Made by a program: the position numbers and the translations under genes. From an uncultured Myxococcales bacterium (GTDB lineage: Bacteria; Myxococcota_A; Polyangia; Fen-1088), in the NCBI GenBank assembly GCA_937889515.1, contig CALAOV010000326.1, forward strand, positions 1 to 33,686: a stretch of DNA of 33,686 bases. The letters run 5' to 3'. Positions 1 through 33,686 of the stretch are shown piece by piece. Position 1 is the stretch's first letter. Each line of letters opens with the position of its first letter. The notes under the pieces were generated by a model, which had not been told where the DNA came from, ran no database searches, and worked only from the letters and a program-made list of their open reading frames with translations.

Positions 1-159
1 GCCCGCGGTCCCGCCGGTCGCGTGGCCTGCGGTCCCGCCGGCCGCATGTCCCGCTGTCCCGCCGGTCCCGCCGGTCCCGCCGCCTCCCGAAGAACCGCCG
101 CATCCCGGTGTGAGAAGGACGACGCCGATCCCGACCACCAACAAGCTTGCCGCGCGCAT
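1..159 (-). CDS. Gly-rich repeat lipoprotein, N-terminal part (runs off left edge)
   Basis: Not in the ORF track. Reverse-complement reading from ATG at 159 gives MRAASLLVVGIGVVLLTPGCGGSSGGGGTGGTGGTAGHAAGGTAGHATGGTAG...: signal peptide, Cys and GGTAGHA repeats. Confidence 0.7.
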   Translation of the reverse strand, partial: MRAASLLVVGIGVVLLTPGCGGSSGGGGTGGTGGTAGHAAGGTAGHATGGTAG

Positions 160-235
160 TGGATAATTCCTAAACCCTCGCGATGAAACTTGGCAAGGGC
201 GATGGTCGCTTGCCCGCCCGATTTGGGGCGGTTCC

Positions 236-1312
236 TTACTGGCAGATCGGGGCGCCACCCCCGTCGGTCGCACCGCAGGCAAGTCCCGTGTTGCAGGTTC
301 TCATCGCCACTGGACCGCCGCCGCAGCAGGATTGACCGGCGCCGCCGCAGGCCTGGCAGGTTCCACCGCCGCCGCCGAACATGCACGCGAGGCCGGTGTT
401 GCACGACGCTCCCCCGGCACCCGCGCCGGTGCAGCAGGTTTGGCCCGCCGCGCCGCAAGGTTGGCACGAGTCGGCACCTCCGTCGGACGCGGCTGTGCAC
501 CCGAGGCCCGAGTTGCAGGTGGTGCCACCGCCGAAGCCGCCGCCTCCGCAGCAGGCTTGGTTGGCGCCGCCGCACGGGGCACAGGTCCCGCCCGTTCCCA
601 TGGTTGCGCCGGCGCACTCGCCACCGGATTGGCAAACCGCTCCCGGACAGCAGGCGCCGTTGAGGGCGCCGCAGCTCATGCACGTTCTGGCCGCGCCCCC
701 GCCGGGGTTGGCGCAGCCGAGACCGGCGCTGCAGGCGTCACCGGCGCAGCAGACCTGGCCACTGCCGCCGCACGGCTCGCAGGTGGTGGCGCCGCCGCCC
801 ATTCCGCCCCCGTCGACCGCCGCCTGACAGGAAAGACCGGACTCGCAGCTGTTGGCGTTCCCGCCGGCGCAACAACCCGCCCCTTGGCTTCCACAGGCGA
901 CGCAGGTGTTTCCCGTGCAACGGGTGCCGGACGCGGTACAAGTTGCGAAACCGCCGCCGCCCCCCCCGTCGACGGCGCCGGCGCCGCCGCAACACGTTTG
1001 ATTGACCGCCCCGCAGGCCATTCCGGCCCCGTTCTGGCAGGAGCCTGCCGAGCAGGTTCCGGTCGTCCCGTTGCCGCTACAGGCCGAGCCGCTGGCGATA
1101 CACAGGCCGGCGAGGCAACAGCCTCCCCCCTGGCAGCTGTTGGCGGCACAACACTGCAGGCCCGCCGTTCCGCACGCGGCGCCGTTGGCGCCGGTCTTGG
1201 TGGTGCTCCCGCAAGCCGACAGGGCCCCCAGAAGGCAGGCCAAGATTGTCGAAGCCATCCATTGCGGCGCAGTTTTTCGTTTCAAACAAGATATGGACCG
1301 TCGAGCATTCAT
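236..1312 (-). CDS. Cys/Gly-rich repeat lipoprotein (CG-xxGQ-CC modules)
   Basis: 358 aa; hydrophobic signal with ACLLGALSACG lipobox-like end; eight CGxxxxxCC modules (CGTAGLQCC, CGAVNQTCC, CGSQGAGCC, CGGSGQVCC, CGALNGACC, CGGANQACC, CGAAGQTCC, CGGAGQSCC). Confidence 0.75.
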   Translation of the reverse strand: MNARRSISCLKRKTAPQWMASTILACLLGALSACGSTTKTGANGAACGTAGLQCCAANSCQGGGCCLAGLCIASGSACSGNGTTGTCSAGSCQNGAGMACGAVNQTCCGGAGAVDGGGGGGFATCTASGTRCTGNTCVACGSQGAGCCAGGNANSCESGLSCQAAVDGGGMGGGATTCEPCGGSGQVCCAGDACSAGLGCANPGGGAARTCMSCGALNGACCPGAVCQSGGECAGATMGTGGTCAPCGGANQACCGGGGFGGGTTCNSGLGCTAASDGGADSCQPCGAAGQTCCTGAGAGGASCNTGLACMFGGGGGTCQACGGAGQSCCGGGPVAMRTCNTGLACGATDGGGAPICQ

Positions 1313-1497
1313 AGTGAAGTCTCCGTTGTGAACGAAACCCGATATAGGCCTTCGTGCATCGGCTGCCGAGAAATCATCATCGATTTATTCGGGGGGCTTG
1401 CGTCGATCGAGTTTGTTGTCCACCGTCGACAGGTGCCCTCTTGCCGCTCGGATCAGGCAGTCGTGGGATGGATCACGACGTCGCGCTCGAGGTCGAG

Positions 1498-2529
1498 ATG
1501 ACCGCTCCCATCGTCTTGCTGGTTGCCGTAGCCGCGAACGCCAATGGCGTCGCCATGACCCGGGTGGCGGCGGCCACCTGCATCGAGGCCATGCCCGCGG
1601 GCGCCCAGAGCGTCGTCCGTCTGGTTCCCATCCTGCCCGACGATCGGGACCTCGCGGCCGATGCCTCGGCCGAGGGCGCCAACGCCGTGGTCGTCCTGAC
1701 CTGGCACGACGCCGAGTTCCTGACGACGGACGTGCGGGTGTCGGTGGCTCCGCCCGGAATCCGCGGGCACGACTGGATCGCGCGGACGGTCGTGTTCAGC
1801 GCGCACGATCTGCCGGCCGAGCGCGGTCGAACGCTGGGGCTGGTCATCGCTTCGATGCTCGAGGAGAGTCGGGGGAGCGTGGCGCTCCGAAATCGCGACG
1901 CCGTCGAGCTCCCCACCGTCTCTCCGGGCGAGCCCAGGCCGGTCGATACGGGGTCGTCGCCGATCGCCGCCGACGTCGCCGTATCGGGGACGGCGGTGCT
2001 CGCCGCGCACGCCCGCTGGGCGATCGAGGCAAACCTGACCACCATCGTCGACAGCGCCGAGGGGCTGGACGTCGACGCCCTGGGTGGAAGCTTCGCCGTG
2101 CGTCGATCGATGACCGCTCGCCTGGCGCTGCGGGCCGGGCTCGGCTATCGGGTCGCCACCATCGATGGCGCCGATGCGATCACCCGCACCGCCTCGGTCG
2201 CGCTCGGCGGTGCCTGGACCAGCCCCGCCCTGGGACGCCCCCGCGAGCTCGGGTTCGGTGCGCAGCTGGACCTGCTGGGTTTGCACGAGGAGGTCGCGCG
2301 AGATAGCCGGGTCTCGACTGCGCCCAACAATGACCAGGGCTATTGGTCCTTGGGGGGCGAGCTCCTGGGACAGATCGGGTACGGGCTGTCCCTGGGTACG
2401 GCCGTTCTTTTCGGCGGCGGTCTCGAAGAGACCCTGACGGCGGCCGACATCGTGGTCGCCGGGCGGCAGATCGCCACCATCCCCCACCAGCGCCTGGTGT
2501 TCGAGCTGGGAATCTTGTCCCGTTTCTGA
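1498..2529 (+). CDS. Hypothetical exported protein, possibly with C-terminal beta-barrel-like segment
   Basis: Part of ORF 1354..2529. Start taken at MTAPIVLLVAVAANANGVA; C-terminus has alternating Gly/aromatic strands (LGYRVATIDG.. / GYWSLGGELLGQIGYGLSLG..) and ends in RF. Confidence 0.6.
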   Translation: MTAPIVLLVAVAANANGVAMTRVAAATCIEAMPAGAQSVVRLVPILPDDRDLAADASAEGANAVVVLTWHDAEFLTTDVRVSVAPPGIRGHDWIARTVVFSAHDLPAERGRTLGLVIASMLEESRGSVALRNRDAVELPTVSPGEPRPVDTGSSPIAADVAVSGTAVLAAHARWAIEANLTTIVDSAEGLDVDALGGSFAVRRSMTARLALRAGLGYRVATIDGADAITRTASVALGGAWTSPALGRPRELGFGAQLDLLGLHEEVARDSRVSTAPNNDQGYWSLGGELLGQIGYGLSLGTAVLFGGGLEETLTAADIVVAGRQIATIPHQRLVFELGILSRF

Positions 2530-2574
2530 CCGCCTGCTTTGCGGGACCCAGGGGTACTCTTATCCCTACAGAGC

Positions 2575-3246
2575 ATGGTCGCCTTTCGTTCGCCCCGCCG
2601 TCCCGCCCTCACCGTCGTCGGTGGGGCCGGCCAGGAACCCGCCGTGCGGCGGGCGTCTCACAGCGACGACGAAATTCTGGGGGCTCTCCGCAGGGGCGAC
2701 GACGGCATCGCGGCGGCCTTCTACTGGCGGGTGAAGCCGGTCGTCGATCGGACGGTCCGCCGCCTCCTGGGGCGGCTCGACAGCGAGGGCGAGGATCTGG
2801 TCCAGGTCGCGCTCGTTCAGCTCATCGAATCGCTGCCCAGCTACCGAGGGGAGTGCCCGCTCGACGCCTGGGTCTCCGCGGTGTCGGCGAACGTCGTCTA
2901 CAAGCACATCCGGCGGCGCCGGCTCGAGCGCAGTATCTTCGTCTCGACGCTGGGAGAGGACGACGAGCTCACCGAGGAGCCTCAGACCGGCGGGACCGCC
3001 GCGACGGCCCACCTTCGCGAGGGGCTGAGGCGGATCGCGGAGCACCTGGCGGGCATGAGCGCGGATCGCGCCTGGGCCTTCGTCCTGCACGACGTCTGCG
3101 GCTATTCTCTGGAAGAGGTGTCTCACATCTGCGGCATCTCGGCGGCCGCCGCCCAGAGTCGTCTGGTGCGGGGCCGGCGGGACCTTCACGGGCGCGTCGC
3201 GGACGATCTGCGCCTGCGCGAGATCCTCGATCGGAGTGATCCGTGA
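2575..3246 (+). CDS. RNA polymerase sigma factor, sigma-70/ECF-like
   Basis: ORF 2539..3246 (ATG taken at 2575). Region-2-like (DGIAAAFYWRVKPVVDRTVRRLLG...EDLVQVALVQLIESL) and region-4-like HTH (YSLEEVSHICGISAAAAQSRLVRGRRDL). Confidence 0.85.
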   Translation: MVAFRSPRRPALTVVGGAGQEPAVRRASHSDDEILGALRRGDDGIAAAFYWRVKPVVDRTVRRLLGRLDSEGEDLVQVALVQLIESLPSYRGECPLDAWVSAVSANVVYKHIRRRRLERSIFVSTLGEDDELTEEPQTGGTAATAHLREGLRRIAEHLAGMSADRAWAFVLHDVCGYSLEEVSHICGISAAAAQSRLVRGRRDLHGRVADDLRLREILDRSDP

Positions 3247-4277
3247 CCGAGCCTCGCTATGCCCAGCTGGTGGCCCGGATGCTGCGCGCGGCCCGGGGAC
3301 GCATCGGCCCGCATCCGTCGGCGCCGCCGGCGGACGCGGTGGCGGCGCTGGCGGGTGTCATTCGCAACAGCGGGGTGCGACGGCGGCGGCGGCGCATCGT
3401 CCGATCGATCGGGGCCGCGGCGGCGGTCGTCGGCATCGCGCTCCTCGTCGGTTGGACGCTGATCCCTCGGAGGCGACCGATGTCCGTGGCGCCCGCCGGT
3501 CCGCGTCCGACCTTCGTGGCCGAGGGGTCGGCCGTCGCCACCGTCATGGCGGTCGGTGGCCCCATCCAGCCGCTTGTGTCCGGTCAGGAATGGCACCCCG
3601 GTGAGCATCTGCGGACGGACGGCCACTCGGTCACGCTCGCGACGAGAGACGGCAGCGCGATCGAGGTGGCGCCGCACTCGGATCTGCAGCTCGTGCGCGC
3701 CGACGTCGAGCGCTGGCTGCGGCTCGGCAGCGGGGCCGTCGAGGTGCATGTCGCCAAGCTGAAGGCCGCCGAGCGCTTCGTCATCGCGACGCCCGACGCG
3801 GAGGTGGAGGTGCGTGGAACGCGCTTCCGGGTCGCGATCGTGCCGGGCGTCGACGGGTGCGGGCGGGGGACGGTCACGCGGGTCTCGGTGACCGAAGGGG
3901 TGGTCGTGGTTCGCTCGTTTGGAGGGCAGTCCCGGGTCGAGGCGGGGAGTCGCTGGCCGGGGGACTGCGCCGAGCGGCCGGTTTCGACCGCACCGGCGGC
4001 GGGCCCCGCGCCCGCGCTTCGGGCCGAGGCGAAACGGCCGGTCGCACCCCGCGCCGCGGCGGTTCGCGAGCCGGCTCCCGTCGATGTGCCCGCGTCGACG
4101 CTCGCGACGGAAAATGATCTCTTCGGTGCCGCCCTCAAGGCGGAAGGGGCGGGCGATCGGCGGGAGGCCGTGCACCTGCTGGAGGTGCTCTTGGCCAGGT
4201 TCCCGCAGAGCCCGCTCAAGGAGAGCGCCCTCGTCGAGCGCGCGAGACTGATCGGTTCGACCCAGTCGGGGCGATGA
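3243..4277 (+). CDS. FecR domain-containing protein
   Basis: TM segment (IVRSIGAAAAVVGIALLVGW) then FecR-like region (LRTDGHSVTLATRDGSAIEVAPHSDLQL...ATPDAEVEVRGTRFRV) and a TPR-like C-terminus. GTG start overlaps the sigma stop (GTGA). Confidence 0.85.
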   Translation: MTEPRYAQLVARMLRAARGRIGPHPSAPPADAVAALAGVIRNSGVRRRRRRIVRSIGAAAAVVGIALLVGWTLIPRRRPMSVAPAGPRPTFVAEGSAVATVMAVGGPIQPLVSGQEWHPGEHLRTDGHSVTLATRDGSAIEVAPHSDLQLVRADVERWLRLGSGAVEVHVAKLKAAERFVIATPDAEVEVRGTRFRVAIVPGVDGCGRGTVTRVSVTEGVVVVRSFGGQSRVEAGSRWPGDCAERPVSTAPAAGPAPALRAEAKRPVAPRAAAVREPAPVDVPASTLATENDLFGAALKAEGAGDRREAVHLLEVLLARFPQSPLKESALVERARLIGSTQSGR

Positions 4278-4864
4278 GCCGCATCGGCCTCGGGGCGCTG
4301 CTCCTGGCGCTGGTGGGTTGCCGGGTCACGCTTCGCTTCGACGACCGGGACGCCGAGGCGGGCACCGCCCGGTGTGCCTCCGACGGCGACTGTTCCCTGA
4401 GCTCGCTGCACTGCGATCCGTCCTCCGGGCAGTGCGTGGCTTGCGTCGGGGACGGGCAATGCACGGCCGCCGGTCGCCCGCGCTGCGACGTGGCCCTTCA
4501 CCGCTGTGTCGAGTGCGGCGTGGCGCAGGATTGCGGCTCCGGGTACCTCTGCGAGCCGAGCACGCGTCGCTGTCTGCAGACCTGCCTCTCGGTCGCCGAC
4601 TGCCCCGACGACCAGGCCTGCGACCCGGCGGACGGGATCTGCGCGGAGTGTGCGGGCGACGGGGACTGCACCGCCGCCGGGCGGCCTCATTGCGATCCGT
4701 CGCTCAGCCGCTGCGTCGCCTGCGTCGACGACGAGCAGTGCGCCGACCCCACCCGCCACTGCGACCGCACGGTGGGCCACTGCGTCGGTTGCCTCTCATC
4801 CACCGACTGCCCATCCGCCCAGCTCTGCGATCCGACCAGCTCCACCTGCGTCGCGCCGCCCTGA
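4274..4864 (+). CDS. Cys-rich repeat lipoprotein
   Basis: MSRIGLGALLLALVGC lipobox; repeated ...DGDC...CDPS...CVAC modules; ATGA overlap with fecR-like gene. Confidence 0.8.
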   Translation: MSRIGLGALLLALVGCRVTLRFDDRDAEAGTARCASDGDCSLSSLHCDPSSGQCVACVGDGQCTAAGRPRCDVALHRCVECGVAQDCGSGYLCEPSTRRCLQTCLSVADCPDDQACDPADGICAECAGDGDCTAAGRPHCDPSLSRCVACVDDEQCADPTRHCDRTVGHCVGCLSSTDCPSAQLCDPTSSTCVAPP

Positions 4865-5067
4865 GCGCTGGCCGGCGATTTTACGCGCGGCCGCCCGCCT
4901 GATTTTGCCGGCACGGGGATACCTGTCTGGTGATGCTCCCGTGCTTCGGCGATGCCGTTACGCTCGGGATCTCGGTCTCCTCGAAGGGACTCGAGAACAA
5001 GGCGCTCGGCCCCCTGGAAGGTCTCAAGAGAGCCACGCTCGCGAATGGCCGGTAGCCGCGGCGTCCT

Positions 5068-5370
5068 TTGAAGGTCACGGTCCGGATCGTCGATCCGCAC
5101 ACGATCGTCGTCTTCACCATCCCGCCCGTCGACCTCGCGAGCCTGACCGAGATGCTGGAGCTCGCGGCGTGCCGGGTCCGTCACGATGCCGCCGTGGTTC
5201 CCGCCAGGTTCGTCGCCGACATCGGCGCGGCCGGCGACGGGAGCCGCTACCTCTACTGCACCGTCGGCCTCTTGCGCTTTCCAAAGACGCCGGGACGCGC
5301 CGGTCTCGAACGGGCCCGCCTCATCGTGGCGGATCTGGTCGTCGAATGTGAGCTCGGGGTCCTGGCCTGA
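5068..5370 (+). CDS. Hypothetical protein (TTG start, uncertain)
   Basis: 100-aa ORF with mixed protein-like composition in an otherwise ~700-bp gap; no family recognised and weak start codon. Confidence 0.35.
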   Translation: MKVTVRIVDPHTIVVFTIPPVDLASLTEMLELAACRVRHDAAVVPARFVADIGAAGDGSRYLYCTVGLLRFPKTPGRAGLERARLIVADLVVECELGVLA

Positions 5371-5573
5371 TCGGGGATGGACGGGGCGGCCGGCCGCGCC
5401 CGGGGGGCCGGACCTGTCGGGGTGATCTCGAAAACCTGAGGGTCGACGGCCCGATTCTTGAGGCCGGCGCGCCGCTGGGCCGCGGAACATGCGGTCCGAG
5501 ATCGGGAAATCGCGGCCACGGGTTTGGCACCGCGCTTGCGTAGAGCTAGCGCGCTCAACCCCGAGGTCCCAGC

Positions 5574-8549
5574 ATGAAGCGCGCAGCCTTAACCCTGATC
5601 TTGACCACCGCCGCGGCCTGCGGCAGCTCGGAGCCCACCGGACGGTTGGTGGGGCAGACCACCTTCGTTTCGGCGCCGCCGGCGGGGACCGGCGTTTCGT
5701 CCGGGGCCAGCCAAACGTTCAACGGGGTGAGCAACGGCGCGGGGCCCACCACGGCGCCCACGGCGACGACGGCCACCACCACCACCCCGACCCGGACGGT
5801 CGAGGAGACCGATCTCTACCGTCTCGAGGGCGATCGCCTCTACTATCTGAACAGCTACCGCGGCCTCATGGTCTTCGACGTGACCGACGTCGATCACCCG
5901 GCGCTCCTGGGCCGCTCGCCGATCTACGGGTCGCCGGTCGACATGGTCGTGCGCAACGGCGTCGCCATCGTGGTGGTCGCCGACTGGTACGGGCAGCTCG
6001 CCGACGGCTCGCCGTTCTACGGCTCGATCGTGCGCGGCCTCGACGCCACCGATCCCACCAACATCAAGGTCCTAGGCGAGGCGAAGCTGGGGGGCTGGGT
6101 TCGCGACGACCGCGTCGTAGGCGACGTCATCTACGCGGTCAGCGAGGACTACGGCGTGAGCTACGGCTGGGACACCGGCACCGCCGGCACCTCGACCGAG
6201 ACGGTGATCGTGTCGTCGGTCAGCTTCGCCAACAACGTCATCGCCTCGGTGGGCGAGGTCGACTTCCCGGGCTACACCGGCGTCTTCAACGTCACGCCCA
6301 ATTCGATCCTGCTGGCGCACGACGCCCCGCCGGCCGCCAGCGGCAACCCGAGCGGCCTAAGTCAGCTCCTCTACCTCGACATCTCCGATCCGGGCGGCCA
6401 GATCGTGCAGCGCGGATCGCTCACCGTGAACGGGCAGGTCCAGGGCTGGGGCGCGGACAACGGCCGCTGGAACCTGGACTTCTCCGACGGGCTCACGGCC
6501 CACGTGATCGGCTGCGCCGCCGGCAGCTACGGCTACTGCGACAGCACGGTTGGCTACGTCCTGTCGATCGGCGACTTCAGCAATCCAGACGCGCCGGTGC
6601 TGGCGTCGCAGCTGGTCATTCCGTCGACCGGGTGGGGCGCGGCCGCCCGCTTCGACAGCAGCCGCCTCTACCTCTCGCCGTCCGGGTATTACGACTACGG
6701 GACCAATCAGTCGACGCCGTTCCAGGTCTACGATCTCACCAACCCGAAGGCGCCCGCGCTGGCGGGGACGCTCTCGATCCCCGGCACGGTCTGGAACATC
6801 TTGCCGGCGCCCAGCCTGAGGCTCTTCGCGCTGGGCAGCGACTACGGCTCATCCACATCCGGCAACAGCGATTCGGTCTCCCTCAAGTACCTCGACGTCA
6901 CGACGCCGTCGGCGCCGCAGCTCATCGGCACCTCGACCTTCGGGCAGGGCTGGGCCTGGACGCCGGCCGCGGGGACGTTCAAGGCGTTCACCATGGACGC
7001 GACGCAGGGACTGGTGGTGCTGCCGTTTTCGGGCTGGAACAACACCACCGGGGCCTACAACGATGGCCTCCAGCTGATCGATTTCACCGCCTCGAGCATC
7101 GCCACCGACGGCGCGGCGCTCACGCGCGGCTGGGTCGAGCGCGGGATCTTCGTCAAGAACCGGCTGGTGTCGCTGTCCGATCTGTCGCTCTCGGTCGTGG
7201 ACTACAGCAACCGCACCACCCCCGCGATCACCGCCGAGCTGACCCTGGCCCGCAACGTCATCACCGCCCAGCCCGAGGGGAGCAACATCGCCGAGATCTC
7301 CAGCGACTGGTGGGACAACGACGTCTCCTGGTCGGAGGTCCGCCTGCTGCCGATCGCCAACGCCGAGGAGACGTCGGACCTGGGGACCACGCCGACGGTG
7401 CGCGTCGATGGCGTAAACGCCCAGGTGTTCATGAACGGCAGCCTGGCGTACATCGTGACCAACGTGCGCGTCCCGGCCGTCTGCGACAACACCGGCCGGC
7501 CGACCGGTCCGGCGCCCGATCCCACCAGCTCCACCTGCTATGGGCGCGCCGAACAGATCCAGGTCGTCGATCTGTCGAACGGCGTCCAGCTGCGCGGCAA
7601 GGTCCAGCTCCCCATGGATCCCTGGGGCTGGTACGGCTGGGGCTGGTACGGCTGCTGGTACTACGACTGGTTCTGGGGCAACGAAGCCGTGCAGGTCGAG
7701 GGGAACGCGCTGGCCTTTCGCCGCTGGGAGCCGATCTACGACCCGACCAACGGCTACACTCTGGATTCGAACAGCGCCCTGTGGGTGGTCGACCTGGCGA
7801 ACCCGGACGCGCCGACGATCGCGTCGACGACCATCGTCGACGACGCCCAGGCCTGGTGGGGAAACATGCAGGTGGTCGGCAACGTCCTTTATACCGGCCA
7901 CTACGAATGGTTCGAGCGGCCGTCGAACGACAGTCAGAGCTGGACGGTTCGCTACTACGCCGACCGCATCGACCTGACCGATCGCAAACACCCCAAGGTC
8001 GGCGCCAAGATCAACGTCCCCGGCCTGCTGGTGGGCGGGTCGCCCGACGATCCGAACCTGCTCTACGCCATCGACTACCGCTGGGACAGCAACATCGCGC
8101 GCGACGATTTCAACGTCGTGCGCGTCGAGGGCGATGTCGCCAAGCTGATCTCGACGACGGCGCTCGACGGCTGGGTGGGCTCGACCTTCGTGCGCGGCAA
8201 CGTCGCGTACATGTCGGGCGAGCAGTACGCCGACTCCACCACCGGGGGGGCCTACACGGTCAACCTGCACGCCATCGACCTGACCAATCCAGCGGCGCCG
8301 GTCGACCGCGTCTCGCAGAGCGCGAATGGGTGGGGCTGGTTGCTCGACGTCGAAGGCGATCGCGCGGTCCTGACCTCGGGCTGGGGCCCGAACGGCGTCG
8401 ACATCTACCAGCTCACCGACGGTCAGGCGCCCCAATTCCGGCAGTTCACGCGCACCCTCGGCTGGTGGGCGAACGGCGTCTCCCGCCAGGACAACACGCT
8501 CTACCTCACCAGCGGCTACTGGGGCGTCCAGAAGATCGATCTGCAGTAG
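5574..8549 (+). CDS. Secreted beta-propeller domain-containing lipoprotein (LVIVD-type repeats)
   Basis: MKRAALTLILTTAAACGSS lipobox; repeated LMVFDVTDVDHPALLG / VYDLTNPKAPALAG / VVDLANPDAPTIAS / AIDLTNPAAPVDR motifs. Confidence 0.85.
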   Translation: MKRAALTLILTTAAACGSSEPTGRLVGQTTFVSAPPAGTGVSSGASQTFNGVSNGAGPTTAPTATTATTTTPTRTVEETDLYRLEGDRLYYLNSYRGLMVFDVTDVDHPALLGRSPIYGSPVDMVVRNGVAIVVVADWYGQLADGSPFYGSIVRGLDATDPTNIKVLGEAKLGGWVRDDRVVGDVIYAVSEDYGVSYGWDTGTAGTSTETVIVSSVSFANNVIASVGEVDFPGYTGVFNVTPNSILLAHDAPPAASGNPSGLSQLLYLDISDPGGQIVQRGSLTVNGQVQGWGADNGRWNLDFSDGLTAHVIGCAAGSYGYCDSTVGYVLSIGDFSNPDAPVLASQLVIPSTGWGAAARFDSSRLYLSPSGYYDYGTNQSTPFQVYDLTNPKAPALAGTLSIPGTVWNILPAPSLRLFALGSDYGSSTSGNSDSVSLKYLDVTTPSAPQLIGTSTFGQGWAWTPAAGTFKAFTMDATQGLVVLPFSGWNNTTGAYNDGLQLIDFTASSIATDGAALTRGWVERGIFVKNRLVSLSDLSLSVVDYSNRTTPAITAELTLARNVITAQPEGSNIAEISSDWWDNDVSWSEVRLLPIANAEETSDLGTTPTVRVDGVNAQVFMNGSLAYIVTNVRVPAVCDNTGRPTGPAPDPTSSTCYGRAEQIQVVDLSNGVQLRGKVQLPMDPWGWYGWGWYGCWYYDWFWGNEAVQVEGNALAFRRWEPIYDPTNGYTLDSNSALWVVDLANPDAPTIASTTIVDDAQAWWGNMQVVGNVLYTGHYEWFERPSNDSQSWTVRYYADRIDLTDRKHPKVGAKINVPGLLVGGSPDDPNLLYAIDYRWDSNIARDDFNVVRVEGDVAKLISTTALDGWVGSTFVRGNVAYMSGEQYADSTTGGAYTVNLHAIDLTNPAAPVDRVSQSANGWGWLLDVEGDRAVLTSGWGPNGVDIYQLTDGQAPQFRQFTRTLGWWANGVSRQDNTLYLTSGYWGVQKIDLQ

Positions 8550-8612
8550 GTCGGTACGAGCGCCGGTTGGCCGACACACTTCGCGCGGCGCTATTGGGGT
8601 AAAAGGAGCCCC

Positions 8613-9236
8613 ATGACGGACCTTCGGGTGGTTGGAGCCGGGTTGGGCCGGACCGGAACGTTTTCGCTGAAGCTGGCGCTCGAGCGGTTGCTGGGCGGCC
8701 CCTGCTACCACATGAAGGATCTGTTCGGCCTGCCCGCGCACATCCCCCAGTGGCACGCGGCGGCCAAGGGAGAGCCGGTGGATTTCCGCAAGCTGCTCGA
8801 GGGCTACCCGGCGGCGGTGGACTGGCCGGTCTCGGCGTTCTGGCCAGAGGTAAGCCAGGTCTTTCCGGACGCGCTCATCGTCCTGTCGCTGCGCGATCCC
8901 GACAGCTGGTGGGGCAGCGCCAACCGTACGATCCTGGAGGGATTTCGACGACCCCCGGCGCCCGGAGACAACCTCCCCTGGCGCGCGATGATCACGGCGG
9001 TGCTGGAGCAGCGCTTCACGCCCAACTTCCTGGATGAGTCGGCTGCCAAGGCCGCTTTCGCGCGCAACACCGAGGTCGTTCGACAAAACGCGCCGCCGAG
9101 GCGCCTGCTCGAGTGGCGCGTCGAGGACGGCTGGGGTCCGCTTTGCGCGGCGCTGGACCTGCCGGTACCGAACGAACCCTTTCCGCACGCCAACACCACC
9201 GCAGAGTTTCGCGCCCGCGCCAAGCTCGACGCCTGA
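8613..9236 (+). CDS. Sulfotransferase family protein
   Basis: N-terminal VVGAGLGRTGTFSLKLALERLLGGPCYHM and VLSLRDPDSWW motifs typical of the Sulfotransfer_4 type family. Confidence 0.85.
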   Translation: MTDLRVVGAGLGRTGTFSLKLALERLLGGPCYHMKDLFGLPAHIPQWHAAAKGEPVDFRKLLEGYPAAVDWPVSAFWPEVSQVFPDALIVLSLRDPDSWWGSANRTILEGFRRPPAPGDNLPWRAMITAVLEQRFTPNFLDESAAKAAFARNTEVVRQNAPPRRLLEWRVEDGWGPLCAALDLPVPNEPFPHANTTAEFRARAKLDA

Positions 9237-9319
9237 GCCTCGGGTCCGGGGGGCGGGCGTCGCCGAAGCGCGGCGGGCCGCCTCATCCACCGCTAACCGA
9301 CGTCCTCGCGCGCGAACAG

Positions 9320-10372
9320 CTAGCCGACAACCTCGCGCGTGCTCCCCGGAAACTCCAGGATGAAATCCGCGCCGCAGGCGCCGGCGGGGGTCTGGAATCC
9401 CGGTGGCAGCTCACCCCGCAGCGCGCGGGCCGCGAGCTCGACGGCGGTGCAGCTGGTGAGCTCGTAGGCCTCCGCCGTCCGCAGTCGGGCGCGCACCACG
9501 CCCCCAGCCTCGTCGCGCGCCTCGGCCCACAGGCGGGTCTCGCCGGCGGCGCGTTCGGCGGCGATCGGACCGGGCGCGCCGCGGGCGACGCGCGCTTTCA
9601 AGAGGCGCTGCACGGGCCCCGACGCCCACAGCGGTCCCGTCCAGCGCGCCAGCCGCAGGACAGTCCGCATCGCCGCCGGCAGCGCCAGGTAGACCTCGAT
9701 GTTGGGGATTCCGGTGGTGTGGTAGGCGGTCGCAACGTCGCCCCACGGGATGGTGATGGCTTTGTTCGGGCCATCGTCGTCGAAGTCGATCGCGCGCGTC
9801 CGCCAGCCGCTGGGGACCGGTTGCAGGGCGCCGCCGCGGCGGATCATGCCGCCTCCGTCGATGTTCTCTATGGACGTGGTGGCGGTGCCGCGCGATAGGC
9901 GTGTGCGCGCCCGGAACGCGAGCGTCAGATGCGTCGCCGTGGGCAGGAGGCGCTTGACGTGCGCCGCCAAGCAATCGGAGGGGACCACGTCGAACCCGGC
10001 TCCGGGGAGCAAAGTGATCCCGGCCGCGCGCGCCTCGGCGTCGCGGCCGAAGATCGCCTCCAGGACGCCGAGCTCGCCGGTGATGTCCAGGTAGTGGACA
10101 CGCGCGCGCAGGCAGGCCTCCACCAGCGGTGCCGCGGTTCGGGAGAACGGGCCCGCGGCGTTGAGCACGACCCGGATTCCGGCCAGCGCCGCGTCGACCG
10201 CCTCGGGCCGGTCCAGCGCGAACACCCGCTCCTGCCGCCCCAGATCCGCGGCGAGCGCCCCGATCGATCCGGCGCTCCGCCCGGCCAGCACGACCGGCAG
10301 CCCTTGGGCCGCCGCCCGCCGCGCGATCAGCTCGCCCGTGTACCCGTTGGCGCCGTAGATGAGCAGGGACAT
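9320..10372 (-). CDS. Saccharopine dehydrogenase-like / trans-acting enoyl reductase family protein
   Basis: MSLLIYGANGYTGELIARRAAAQGLPVVLAGR Rossmann start; VVLNAAGPFSRTAAPLVEACL; HYLDITGE. Confidence 0.85.
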   Translation of the reverse strand: MSLLIYGANGYTGELIARRAAAQGLPVVLAGRSAGSIGALAADLGRQERVFALDRPEAVDAALAGIRVVLNAAGPFSRTAAPLVEACLRARVHYLDITGELGVLEAIFGRDAEARAAGITLLPGAGFDVVPSDCLAAHVKRLLPTATHLTLAFRARTRLSRGTATTSIENIDGGGMIRRGGALQPVPSGWRTRAIDFDDDGPNKAITIPWGDVATAYHTTGIPNIEVYLALPAAMRTVLRLARWTGPLWASGPVQRLLKARVARGAPGPIAAERAAGETRLWAEARDEAGGVVRARLRTAEAYELTSCTAVELAARALRGELPPGFQTPAGACGADFILEFPGSTREVVG

Positions 10373-10408
10373 CCGGTCACCCAGAGCCTATCGCCGTGCG
10401 GCCGACGG

Positions 10409-10825
10409 CTAGGCGGGGGTGCCGCGCCGGGCGGGGCCTTCGTTGAAATACTGGCGGACGTGGGCGATGAGCTGGCGATCGGTCGGATGATCGGCCGTCT
10501 CGATGCCGACGATGTGCGGCTCGAGGGTGGGGGCGTGCTTCTGCACGTATCTGAGAAAGTGCAGCTTCGTCACCGACGGACCGACCAAAAGAATCTGGTC
10601 TGCCTCCGCGAGCGCACCGACGACCTCGTGGAAGAAGCGGTGCTCGTCGTCCGGATGGTTGTGGGTCCGCGTCTCCTCCGCCTTCGGATGGCGGTGCACG
10701 TGGTGGTTCGGGGAATGAACGGTCTTCTCGTCGAAGGTCGCCGCATCCACGTGAAAGACCTTCGCTTCATCGTGATCCATCCAGACCGCCATCTGTCGCA
10801 TGACGGAAGTTCTAGCACGATCCAA
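10409..10825 (-). CDS. Translational machinery protein-like (eRF1/host-attachment-like small protein)
   Basis: 138 aa: VWMDHDEAKVFHV...DEHRFFHEVVGALAEADQILLVGPSVTKLHFLRYVQKH...PHIVGIETADHPTDRQLIAHVRQYF. Confidence 0.65.
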   Translation of the reverse strand: MDRARTSVMRQMAVWMDHDEAKVFHVDAATFDEKTVHSPNHHVHRHPKAEETRTHNHPDDEHRFFHEVVGALAEADQILLVGPSVTKLHFLRYVQKHAPTLEPHIVGIETADHPTDRQLIAHVRQYFNEGPARRGTPA

Positions 10826-10840
10826 AGAGCCCGAGACGCG

Positions 10841-11098
10841 TCAGAGCACCCAGGGCGGGGAGAACGGCTCGCCGCCGGGCAGCAGCGCGCGTCCGCCGAC
10901 CGGGAGCACGGCCAGCGCCGTGAAGGGTGCGGCCCCGGGGTTGTAGAGGGAGAAGGATTCGCCGGCCGGGACGATCAGGGCGTCGCCGGGCGCCAGACCC
11001 AGGTCCTGCCCGCCGATCTCGACCCGCGCCTCGCCGGTCAGCGCGACGAAGATCTCTTCCCGGTCGACGGAGTGCGGGGTTCCCGGCGCCGCTTCCAC
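10841..11098 (-). CDS. Cupin domain protein (5' boundary uncertain)
   Basis: VEAAPGTPHSVDREEIFVALTGEARVEIGGQDLGLAPGDALIVPAGESFSLYNPG cupin motifs. The frame stays open upstream of the GTG used by the track. Confidence 0.7.
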   Translation of the reverse strand: MEAAPGTPHSVDREEIFVALTGEARVEIGGQDLGLAPGDALIVPAGESFSLYNPGAAPFTALAVLPVGGRALLPGGEPFSPPWVL

Positions 11099-11230
11099 GC
11101 GGCCTTTGAACGCCAGCTCGGCAAAGAGGTCGGCCAGCCGGCGATCCGAAGACTCCGGCAGCTGCTGGAACGAATCGCCGAGCGCGGGGCCGCCGACGAC
11201 CTCGCGCGAGCCCGCCTCCGCCCCACCTGA

Positions 11231-11259
11231 CCAGATCGGACCAGATCGGATCGGATCGG
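11231..11259. repeat. Short tandem repeat CCAGATCGGA x2 + TCGGATCGG
   Basis: Direct reading: ccagatcgga ccagatcgga tcggatcgg between the divergent cupin and Cys-rich genes. Confidence 0.8.
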
Positions 11260-11316
11260 CTAGCCGTGCGGCGATTCGGTCTTGTGAATGTGAGCGCTGG
11301 TCTTAGGTTCTCCAGC

Positions 11317-14300
11317 ATGACGAGCCTTCGCGGCCGCGTGGTCGCGGTGGTTTTTGGTGTCTCTCTCGGGGTGACGGCCTGTTCGAGTCATTCGCCCGCG
11401 CCTGGGACCGATGCGTTGGTCGACGTGCCGGTCGTGGTGTGTAGCGGCGCGAACTCGAGGCACGGGGTGAACGGCCTGGCCTGCGCTTGCCCCGGCGACT
11501 GCGCGAGTGGCTTTTGCGTCGACGGCCTCTGCTGCAACAGCGCTTGCACCGAGACCTGCAACGCCTGCAACACGCCGGGCTCGCCCGGCGTCTGCGGGCT
11601 TGTCCCCGCCGGCGTCGCGCCGCGTCTGGCCGCCAGCTGTCCGATCTCGGACGTCTCGAGCTGTGGGCTCGACGGAACCTGTGACGGAAGCGGCGCTTGC
11701 CGCAGCACCCTCGCCGGCACGACCTGCGCTCCGGGCACCTGCGACGGCGCCGCGGTCAAGAACACCCGCGTCTGCGACGGCCAGGGCTCCTGCACCTCCG
11801 GCCCGGCCACCATCTGCGCGCCGTTTGGCTGCGACCCGAGCACGAACGCCTGCGTCGCCACCTGCGCGTCCGACAACGACTGCGCGGGCGGCGTCAAATG
11901 TGTGAACGGCAGCTGCGGGCCCAAGCCGGTCGGCGCGGTCTGTACCGCCGGCTCGCAGTGCGCGTCGAATTTCTGCGCGGACGGATTCTGCTGCAACGTC
12001 GCGTGCACCGGCGCCTGCGTCAGCTGCGACCAGAGCGGGCGGATCGGCACCTGCTGGCCGATCGCGGTGAACGATCCGGATCCCCACGGGATCTGCGCGA
12101 CCAGCGCCTCGGCAAGCTGTGGGCAGACCGGGCGCTGCGACGGGATCGGGGGCTGCGCCAGGTACGCGGCCGAGACGATCTGCCTCGCGCCCTTCTGCAG
12201 CGGCGATCGGCTGAACACCGCCGGCACCTGTGATGGCCTCGGGACCTGCCGCCCGCAAGGGGTGCGCAACTGCGACCCGTATCAATGTGCCGACGGCACC
12301 TGCGCGGCCCGCTGTGCCGCCGACGGCGATTGCGTGGCTGGTCATAGCTGCGTCGGCGGAAGCTGTGGCCCCAAATCGAACGGACAGGACTGCGCGGCGG
12401 CCGGCGAGTGCGCCAGCAACTTTTGCGTCGATGGGGTCTGCTGCGCCGACGCTTGCCAGGGGGCCTGCCGGAGCTGCGCGCTGGCGTCGTCACGCGGCAC
12501 CTGCATGCCCAGCCCCGCCGCCGGCGCCGATCCGCGTGGGGTATGTAGCGATCAGCATGCGGCGTCCTGCGGCACCGACGGCACCTGCGACGGCAGCGGG
12601 GGCTGTCACAAGTACACGCCCGGAACCGCCTGCGCGACCGAGAAGTGCGCGGCCGGTATCTACACGCCGACATCCACCTGCGACCCGAACGGAAATTGCG
12701 CCGCGCCCGACGCGATTGCCTGCGCGCCGTTCGCCTGCAACGGGGCCCGGTGCTTCACGGCCTGCACGGTCGACGGCGACTGCGCGTCCGGCAAGGTCTG
12801 CACCAGCAACTCGTGCGGCCTCAAGCCCAACGGCGCATTTTGCTCGACCAAGTCGGAGTGTCAGTCCACCAACTGCGCGCAAGGCGTCTGTTGCGTCACC
12901 GCCTGCGCGAGCGCCTGCGAGTCCTGCGCGCTCGCCGGCACGATAGGCACCTGCACCGCCATCCCCACGGGCATGCCGGATCCCGCCGCGTCGTGCGTCG
13001 ACCAGGGGGGCAAAGGGTGTGGCACCAACGGCAAATGCCAGGCCGGCGCCTGCCAGAAGTACGTGAAAGGCACGGCCTGCGCCGCCGCGAGTTGCCCCGC
13101 CGCCGGCACGACCTTCACGCCGGCCGCCAGCTGCGACGGCGCCGGCGCCTGCCTGACCCCGTTGTCGAGCTCCTGTTTCCCCTTCGGTTGCGGCGCGGCG
13201 GCATGCAAGTCGGCCTGCAGCGCCGACGCCGACTGCGCCAAACCCGCGACCTGCGTCGCCGGCTCGTGCGGGCTCAAGCCGACGGGCGCCGTTTGCGCCG
13301 GCGGAACCGAATGCGGGAGCGGCATCTGCGCCCAGGGCGTCTGCTGCGCCACGGCCTGCGGATCGAAGTGCATGTCCTGCGCGCTCGCCGCGAGTGCCGG
13401 CACCTGCTCCGCGATTGCCGCGGGCGTCGCCGATCCGACCGGGCAGTGCACCGCCCAGGGCGCGGCCAGCTGTGGCACCACCGGCTTCTGCAACGGCGGC
13501 GGCGCCTGCCAGCTCTACGCCGCCGGCACGCAATGCGCCGGTCCCTCTTGCCCGAAAGGGATGACGACCGCCACGCTGGCCCGCACTTGCGACGGGGCCG
13601 GCGTCTGCAAGCCGGCCACCACCCAGACCTGCACGCCCTTCGCCTGCAACGGCACCGCCTGCACCGCTGTCTGCGCCGTCGACAGCGACTGCGCGCCCGG
13701 CAACGTCTGCAACAGCGGCTCGTGCGGCAAGAAGCGCCTGGGCCAGATCTGCGGCGCCGGCGCAGAGTGCGACAGCGGCAATTGCGTCGACGGCGTCTGC
13801 TGCTCATCGGCGAGCTGCGCGACTTGCGCCTCCTGTAATGTTCCGGGCGGTGCGGGTGCCTGTCAGCCCGTCCCGGCCGCGGCAAGGGACCCACATGCCC
13901 GGTGCGTGCCGGCTCCGCCCTGCGGTTTCGACGGCACCTGCAACGGCGCGGGCGTCTGCGCCTCAGCACCGTCGAGCACGCCCTGTGGCGCGGCGTCTTG
14001 TAGCGGCACGACCTCGATGCATCCGGGCAGTTGCGACGGCGCCGGCGCTTGCAAACAGACGACCGCCAGCTGTTCCCCCTACGCCTGTGGCCCAAGCGCC
14101 TGCCTGACCATGTGTGCGAAAGACGCCGATTGCGTCGCCGGCTTCACTTGCCCATCGGGCTCGTGCACCAACCTTTCGCCGAACGGCGCGGCTTGCGCAG
14201 GCAACGCCACCTGTATCAGCGGCCATTGCACCGACGGGGTCTGCTGCGGATCGGCGTCGTGCGGGCGCTGCAGCTCGTGCGCGATCGTCGGCAAGCAGGG

Positions 14301-14673
14301 AACCTGCACGCCGGTGCCGGCGGGAACCGCCGATCCGGCGGCGGTCTGCGTCGCCATGGCCGCCTCCAGCTGCGGTACGACCGGCGCGTGCGATGGCGCG
14401 GGGGCCTGCGCGACCACTCCCGCGGGGACGGTCTGCGCGCCCGCCAGCTGCGACGGCAACAGCGGCAAGATGAAATCCGCTTCCACCTGCACCGCCATGG
14501 GCGTGTGCATGCCCGGTCCCATGACGGCCTGCGACCCCTACACCTGCGACAGCGCCACTGGCGCCTGCAAGACCAGCTGCGCGGTGCCAGCCGATTGCGC
14601 CATGATGAATACCTGCGTCCTGGGCGACGCGGGCACCGGTACCTGCAGCATGAGCGCGATGCCCGCGCCCTGA
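11317..14673 (+). CDS. Giant modular Cys-rich lipoprotein
   Basis: ORF 11266..14673, start taken at ATG 11317 (MTSLRGRVVAVVFGVSLGVTACSS lipobox). Repeating DxDC...GSCGxKxxG..C...EC.S..C..GVCC...C.SC.....GTC...DP...SCGT.G.CDG.G.C...C.PF.C modules. Confidence 0.85.
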   Translation: MTSLRGRVVAVVFGVSLGVTACSSHSPAPGTDALVDVPVVVCSGANSRHGVNGLACACPGDCASGFCVDGLCCNSACTETCNACNTPGSPGVCGLVPAGVAPRLAASCPISDVSSCGLDGTCDGSGACRSTLAGTTCAPGTCDGAAVKNTRVCDGQGSCTSGPATICAPFGCDPSTNACVATCASDNDCAGGVKCVNGSCGPKPVGAVCTAGSQCASNFCADGFCCNVACTGACVSCDQSGRIGTCWPIAVNDPDPHGICATSASASCGQTGRCDGIGGCARYAAETICLAPFCSGDRLNTAGTCDGLGTCRPQGVRNCDPYQCADGTCAARCAADGDCVAGHSCVGGSCGPKSNGQDCAAAGECASNFCVDGVCCADACQGACRSCALASSRGTCMPSPAAGADPRGVCSDQHAASCGTDGTCDGSGGCHKYTPGTACATEKCAAGIYTPTSTCDPNGNCAAPDAIACAPFACNGARCFTACTVDGDCASGKVCTSNSCGLKPNGAFCSTKSECQSTNCAQGVCCVTACASACESCALAGTIGTCTAIPTGMPDPAASCVDQGGKGCGTNGKCQAGACQKYVKGTACAAASCPAAGTTFTPAASCDGAGACLTPLSSSCFPFGCGAAACKSACSADADCAKPATCVAGSCGLKPTGAVCAGGTECGSGICAQGVCCATACGSKCMSCALAASAGTCSAIAAGVADPTGQCTAQGAASCGTTGFCNGGGACQLYAAGTQCAGPSCPKGMTTATLARTCDGAGVCKPATTQTCTPFACNGTACTAVCAVDSDCAPGNVCNSGSCGKKRLGQICGAGAECDSGNCVDGVCCSSASCATCASCNVPGGAGACQPVPAAARDPHARCVPAPPCGFDGTCNGAGVCASAPSSTPCGAASCSGTTSMHPGSCDGAGACKQTTASCSPYACGPSACLTMCAKDADCVAGFTCPSGSCTNLSPNGAACAGNATCISGHCTDGVCCGSASCGRCSSCAIVGKQGTCTPVPAGTADPAAVCVAMAASSCGTTGACDGAGACATTPAGTVCAPASCDGNSGKMKSASTCTAMGVCMPGPMTACDPYTCDSATGACKTSCAVPADCAMMNTCVLGDAGTGTCSMSAMPAP
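11854..14568 (+). repeat. Tandem intragenic modules of 441-465 bp (six full repeats after a degenerate first)
   Basis: Boundaries at the codon after the last Cys of each module: 11854, 12304, 12754, 13207, 13663, 14104, 14569; spacing 450, 450, 453, 456, 441, 465 bp. Confidence 0.75.
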
Positions 14674-14689
14674 AATCGAAATCAGGTCG

Positions 14690-15667
14690 CTACCGCTCGC
14701 TGTCCAACCCGCGCATTCCGTCGGCGCCATACCGCGCCCCGCCGATCGCCTCCGTCGGCGCGATCGCCTCGACGCGCGCAACATCTTCCGCAGACAGCGA
14801 CATCCGATCCGCCACCGCCCCGAGCGCATCCGTCAGCTGGGCCACCGTCCGCGCGCCGATCACCGGTAGAAACCCGGGCTCCCGCGCCCGCACCCAGGCG
14901 ATCGCGAGCTGGGCTGGCGTCATTCCGCGCTTCGCCGCGAACGCGCGTAGCCTCTCGACGACCTCGTCATTTTTGGCCCGCTGCTCGCCCGCGAACCTGG
15001 GTAAGAACGCGCGGAAGTCACCCTTGCCACCGACCTTGCTCCCCGTCAAGAGGCCGCGCGAGAAGACCCCGTACAGCGTTGCCGCGATCCCGAGCTCGTG
15101 CAGGGCCGGAAAGATCTTCGCCTCGGGGGCGCGGCTGGCGATCGAGTATTCGATCTGCAAATCGGCGATCGGGTGCACCGCCTGCGCGCGCCGGATCGTC
15201 TCGACGCCGACCTCGGACAGCCCGATGTGGCGCACGTAGCCGGCCTTCACCAGATCCGCGATCGCGCCGACGGTCTCTTCGATCGGTACGGCCGGATCGA
15301 GCCGCGCGGGGCGGTAGACATCGATCGCCTCGACGCCCAGCCGCTTGAGGCTGTAGGCGGCGAATGTCTTGACCGCCGCCGGCCGCGTGTCGGTGCCCAG
15401 CCAGCCGCCGTCCGGCCCGCGCAACGCGCCGAACTTCACCGAGAGTTGCACCCGATCGCGTCGCCCCGCGATGGCGCGCCCCACCAGCATCTCATTGTGG
15501 CCCATGCCGTAGAAGTCGCCGGTGTCGATGAAGGTGACGCCCCGCTCGATCGCCGTCTGGATCGTGCGCACGCTCTCGGCTTCATCGGAGGGCCCGTACA
15601 CGCCCGACATCCCCATGCAGCCGAGGCCCAGCGGAAATGCCTCCGGTCCCGTCGTCGCGAGTTTCAT
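14690..15667 (-). CDS. Aldo/keto reductase
   Basis: MKLATTGPEAFPLGLGCMGMSGVYGPSDEAESVRTIQTAIERGVTFIDTGDFYGMGHNE...VYRPARLDPAVPIEETVGAIADLVKAGYVRHIGLSE. Start at 15667; the longer 589-aa ORF is an overextension. Confidence 0.92.
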   Translation of the reverse strand: MKLATTGPEAFPLGLGCMGMSGVYGPSDEAESVRTIQTAIERGVTFIDTGDFYGMGHNEMLVGRAIAGRRDRVQLSVKFGALRGPDGGWLGTDTRPAAVKTFAAYSLKRLGVEAIDVYRPARLDPAVPIEETVGAIADLVKAGYVRHIGLSEVGVETIRRAQAVHPIADLQIEYSIASRAPEAKIFPALHELGIAATLYGVFSRGLLTGSKVGGKGDFRAFLPRFAGEQRAKNDEVVERLRAFAAKRGMTPAQLAIAWVRAREPGFLPVIGARTVAQLTDALGAVADRMSLSAEDVARVEAIAPTEAIGGARYGADGMRGLDSER

Positions 15668-15832
15668 GATCGCCCAGTCTACATCCCGCGCCGGTCTGAC
15701 GATCCCCACGACCACGGTCCCGAGACCTGCGTCCCCGATTTCTCCCCAGGCCCGCGTATAGCGCAACCGTGGAAACGCCGCATCCGCGCGTGATATACGG
15801 ATCGGACCCAGACCCAGACGAGGAGGACGGCG

Positions 15833-16438
15833 ATGACCACGGAATGGAAGGTTTCCGGGACCTATTTCGAGGCGTGCAATTGCGACACGGCCTGTCCGTG
15901 CGTGTTCACCAGCGCACCGACCACCGGCTCTTGCACGGTGCTGCTGGCCTGGCATGTCACCGCCGGCCGCTACGGAGACGCGGTGCTCGACGGTTTCAAT
16001 GCAGTGCTGGCGGCGCACGCGCCGGGGCACATGCTCAAGGGCGGCTGGAAGGTGGCGCTGTACGTCGACGAGCGCGCCGACGAAAAGCAGCGCGACGCCC
16101 TGGCGGCGGTGTTCTCGGGCAAGGGGGGCGGACACCTTTCGGCGCTCGGTCCGCTCATCGCCGAGGTGCTCGGGGTCAAGGCGGTGCCGATCCGGTACGA
16201 AGAGGACGGCAAGAAGCGGCGGTTGTCGATCCCGGGTATCGCCGAATCGGAGATCGCGGCGATGGTGGGGCAACAGGGCGCCGACGTCACGATCAATAAC
16301 CATCCGTTCACGGCCGTGCCGGGCTTCACCGCCACCGTCGCGAAGTCGACCAAGGTCAGCTTCAAGGACCACGGCCTCGAGCTGCAGGTGAGCGACAAGA
16401 ACGGCTTCTACTCTCCGTTCGCGTACGCGTCGGCCTGA
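15833..16438 (+). CDS. DUF1326 domain-containing protein
   Basis: KVSGTYFEACNCDTACPCVFTSAPTTGSCTVLLAWHV signature; preceded by gaggagg. Confidence 0.88.
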   Translation: MTTEWKVSGTYFEACNCDTACPCVFTSAPTTGSCTVLLAWHVTAGRYGDAVLDGFNAVLAAHAPGHMLKGGWKVALYVDERADEKQRDALAAVFSGKGGGHLSALGPLIAEVLGVKAVPIRYEEDGKKRRLSIPGIAESEIAAMVGQQGADVTINNHPFTAVPGFTATVAKSTKVSFKDHGLELQVSDKNGFYSPFAYASA

Positions 16439-16457
16439 GCCCGGCGTCCCCCGCGCC

Positions 16458-17210
16458 ATGACGCCCGAGCTTCCGCGGACGCGACAGGGTCTCGCGGTGG
16501 TGTCGATCGGCGTCGCCGCGGTGCTGGTTCTGTCGTGGGCCTACCTGCTGTGGATGGACTGGGGCATGCGGCACATGGACCGTGCCGGCGACATGGTGCT
16601 CATGCCGCGGATGGTGGGTTGGCGGCCGGTCGATCTGGCGCTGGTGTTCGTGATGTGGGCGCTCATGATGGCGGCGATGATGCTGCCGTCGGCCCTGCCG
16701 ACGATCCTGTTCTACGGCCGTACGCGGGGCCGGCCGGCGGTGTTCGCGGGCGGATATCTCTTCGCCTGGTTTGCGTTCAGTGCGCTCGCGACCTTGCTGC
16801 AATGGAGATTGCTCGAGGCGGCGCTGGTCACGCCCATGATGGTGAGCGCCAGCGCGCGCCTCAGCGGCGGCATCCTCGTCGCCGCCGGGCTTTTCCAGCT
16901 CACCCCGCTCAAGAACGCCTGTCTCGCCCGCTGTCGCTCGCCGCTCGGCGGCATGTTGGCGGGCGGCGCGCGTCCGGCGGGTCCGTTCCGCGAGGGGCTT
17001 CGGAACGGGGTCGACTGCCTGGGCTGCTGCTTCGCGCTCATGGGTGTCCTGTTCGCCGTGGGGGTGATGAGCCTTCCGTGGGTCTTCCTGATCGCGGCTT
17101 ACGTCGCCCTGGAGAAGCTGGCGCCGCGCACGCGCTGGTTGTCCCGATCGGCCGGCATCGTGCTGTGCCTGTGGGGCGTGTTCGTCCTGGCACACGCGGG
17201 CTCGCACTGA
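16458..17210 (+). CDS. DUF2182 domain-containing integral membrane protein
   Basis: Multi-TM; VFVMWALMMAAMMLPSALPTILFYG ... YLFAWFAFSALATLLQW ... FQLTPLKNACLARCRSPL ... GLRNGVDCLGCCFALMGVLF. Confidence 0.88.
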   Translation: MTPELPRTRQGLAVVSIGVAAVLVLSWAYLLWMDWGMRHMDRAGDMVLMPRMVGWRPVDLALVFVMWALMMAAMMLPSALPTILFYGRTRGRPAVFAGGYLFAWFAFSALATLLQWRLLEAALVTPMMVSASARLSGGILVAAGLFQLTPLKNACLARCRSPLGGMLAGGARPAGPFREGLRNGVDCLGCCFALMGVLFAVGVMSLPWVFLIAAYVALEKLAPRTRWLSRSAGIVLCLWGVFVLAHAGSH

Positions 17211-17244
17211 CCGAGGGCGGCTTCACACGCCGGCGCGCGGTGCG

Positions 17245-17265
17245 GGACGCGTCATGGACGCGTCC
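17245..17265. promoter_or_regulatory. 21-bp perfect inverted repeat (9-bp arms, 3-bp spacer): operator or terminator-like hairpin
   Basis: GGACGCGTC ATG GACGCGTCC read directly, between the DUF2182 gene and the His-rich lipoprotein. Confidence 0.6.
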
Positions 17266-17307
17266 GACTCGATTGTGTTTCGACCGTTCGTGACCAGGTT
17301 GCACACC

Positions 17308-17511
17308 ATGAAATCGAGCCGACAGCCAGCGCGGGGGTTGCGCACGATTGGTGCGAGCATCGGGGTGATGGTTCTGACCGCCGCCGCCCTTCTTTCGGGG
17401 TGCTACTACCGGGGACGGTCACCCGAGTACGGGGGCCGCGGCTACGGCCACAACGAGCGCGAGCATGGCCACGACCGAGATCGGGACCACGACCACCACT
17501 ACGACCACTAG
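17308..17511 (+). CDS. Small His/Asp/Arg-rich lipoprotein
   Basis: MKSSRQPARGLRTIGASIGVMVLTAAALLSGCYYRG... lipobox LLSGC; tail GHNEREHGHDRDRDHDHHYDH. Confidence 0.65.
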   Translation: MKSSRQPARGLRTIGASIGVMVLTAAALLSGCYYRGRSPEYGGRGYGHNEREHGHDRDRDHDHHYDH

Positions 17512-17550
17512 GCTTTCGAGACTGCGCGGTCAGGTACCGATCGTGCGCGA

Positions 17551-18183
17551 TCAGAAGCTTCCGCTCGCCGACAGCCCCAGCCGTTGCGCGAGCCCCCGGT
17601 TGTAGCGGGCCGCCATGTCCTGCGCGACGGGCTCGGGTAGGGCCGGCCCCGTGAGCGCGCTGCCCACGCTCAGCGAGATGTAGCCGCCGACCACCAGACC
17701 TGCGCCGACGAGCGCGCCCGTGTCCCGCTTTTTCTCGAGCTCGTAGATGCCGAGGACGGCACCGCCCACCATCGCGGCCACGCCACCCCAGAACAGCGCC
17801 TCCCCGGTGGCGTGGCGGTTCGAGGCCTGCTTCGCCAGATCGAGGCGGCCGAGTAGGCCGTAAAAGTCCGAGTAGGTCATCCCGTGGCGGTAGACCCCGC
17901 GGGTGGGGCGCCACCAGGTGGTGGTGGTGTCCCAGACGGTACCGACCGAGGTCGACTCGACGTGGATGATGTCGAGCGTGTTGACGTCGTAGGTTTTCTT
18001 CGCGTCCTCGCCGCGCTCCAGGTGGTCGAAGCCCGGTCGGATCTCCTGCGGAACGTCGGTCTCGGGCTCGGCGCTCGCCGCTCGCGCGAGGCCGCTGCCC
18101 AGGGCGAGCCACGCCACCGCCGACGCGCAGACGATTCCCCCCTTCCAGATGTGGTCCGAACGTCTGCGCCTGCTCGGCTTCAT
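17551..18183 (-). CDS. Hypothetical exported protein with C-terminal hydrophobic segments
   Basis: N-terminal basic/hydrophobic signal (IVCASAVAWLALGSGLARAASA); ALFWGGVAAMVGGAVLGIYEL and GALVGAGLVVGGYISLSVG segments. Confidence 0.7.
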   Translation of the reverse strand: MKPSRRRRSDHIWKGGIVCASAVAWLALGSGLARAASAEPETDVPQEIRPGFDHLERGEDAKKTYDVNTLDIIHVESTSVGTVWDTTTTWWRPTRGVYRHGMTYSDFYGLLGRLDLAKQASNRHATGEALFWGGVAAMVGGAVLGIYELEKKRDTGALVGAGLVVGGYISLSVGSALTGPALPEPVAQDMAARYNRGLAQRLGLSASGSF

Positions 18184-18219
18184 TGCGCGTCCGGGCTATT
18201 TGTCCTACAAACGTCGGGC

Positions 18220-18672
18220 GTGCGCAATCTGCGATGGCTCATGGCGGCAGCGCTGACCCTCGCCTCGTGCGGAACGGTGCTCTACGACGTCCCGGCGACC
18301 CGCAGCGCCGACGGATGGACCATCACGGTGCGCCGGCTCAAGGACGGCCCCAACAGCTTTCCGATGGGCGACGGCGGCGGGTTCGCTCCGGCCCATGGGC
18401 AGCGGCTCCTCTACCTCACGGTGAGGATCCGCAACGACGCCCGGGTCAGACGCGATTTCTCGTACGACGCCTGCGACCTCGACGCCGGGCCCGACGCGAT
18501 GCTGCCGAGCCTCATCGATCGGGACGCGGTGGTCCACGCGCTCACCGACAAGGTTGAATCGTACGATCCGGGCGAGGAGCGCGGTCGCCTCCTCGTCTAC
18601 AGCTACCCGAAAGGCGTGTTCCCGACCCGCGTGAAGTGCGGATTTTCGGTGGTGGAGCTGCCGCGGTTCTGA
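18220..18672 (+). CDS. Small lipoprotein, hypothetical
   Basis: GTG start: (V)RNLRWLMAAALTLASCGTVLYDVPATR...; lipobox LASC; in frame with ORF 17884..18672. Confidence 0.65.
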   Translation: MRNLRWLMAAALTLASCGTVLYDVPATRSADGWTITVRRLKDGPNSFPMGDGGGFAPAHGQRLLYLTVRIRNDARVRRDFSYDACDLDAGPDAMLPSLIDRDAVVHALTDKVESYDPGEERGRLLVYSYPKGVFPTRVKCGFSVVELPRF

Positions 18673-18771
18673 GACGCCCCCGATGGAGCTCCCGGGCGTG
18701 CCGGCAATCGCGCCTGCCGATCGCGGCTGCCGATCGCGCCTTCGGATCGACGGCACGCCCAGGTACCTCTG

Positions 18772-20085
18772 TCAGATGATCCCGTGGGCGCGCAACGTGG
18801 TGAGCTGGGCGCGGACCGCCGCGAGACCGCCGGCGGTGTACAGCATGTAGAGGCGCTCGGCGCTCAGGTGTGAGAGCGCCGGGTTGCGGTAACTCTTGTT
18901 GTAACGGGCGGTATCGCTGGGGTTGAAGCCGAAGGCGGGCGCCAGCGTCGCGAGCAGGATCTGCGCGACGGAGACCGCCGGGCCGGTCTGGGTGAAGTCG
19001 GCGTCTGAGAGGTTGTGCAGCTGGTATTCGACCGGGGCATTGACCTGGGTCGGCGTCGCCGCGTTGAGGTCGACCTCGCCCAGATGCTGCACGGCCGGCA
19101 GCCGCAGCAGGCCGCCGCCGTCGACGCGCAGGTAACCATTCGCCACCGGATCGATGCCGGCGATGATGGCGGCCGCGCGCAACCAGTTCACCACCTTGTA
19201 CTCGTTGCCCGAGGTGGGGCTCGAGTGGGCCGACGCCTGGGTGATGACGAACTTGGGCGGAAGGCCGCGCGCCATCGACTCGGCGACGCCGATGATGTGG
19301 TGGGCGCCGGTGCGGGAATCGCCGGCCGCGCCGAAGTTGTCCGTCGCGCCGTTGCCGCCGAAGTTGAACTCGGCGAACTCCGTGCCGTCGGCGTTCCACT
19401 GAAACACGATCGGTTTGCCCCAGTCGTGCAGCAGCGGCGCGGCGACGATGATGTCCTCGTCGATGTCGACGTCGACGCGATCGTTGCCGCCGCGCTCGCC
19501 GTTCGGATCGGCGATGGTCGGCAGCCCGTTGCCGCCGGGATGCCCGTAGACGCGGCGGTAGTTGGCGGCGAAGCTGGTGTCGCTGATGTCGTTGAAGCTC
19601 TCGTGGATGGCAAGCCCGCCCGGATACGAGTGGTGGCCACCAAACACGCTGCCGGGCGCCGAGAAGAACGGCTGCGGCAGGTGCGGGCAGGCGCTGCCGG
19701 CGTCGAGCACCGGGGGGAGCACACCCGACAGCGCGCCGCCCGGGAACACGGCCGCGTCGGCGGCGGCGTAGAGCCCCGCCGCGCTCAGCTTGTCGACGAT
19801 GGCCTGCTTGCTGGCCGCCGTCTCGGCCGTTCGGTGGCGGATGCAGACCTGCCGATTCTCCACCAGCTCGTAGACGTTCCTGGCCAGCGTTCGATCGCCG
19901 ATCCTGGAGATCCGGTTGGAGATGAGCTGTCTGGCCGACTGCACCAGCGCGGACGACGAAGCCAGCCGGGCGGCGTCGTCGTTCCCCGCCCCGGGCACGG
20001 TCTGATCCGCCGCACGCGCGGCCGACGTCAGCCCGCCCGAAACCAGCGAGACGATCGCCATTTCGATAGCGAAGTTCTTCCTCAT
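18772..20085 (-). CDS. Exported protein with HD-phosphohydrolase-like His/Asp motifs
   Basis: Signal peptide MRKNFAIEMAIVSLVSGGLTSAARAADQ; HHSYPGGLAIH ... PLLHDWGKPIVFQW ... AHHIIGVAESMARGLPPKFVITQASAH. Confidence 0.65.
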   Translation of the reverse strand: MRKNFAIEMAIVSLVSGGLTSAARAADQTVPGAGNDDAARLASSSALVQSARQLISNRISRIGDRTLARNVYELVENRQVCIRHRTAETAASKQAIVDKLSAAGLYAAADAAVFPGGALSGVLPPVLDAGSACPHLPQPFFSAPGSVFGGHHSYPGGLAIHESFNDISDTSFAANYRRVYGHPGGNGLPTIADPNGERGGNDRVDVDIDEDIIVAAPLLHDWGKPIVFQWNADGTEFAEFNFGGNGATDNFGAAGDSRTGAHHIIGVAESMARGLPPKFVITQASAHSSPTSGNEYKVVNWLRAAAIIAGIDPVANGYLRVDGGGLLRLPAVQHLGEVDLNAATPTQVNAPVEYQLHNLSDADFTQTGPAVSVAQILLATLAPAFGFNPSDTARYNKSYRNPALSHLSAERLYMLYTAGGLAAVRAQLTTLRAHGII

Positions 20086-20214
20086 GATGAGCTCCCTGTT
20101 CGACTTGGAGCGCGGGGGCGGAATGCCTCCGACGCGTGGCTATCCCTTACCCGCTGGCGATGGACCGCGCAGTCACAGCTGGACGACGTTCACGCAAACC
20201 GACCGCGTCACGAA

Positions 20215-20249
20215 CAACGGAGACCGTTGCCGTACTGATACAGATCAGT
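20215..20249. promoter_or_regulatory. Two adjacent inverted repeats (operator-like) in a divergent intergenic region
   Basis: CAACGG-AGA-CCGTTG (20215-20229) and ACTGAT-ACAG-ATCAGT (20234-20249), both perfect. Confidence 0.55.
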
Positions 20250-20287
20250 TTCGATCACCGCGCTCCGGTTGTGAGAGACCGTGGAGC

Positions 20288-21181
20288 ATGGTTGTCGCGG
20301 GGTCGAGCCGAAGAATGTCGAGGGCCTGGGGGGGCAGGATCGTCGGCGTGGTCCAGGCACGTCTCGCTTCGACCCGCCTTCCCAGCAAGGTCCTGCTGCC
20401 CATCCAGGGGCGCCCGGTCTTGCAGTGGATGCTCGAGCGGGTGCGGGACGCGCAGGAGCTGGATGAAGTCGTCGTCGCGACCAGCGATCTTCCCAGCGAC
20501 GATCCCATCCGCGCCCTCTGCATCGAGATGGGGGTGCCCTATCTCTCGGGCCATCCGATCGATCTGCTCGACCGCCACCAGCAGGTGGCCCGCGCGCTCG
20601 ACGCGGATGCGGTGGTCAAGATTCCGTCGAATTGTCCGCTCGTCGATCCGCGCGTCATCGACGCGGTCGTCGGGTGCTTTCGCTTCCACCATCCGCGCTA
20701 CGCCTTCGTCAGCAATTTGCACCCGGCGAGCTGGCCCGACGGAAACGACGTCGAGGTGATCCGGGTCGACGCGCTCGTCCAGGCCTGGCGGGAAGGGGCG
20801 CGCCCGTTCGAGCGCGAGCACACGACGCCGTTCATCTGGGATCGGCCCGAACGATTCTCGATCGGCAACGTGCGTCGGCCGGGCGGGCGCGACCTGTCGG
20901 GCAGTCACCGATTGACGCTGGAGTACCACGAGGACTATCGCCTCATCGAAGCCGTCTTCGAGGCCCTCCACCGCCCAGGGCTGCCGCCGTTTTCGGCGGA
21001 AGAGATCATCGACTACCTGGACACACGTCCCGACTTGCGCTCGCTCAATGCGCAGCGTCTGGGGACGAGCTGGATCTCGCACCACCTCGATGAGCTCCGC
21101 ACCCTGCGGCGGGCGCCCCCCGCGCGATCCTCGACCTCTTCCGGGCGGGCCGGGCGAACGACCACCCAGACGACACGCTAG
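20288..21181 (+). CDS. SpsF-like cytidylyltransferase/glycosyltransferase family protein
   Basis: IVGVVQARLASTRLPSKVLLPIQGRPVLQWMLERVRDAQELDEVVVATSDLPSDDPI ... KIPSNCPLVDPRVID. Start 20288 or 20315. Confidence 0.85.
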   Translation: MVVAGSSRRMSRAWGGRIVGVVQARLASTRLPSKVLLPIQGRPVLQWMLERVRDAQELDEVVVATSDLPSDDPIRALCIEMGVPYLSGHPIDLLDRHQQVARALDADAVVKIPSNCPLVDPRVIDAVVGCFRFHHPRYAFVSNLHPASWPDGNDVEVIRVDALVQAWREGARPFEREHTTPFIWDRPERFSIGNVRRPGGRDLSGSHRLTLEYHEDYRLIEAVFEALHRPGLPPFSAEEIIDYLDTRPDLRSLNAQRLGTSWISHHLDELRTLRRAPPARSSTSSGRAGRTTTQTTR

Positions 21182-21194
21182 GTGTCTCGCGACC

Positions 21195-22124
21195 TCAGGT
21201 CCGTTCCAGCCGGGCGCGGTCCCACTTCGCGAGATCCGCCGCCGCGACGTAGGTGCTCTCGAGGAAGGCCATCACCTGCGCCGACGGATCTGCGGCGCTC
21301 CGCACGGCCGCGTACGGCAGAACGAACTCGCCCAGCGCCGGCTCGTATCGCGCGGCCGCCGGGCGCACGGCCGCCTCCGCGAACCCGGCGGGCGCCGGAT
21401 AGGCGTAGGCGTAGTATGCGGCCTCCGGGAAACGCGCGTCGCCCGCCCAGAAGCCGGCGCTGCTCACCTCCTGCGAATACGCCTCCTGCATCACCCGATC
21501 GGCGACGTGGGGGATCCCGCCGGGGTGCAGCGGGGCCGGGCGTCCCGAAAAGCGCGTGGCGGCCAGATCGCCCGCGCCCCAGAAGAAGTGCACCGGGCTG
21601 GCCTTGCCGGTAAAGCGTCCCCGAAACTCCTCGAGCAGTCGATCGGCCTGGATCAGCGCGCGGAAGAATCGATTCGCCCAGTCCGCATCGTAGCGACAGA
21701 CCCGAGGGTCCCGATCGAGGAGCACGCGGTCCGAGATCTCGACGGCGATGGGATCGATCGCCACCGTCACGCCCAGCTTTGCCAGCCGGCGGGTGTATTC
21801 GGAATAAAAGGCCGACAACGGTTGGTCGCAGAGGCTCAGCGATTCGATGCCGCCGTCGCTGGTGCGGGCCACCAGGCGGTGATCGATGAAGTCGAGCTCG
21901 ATGTCGAGCAGGCGGTCGCCGACGGGCATCGACCTCGTCGACAGGCCCCGGGCCGACACCCGCAGCGACACCTGCCACCAATGATTCACCATCGGGGTGA
22001 GCGCGAGACGCGTCTTGCCCAGGATCTGGCCCCACAGGAGCAGCGACTGGCTGGTCTCGACGCCGCCTCCGACGTCGAGACGTGGCCAGGCTTCGGAATC
22101 GGCGGGACCATTTGCAGGCACCAT
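21195..22124 (-). CDS. DUF5996 family protein
   Basis: LLLWGQILGKTRLALTPMVNHWWQVSLRVSARGLSTRSMPVGDRLLDIELDFIDHRL; start ATG at 22124. Confidence 0.85.
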   Translation of the reverse strand: MVPANGPADSEAWPRLDVGGGVETSQSLLLWGQILGKTRLALTPMVNHWWQVSLRVSARGLSTRSMPVGDRLLDIELDFIDHRLVARTSDGGIESLSLCDQPLSAFYSEYTRRLAKLGVTVAIDPIAVEISDRVLLDRDPRVCRYDADWANRFFRALIQADRLLEEFRGRFTGKASPVHFFWGAGDLAATRFSGRPAPLHPGGIPHVADRVMQEAYSQEVSSAGFWAGDARFPEAAYYAYAYPAPAGFAEAAVRPAAARYEPALGEFVLPYAAVRSAADPSAQVMAFLESTYVAAADLAKWDRARLERT

Positions 22125-22290
22125 GGTGCCGCGAACATGGCTCACTTTCGGCACCCGAGCCAGCGGCGAAACCCGACGATCGAGCGAAGATTTGCGGGGG
22201 CGCCTATAATGCCAGCGGTCTGCCAGCTCTGGGATGACAGGCCGTAGATGTACCCGAAGTTCGAATTGATGTTGGCGGGGGGCGCCTAAC

Positions 22291-24876
22291 ATGGGCTCCG
22301 GGCGTCCCATACCCGATTCCGTTCCGGCCGTGCTCGGCCGCGGCGCCATCATCGGGCGCTACGTGGTGCTCGGTCTGGTCGGGCGCGGCGGAATGGGCGA
22401 GGTGTACGGCGCGTACGATCCGGAGCTCGAGCGCAAGGTCGCGGTCAAGCTCCTGCGCATCAAGCCCGGCAACGGCGTCACGCTGAGCGAAGGGCGCCAG
22501 CGCACGCTGCGGGAAGCGCAGGCCATCGCGCGCCTCTCGCACCCCAACGTGGTGGTCGTCTACGACGTGGGGACCTTCGAGGACAAGGTCTTCATCGCGA
22601 TGGAGTTCGTCGAGGGAACCACCTTGACGTACTGGCTGGAGGCGCAGCCGCGGACCTGGCAGGAGATCTTGAAGGTGTTCGTGGCGGCCGGGCATGGGCT
22701 GGCGGCGGCGCACGACAAGGGCCTGGTCCACCGCGACTTCAAGCCCGACAACGTCATGGTGGGCCGCGACAACCAACCCCGCGTGATGGACTTCGGGTTG
22801 GCGCGGCAGGCCAGCGACAAGCCGGCTCAACCGCGAACACCGCCCGATCCGATCCCCATCACGATCTTCAGCTCGTCGCCCGGCGTCGACGGCGAGAGCG
22901 TGACCCGGGTGCTGCAAGAGGGGGCGGCGGCGATAGAGGCTGGGACGCCGGTGTCGGGCGCGTTCGACATGCACCTCACGCGAACCGGCGCGATGATGGG
23001 GACGCCCACGTACATGGCGCCCGAGCAGTTCCGCGGCCTGGCGACCGACGCGCGCACCGACCAGTTCAGCTTCTGCATCTCGCTGTACGACGCGCTCTAC
23101 AAAGAGCGGCCCTTCGCGGGCGACGGGATCAACGCGCTGGCGACCAACGTCATCCGCGGCGACGTCCGCAACGCGCCGGCGAATTCCAAGGTGCCGCTCT
23201 GGCTGCGCAAGGTCCTGCTGCGCGGCCTGCGACCGAATTCTGCCGACCGCTGGCCGTCGATGGAGGACCTCATCGACGCGCTCGGGAAAAACCCGACCGT
23301 CAAGCGGCGCCGGTGGGCGATCGTGTGCGGCGCCGTCGCCCTCACCGCCGGCTTGGCCGTGGCCGCGCGCCCGCTGCTGACCGAGAACCGCAAGGTCTGC
23401 GTCGCAGGCCCGGAGAAGCTGGCCGGCATCTGGGACCTGCCGCCGTCCGACGGCGCCGTACCGCTCCGCCATGCCCAGATCCGCCAGGCCTTCCTACAGA
23501 CGGGCAAGAGCTACGCGCCCGACGTCTTCGCGACCGTCAGTCGGGCATTGACGGGCTACGCGCAACGCTGGGCCGACATGTACAAGGAGACCTGTGAGGC
23601 GACCCAGCTCCGCGGTGAGCAATCGGCGGAGGTGCTCGACCTGCGTATGTCTTGCTTGCAAGAACGGCGGGACGGGTTGCGGGCCTTGACCGACGTTTTC
23701 AGCCAGGCGACGGGCGAGGTGGTCGAGAACGCGGTGAGTGCCACCAACGCGCTCGGCACGTTCGATCGCTGCACCAACGTTCCGCTCCTGCGCGCGGTCG
23801 TCAAGCCTCCGGAAGATCCGGCGACGCGCGCCAAGGTGAACGAGTTACGAACCCGCGTGGCAGATCTTAAGGCGCGCTTCGATGCCGGACGGTGGAAGGA
23901 GGCGTTGAAGGATGCGCCATCGCTCGTTACCGCGACGACGACGCTCGGGTATCAACCGCTGCTGGCCGAGACTCTCCTCCTCCAAGGCAACATGATGATG
24001 AGCGCGGGCAATCCCTCCGCCGCGGAGAAAACCATCGTCAAAGCCTACTGGCGTGCGGACGCGTCACGGCACGACGAGCTTCGCGCCGAGGCTGCGGCTC
24101 TGCTGGTTTTTGTCGTCGGATTCCAAGAGGGACACCTAGACGACGCCGATCGGTGGGCGACCGCGGCCCAATCGGTGCTCGAGCGGCTGGGCGGGCACGA
24201 GCTGTTGCAGGCGTGGTTGCTCAATGACCTCGGGTGCGTCTACTCCTTGCAGGGTCGGAAGGAGGAGGTGGTCCAGCTCATGAAAGAGAGCCTCCGGCTC
24301 AAAGCGAAGGCTCTCGGCCCAGATCATCCGGACGTCGGAATATCCGAAGGAAATCTCGGCCTCGCGCTTAGAGAACTCGGTCGAGCTGATGAGGCCCTCA
24401 TTCACATCGATCGAGCTATCGGATTGCAGGAGCGAGCACTGGGCGCTGGACACCCGGCGATCGCCACTGAGCTCAACAACCGCGGTGAGATCCTGAACGC
24501 GCTCGGACGCTATCAAGAGGCGCGCCTCGCGTTTCAGCGCGCACGCGTCGTCTGGGAGCGGGAGCTGGGGCCGGACAACCTGAACCTCGGTTACGCACTG
24601 ACGGGTATCGGTGTTAGCCATCTCGCAGAAGGGAACCCAGCCAGCGCGTTGGTGCCGCTCGAGCGCGCGTTCAAGATTCGGGCTGCCCAGGAAACCGAAC
24701 CCTCCAGGCGCGCTGAAACCAGCTTCGCGTTGGCGCGGGCCCTCTGGGACTCGAACCGCGATCGCATGCGCGCCCTCGTCCTCGCTCAAGAAGCGAGGAC
24801 GGACTACGGCCGGACCCCCGCAAAAACGAAGCTAACTGAGGTCGACCGCTGGCTTGTGAATCACGGCCCGAGATAG
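22291..24876 (+). CDS. Serine/threonine protein kinase with C-terminal TPR repeats
   Basis: GRGGMGEVYGAYDPELERKVAVKLL, HRDFKPDNVMVG, DFGLAR, GTPTYMAPEQF; TM near VCGAVALTAGLAVAARPLL; TPRs (LGPDHPDVGISEGNLGLALRELGRADEALIHIDRAI...). Confidence 0.95.
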   Translation: MGSGRPIPDSVPAVLGRGAIIGRYVVLGLVGRGGMGEVYGAYDPELERKVAVKLLRIKPGNGVTLSEGRQRTLREAQAIARLSHPNVVVVYDVGTFEDKVFIAMEFVEGTTLTYWLEAQPRTWQEILKVFVAAGHGLAAAHDKGLVHRDFKPDNVMVGRDNQPRVMDFGLARQASDKPAQPRTPPDPIPITIFSSSPGVDGESVTRVLQEGAAAIEAGTPVSGAFDMHLTRTGAMMGTPTYMAPEQFRGLATDARTDQFSFCISLYDALYKERPFAGDGINALATNVIRGDVRNAPANSKVPLWLRKVLLRGLRPNSADRWPSMEDLIDALGKNPTVKRRRWAIVCGAVALTAGLAVAARPLLTENRKVCVAGPEKLAGIWDLPPSDGAVPLRHAQIRQAFLQTGKSYAPDVFATVSRALTGYAQRWADMYKETCEATQLRGEQSAEVLDLRMSCLQERRDGLRALTDVFSQATGEVVENAVSATNALGTFDRCTNVPLLRAVVKPPEDPATRAKVNELRTRVADLKARFDAGRWKEALKDAPSLVTATTTLGYQPLLAETLLLQGNMMMSAGNPSAAEKTIVKAYWRADASRHDELRAEAAALLVFVVGFQEGHLDDADRWATAAQSVLERLGGHELLQAWLLNDLGCVYSLQGRKEEVVQLMKESLRLKAKALGPDHPDVGISEGNLGLALRELGRADEALIHIDRAIGLQERALGAGHPAIATELNNRGEILNALGRYQEARLAFQRARVVWERELGPDNLNLGYALTGIGVSHLAEGNPASALVPLERAFKIRAAQETEPSRRAETSFALARALWDSNRDRMRALVLAQEARTDYGRTPAKTKLTEVDRWLVNHGPR

Positions 24877-24885
24877 TCGAGGCGA

Positions 24886-25053
24886 TCAGGCCGCGACGAC
24901 CCCGCGCGCATTGTGGTTGTTCTGCCAGATGCCCAACCCCGCCTTGATCGCGGTCCTAACGCGCAGGCCGGAGCGGGTGTGGTTCGCGGTGTATAAGCCG
25001 CCCGCTTTGATCCCCGTAGTCACCTTGAGTCCCGCGTTCGATTTCGTCTTCAT
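24886..25053 (-). CDS. Small basic repeat peptide (candidate secreted/RiPP-like or antimicrobial peptide)
   Basis: MKTKSNAGLKVTTGIKAGGLYTANHTRSGLRVRTAIKAGLGIWQNNHNARGVVAA; SD-like AAAGGGA ahead of ATG; internal duplication; no Asp/Glu. The longer 116-aa ORF from a TTG is considered less likely. Confidence 0.6.
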   Translation of the reverse strand: MKTKSNAGLKVTTGIKAGGLYTANHTRSGLRVRTAIKAGLGIWQNNHNARGVVAA

Positions 25054-25126
25054 GGTCATTTCCCTTTGGTGTGTGTGTGGCAGCATCGTTTGGTTCCCGA
25101 CGTGTGTGGCAATGTGCCCGCAGGTC

Positions 25127-25220
25127 TGCCCGCGGGCAACAAAAAACGCGCTCGAGCTGTGCGAATGTCGCACCCGAGTTTCCTTAGTGTTTCCATGATG
25201 TTTCACGCGTTTTTGAAACA
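25127..25220 (-). promoter_or_regulatory. Structured leader/operator region upstream of the small peptide gene
   Basis: Palindrome TGCCCGCGGGCA (25127-25138); A6 (T6 on minus strand) at 25141-25146; inverted repeat GTGCGA-ATG-TCGCAC (25159-25173); TGTTTC at 25188-25193 and 25199-25204 with inverted TGAAACA at 25214-25220. Confidence 0.5.
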
Positions 25221-25304
25221 CCTGCTCGTCAGCCAATTGACGCTGCTGATACCCGCCCGCGCGCGTTTGGAAACCGGCCTCCGGCGGGCCAGAATGGGCG
25301 CGCC

Positions 25305-26087
25305 GTGGCCAACGCCGTCCACACCTTCCACGCGCTCGCCTTCGTCGAGAACTTCCCGCTCAAGGAGCTGGCGCTGCTCTACCCGGAGGCCAAGCGCACC
25401 CACCACCGGCTCTGGTTTCCGGCGCCGGCAGGGGGGACGGTATTCATGTTCCCGTCTGGCGCCCTGGTGTTTCACGACATGGGCCAGCCGGCGCGCGAGA
25501 CGGAGATTGCCCGGCTGCGGCGCGCCCTACCCGGGCTGAGCGACGCACAGGTCTTGACCGAGGAGTTCTCGGTGCGCGAAGTGGCGGGCGCGCGCCCCGA
25601 CATCGAGGGCGGCGAGCTGGTGGTCGATCAGCTGACCTTCGAGCGGGCTGGCGTCGTGGCGCTGTCGATCGCGCAGAGCGCCGCGATGGAATACTACGAG
25701 CGCATCGTCGATCAGATGTTCACCGAGACCGATCGCCTGGTGGACAAGCTGGAGAAGACCGGCACCATGCCGATCTTCACGCGCGCACTTCATCGGTTCA
25801 TCGGCGCCGCCATCGGAACCCGGAGCGAGGTGCTTTCCGTGCTGCACCTGTTCGACAAGCCCGACGCGGCCTGGGACGATCCGGGTGCCGAGAAGATCTA
25901 CGAGCAACTGCGCGCCGAGTTCGATCTGGTGGATCGCCACCAGGCCCTGGAGCTGAAGCTGCGGAGCGTGCAGGACGCCCTCGAGCTGGTGACCGACATC
26001 GCCCGGGACAAAAGGTTGGTCTGGCTGGAGATCTCGATCGTCTTGCTCATCGTGCTCGAGATCGGCCTCAACCTGTTCCGCCGCTGA
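25305..26087 (+). CDS. RMD1/DUF155 family protein
   Basis: VALSIAQSAAMEYYERIVDQMFTETDRLVDKLEKTG ... IGTRSEVLSVLHLFDKPDAAWDDPGAEKIYEQLRAEFDLVDRHQALELKLRSVQDALEL + C-terminal TM (LEISIVLLIVLEIGLNLF). Confidence 0.88.
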   Translation: MANAVHTFHALAFVENFPLKELALLYPEAKRTHHRLWFPAPAGGTVFMFPSGALVFHDMGQPARETEIARLRRALPGLSDAQVLTEEFSVREVAGARPDIEGGELVVDQLTFERAGVVALSIAQSAAMEYYERIVDQMFTETDRLVDKLEKTGTMPIFTRALHRFIGAAIGTRSEVLSVLHLFDKPDAAWDDPGAEKIYEQLRAEFDLVDRHQALELKLRSVQDALELVTDIARDKRLVWLEISIVLLIVLEIGLNLFRR

Positions 26088-26090
26088 GCG

Positions 26091-26774
26091 CTAGTCGCCG
26101 CGGTATAGCGACGGGAACAGCTTCTTGAGGTGCGCCACCTTCGGGGCGTCGTTGATCGCGATGTAGGGATTGTCGGGGTGCAGCCGCGCGTAGTTCTGGT
26201 GGTAGCCCTCGGCCGGGTAGAACGCCTGCAGCGGGACGATCTGCGTGACGATCCGACCGTGGAATACCTTGGCCCGATCCAGTTGCTGCACGTACGCCTC
26301 GGCGACCCGTTTTTGATCCGCCGCGGTGAAGAAGAGAGCCGACCGGTACTGCGTGCCTTCGTCCGGCCCCTGGCGGTTGAGCTCGGTCGGATCGTGTGCC
26401 ACCGAGAAGAAGACCTTCAGCAGCTGACCGAAGGAGACCTGGGCCGGATCGAACGTCACCTTGACCGACTCCGCGTGGCCCGTGTCGCCGGTGCTGACGA
26501 GATCGTATTTCGCCGTCGAGGCCGCGCCGCCGGCATAGCCGGAGGTCGCGTCGGCGACGCCCTTGACGTGCTGAAAGACGGCTTGCACGCCCCAGAAACA
26601 TCCGCCGGAGAAGACGGCGGTCTCGAGGCCGGCCTTGCCCTTCGCCGGCGCGCTGTCCGTGACGGGCGAGGGGAGGGGGACGCCGTCTCCGGCGCGGGCG
26701 TACCGCCAGAACAGGCCGCCGGCGGCGAGGACGACGGCGATCGGGAGGGCGGCCTTTCGAAGGGAGCTGGTCAT
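26091..26774 (-). CDS. msrA: Peptide-methionine (S)-S-oxide reductase MsrA (exported/membrane-anchored)
   Basis: AVFSGGCFWGVQAVFQHVKGVADATSGYAGG ... YDLVSTGDTGHAESVKVTFDPAQVSFGQLLKVFF ... DPTELNRQGPDEGTQYRSALFF; N-terminal hydrophobic segment. Confidence 0.95.
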   Translation of the reverse strand: MTSSLRKAALPIAVVLAAGGLFWRYARAGDGVPLPSPVTDSAPAKGKAGLETAVFSGGCFWGVQAVFQHVKGVADATSGYAGGAASTAKYDLVSTGDTGHAESVKVTFDPAQVSFGQLLKVFFSVAHDPTELNRQGPDEGTQYRSALFFTAADQKRVAEAYVQQLDRAKVFHGRIVTQIVPLQAFYPAEGYHQNYARLHPDNPYIAINDAPKVAHLKKLFPSLYRGD

Positions 26775-26783
26775 GCCCCCGTT

Positions 26784-27929
26784 CTAGCGCGCCGGGCCTT
26801 GACCTGCATCTGCCGGAGCGGAGCCGCCGGCGCACAGCGCCTCGATCGGCGTCGAGGAGGTCGACGAAAGGGCGCGGTTGTAGTTGTCGACCCACACGAC
26901 GTCGGCCCCGGATACGTGCAAGAGACCGGCGCCGCTCAGATCGGAGACGAACGTTTCGATGGGTCCGCCCGCCTTGGGCAGACGGCCCAGCGATCCCGTG
27001 GTGAAATAGAGATCGGACGGGCCGAGGGCGATCTCGCCCGGGCTGTCGACGCTGTTGCTGCCGTCGACCAAGGCGGTCTCGTTCTGGCCGTCGAGATCGG
27101 CGCGCACGACGCGGGAATTTCCGAACGTGCCCACGGCGGGCTCGTCTATCCAATAGAGCGCCTGGCCGTCGACCAGCAGATCGTCTGGGAATCCCGGGAG
27201 GGTCAGCAGGCGATCGGTGGGGCCACCCGCGTCCGACTTCGGCATCCGGACGATGGCGCCGTTGCCGGGCGAGGTCGTCAGATCGCCGACGGCTGCATAT
27301 AGATAGGTCGCGTCCACGGCGAGCGAGCGGATCGAGAGCGTGCCCGCGAAGGTCAGGGTCACCGGCGTGGTGCTGGGGGGCGTGATCTTCAAGACCGTGC
27401 CCGACGCCCCGCTCGCGAAATACAGAGAAGCGTCGTCTGTCACCGTGGGCCCGGCCCCGAAGTTGTCTTGGACAAGCGCGGCGGCTCCGCCGTCGGGCGC
27501 GCCTGCGTCCGCCGATGCGCCGCCGAATGGCGTTGCGTAAAGAGCGGGCGCGCTCGATTGCTTCCCGTCGGAGCTGGGCGCCCCGACCGGATGTTCGGCG
27601 GTGGTGTACAGGGTGCCACCGACGATCGCGACGCCGGTGGCGCCGGTGGCGATGGGGGTCACCGGACCTCCACCCAGCGGGACGCTGGAGAGCCCGCTGC
27701 TCCAAGAGAAGAAGACGCGGCCGCCGAAAACGAAGAGTCCCCCGACGACCTCGCCGGACGTGTTCTCGAAGAGCGTCGTTTCCGTGGACGGCGCGTTGCA
27801 GGTCAACGCACCGCCGTCGCTACCGGGCGACGGCGCACGCTCCGGCAGCGTGGTGCCATTGCAAGCGGCGACAGCCGTTGCGAGCGCGACCAGCGACACC
27901 GGGTTCAACAATCTCGATGGGGCCTGCAT
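26784..27929 (-). CDS. Lipoprotein, predicted beta-propeller-like (NHL/LVIVD style)
   Basis: MQAPSRLLNPVSLVALATAVAACNG lipobox; repeated LYFASGASGTVLKI / LYAAVGDLTTSPGNGAIVRMPK / LYWIDEPAVG / LYFTTGSLGRLPKAGG. Confidence 0.75.
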   Translation of the reverse strand: MQAPSRLLNPVSLVALATAVAACNGTTLPERAPSPGSDGGALTCNAPSTETTLFENTSGEVVGGLFVFGGRVFFSWSSGLSSVPLGGGPVTPIATGATGVAIVGGTLYTTAEHPVGAPSSDGKQSSAPALYATPFGGASADAGAPDGGAAALVQDNFGAGPTVTDDASLYFASGASGTVLKITPPSTTPVTLTFAGTLSIRSLAVDATYLYAAVGDLTTSPGNGAIVRMPKSDAGGPTDRLLTLPGFPDDLLVDGQALYWIDEPAVGTFGNSRVVRADLDGQNETALVDGSNSVDSPGEIALGPSDLYFTTGSLGRLPKAGGPIETFVSDLSGAGLLHVSGADVVWVDNYNRALSSTSSTPIEALCAGGSAPADAGQGPAR

Positions 27930-27976
27930 CGTCCACCTACCGCAATCCACGATCCGCCTTGGCCCCGCAGCAGTCA

Positions 27977-28000
27977 ACCCCTGGACCCCTGGACCCCTAG
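27977..28000. repeat. 8-bp tandem repeat ACCCCTGG x3 (last copy ACCCCTAG)
   Basis: Direct reading. Confidence 0.8.
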
Positions 28001-28026
28001 CCCCCAGCACCGGTAACCTGCCGTTC

Positions 28027-28200
28027 GTGCCGCACACCGGATCCGCAACGTTGACGAAGGGCGACTACACGGGCGTCTGCACGAAAGGCCGAGGGCATCC
28101 CATTCCCCCGCTCCGCATCGACGCCGGTCGGACGTTGCCACCGTGTCGAACCTGCCACGGCCCCGTCAACTGGACGCTGGTTCGTCCGATCAAGGACTAG
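28027..28200 (+). CDS. Small YjzC/zinc-ribbon-like protein
   Basis: (V)PHTGSATLTKGDYTGVCTKGRGHPIPPLRIDAGRTLPPCRTCHGPVNWTLVRPIKD: FPPC-xx-C-like CxxC and W-x-LVR ending; in frame within ORF 27601..28200. Confidence 0.55.
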   Translation: MPHTGSATLTKGDYTGVCTKGRGHPIPPLRIDAGRTLPPCRTCHGPVNWTLVRPIKD

Positions 28201-28273
28201 CTACGGCAGGTGCGCGACTCTACATGCAGCCCCCGCCAGATTCGTTCTGATTCTGATAAAGAGAGAGCAAGCC

Positions 28274-29890
28274 ATGGGCCGCCTTCTCCCGATGGGACTC
28301 GTTTTGCTCGCCTTCGGATGCTCGTCCTCGAAGAGCCCATCCGGTACCGGTGGGCGCGCCTCTGTCTTGCAGCATCACAATGACCTCGCACGTGACGGTC
28401 TCTACATCGATCCGGCGCTGACGCAAGCGGCGGTGATGGGGACCGCGGGGACGAGCGGTGGCGGATTGCAGCTCGACGCCACCTTCGCGAACGCGAACGT
28501 GGCCGGCTACGTTTACGCGCAACCGCTCTATCTGGCCGGGACCGGCGCGAACCCGGACCTGGTCATCGTCGCGACCGAGATGAACAACGTCTACGCGTTC
28601 GATGCGACGACCGGCGCGCAGGTGTGGACGAAGTCGACGGAGACATTGGGGACGCCCGCCAGCAATCTGGGCTCCGGTGCGGGCGGAGACCTGCCATGCG
28701 GGGGGATCACACCCAGCTTGGGGATCACGGGGACGCCGGTCATCGACGAGACGACGCGAACGATCTATCTCGACGCGATGGCGGTCGACACGTCGAGCGG
28801 CTCGCGCGTGGTCGAGCACAGGGTGCACGCGCTCGACGCGACGACGGGCAACGAGCGGAGCGGATGGCCCGTCAACTTGAACAGCACTGCCTCGTCGGAC
28901 GGAACGGCGTTCGATTCCACGCTACAGAATCAACGGGGGGCCATGACGCTGCTGGGAGCCAAGGTCTTCATACCGTTCGGCGGGCACGAGGGCGATTGCG
29001 GCGGCTATCACGGCTGGGTGGTCGGCATCACGACCACTGGTAAGCCGGCGGTGAGCGCCTGGGCCACTCGCGCGATCGCGGGTGGAATCTGGGGATCGAG
29101 CGGGATCGCGTCGGACGGGACATCGCTCTTCTTCGCGACGGGGAACTCGAAGTCATCGGCCGCCGCCGCTGGGAATACCAGCTCTGGCGACAGCAATGGG
29201 AGCTGGGGGGACAGCGAGGCGGTATTCAAGCTCCCGACCAGCCCGCCGCCGCCGGCGATGGCGACGACGACCGACTATTTCGTGGCGGGAAACTGGGTCG
29301 CGCTCGACGACGTCGACGCCGACCTGGGAGGTACCTCGCCGATCCTGGTGAAGGCGCCGGGGGCGACGCCGTCGAACCTGGTCGTGGCGATGGGGAAGGA
29401 CCACTACGCGTACCTGCTCGATCGGGCCAATTTGGGCGGGATGGACGCGGCGCCCCTCGCCAAGGTCGCGGCGTCGACTTCGGTAATCATCGACGCGGCC
29501 GCGTCGTACACGACGTCGAAGGGAACATATCTGGTATTCAAGGGGGTGGGCGCCACGTGTCCGAACGGGCAGACGGGCGGGCTGACGGCGCTGAAGATCG
29601 CCGCCGCGAATCCACCGACGTTGTCGGTAGCCTGGTGCGGGGGACCGGGAACCAGCTATTCGCCGGCGGTCAGCCAGACGGACGGCGGGGGAGCGAACAC
29701 GATTGTCTGGTCGGTCGGGAACGATGAGAAGCTTCACGGCGTCGACGGCGACAGCGGGGTGAGCGTTTTCGACGGCGGGCCGACGGCGATGTCGGCGGTG
29801 ACGTCGATCCAGGCGCCCATCGTCGCCAACGGGCGGATCTTCGTCGCCTCGAATACCCAGATCTACGCTTTCAAGCCCGTTTCGAACTGA
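28274..29890 (+). CDS. PQQ-binding-like beta-propeller lipoprotein
   Basis: MGRLLPMGLVLLAFGCSSS lipobox; LVIVATEMNNVYAFDATTGAQVWTKSTETLG..; ITGTPVIDETTRTIYLDAMAV; HRVHALDATTGNERSGWPV. Confidence 0.85.
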   Translation: MGRLLPMGLVLLAFGCSSSKSPSGTGGRASVLQHHNDLARDGLYIDPALTQAAVMGTAGTSGGGLQLDATFANANVAGYVYAQPLYLAGTGANPDLVIVATEMNNVYAFDATTGAQVWTKSTETLGTPASNLGSGAGGDLPCGGITPSLGITGTPVIDETTRTIYLDAMAVDTSSGSRVVEHRVHALDATTGNERSGWPVNLNSTASSDGTAFDSTLQNQRGAMTLLGAKVFIPFGGHEGDCGGYHGWVVGITTTGKPAVSAWATRAIAGGIWGSSGIASDGTSLFFATGNSKSSAAAAGNTSSGDSNGSWGDSEAVFKLPTSPPPPAMATTTDYFVAGNWVALDDVDADLGGTSPILVKAPGATPSNLVVAMGKDHYAYLLDRANLGGMDAAPLAKVAASTSVIIDAAASYTTSKGTYLVFKGVGATCPNGQTGGLTALKIAAANPPTLSVAWCGGPGTSYSPAVSQTDGGGANTIVWSVGNDEKLHGVDGDSGVSVFDGGPTAMSAVTSIQAPIVANGRIFVASNTQIYAFKPVSN

Positions 29891-29982
29891 GGAGGCGCAA
29901 GGCTTATCACCGCCGGCGACTAGATCCTACCCCGCTGCGTCCGACTCTTGCTACGGGCTGCGACAGGGACGATGGTCCAACC

Positions 29983-31578
29983 ATGTTCGAGGCTGCGGTT
30001 CCCTCTTCGGCGTGCGGTCGGGGCCGGTCGGCCGCCCCGGATCCGCGCTGGTCGCTGGTGGTGGCCGTGCTCGGCTCGGGGATGGCCTTCCTGGACGGCA
30101 CGGTGGTCAACGTCGCGCTGCCCGTGATGCAACGAAGCCTCGGGGCGACCGTGGCCGAGGTGCAGTGGATCGTGGAGGCCTACGCTCTGCTGCTCGCTTC
30201 CCTGGTCCTGGTCGGGGGCGCGCTCGGCGATCGGCTGGGTCGCCGCCGGGTCTTCTCGGCGGGAATCGTCTTGTTCGCGACCGCCTCCGCCGGCTGCGGT
30301 CTCGCGCCCCGCGTCGAGCTGCTCATCGCCGCGCGCGCCGTCCAGGGCGTGGGCGCCGCGCTCGCGGTGCCGGGAAGTCTCGCCCTCATCAGCGCGGCCT
30401 ATCCCGAACGGGCGCGCGGCGCCGCGATCGGCACCTGGTCGGCCTGGACCGCGATCACCGCCTCGTTCGGTCCGGTGGCCGGCGGCTGGGTGGTCTCCCA
30501 CGCTTCCTGGCGCTGGCTGTTCTTCTTCAATGGTCCGGTCGCGGCGCTGGTCGTCGTGCTCGCCCGGCGGAAGGTGCAGGAGACGCGCGATCTGGACGCG
30601 TCGCCGCGACTCGATCTCGCGGGCGCGGCTCTCGCCACCGCCGGGTTGGGCCTGATGGTCTACGCGCTGGTCGATTCGGGCCGGATCGGCGGGCCGCCCG
30701 CCGGGCTCGGCACTCAGCGGACGCTCGCTCCGCTGCTGCTCGGGGTCCTGACGCTGGCGACCTTCGTCGCCGTCGAGGCCCGCCGGGCATCGCCGATGGT
30801 CCCTCTGTCGCTCTTTCGGTCGCGCACCTTCGCGGGGGCCAACCTGCTCACGTTGTTGCTCTACGCCGCGCTCGGGGGCGCGCTCTTCTTCGTGCCGTTC
30901 AACCTGATCCAGGTCCAGCACTACCGGCCCACGGCCGCGGGCGCTTCCTTGCTGCCGTTCGTCCTGCTGATCTCGACCATGAGCCGGAAGACCGGCGCGC
31001 TGGCCGCGCGGATCGGGCCGCGGCCGCTGCTCTGTGCTGGACCGCTGTTCGCCGCCGCCGGCTTTGCGCTGCTGGCCTTCCCCGCGCTCGGGGGGAGCTA
31101 CTGGCGCACCTTCTTCCCGGGCATCGTCGTGCTGGGGATCGGGATGGGCCTCACCGTCGCGCCGCTCACCGCCGCGGTCATGGGCGCCGTGGATCCGCGA
31201 CACGCGGGCGTCGCCTCCGGGATCAACAACGCTGTCGCGAGGACCGCGGGGCTGCTCGCGATCGCGGCGCTCGGTCTGTTGCTGGTCCAGCGCTTCAATC
31301 ACACCCTCGACGGGGCGCTGGCTCGCCTGTCGCTATCCCCGATCGTCCTGGCCGCCGTCGACGGGCAACGCCATCGGCTCGGTGCGGCGGACTTCTCCGC
31401 CTTCGACGGAGCGCTCCGAGGGCCCCTGCGCGCGGCCTTCGAGTCGGCCTATGTCGCGGCCTTCCGGACGCTCATGATCGCCAGCGCCGCGCTCGCCTTC
31501 CTGGCCGCGCTGGTGGGCCTGGTCTGGATCACGGACCGGCCCTCGCCGCCGGCGACCGGATCGCCGGCTCCTCGGTGA
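29983..31578 (+). CDS. MFS transporter, DHA2 (EmrB/QacA) family
   Basis: GSGMAFLDGTVVNVALPVMQRSLGATVAEVQWIVEAYALLLASLVLVGGALGDRLGRRRVF; ARAVQGVGAALAVPGSLALI; ~14 TM. Confidence 0.93.
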   Translation: MFEAAVPSSACGRGRSAAPDPRWSLVVAVLGSGMAFLDGTVVNVALPVMQRSLGATVAEVQWIVEAYALLLASLVLVGGALGDRLGRRRVFSAGIVLFATASAGCGLAPRVELLIAARAVQGVGAALAVPGSLALISAAYPERARGAAIGTWSAWTAITASFGPVAGGWVVSHASWRWLFFFNGPVAALVVVLARRKVQETRDLDASPRLDLAGAALATAGLGLMVYALVDSGRIGGPPAGLGTQRTLAPLLLGVLTLATFVAVEARRASPMVPLSLFRSRTFAGANLLTLLLYAALGGALFFVPFNLIQVQHYRPTAAGASLLPFVLLISTMSRKTGALAARIGPRPLLCAGPLFAAAGFALLAFPALGGSYWRTFFPGIVVLGIGMGLTVAPLTAAVMGAVDPRHAGVASGINNAVARTAGLLAIAALGLLLVQRFNHTLDGALARLSLSPIVLAAVDGQRHRLGAADFSAFDGALRGPLRAAFESAYVAAFRTLMIASAALAFLAALVGLVWITDRPSPPATGSPAPR

Positions 31579-32269
31579 GGCCGAAGCGGCGCCGGCGTTG
31601 GGCAAAGGCCGCGAGCGCGGCGTCCAGCTCGCGCCGCCCGAAGTCGGGCCAGGGCACCTCGGTGAAGTAGAGCTCCGCGTATGCCGCCTCCCAGAGCAGG
31701 AAGTTCGACAGCCGGAGCTCACCCGAGGTGCGGATGATCAGCTCCAGCGGGGGCAGGGCGCAGGTGTCGAGCATCTCCTCGAACATCGCCGCGTCGATCG
31801 CGTCGGGGTCCATCCCGCCCGCGACCGCCCGCGCGAGCGCGCGGGCGGCGGCGACGATCGCCTCGCGGCCCCCGTAGGACAGGGCCAGGCAGAGGGTGAG
31901 CTCCCGGTTCCCGCAGGTCATCCGTTTGACGATGTCGAGCAGGTCTCGGATGGGCGGGGCCAATCGGCTCTCGTCGCCGATGGTCACCAGACGGATGCCG
32001 CGCAGGGCCAGCTCGTCGCGCTCGTCACGCAGGAACGTGCTCAGCAGCTCCATCAGGTGGGCGACCTCGGCGACCGGTCGGGCCCAGTTCTGCGCCGAGA
32101 ACGCGTAGAGCGTCAGCGTCGACAGGCCGATCTCGCGGGCGGCGCGGATGGTCCGGCGCACCGCCTCGGCCCCCGCGCGGTGGCCTTCGACCCGCCCGAG
32201 CTGCCGCCGCGCGGCCCAGCGCCCGTTCCCGTCCATGATGATGCCGACGTGTTGGGGGAGCGCGTTCAC
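31529..32269 (-). CDS. uppS: Isoprenyl transferase (undecaprenyl diphosphate synthase family)
   Basis: HVGIIMDGNGRWAARRQLGRVEGHRAG...TLYAFSAQNWARP...LELIIRTSGELRLSNFLLWEAAYAELYFTEVPWPDF; GTG start at 32269. Confidence 0.95.
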   Translation of the reverse strand: MNALPQHVGIIMDGNGRWAARRQLGRVEGHRAGAEAVRRTIRAAREIGLSTLTLYAFSAQNWARPVAEVAHLMELLSTFLRDERDELALRGIRLVTIGDESRLAPPIRDLLDIVKRMTCGNRELTLCLALSYGGREAIVAAARALARAVAGGMDPDAIDAAMFEEMLDTCALPPLELIIRTSGELRLSNFLLWEAAYAELYFTEVPWPDFGRRELDAALAAFAQRRRRFGLTEEPAIRSPAARAGP

Positions 32270-32997
32270 GACGTCGTCGCTCCGAAGGCGATTGGCGCCG
32301 GTTCGAGGACCTCGAGCCTCCCGGCTTCGCCGACGAGTCGCGCCAGCGACCGCGCCGCGCCGGCCATCGGGACCCCGAGCGTGCGGAGGGTGCGGCGGTG
32401 ATCGAGGAGAACCACCAGCGAGGCCGCCGATCCGATCAGGGTCCAGCCGATCCGGAAGACCCGACGGCGCCAACCGGGCGAAACTTCGGTCTGGAAGAAA
32501 TCCCGGTGGAACCGCAGGTGCGCGCGCTCGTCGTCGCGGATCTGTTCCAGCGCGGCGCGCAGCGGGCCGCTCGGGAAAGCGCCGGCGCAGAGACCGTAGA
32601 ACCCGATTCCGACGACCTCGGCGGCGAGCAACACCAGGAGCTTGAGACGGACGTCGAGGAGGCGCCGGGCCACCACGAACAGCCGCTCGGTCCAGCTCCC
32701 CGCCAGCAGGGTGCCGCCGAGGCACCGGACCATCTCGGACAGGATCCGGGCGTGGCGCCCCTCTTCCTTGACGAAGAGACCCAGGGCATTTCGATAGTCG
32801 TCGTCTATGCCGCGCAGACGGATCCGCCAGATGTCGCGCGCGATCCGTCCTTCGCCCGCCTCGCCGACCTGAAAGCGCGCCAGCGACCAGGCCAACGCGC
32901 GCCGGTGGGCGTCGGGCAGACGAGGGGGTAGTCCGATCGCCGGGAGCGGACGGTTCTGGTTCCTCTCGAAGTGTTGCCTCCATCGTTGCCAGGTCAT
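32266..32997 (-). CDS. Ferritin-like domain protein
   Basis: Helical protein with EGRIARDIWRIRL, KEEGRHARILSEMV, AAEVVGIGFYG, RDDERAHLRFHRDFF; GTGA overlap with uppS. Confidence 0.7.
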   Translation of the reverse strand: MTWQRWRQHFERNQNRPLPAIGLPPRLPDAHRRALAWSLARFQVGEAGEGRIARDIWRIRLRGIDDDYRNALGLFVKEEGRHARILSEMVRCLGGTLLAGSWTERLFVVARRLLDVRLKLLVLLAAEVVGIGFYGLCAGAFPSGPLRAALEQIRDDERAHLRFHRDFFQTEVSPGWRRRVFRIGWTLIGSAASLVVLLDHRRTLRTLGVPMAGAARSLARLVGEAGRLEVLEPAPIAFGATTS

Positions 32998-33062
32998 GGT
33001 CGCCTCCGTTCTTCTCCTTCGAGAAACCACGGTCCGGGGGCGGGCGAGGGAGACATCGCTGC

Positions 33063-33176
33063 GAACGGTCGGCTCCGCTTGGCGAACAGACACTCGCTGC
33101 CCGCGAACGGTCCGGCCGCGAGGTCCGACCGTTCCGCCGGCCCGATCGACCGCTGGCTGGCCGGGTCGACCGCTGG
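33063..33176. promoter_or_regulatory. Repeat-rich divergent intergenic region (GAACGGTC boxes, TCGACCGCTGG direct repeat)
   Basis: GAACGGTC at 33063-33070 and 33105-33112, inverted GACCGTTC at 33127-33134; TCGACCGCTGG at 33146-33156 and 33166-33176. Confidence 0.5.
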
Positions 33177-33223
33177 TATCGGAAGCCGGGTCGCTTCCCC
33201 GTGGCGCGGAGACAATGGGGTTC

Positions 33224-33436
33224 ATGCGCAAACGAATCTTCGACCTCGTGTTGCTCGCGCCGCTGCTTCCACTGGTGGCGGCGGTCGTCGCGGCGCTGGC
33301 CCTGGTGGGGATCGCGGCCCACGGCCGGCCAGTGTTCTTCCGTCAGGTCCGTCTCGGCCGGGGGCGGCGGCCGTTCACGATCTGGAAGCTGCGGACGCGG
33401 CTCGCGGTCGCGTCGATGGAAAGAGCCTCGCGCTAG
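33224..33436 (+). pseudogene. Truncated bacterial sugar transferase (phosphoglycosyltransferase N-terminus)
   Basis: MRKRIFDLVLLAPLLPLVAAVVAALALVGIAAHGRPVFFRQVRLGRGRRPFTIWKLRT matches the family start (KRxFDL..., PVFFRQ.R.GR.G..F.I.KLRT), then diverges and stops after 70 aa. Confidence 0.7.
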
Positions 33437-33484
33437 ACACTCCGCCACTTGTGGTCGGGCGGGGGCGATGGTGCAATGGCGAGG

Positions 33485-33686
33485 ATGAGGCTTATGAAGT
33501 TGGCTCGACACCCGATCGGTTCCTTTGTGATTGCGATGGTGCTATCCGCCTGCTCGTCCTCGGGCGGGGGGGGCAGCGGCGGCGCGGGCGCCGGCGGCCA
33601 CGGCACGGGCGCCGCCGGAACGGTCGGGACGGCGGGCACCGGTGGGAGCGCGGGCTCGTCGGGGACTGGGGGCGCCACCGGCGCGG
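33485..33686 (+). CDS. Gly-rich repeat lipoprotein, N-terminal part (runs off right edge)
   Basis: MRLMKLARHPIGSFVIAMVLSACSSSGGGGSGGAGAGGHGTGAAGTVGTAGTGGSAGSSGTGGATGA; lipobox LSAC; start 33485 or 33494. Confidence 0.7.
   Translation, partial: MRLMKLARHPIGSFVIAMVLSACSSSGGGGSGGAGAGGHGTGAAGTVGTAGTGGSAGSSGTGGATGA

Follow-up and report, generated by a model that had tools for sequence, protein, structure and literature searches.

Putative tandem-unit peptide precursors with an Asn-His motif in Myxococcota and a C39-peptidase ABC exporter as their probable export route

Introduction

A short open reading frame lies on the reverse strand of the window, i.e., the whole stretch of 33,686 nucleotides from an uncultured Myxococcales bacterium that was analyzed here. 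From the sequence alone it had been described as an orphan basic peptide with an internal duplication, possibly a RiPP or bacteriocin-like precursor. The locus raises the questions whether this frame is a gene, how its product might be processed and exported, and what purpose the product might serve.

Results

The open reading frame and its flanks

Translation verified the description of the frame: the peptide has 55 amino acids, including nine Lys/Arg, one Tyr and one Trp, and contains neither Asp/Glu nor Cys (Table 1). The internal duplication was also verified, with a BLOSUM62 local score of 51 versus a maximum of 34 in 2000 shuffles of the peptide's own residues (0/2000 reached 51). A ribosome-binding site, AAAGGGAAA, is located about 5-7 nt before the ATG, AAGGGGAAATGACA-ATG is found at the equivalent position of the orthologue in the genome G001, and similar purine-rich sites precede most homologues. 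Pfam analysis revealed that the flanking genes encode Pkinase + TPR_12 and DUF155/RMND1, in agreement with the Ser/Thr kinase-TPR and RMD1 genes named before. Rfam yielded no match within the window, and neither a sigma-70-type promoter nor a convincing terminator was seen.

Table 1. Features of the peptide locus in the window (positions in nucleotides).
Feature	Position	Strand	Basis
Ser/Thr kinase with TPR domain, convergent	22291..24876	(+)	Pfam, hydropathy
Peptide precursor gene, two units, 55 aa	24886..25053	(-)	Translation, homologues, duplication beyond chance
Unit 2 C-terminal core LGIWQNNHNARGVVAA, residues 40-55	24889..24936	(-)	Unit alignment
Unit 2 proposed signal GLRVRTAIKAG, residues 29-39	24937..24969	(-)	Unit alignment
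Unit 1 variable core GLYTANHTRS, residues 19-28	24970..24999	(-)	Faster divergence than signal 1 between G000 and G001
Unit 1 proposed export/cleavage signal AGLKVTTGIKAG, residues 7-18	25000..25035	(-)	Conserved in 59 units, common to non-NH exporter cargo; cut site predicted
Ribosome-binding site AAAGGGAAA	25059..25067	(-)	Sequence

A family of NH peptides

Among 59 relatives, a protein search revealed clear homologues of the window peptide within its own genus and family. When a profile was run against 290 genomes of the class, members appeared in two additional families, and members from other classes came to light among 377 genomes of the phylum. The peptide is, hence, not an orphan. The genomes are large, GC-rich and contain many kinase-TPR genes, as would be expected for Myxococcota. 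Three matches of the class profile search (G099, G263 and G258, E about 0.004-0.009) had no NH units upon inspection and were dropped. A mobile origin was considered and rejected, because plasmids and phages gave no convincing match. No NH peptide matched a Pfam, NCBIfam or PHROG model, and a description of the motif was looked for in the literature and not found. Judged from these searches, the NH peptides are a widespread, undescribed family. The short length and the blank Pfam and NCBIfam results would also fit a chance open reading frame, but homologues in several classes, the conserved start and ribosome-binding site, and a duplication beyond chance make this explanation practically negligible.

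The unit follows the pattern GL[KR]V[KR][ST]x[VI]KAG, then three to six variable residues, then NH. An alignment of 59 units from 18 precursors yielded G-L-[KR]-V-[KR]-[ST]-x-V-[KR]-A-G, a variable stretch of 3-6 residues, and Asn-His as the conserved part. Homologues with differing repeat numbers, which the sequence-only reading had proposed to look for, indeed exist, with one to about nine units. Single units are present in G003 (MKNVKTKSGVRAGGFALNHNRGLL, 24 aa) and in a second NH gene of the window's genome, G000 (C381:22176-22262; L069 9674-9781; 35 aa, MEAKRQVRHQRASGLKVRTAIRAGKISANHNQRAL). Four units were found in G003 and in G001 C229, six in G238 and about nine in G461. In G002, the ends of two contigs, C410 and C97 (L032 end / L033 start), fall inside an NH repeat array, and both are probably parts of one gene that was broken during assembly at identical repeats.

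Comparison of the G000 and G001 orthologues revealed non-synonymous differences in 2/18 codons of signal 1 and in 6/10 codons of core 1, while signal 2 was intermediate (4/11 codons). The repeated GL[KR]VxTxIKAG stretch had been regarded as a duplicated core; it is probably not the product, and the variable part is the stretch from KAG to NH. A crosslink at the Tyr and Trp, which had also been proposed, is not borne out by the family, as most units lack an aromatic residue between KAG and NH.

The units have a regular length of 16-21 residues, and hydrophobic and basic residues alternate, as would be seen in a secreted structural repeat, such as a beta-solenoid or an amyloid-like fibre with type I-like export. 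This reading is very improbable, because members with one unit of 24 and 35 aa exist, the conserved stretch is also found as a single copy in other cargo that is unrelated and has no repeats, and in microviridin precursors (see below), and structure prediction for the 55-mer alone, uninformative in itself, gave a low-confidence helix (pLDDT 66.7) and no strands.

Co-occurrence and linkage with an exporter

The exporter cassette encodes an HlyD protein, a C39-peptidase-ABC protein, and a second ABC half-transporter without C39 (ABC2). In the class sample the exporter was detected in 54/290 genomes, among them every one of the ten that gave a strong NH match (Fisher test without kinship correction, 2.4e-8). 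The large exporter searches scored only two or three candidates per draft genome assembly, and thus absences are less secure than presences.

In three genomes (G238, G278 and G172) the peptide gene adjoins all three genes of the cassette. In G298, from another class, the NH peptide, a kinase-FGE gene and the whole cassette lie within one stretch. Linkage is partial in G074, where the peptide adjoins HlyD and the start of the C39-ABC gene, and in G002, where the gene order is peptide, kinase-TPR, ABC2. In the window's genome, C39-ABC and ABC2 are located on C111, a different contig from that of the window peptide; the match was reported with one in-frame stop, and an HlyD gene was looked for beside it and not found. 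The statement that no maturation enzyme is evident nearby is true for the window, but the genome encodes this C39-ABC exporter elsewhere. In the draft G461 of the phylum sample, the peptide and the TPR protein are present and C39-ABC was not found.

The C39 domain matches PCAT1 and ComA, and its catalytic Gln/Cys/His/Asp are invariant in 35/35 exporters. The cassette architecture is like that of NHLM/NHLP export (TIGR03794, TIGR03796, TIGR03797), which also comprises an HlyD protein, a C39-ABC and a second ABC without C39. However, membership of the exporter in NHLM was rejected, because the scores are far under the family cut-offs (43.9/156.2 for TIGR03794, 182.8/853.3 for TIGR03796, the C39-ABC, and 120.2/709.4 for TIGR03797). 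In addition, the cargo of the present exporter has no NHLP or Nif11 leader.

A putative export and cleavage signal

Twenty further exporter neighbourhoods were read. Many loci without NH peptides contain small ORFs that share the KVKSxVKAG stretch and have unrelated tails, e.g., MKVKTNVKAG-YIGRKGAGNSARFE, MKRKTSVRAG-PRVQN, ..LVVKTGLRAG-VARPIVVC and ..GRFRTGVRAG-GKDDPPKNTCKPWLCPMPMYG.., most of them preceded by a purine-rich ribosome-binding site. In 431 kb of exporter flanks, 21 signal-bearing small ORFs (four of them NH peptides) were counted with a regular expression that had been loosened once the first matches had been seen, versus a mean of 4.4 and a maximum of 8 in shuffles; 19 of the 21 lie at most 3 kb from a cassette. 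Positions -8 to -10 were outside the expression, and there the non-NH ORFs agree with the NH-family pattern.

In the window's family, seven relatives of the genus g6 have the exporter and no NH peptide, and instead carry a peptide of 22 aa, MKKTSGIKVKSRVRSGGARFPR, or variants much like it (clear in six, partial in one). Neither an NH nor a g6-type peptide was found in the exporter-less relatives G005, G006, G008, G010 and G012. Within the family f1, the 13 exporter-positive genomes carry an NH or MKKTSGIKVKSRVRSGG peptide (12 clear, one partial), and the five exporter-negative genomes carry none. A further case is G268 (L205 12386-13197), where the same exporter clade is accompanied by two microviridin precursors with a PFFARFLE-type leader, several TxKxPSD cores (TLKYPSD or TLKHPSD) and an adjoining MvdD-type ATP-grasp gene. 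In these precursors KRVRTGVKAG is located exactly between leader and core, where the leader would be cut. Because other cargo shares the stretch in front of unrelated tails, including the microviridin leader/core junctions, KVKSxVKAG is most likely a C39 cleavage and export signal that is read by the present exporter clade.

Several additional small genes were observed. In G054 (L193 12984-13187) and G046 (L194 5588-5782) the residues after the signal form a conserved core, CKPWLCPMP[ML]YG[IV]P, that contains two Cys. G410 (L195 12948-13374) has three tandem paralogous genes of 24-30 aa directly after the exporter, with MK[AV]KTNVKAG and variable tails. The sequence MQQKKGVKSGVKVKTNVRAGSCKG is identical in G116 and G129 of one genus (L216, L217), and in G116 it lies outside the exporter neighbourhood that was read.

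The simplest site for the cut would be behind the invariant glycine or behind the residue that follows it. In canonical C39 leaders, positions -4, -7 and -12 are hydrophobic, and the leader ends with GG, GA or GS (PMC10885120). With the invariant glycine as -1, position -4 of the NH units fits, with V/I/L in 53/59, but position -7 is K/R in 52/59, position -12 is mostly H/S/A/K, and the end is AG in 54/59 and GG in three. A cut one residue later would give GG in about 38/59 units and GA in seven. Like the double-glycine leaders of PCATs (ComC/ComA, LahA/LahT), the proposed NH signal is a short stretch before a core, with a hydrophobic -4 and Gly at -1, and it is linked to a C39-peptidase ABC exporter with the catalytic Gln/Cys/His/Asp. 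In contrast to these leaders, it is present in tandem copies, often without a separate N-terminal leader. Because of the basic -7, the misfit at -12 and the invariant AG end, it is not a canonical double-glycine leader.

The service of the same exporter clade to microviridin-type graspetides in G268 raises the alternative that the core is an enzymatically modified RiPP. Radical SAM genes near the NH peptides of G525 and G172 would also fit. However, the NH loci share no conserved modifying enzyme, Cys is absent, aromatic residues are few, and Asn-His is the sole fixed feature of the core, and so modification before export appears unlikely. Neither radical SAM nor ATP-grasp was retained as a common maturase; an ATP-grasp gene was recognized at none of the NH loci examined and was found only in G268. 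Of the genes for which a check of co-occurrence had been proposed earlier, C39-ABC transport genes are present in the genome, and radical SAM genes are not conserved at NH loci. Unlike microviridin-type graspetides, the NH peptides lack a TxKxPSD core and a PFFARFLE leader and do not adjoin an ATP-grasp gene, and the window peptide is devoid of the Asp/Glu of a Thr/Ser/Lys-Asp/Glu core. The NH peptides resemble multi-core RiPP precursors (cyanobactin-like, plesiocin-like) in having several cores per precursor, but in NH precursors a separate copy of the proposed cleavage signal belongs to each core, and a conserved modifying enzyme is missing. From the claim of a RiPP or bacteriocin precursor, the processed, exported precursor remains, based on conservation, variable unit number and the tie to a C39 exporter; a conserved modifying enzyme does not.

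The two radical SAM-like genes lie a few kb from the NH peptides (G525, L141 6172-7026; G172, L066 9264-11150) and were recognized by eye as CNRGCHYC and B12-binding type.

A TPR protein as a proposed partner

In G238, G278, G461 and G525 the gene immediately after that of the peptide encodes a TPR protein, about 360-390 aa in length, and in G074 such a gene is close downstream. In G000, G001, G002, G003, G004, G009 and G172 the TPR gene adjoins the exporter. These proteins form one family, with 27-81% identity to the G238 protein and common signatures such as HNLGG; compared with Pfam, they gave generic TPR_12/TPR_10 matches only. The family was found in 12 of the 13 NH genomes (the exception is G298). 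About 27 other exporter loci, among them those of the g6 genomes and the second cassettes of G238 and G172, yielded no member. The association with NH peptides had a Fisher value of about 2e-9 uncorrected, and of 7e-4 on a rough lineage count. On the exporter tree the NH cargo is scattered, with four changes, at least two of which are forced by well-supported branches. In independent contrasts the TPR protein moved with NH or showed no difference, and never moved in the opposite direction; two well-supported contrasts are too few for significance. No signal peptide was evident at the protein starts that were read, and thus the TPR protein probably resides in the cytoplasm.

RRNPP systems (Rap-Phr, PlcR-PapR, Rgg-SHP) have been described in Gram-positives (PMC10075063). 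Like these, NH loci have the gene of a small, putatively exported peptide next to a TPR protein gene, although in the window's genome the TPR gene is located beside the exporter and not beside the peptide. The export route differs from that of RRNPP systems.

The kinase-TPR protein of the window has one likely transmembrane segment at about residues 342-362, as revealed by hydropathy, and therefore its TPR domain would face outside the cytoplasm. It is 55% identical to the G002 kinase-TPR protein, the gene of which lies between ABC2 and the NH peptide. The kinase-TPR gene is convergent with the peptide gene in G000, G001, G002 and G004, and a role as sensor is possible, as judged from its sequence. 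The kinase was rejected as a universal partner: other lineages have a free-standing TPR protein, and G298 (L140 9426-12167) has instead a kinase fused to an FGE-sulfatase (formylglycine-generating-enzyme-like) domain, the gene of which is oriented divergently to an array of about eight NH units.

A bacteriocin or another antimicrobial peptide might use the same export, and either the TPR protein or the kinase might then act in immunity or in regulation. The small, cationic peptides, the C39 exporter of NHLM-like architecture, and the faster divergence of the core compared with signal 1 would agree with that. On the other hand, no recognizable immunity protein was found, the cores are short and mostly hydrophilic, and up to nine near-identical units are present, so that a bacteriocin appears somewhat improbable. 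TPR is not known to be an immunity fold.

Discussion

The features described above suggest the following model, in which the cut site, the export, the role of the TPR protein and the purpose are predicted. The window gene would encode a precursor of short secreted peptides, with each unit consisting of a signal and a short variable Asn-His core. The signal, GL[KR]V[KR][ST]x[VI]KAG, would be recognized by a dedicated exporter, the genes of which lie in another part of the genome. This exporter comprises a C39-peptidase ABC protein and a second ABC half-transporter, and an HlyD fusion protein usually accompanies them. The C39 domain would cut past the glycine of KAG, and the pieces predicted to leave the cell are GLYTANHTRSGLRVRTAIKAG and LGIWQNNHNARGVVAA. 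The cytoplasmic TPR protein would be the partner specific for NH-type cargo, as an escort or receptor, and in some lineages a kinase would join them, the TPR domain of which lies on the far side of a transmembrane segment. We consider the combination of precursor, exporter and signal, leaving purpose aside, to be probable.

The product is most likely an exported linear peptide, and perhaps it acts as a signal. The latter is suggested by the multi-copy precursors, the short cores and the dedicated TPR partner. Intercellular signalling is tentatively put forward as the likeliest purpose, and antimicrobial activity comes second. A wider proposal, possible but doubtful at present, is peptide signalling outside the Gram-positives, in which multi-copy pheromone precursors of tandem cleavage signals and cores are cut and exported by a C39 transporter that recognizes the non-canonical KVKSxVKAG signal, and are sensed by a dedicated TPR protein or a kinase with a TPR ectodomain, and in which the same signal also marks a large hidden set of further small exported peptides, including graspetides. 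To our knowledge, peptide-TPR signalling has not been described in this bacterial group.

Taken together, these bacteria may be producers of short secreted peptides of a kind that had escaped recognition, possibly signals, and the pairing of NH peptides with a TPR protein makes the hypothesis of a peptide and its receptor directly testable. If KVKSxVKAG is an export and cleavage code of the present exporter clade, it would provide a simple handle for dozens of unannotated exported peptides of 15-100 aa in these genomes, with predicted mature ends, and the C39 protease reading it would have a specificity unlike that of LahT.
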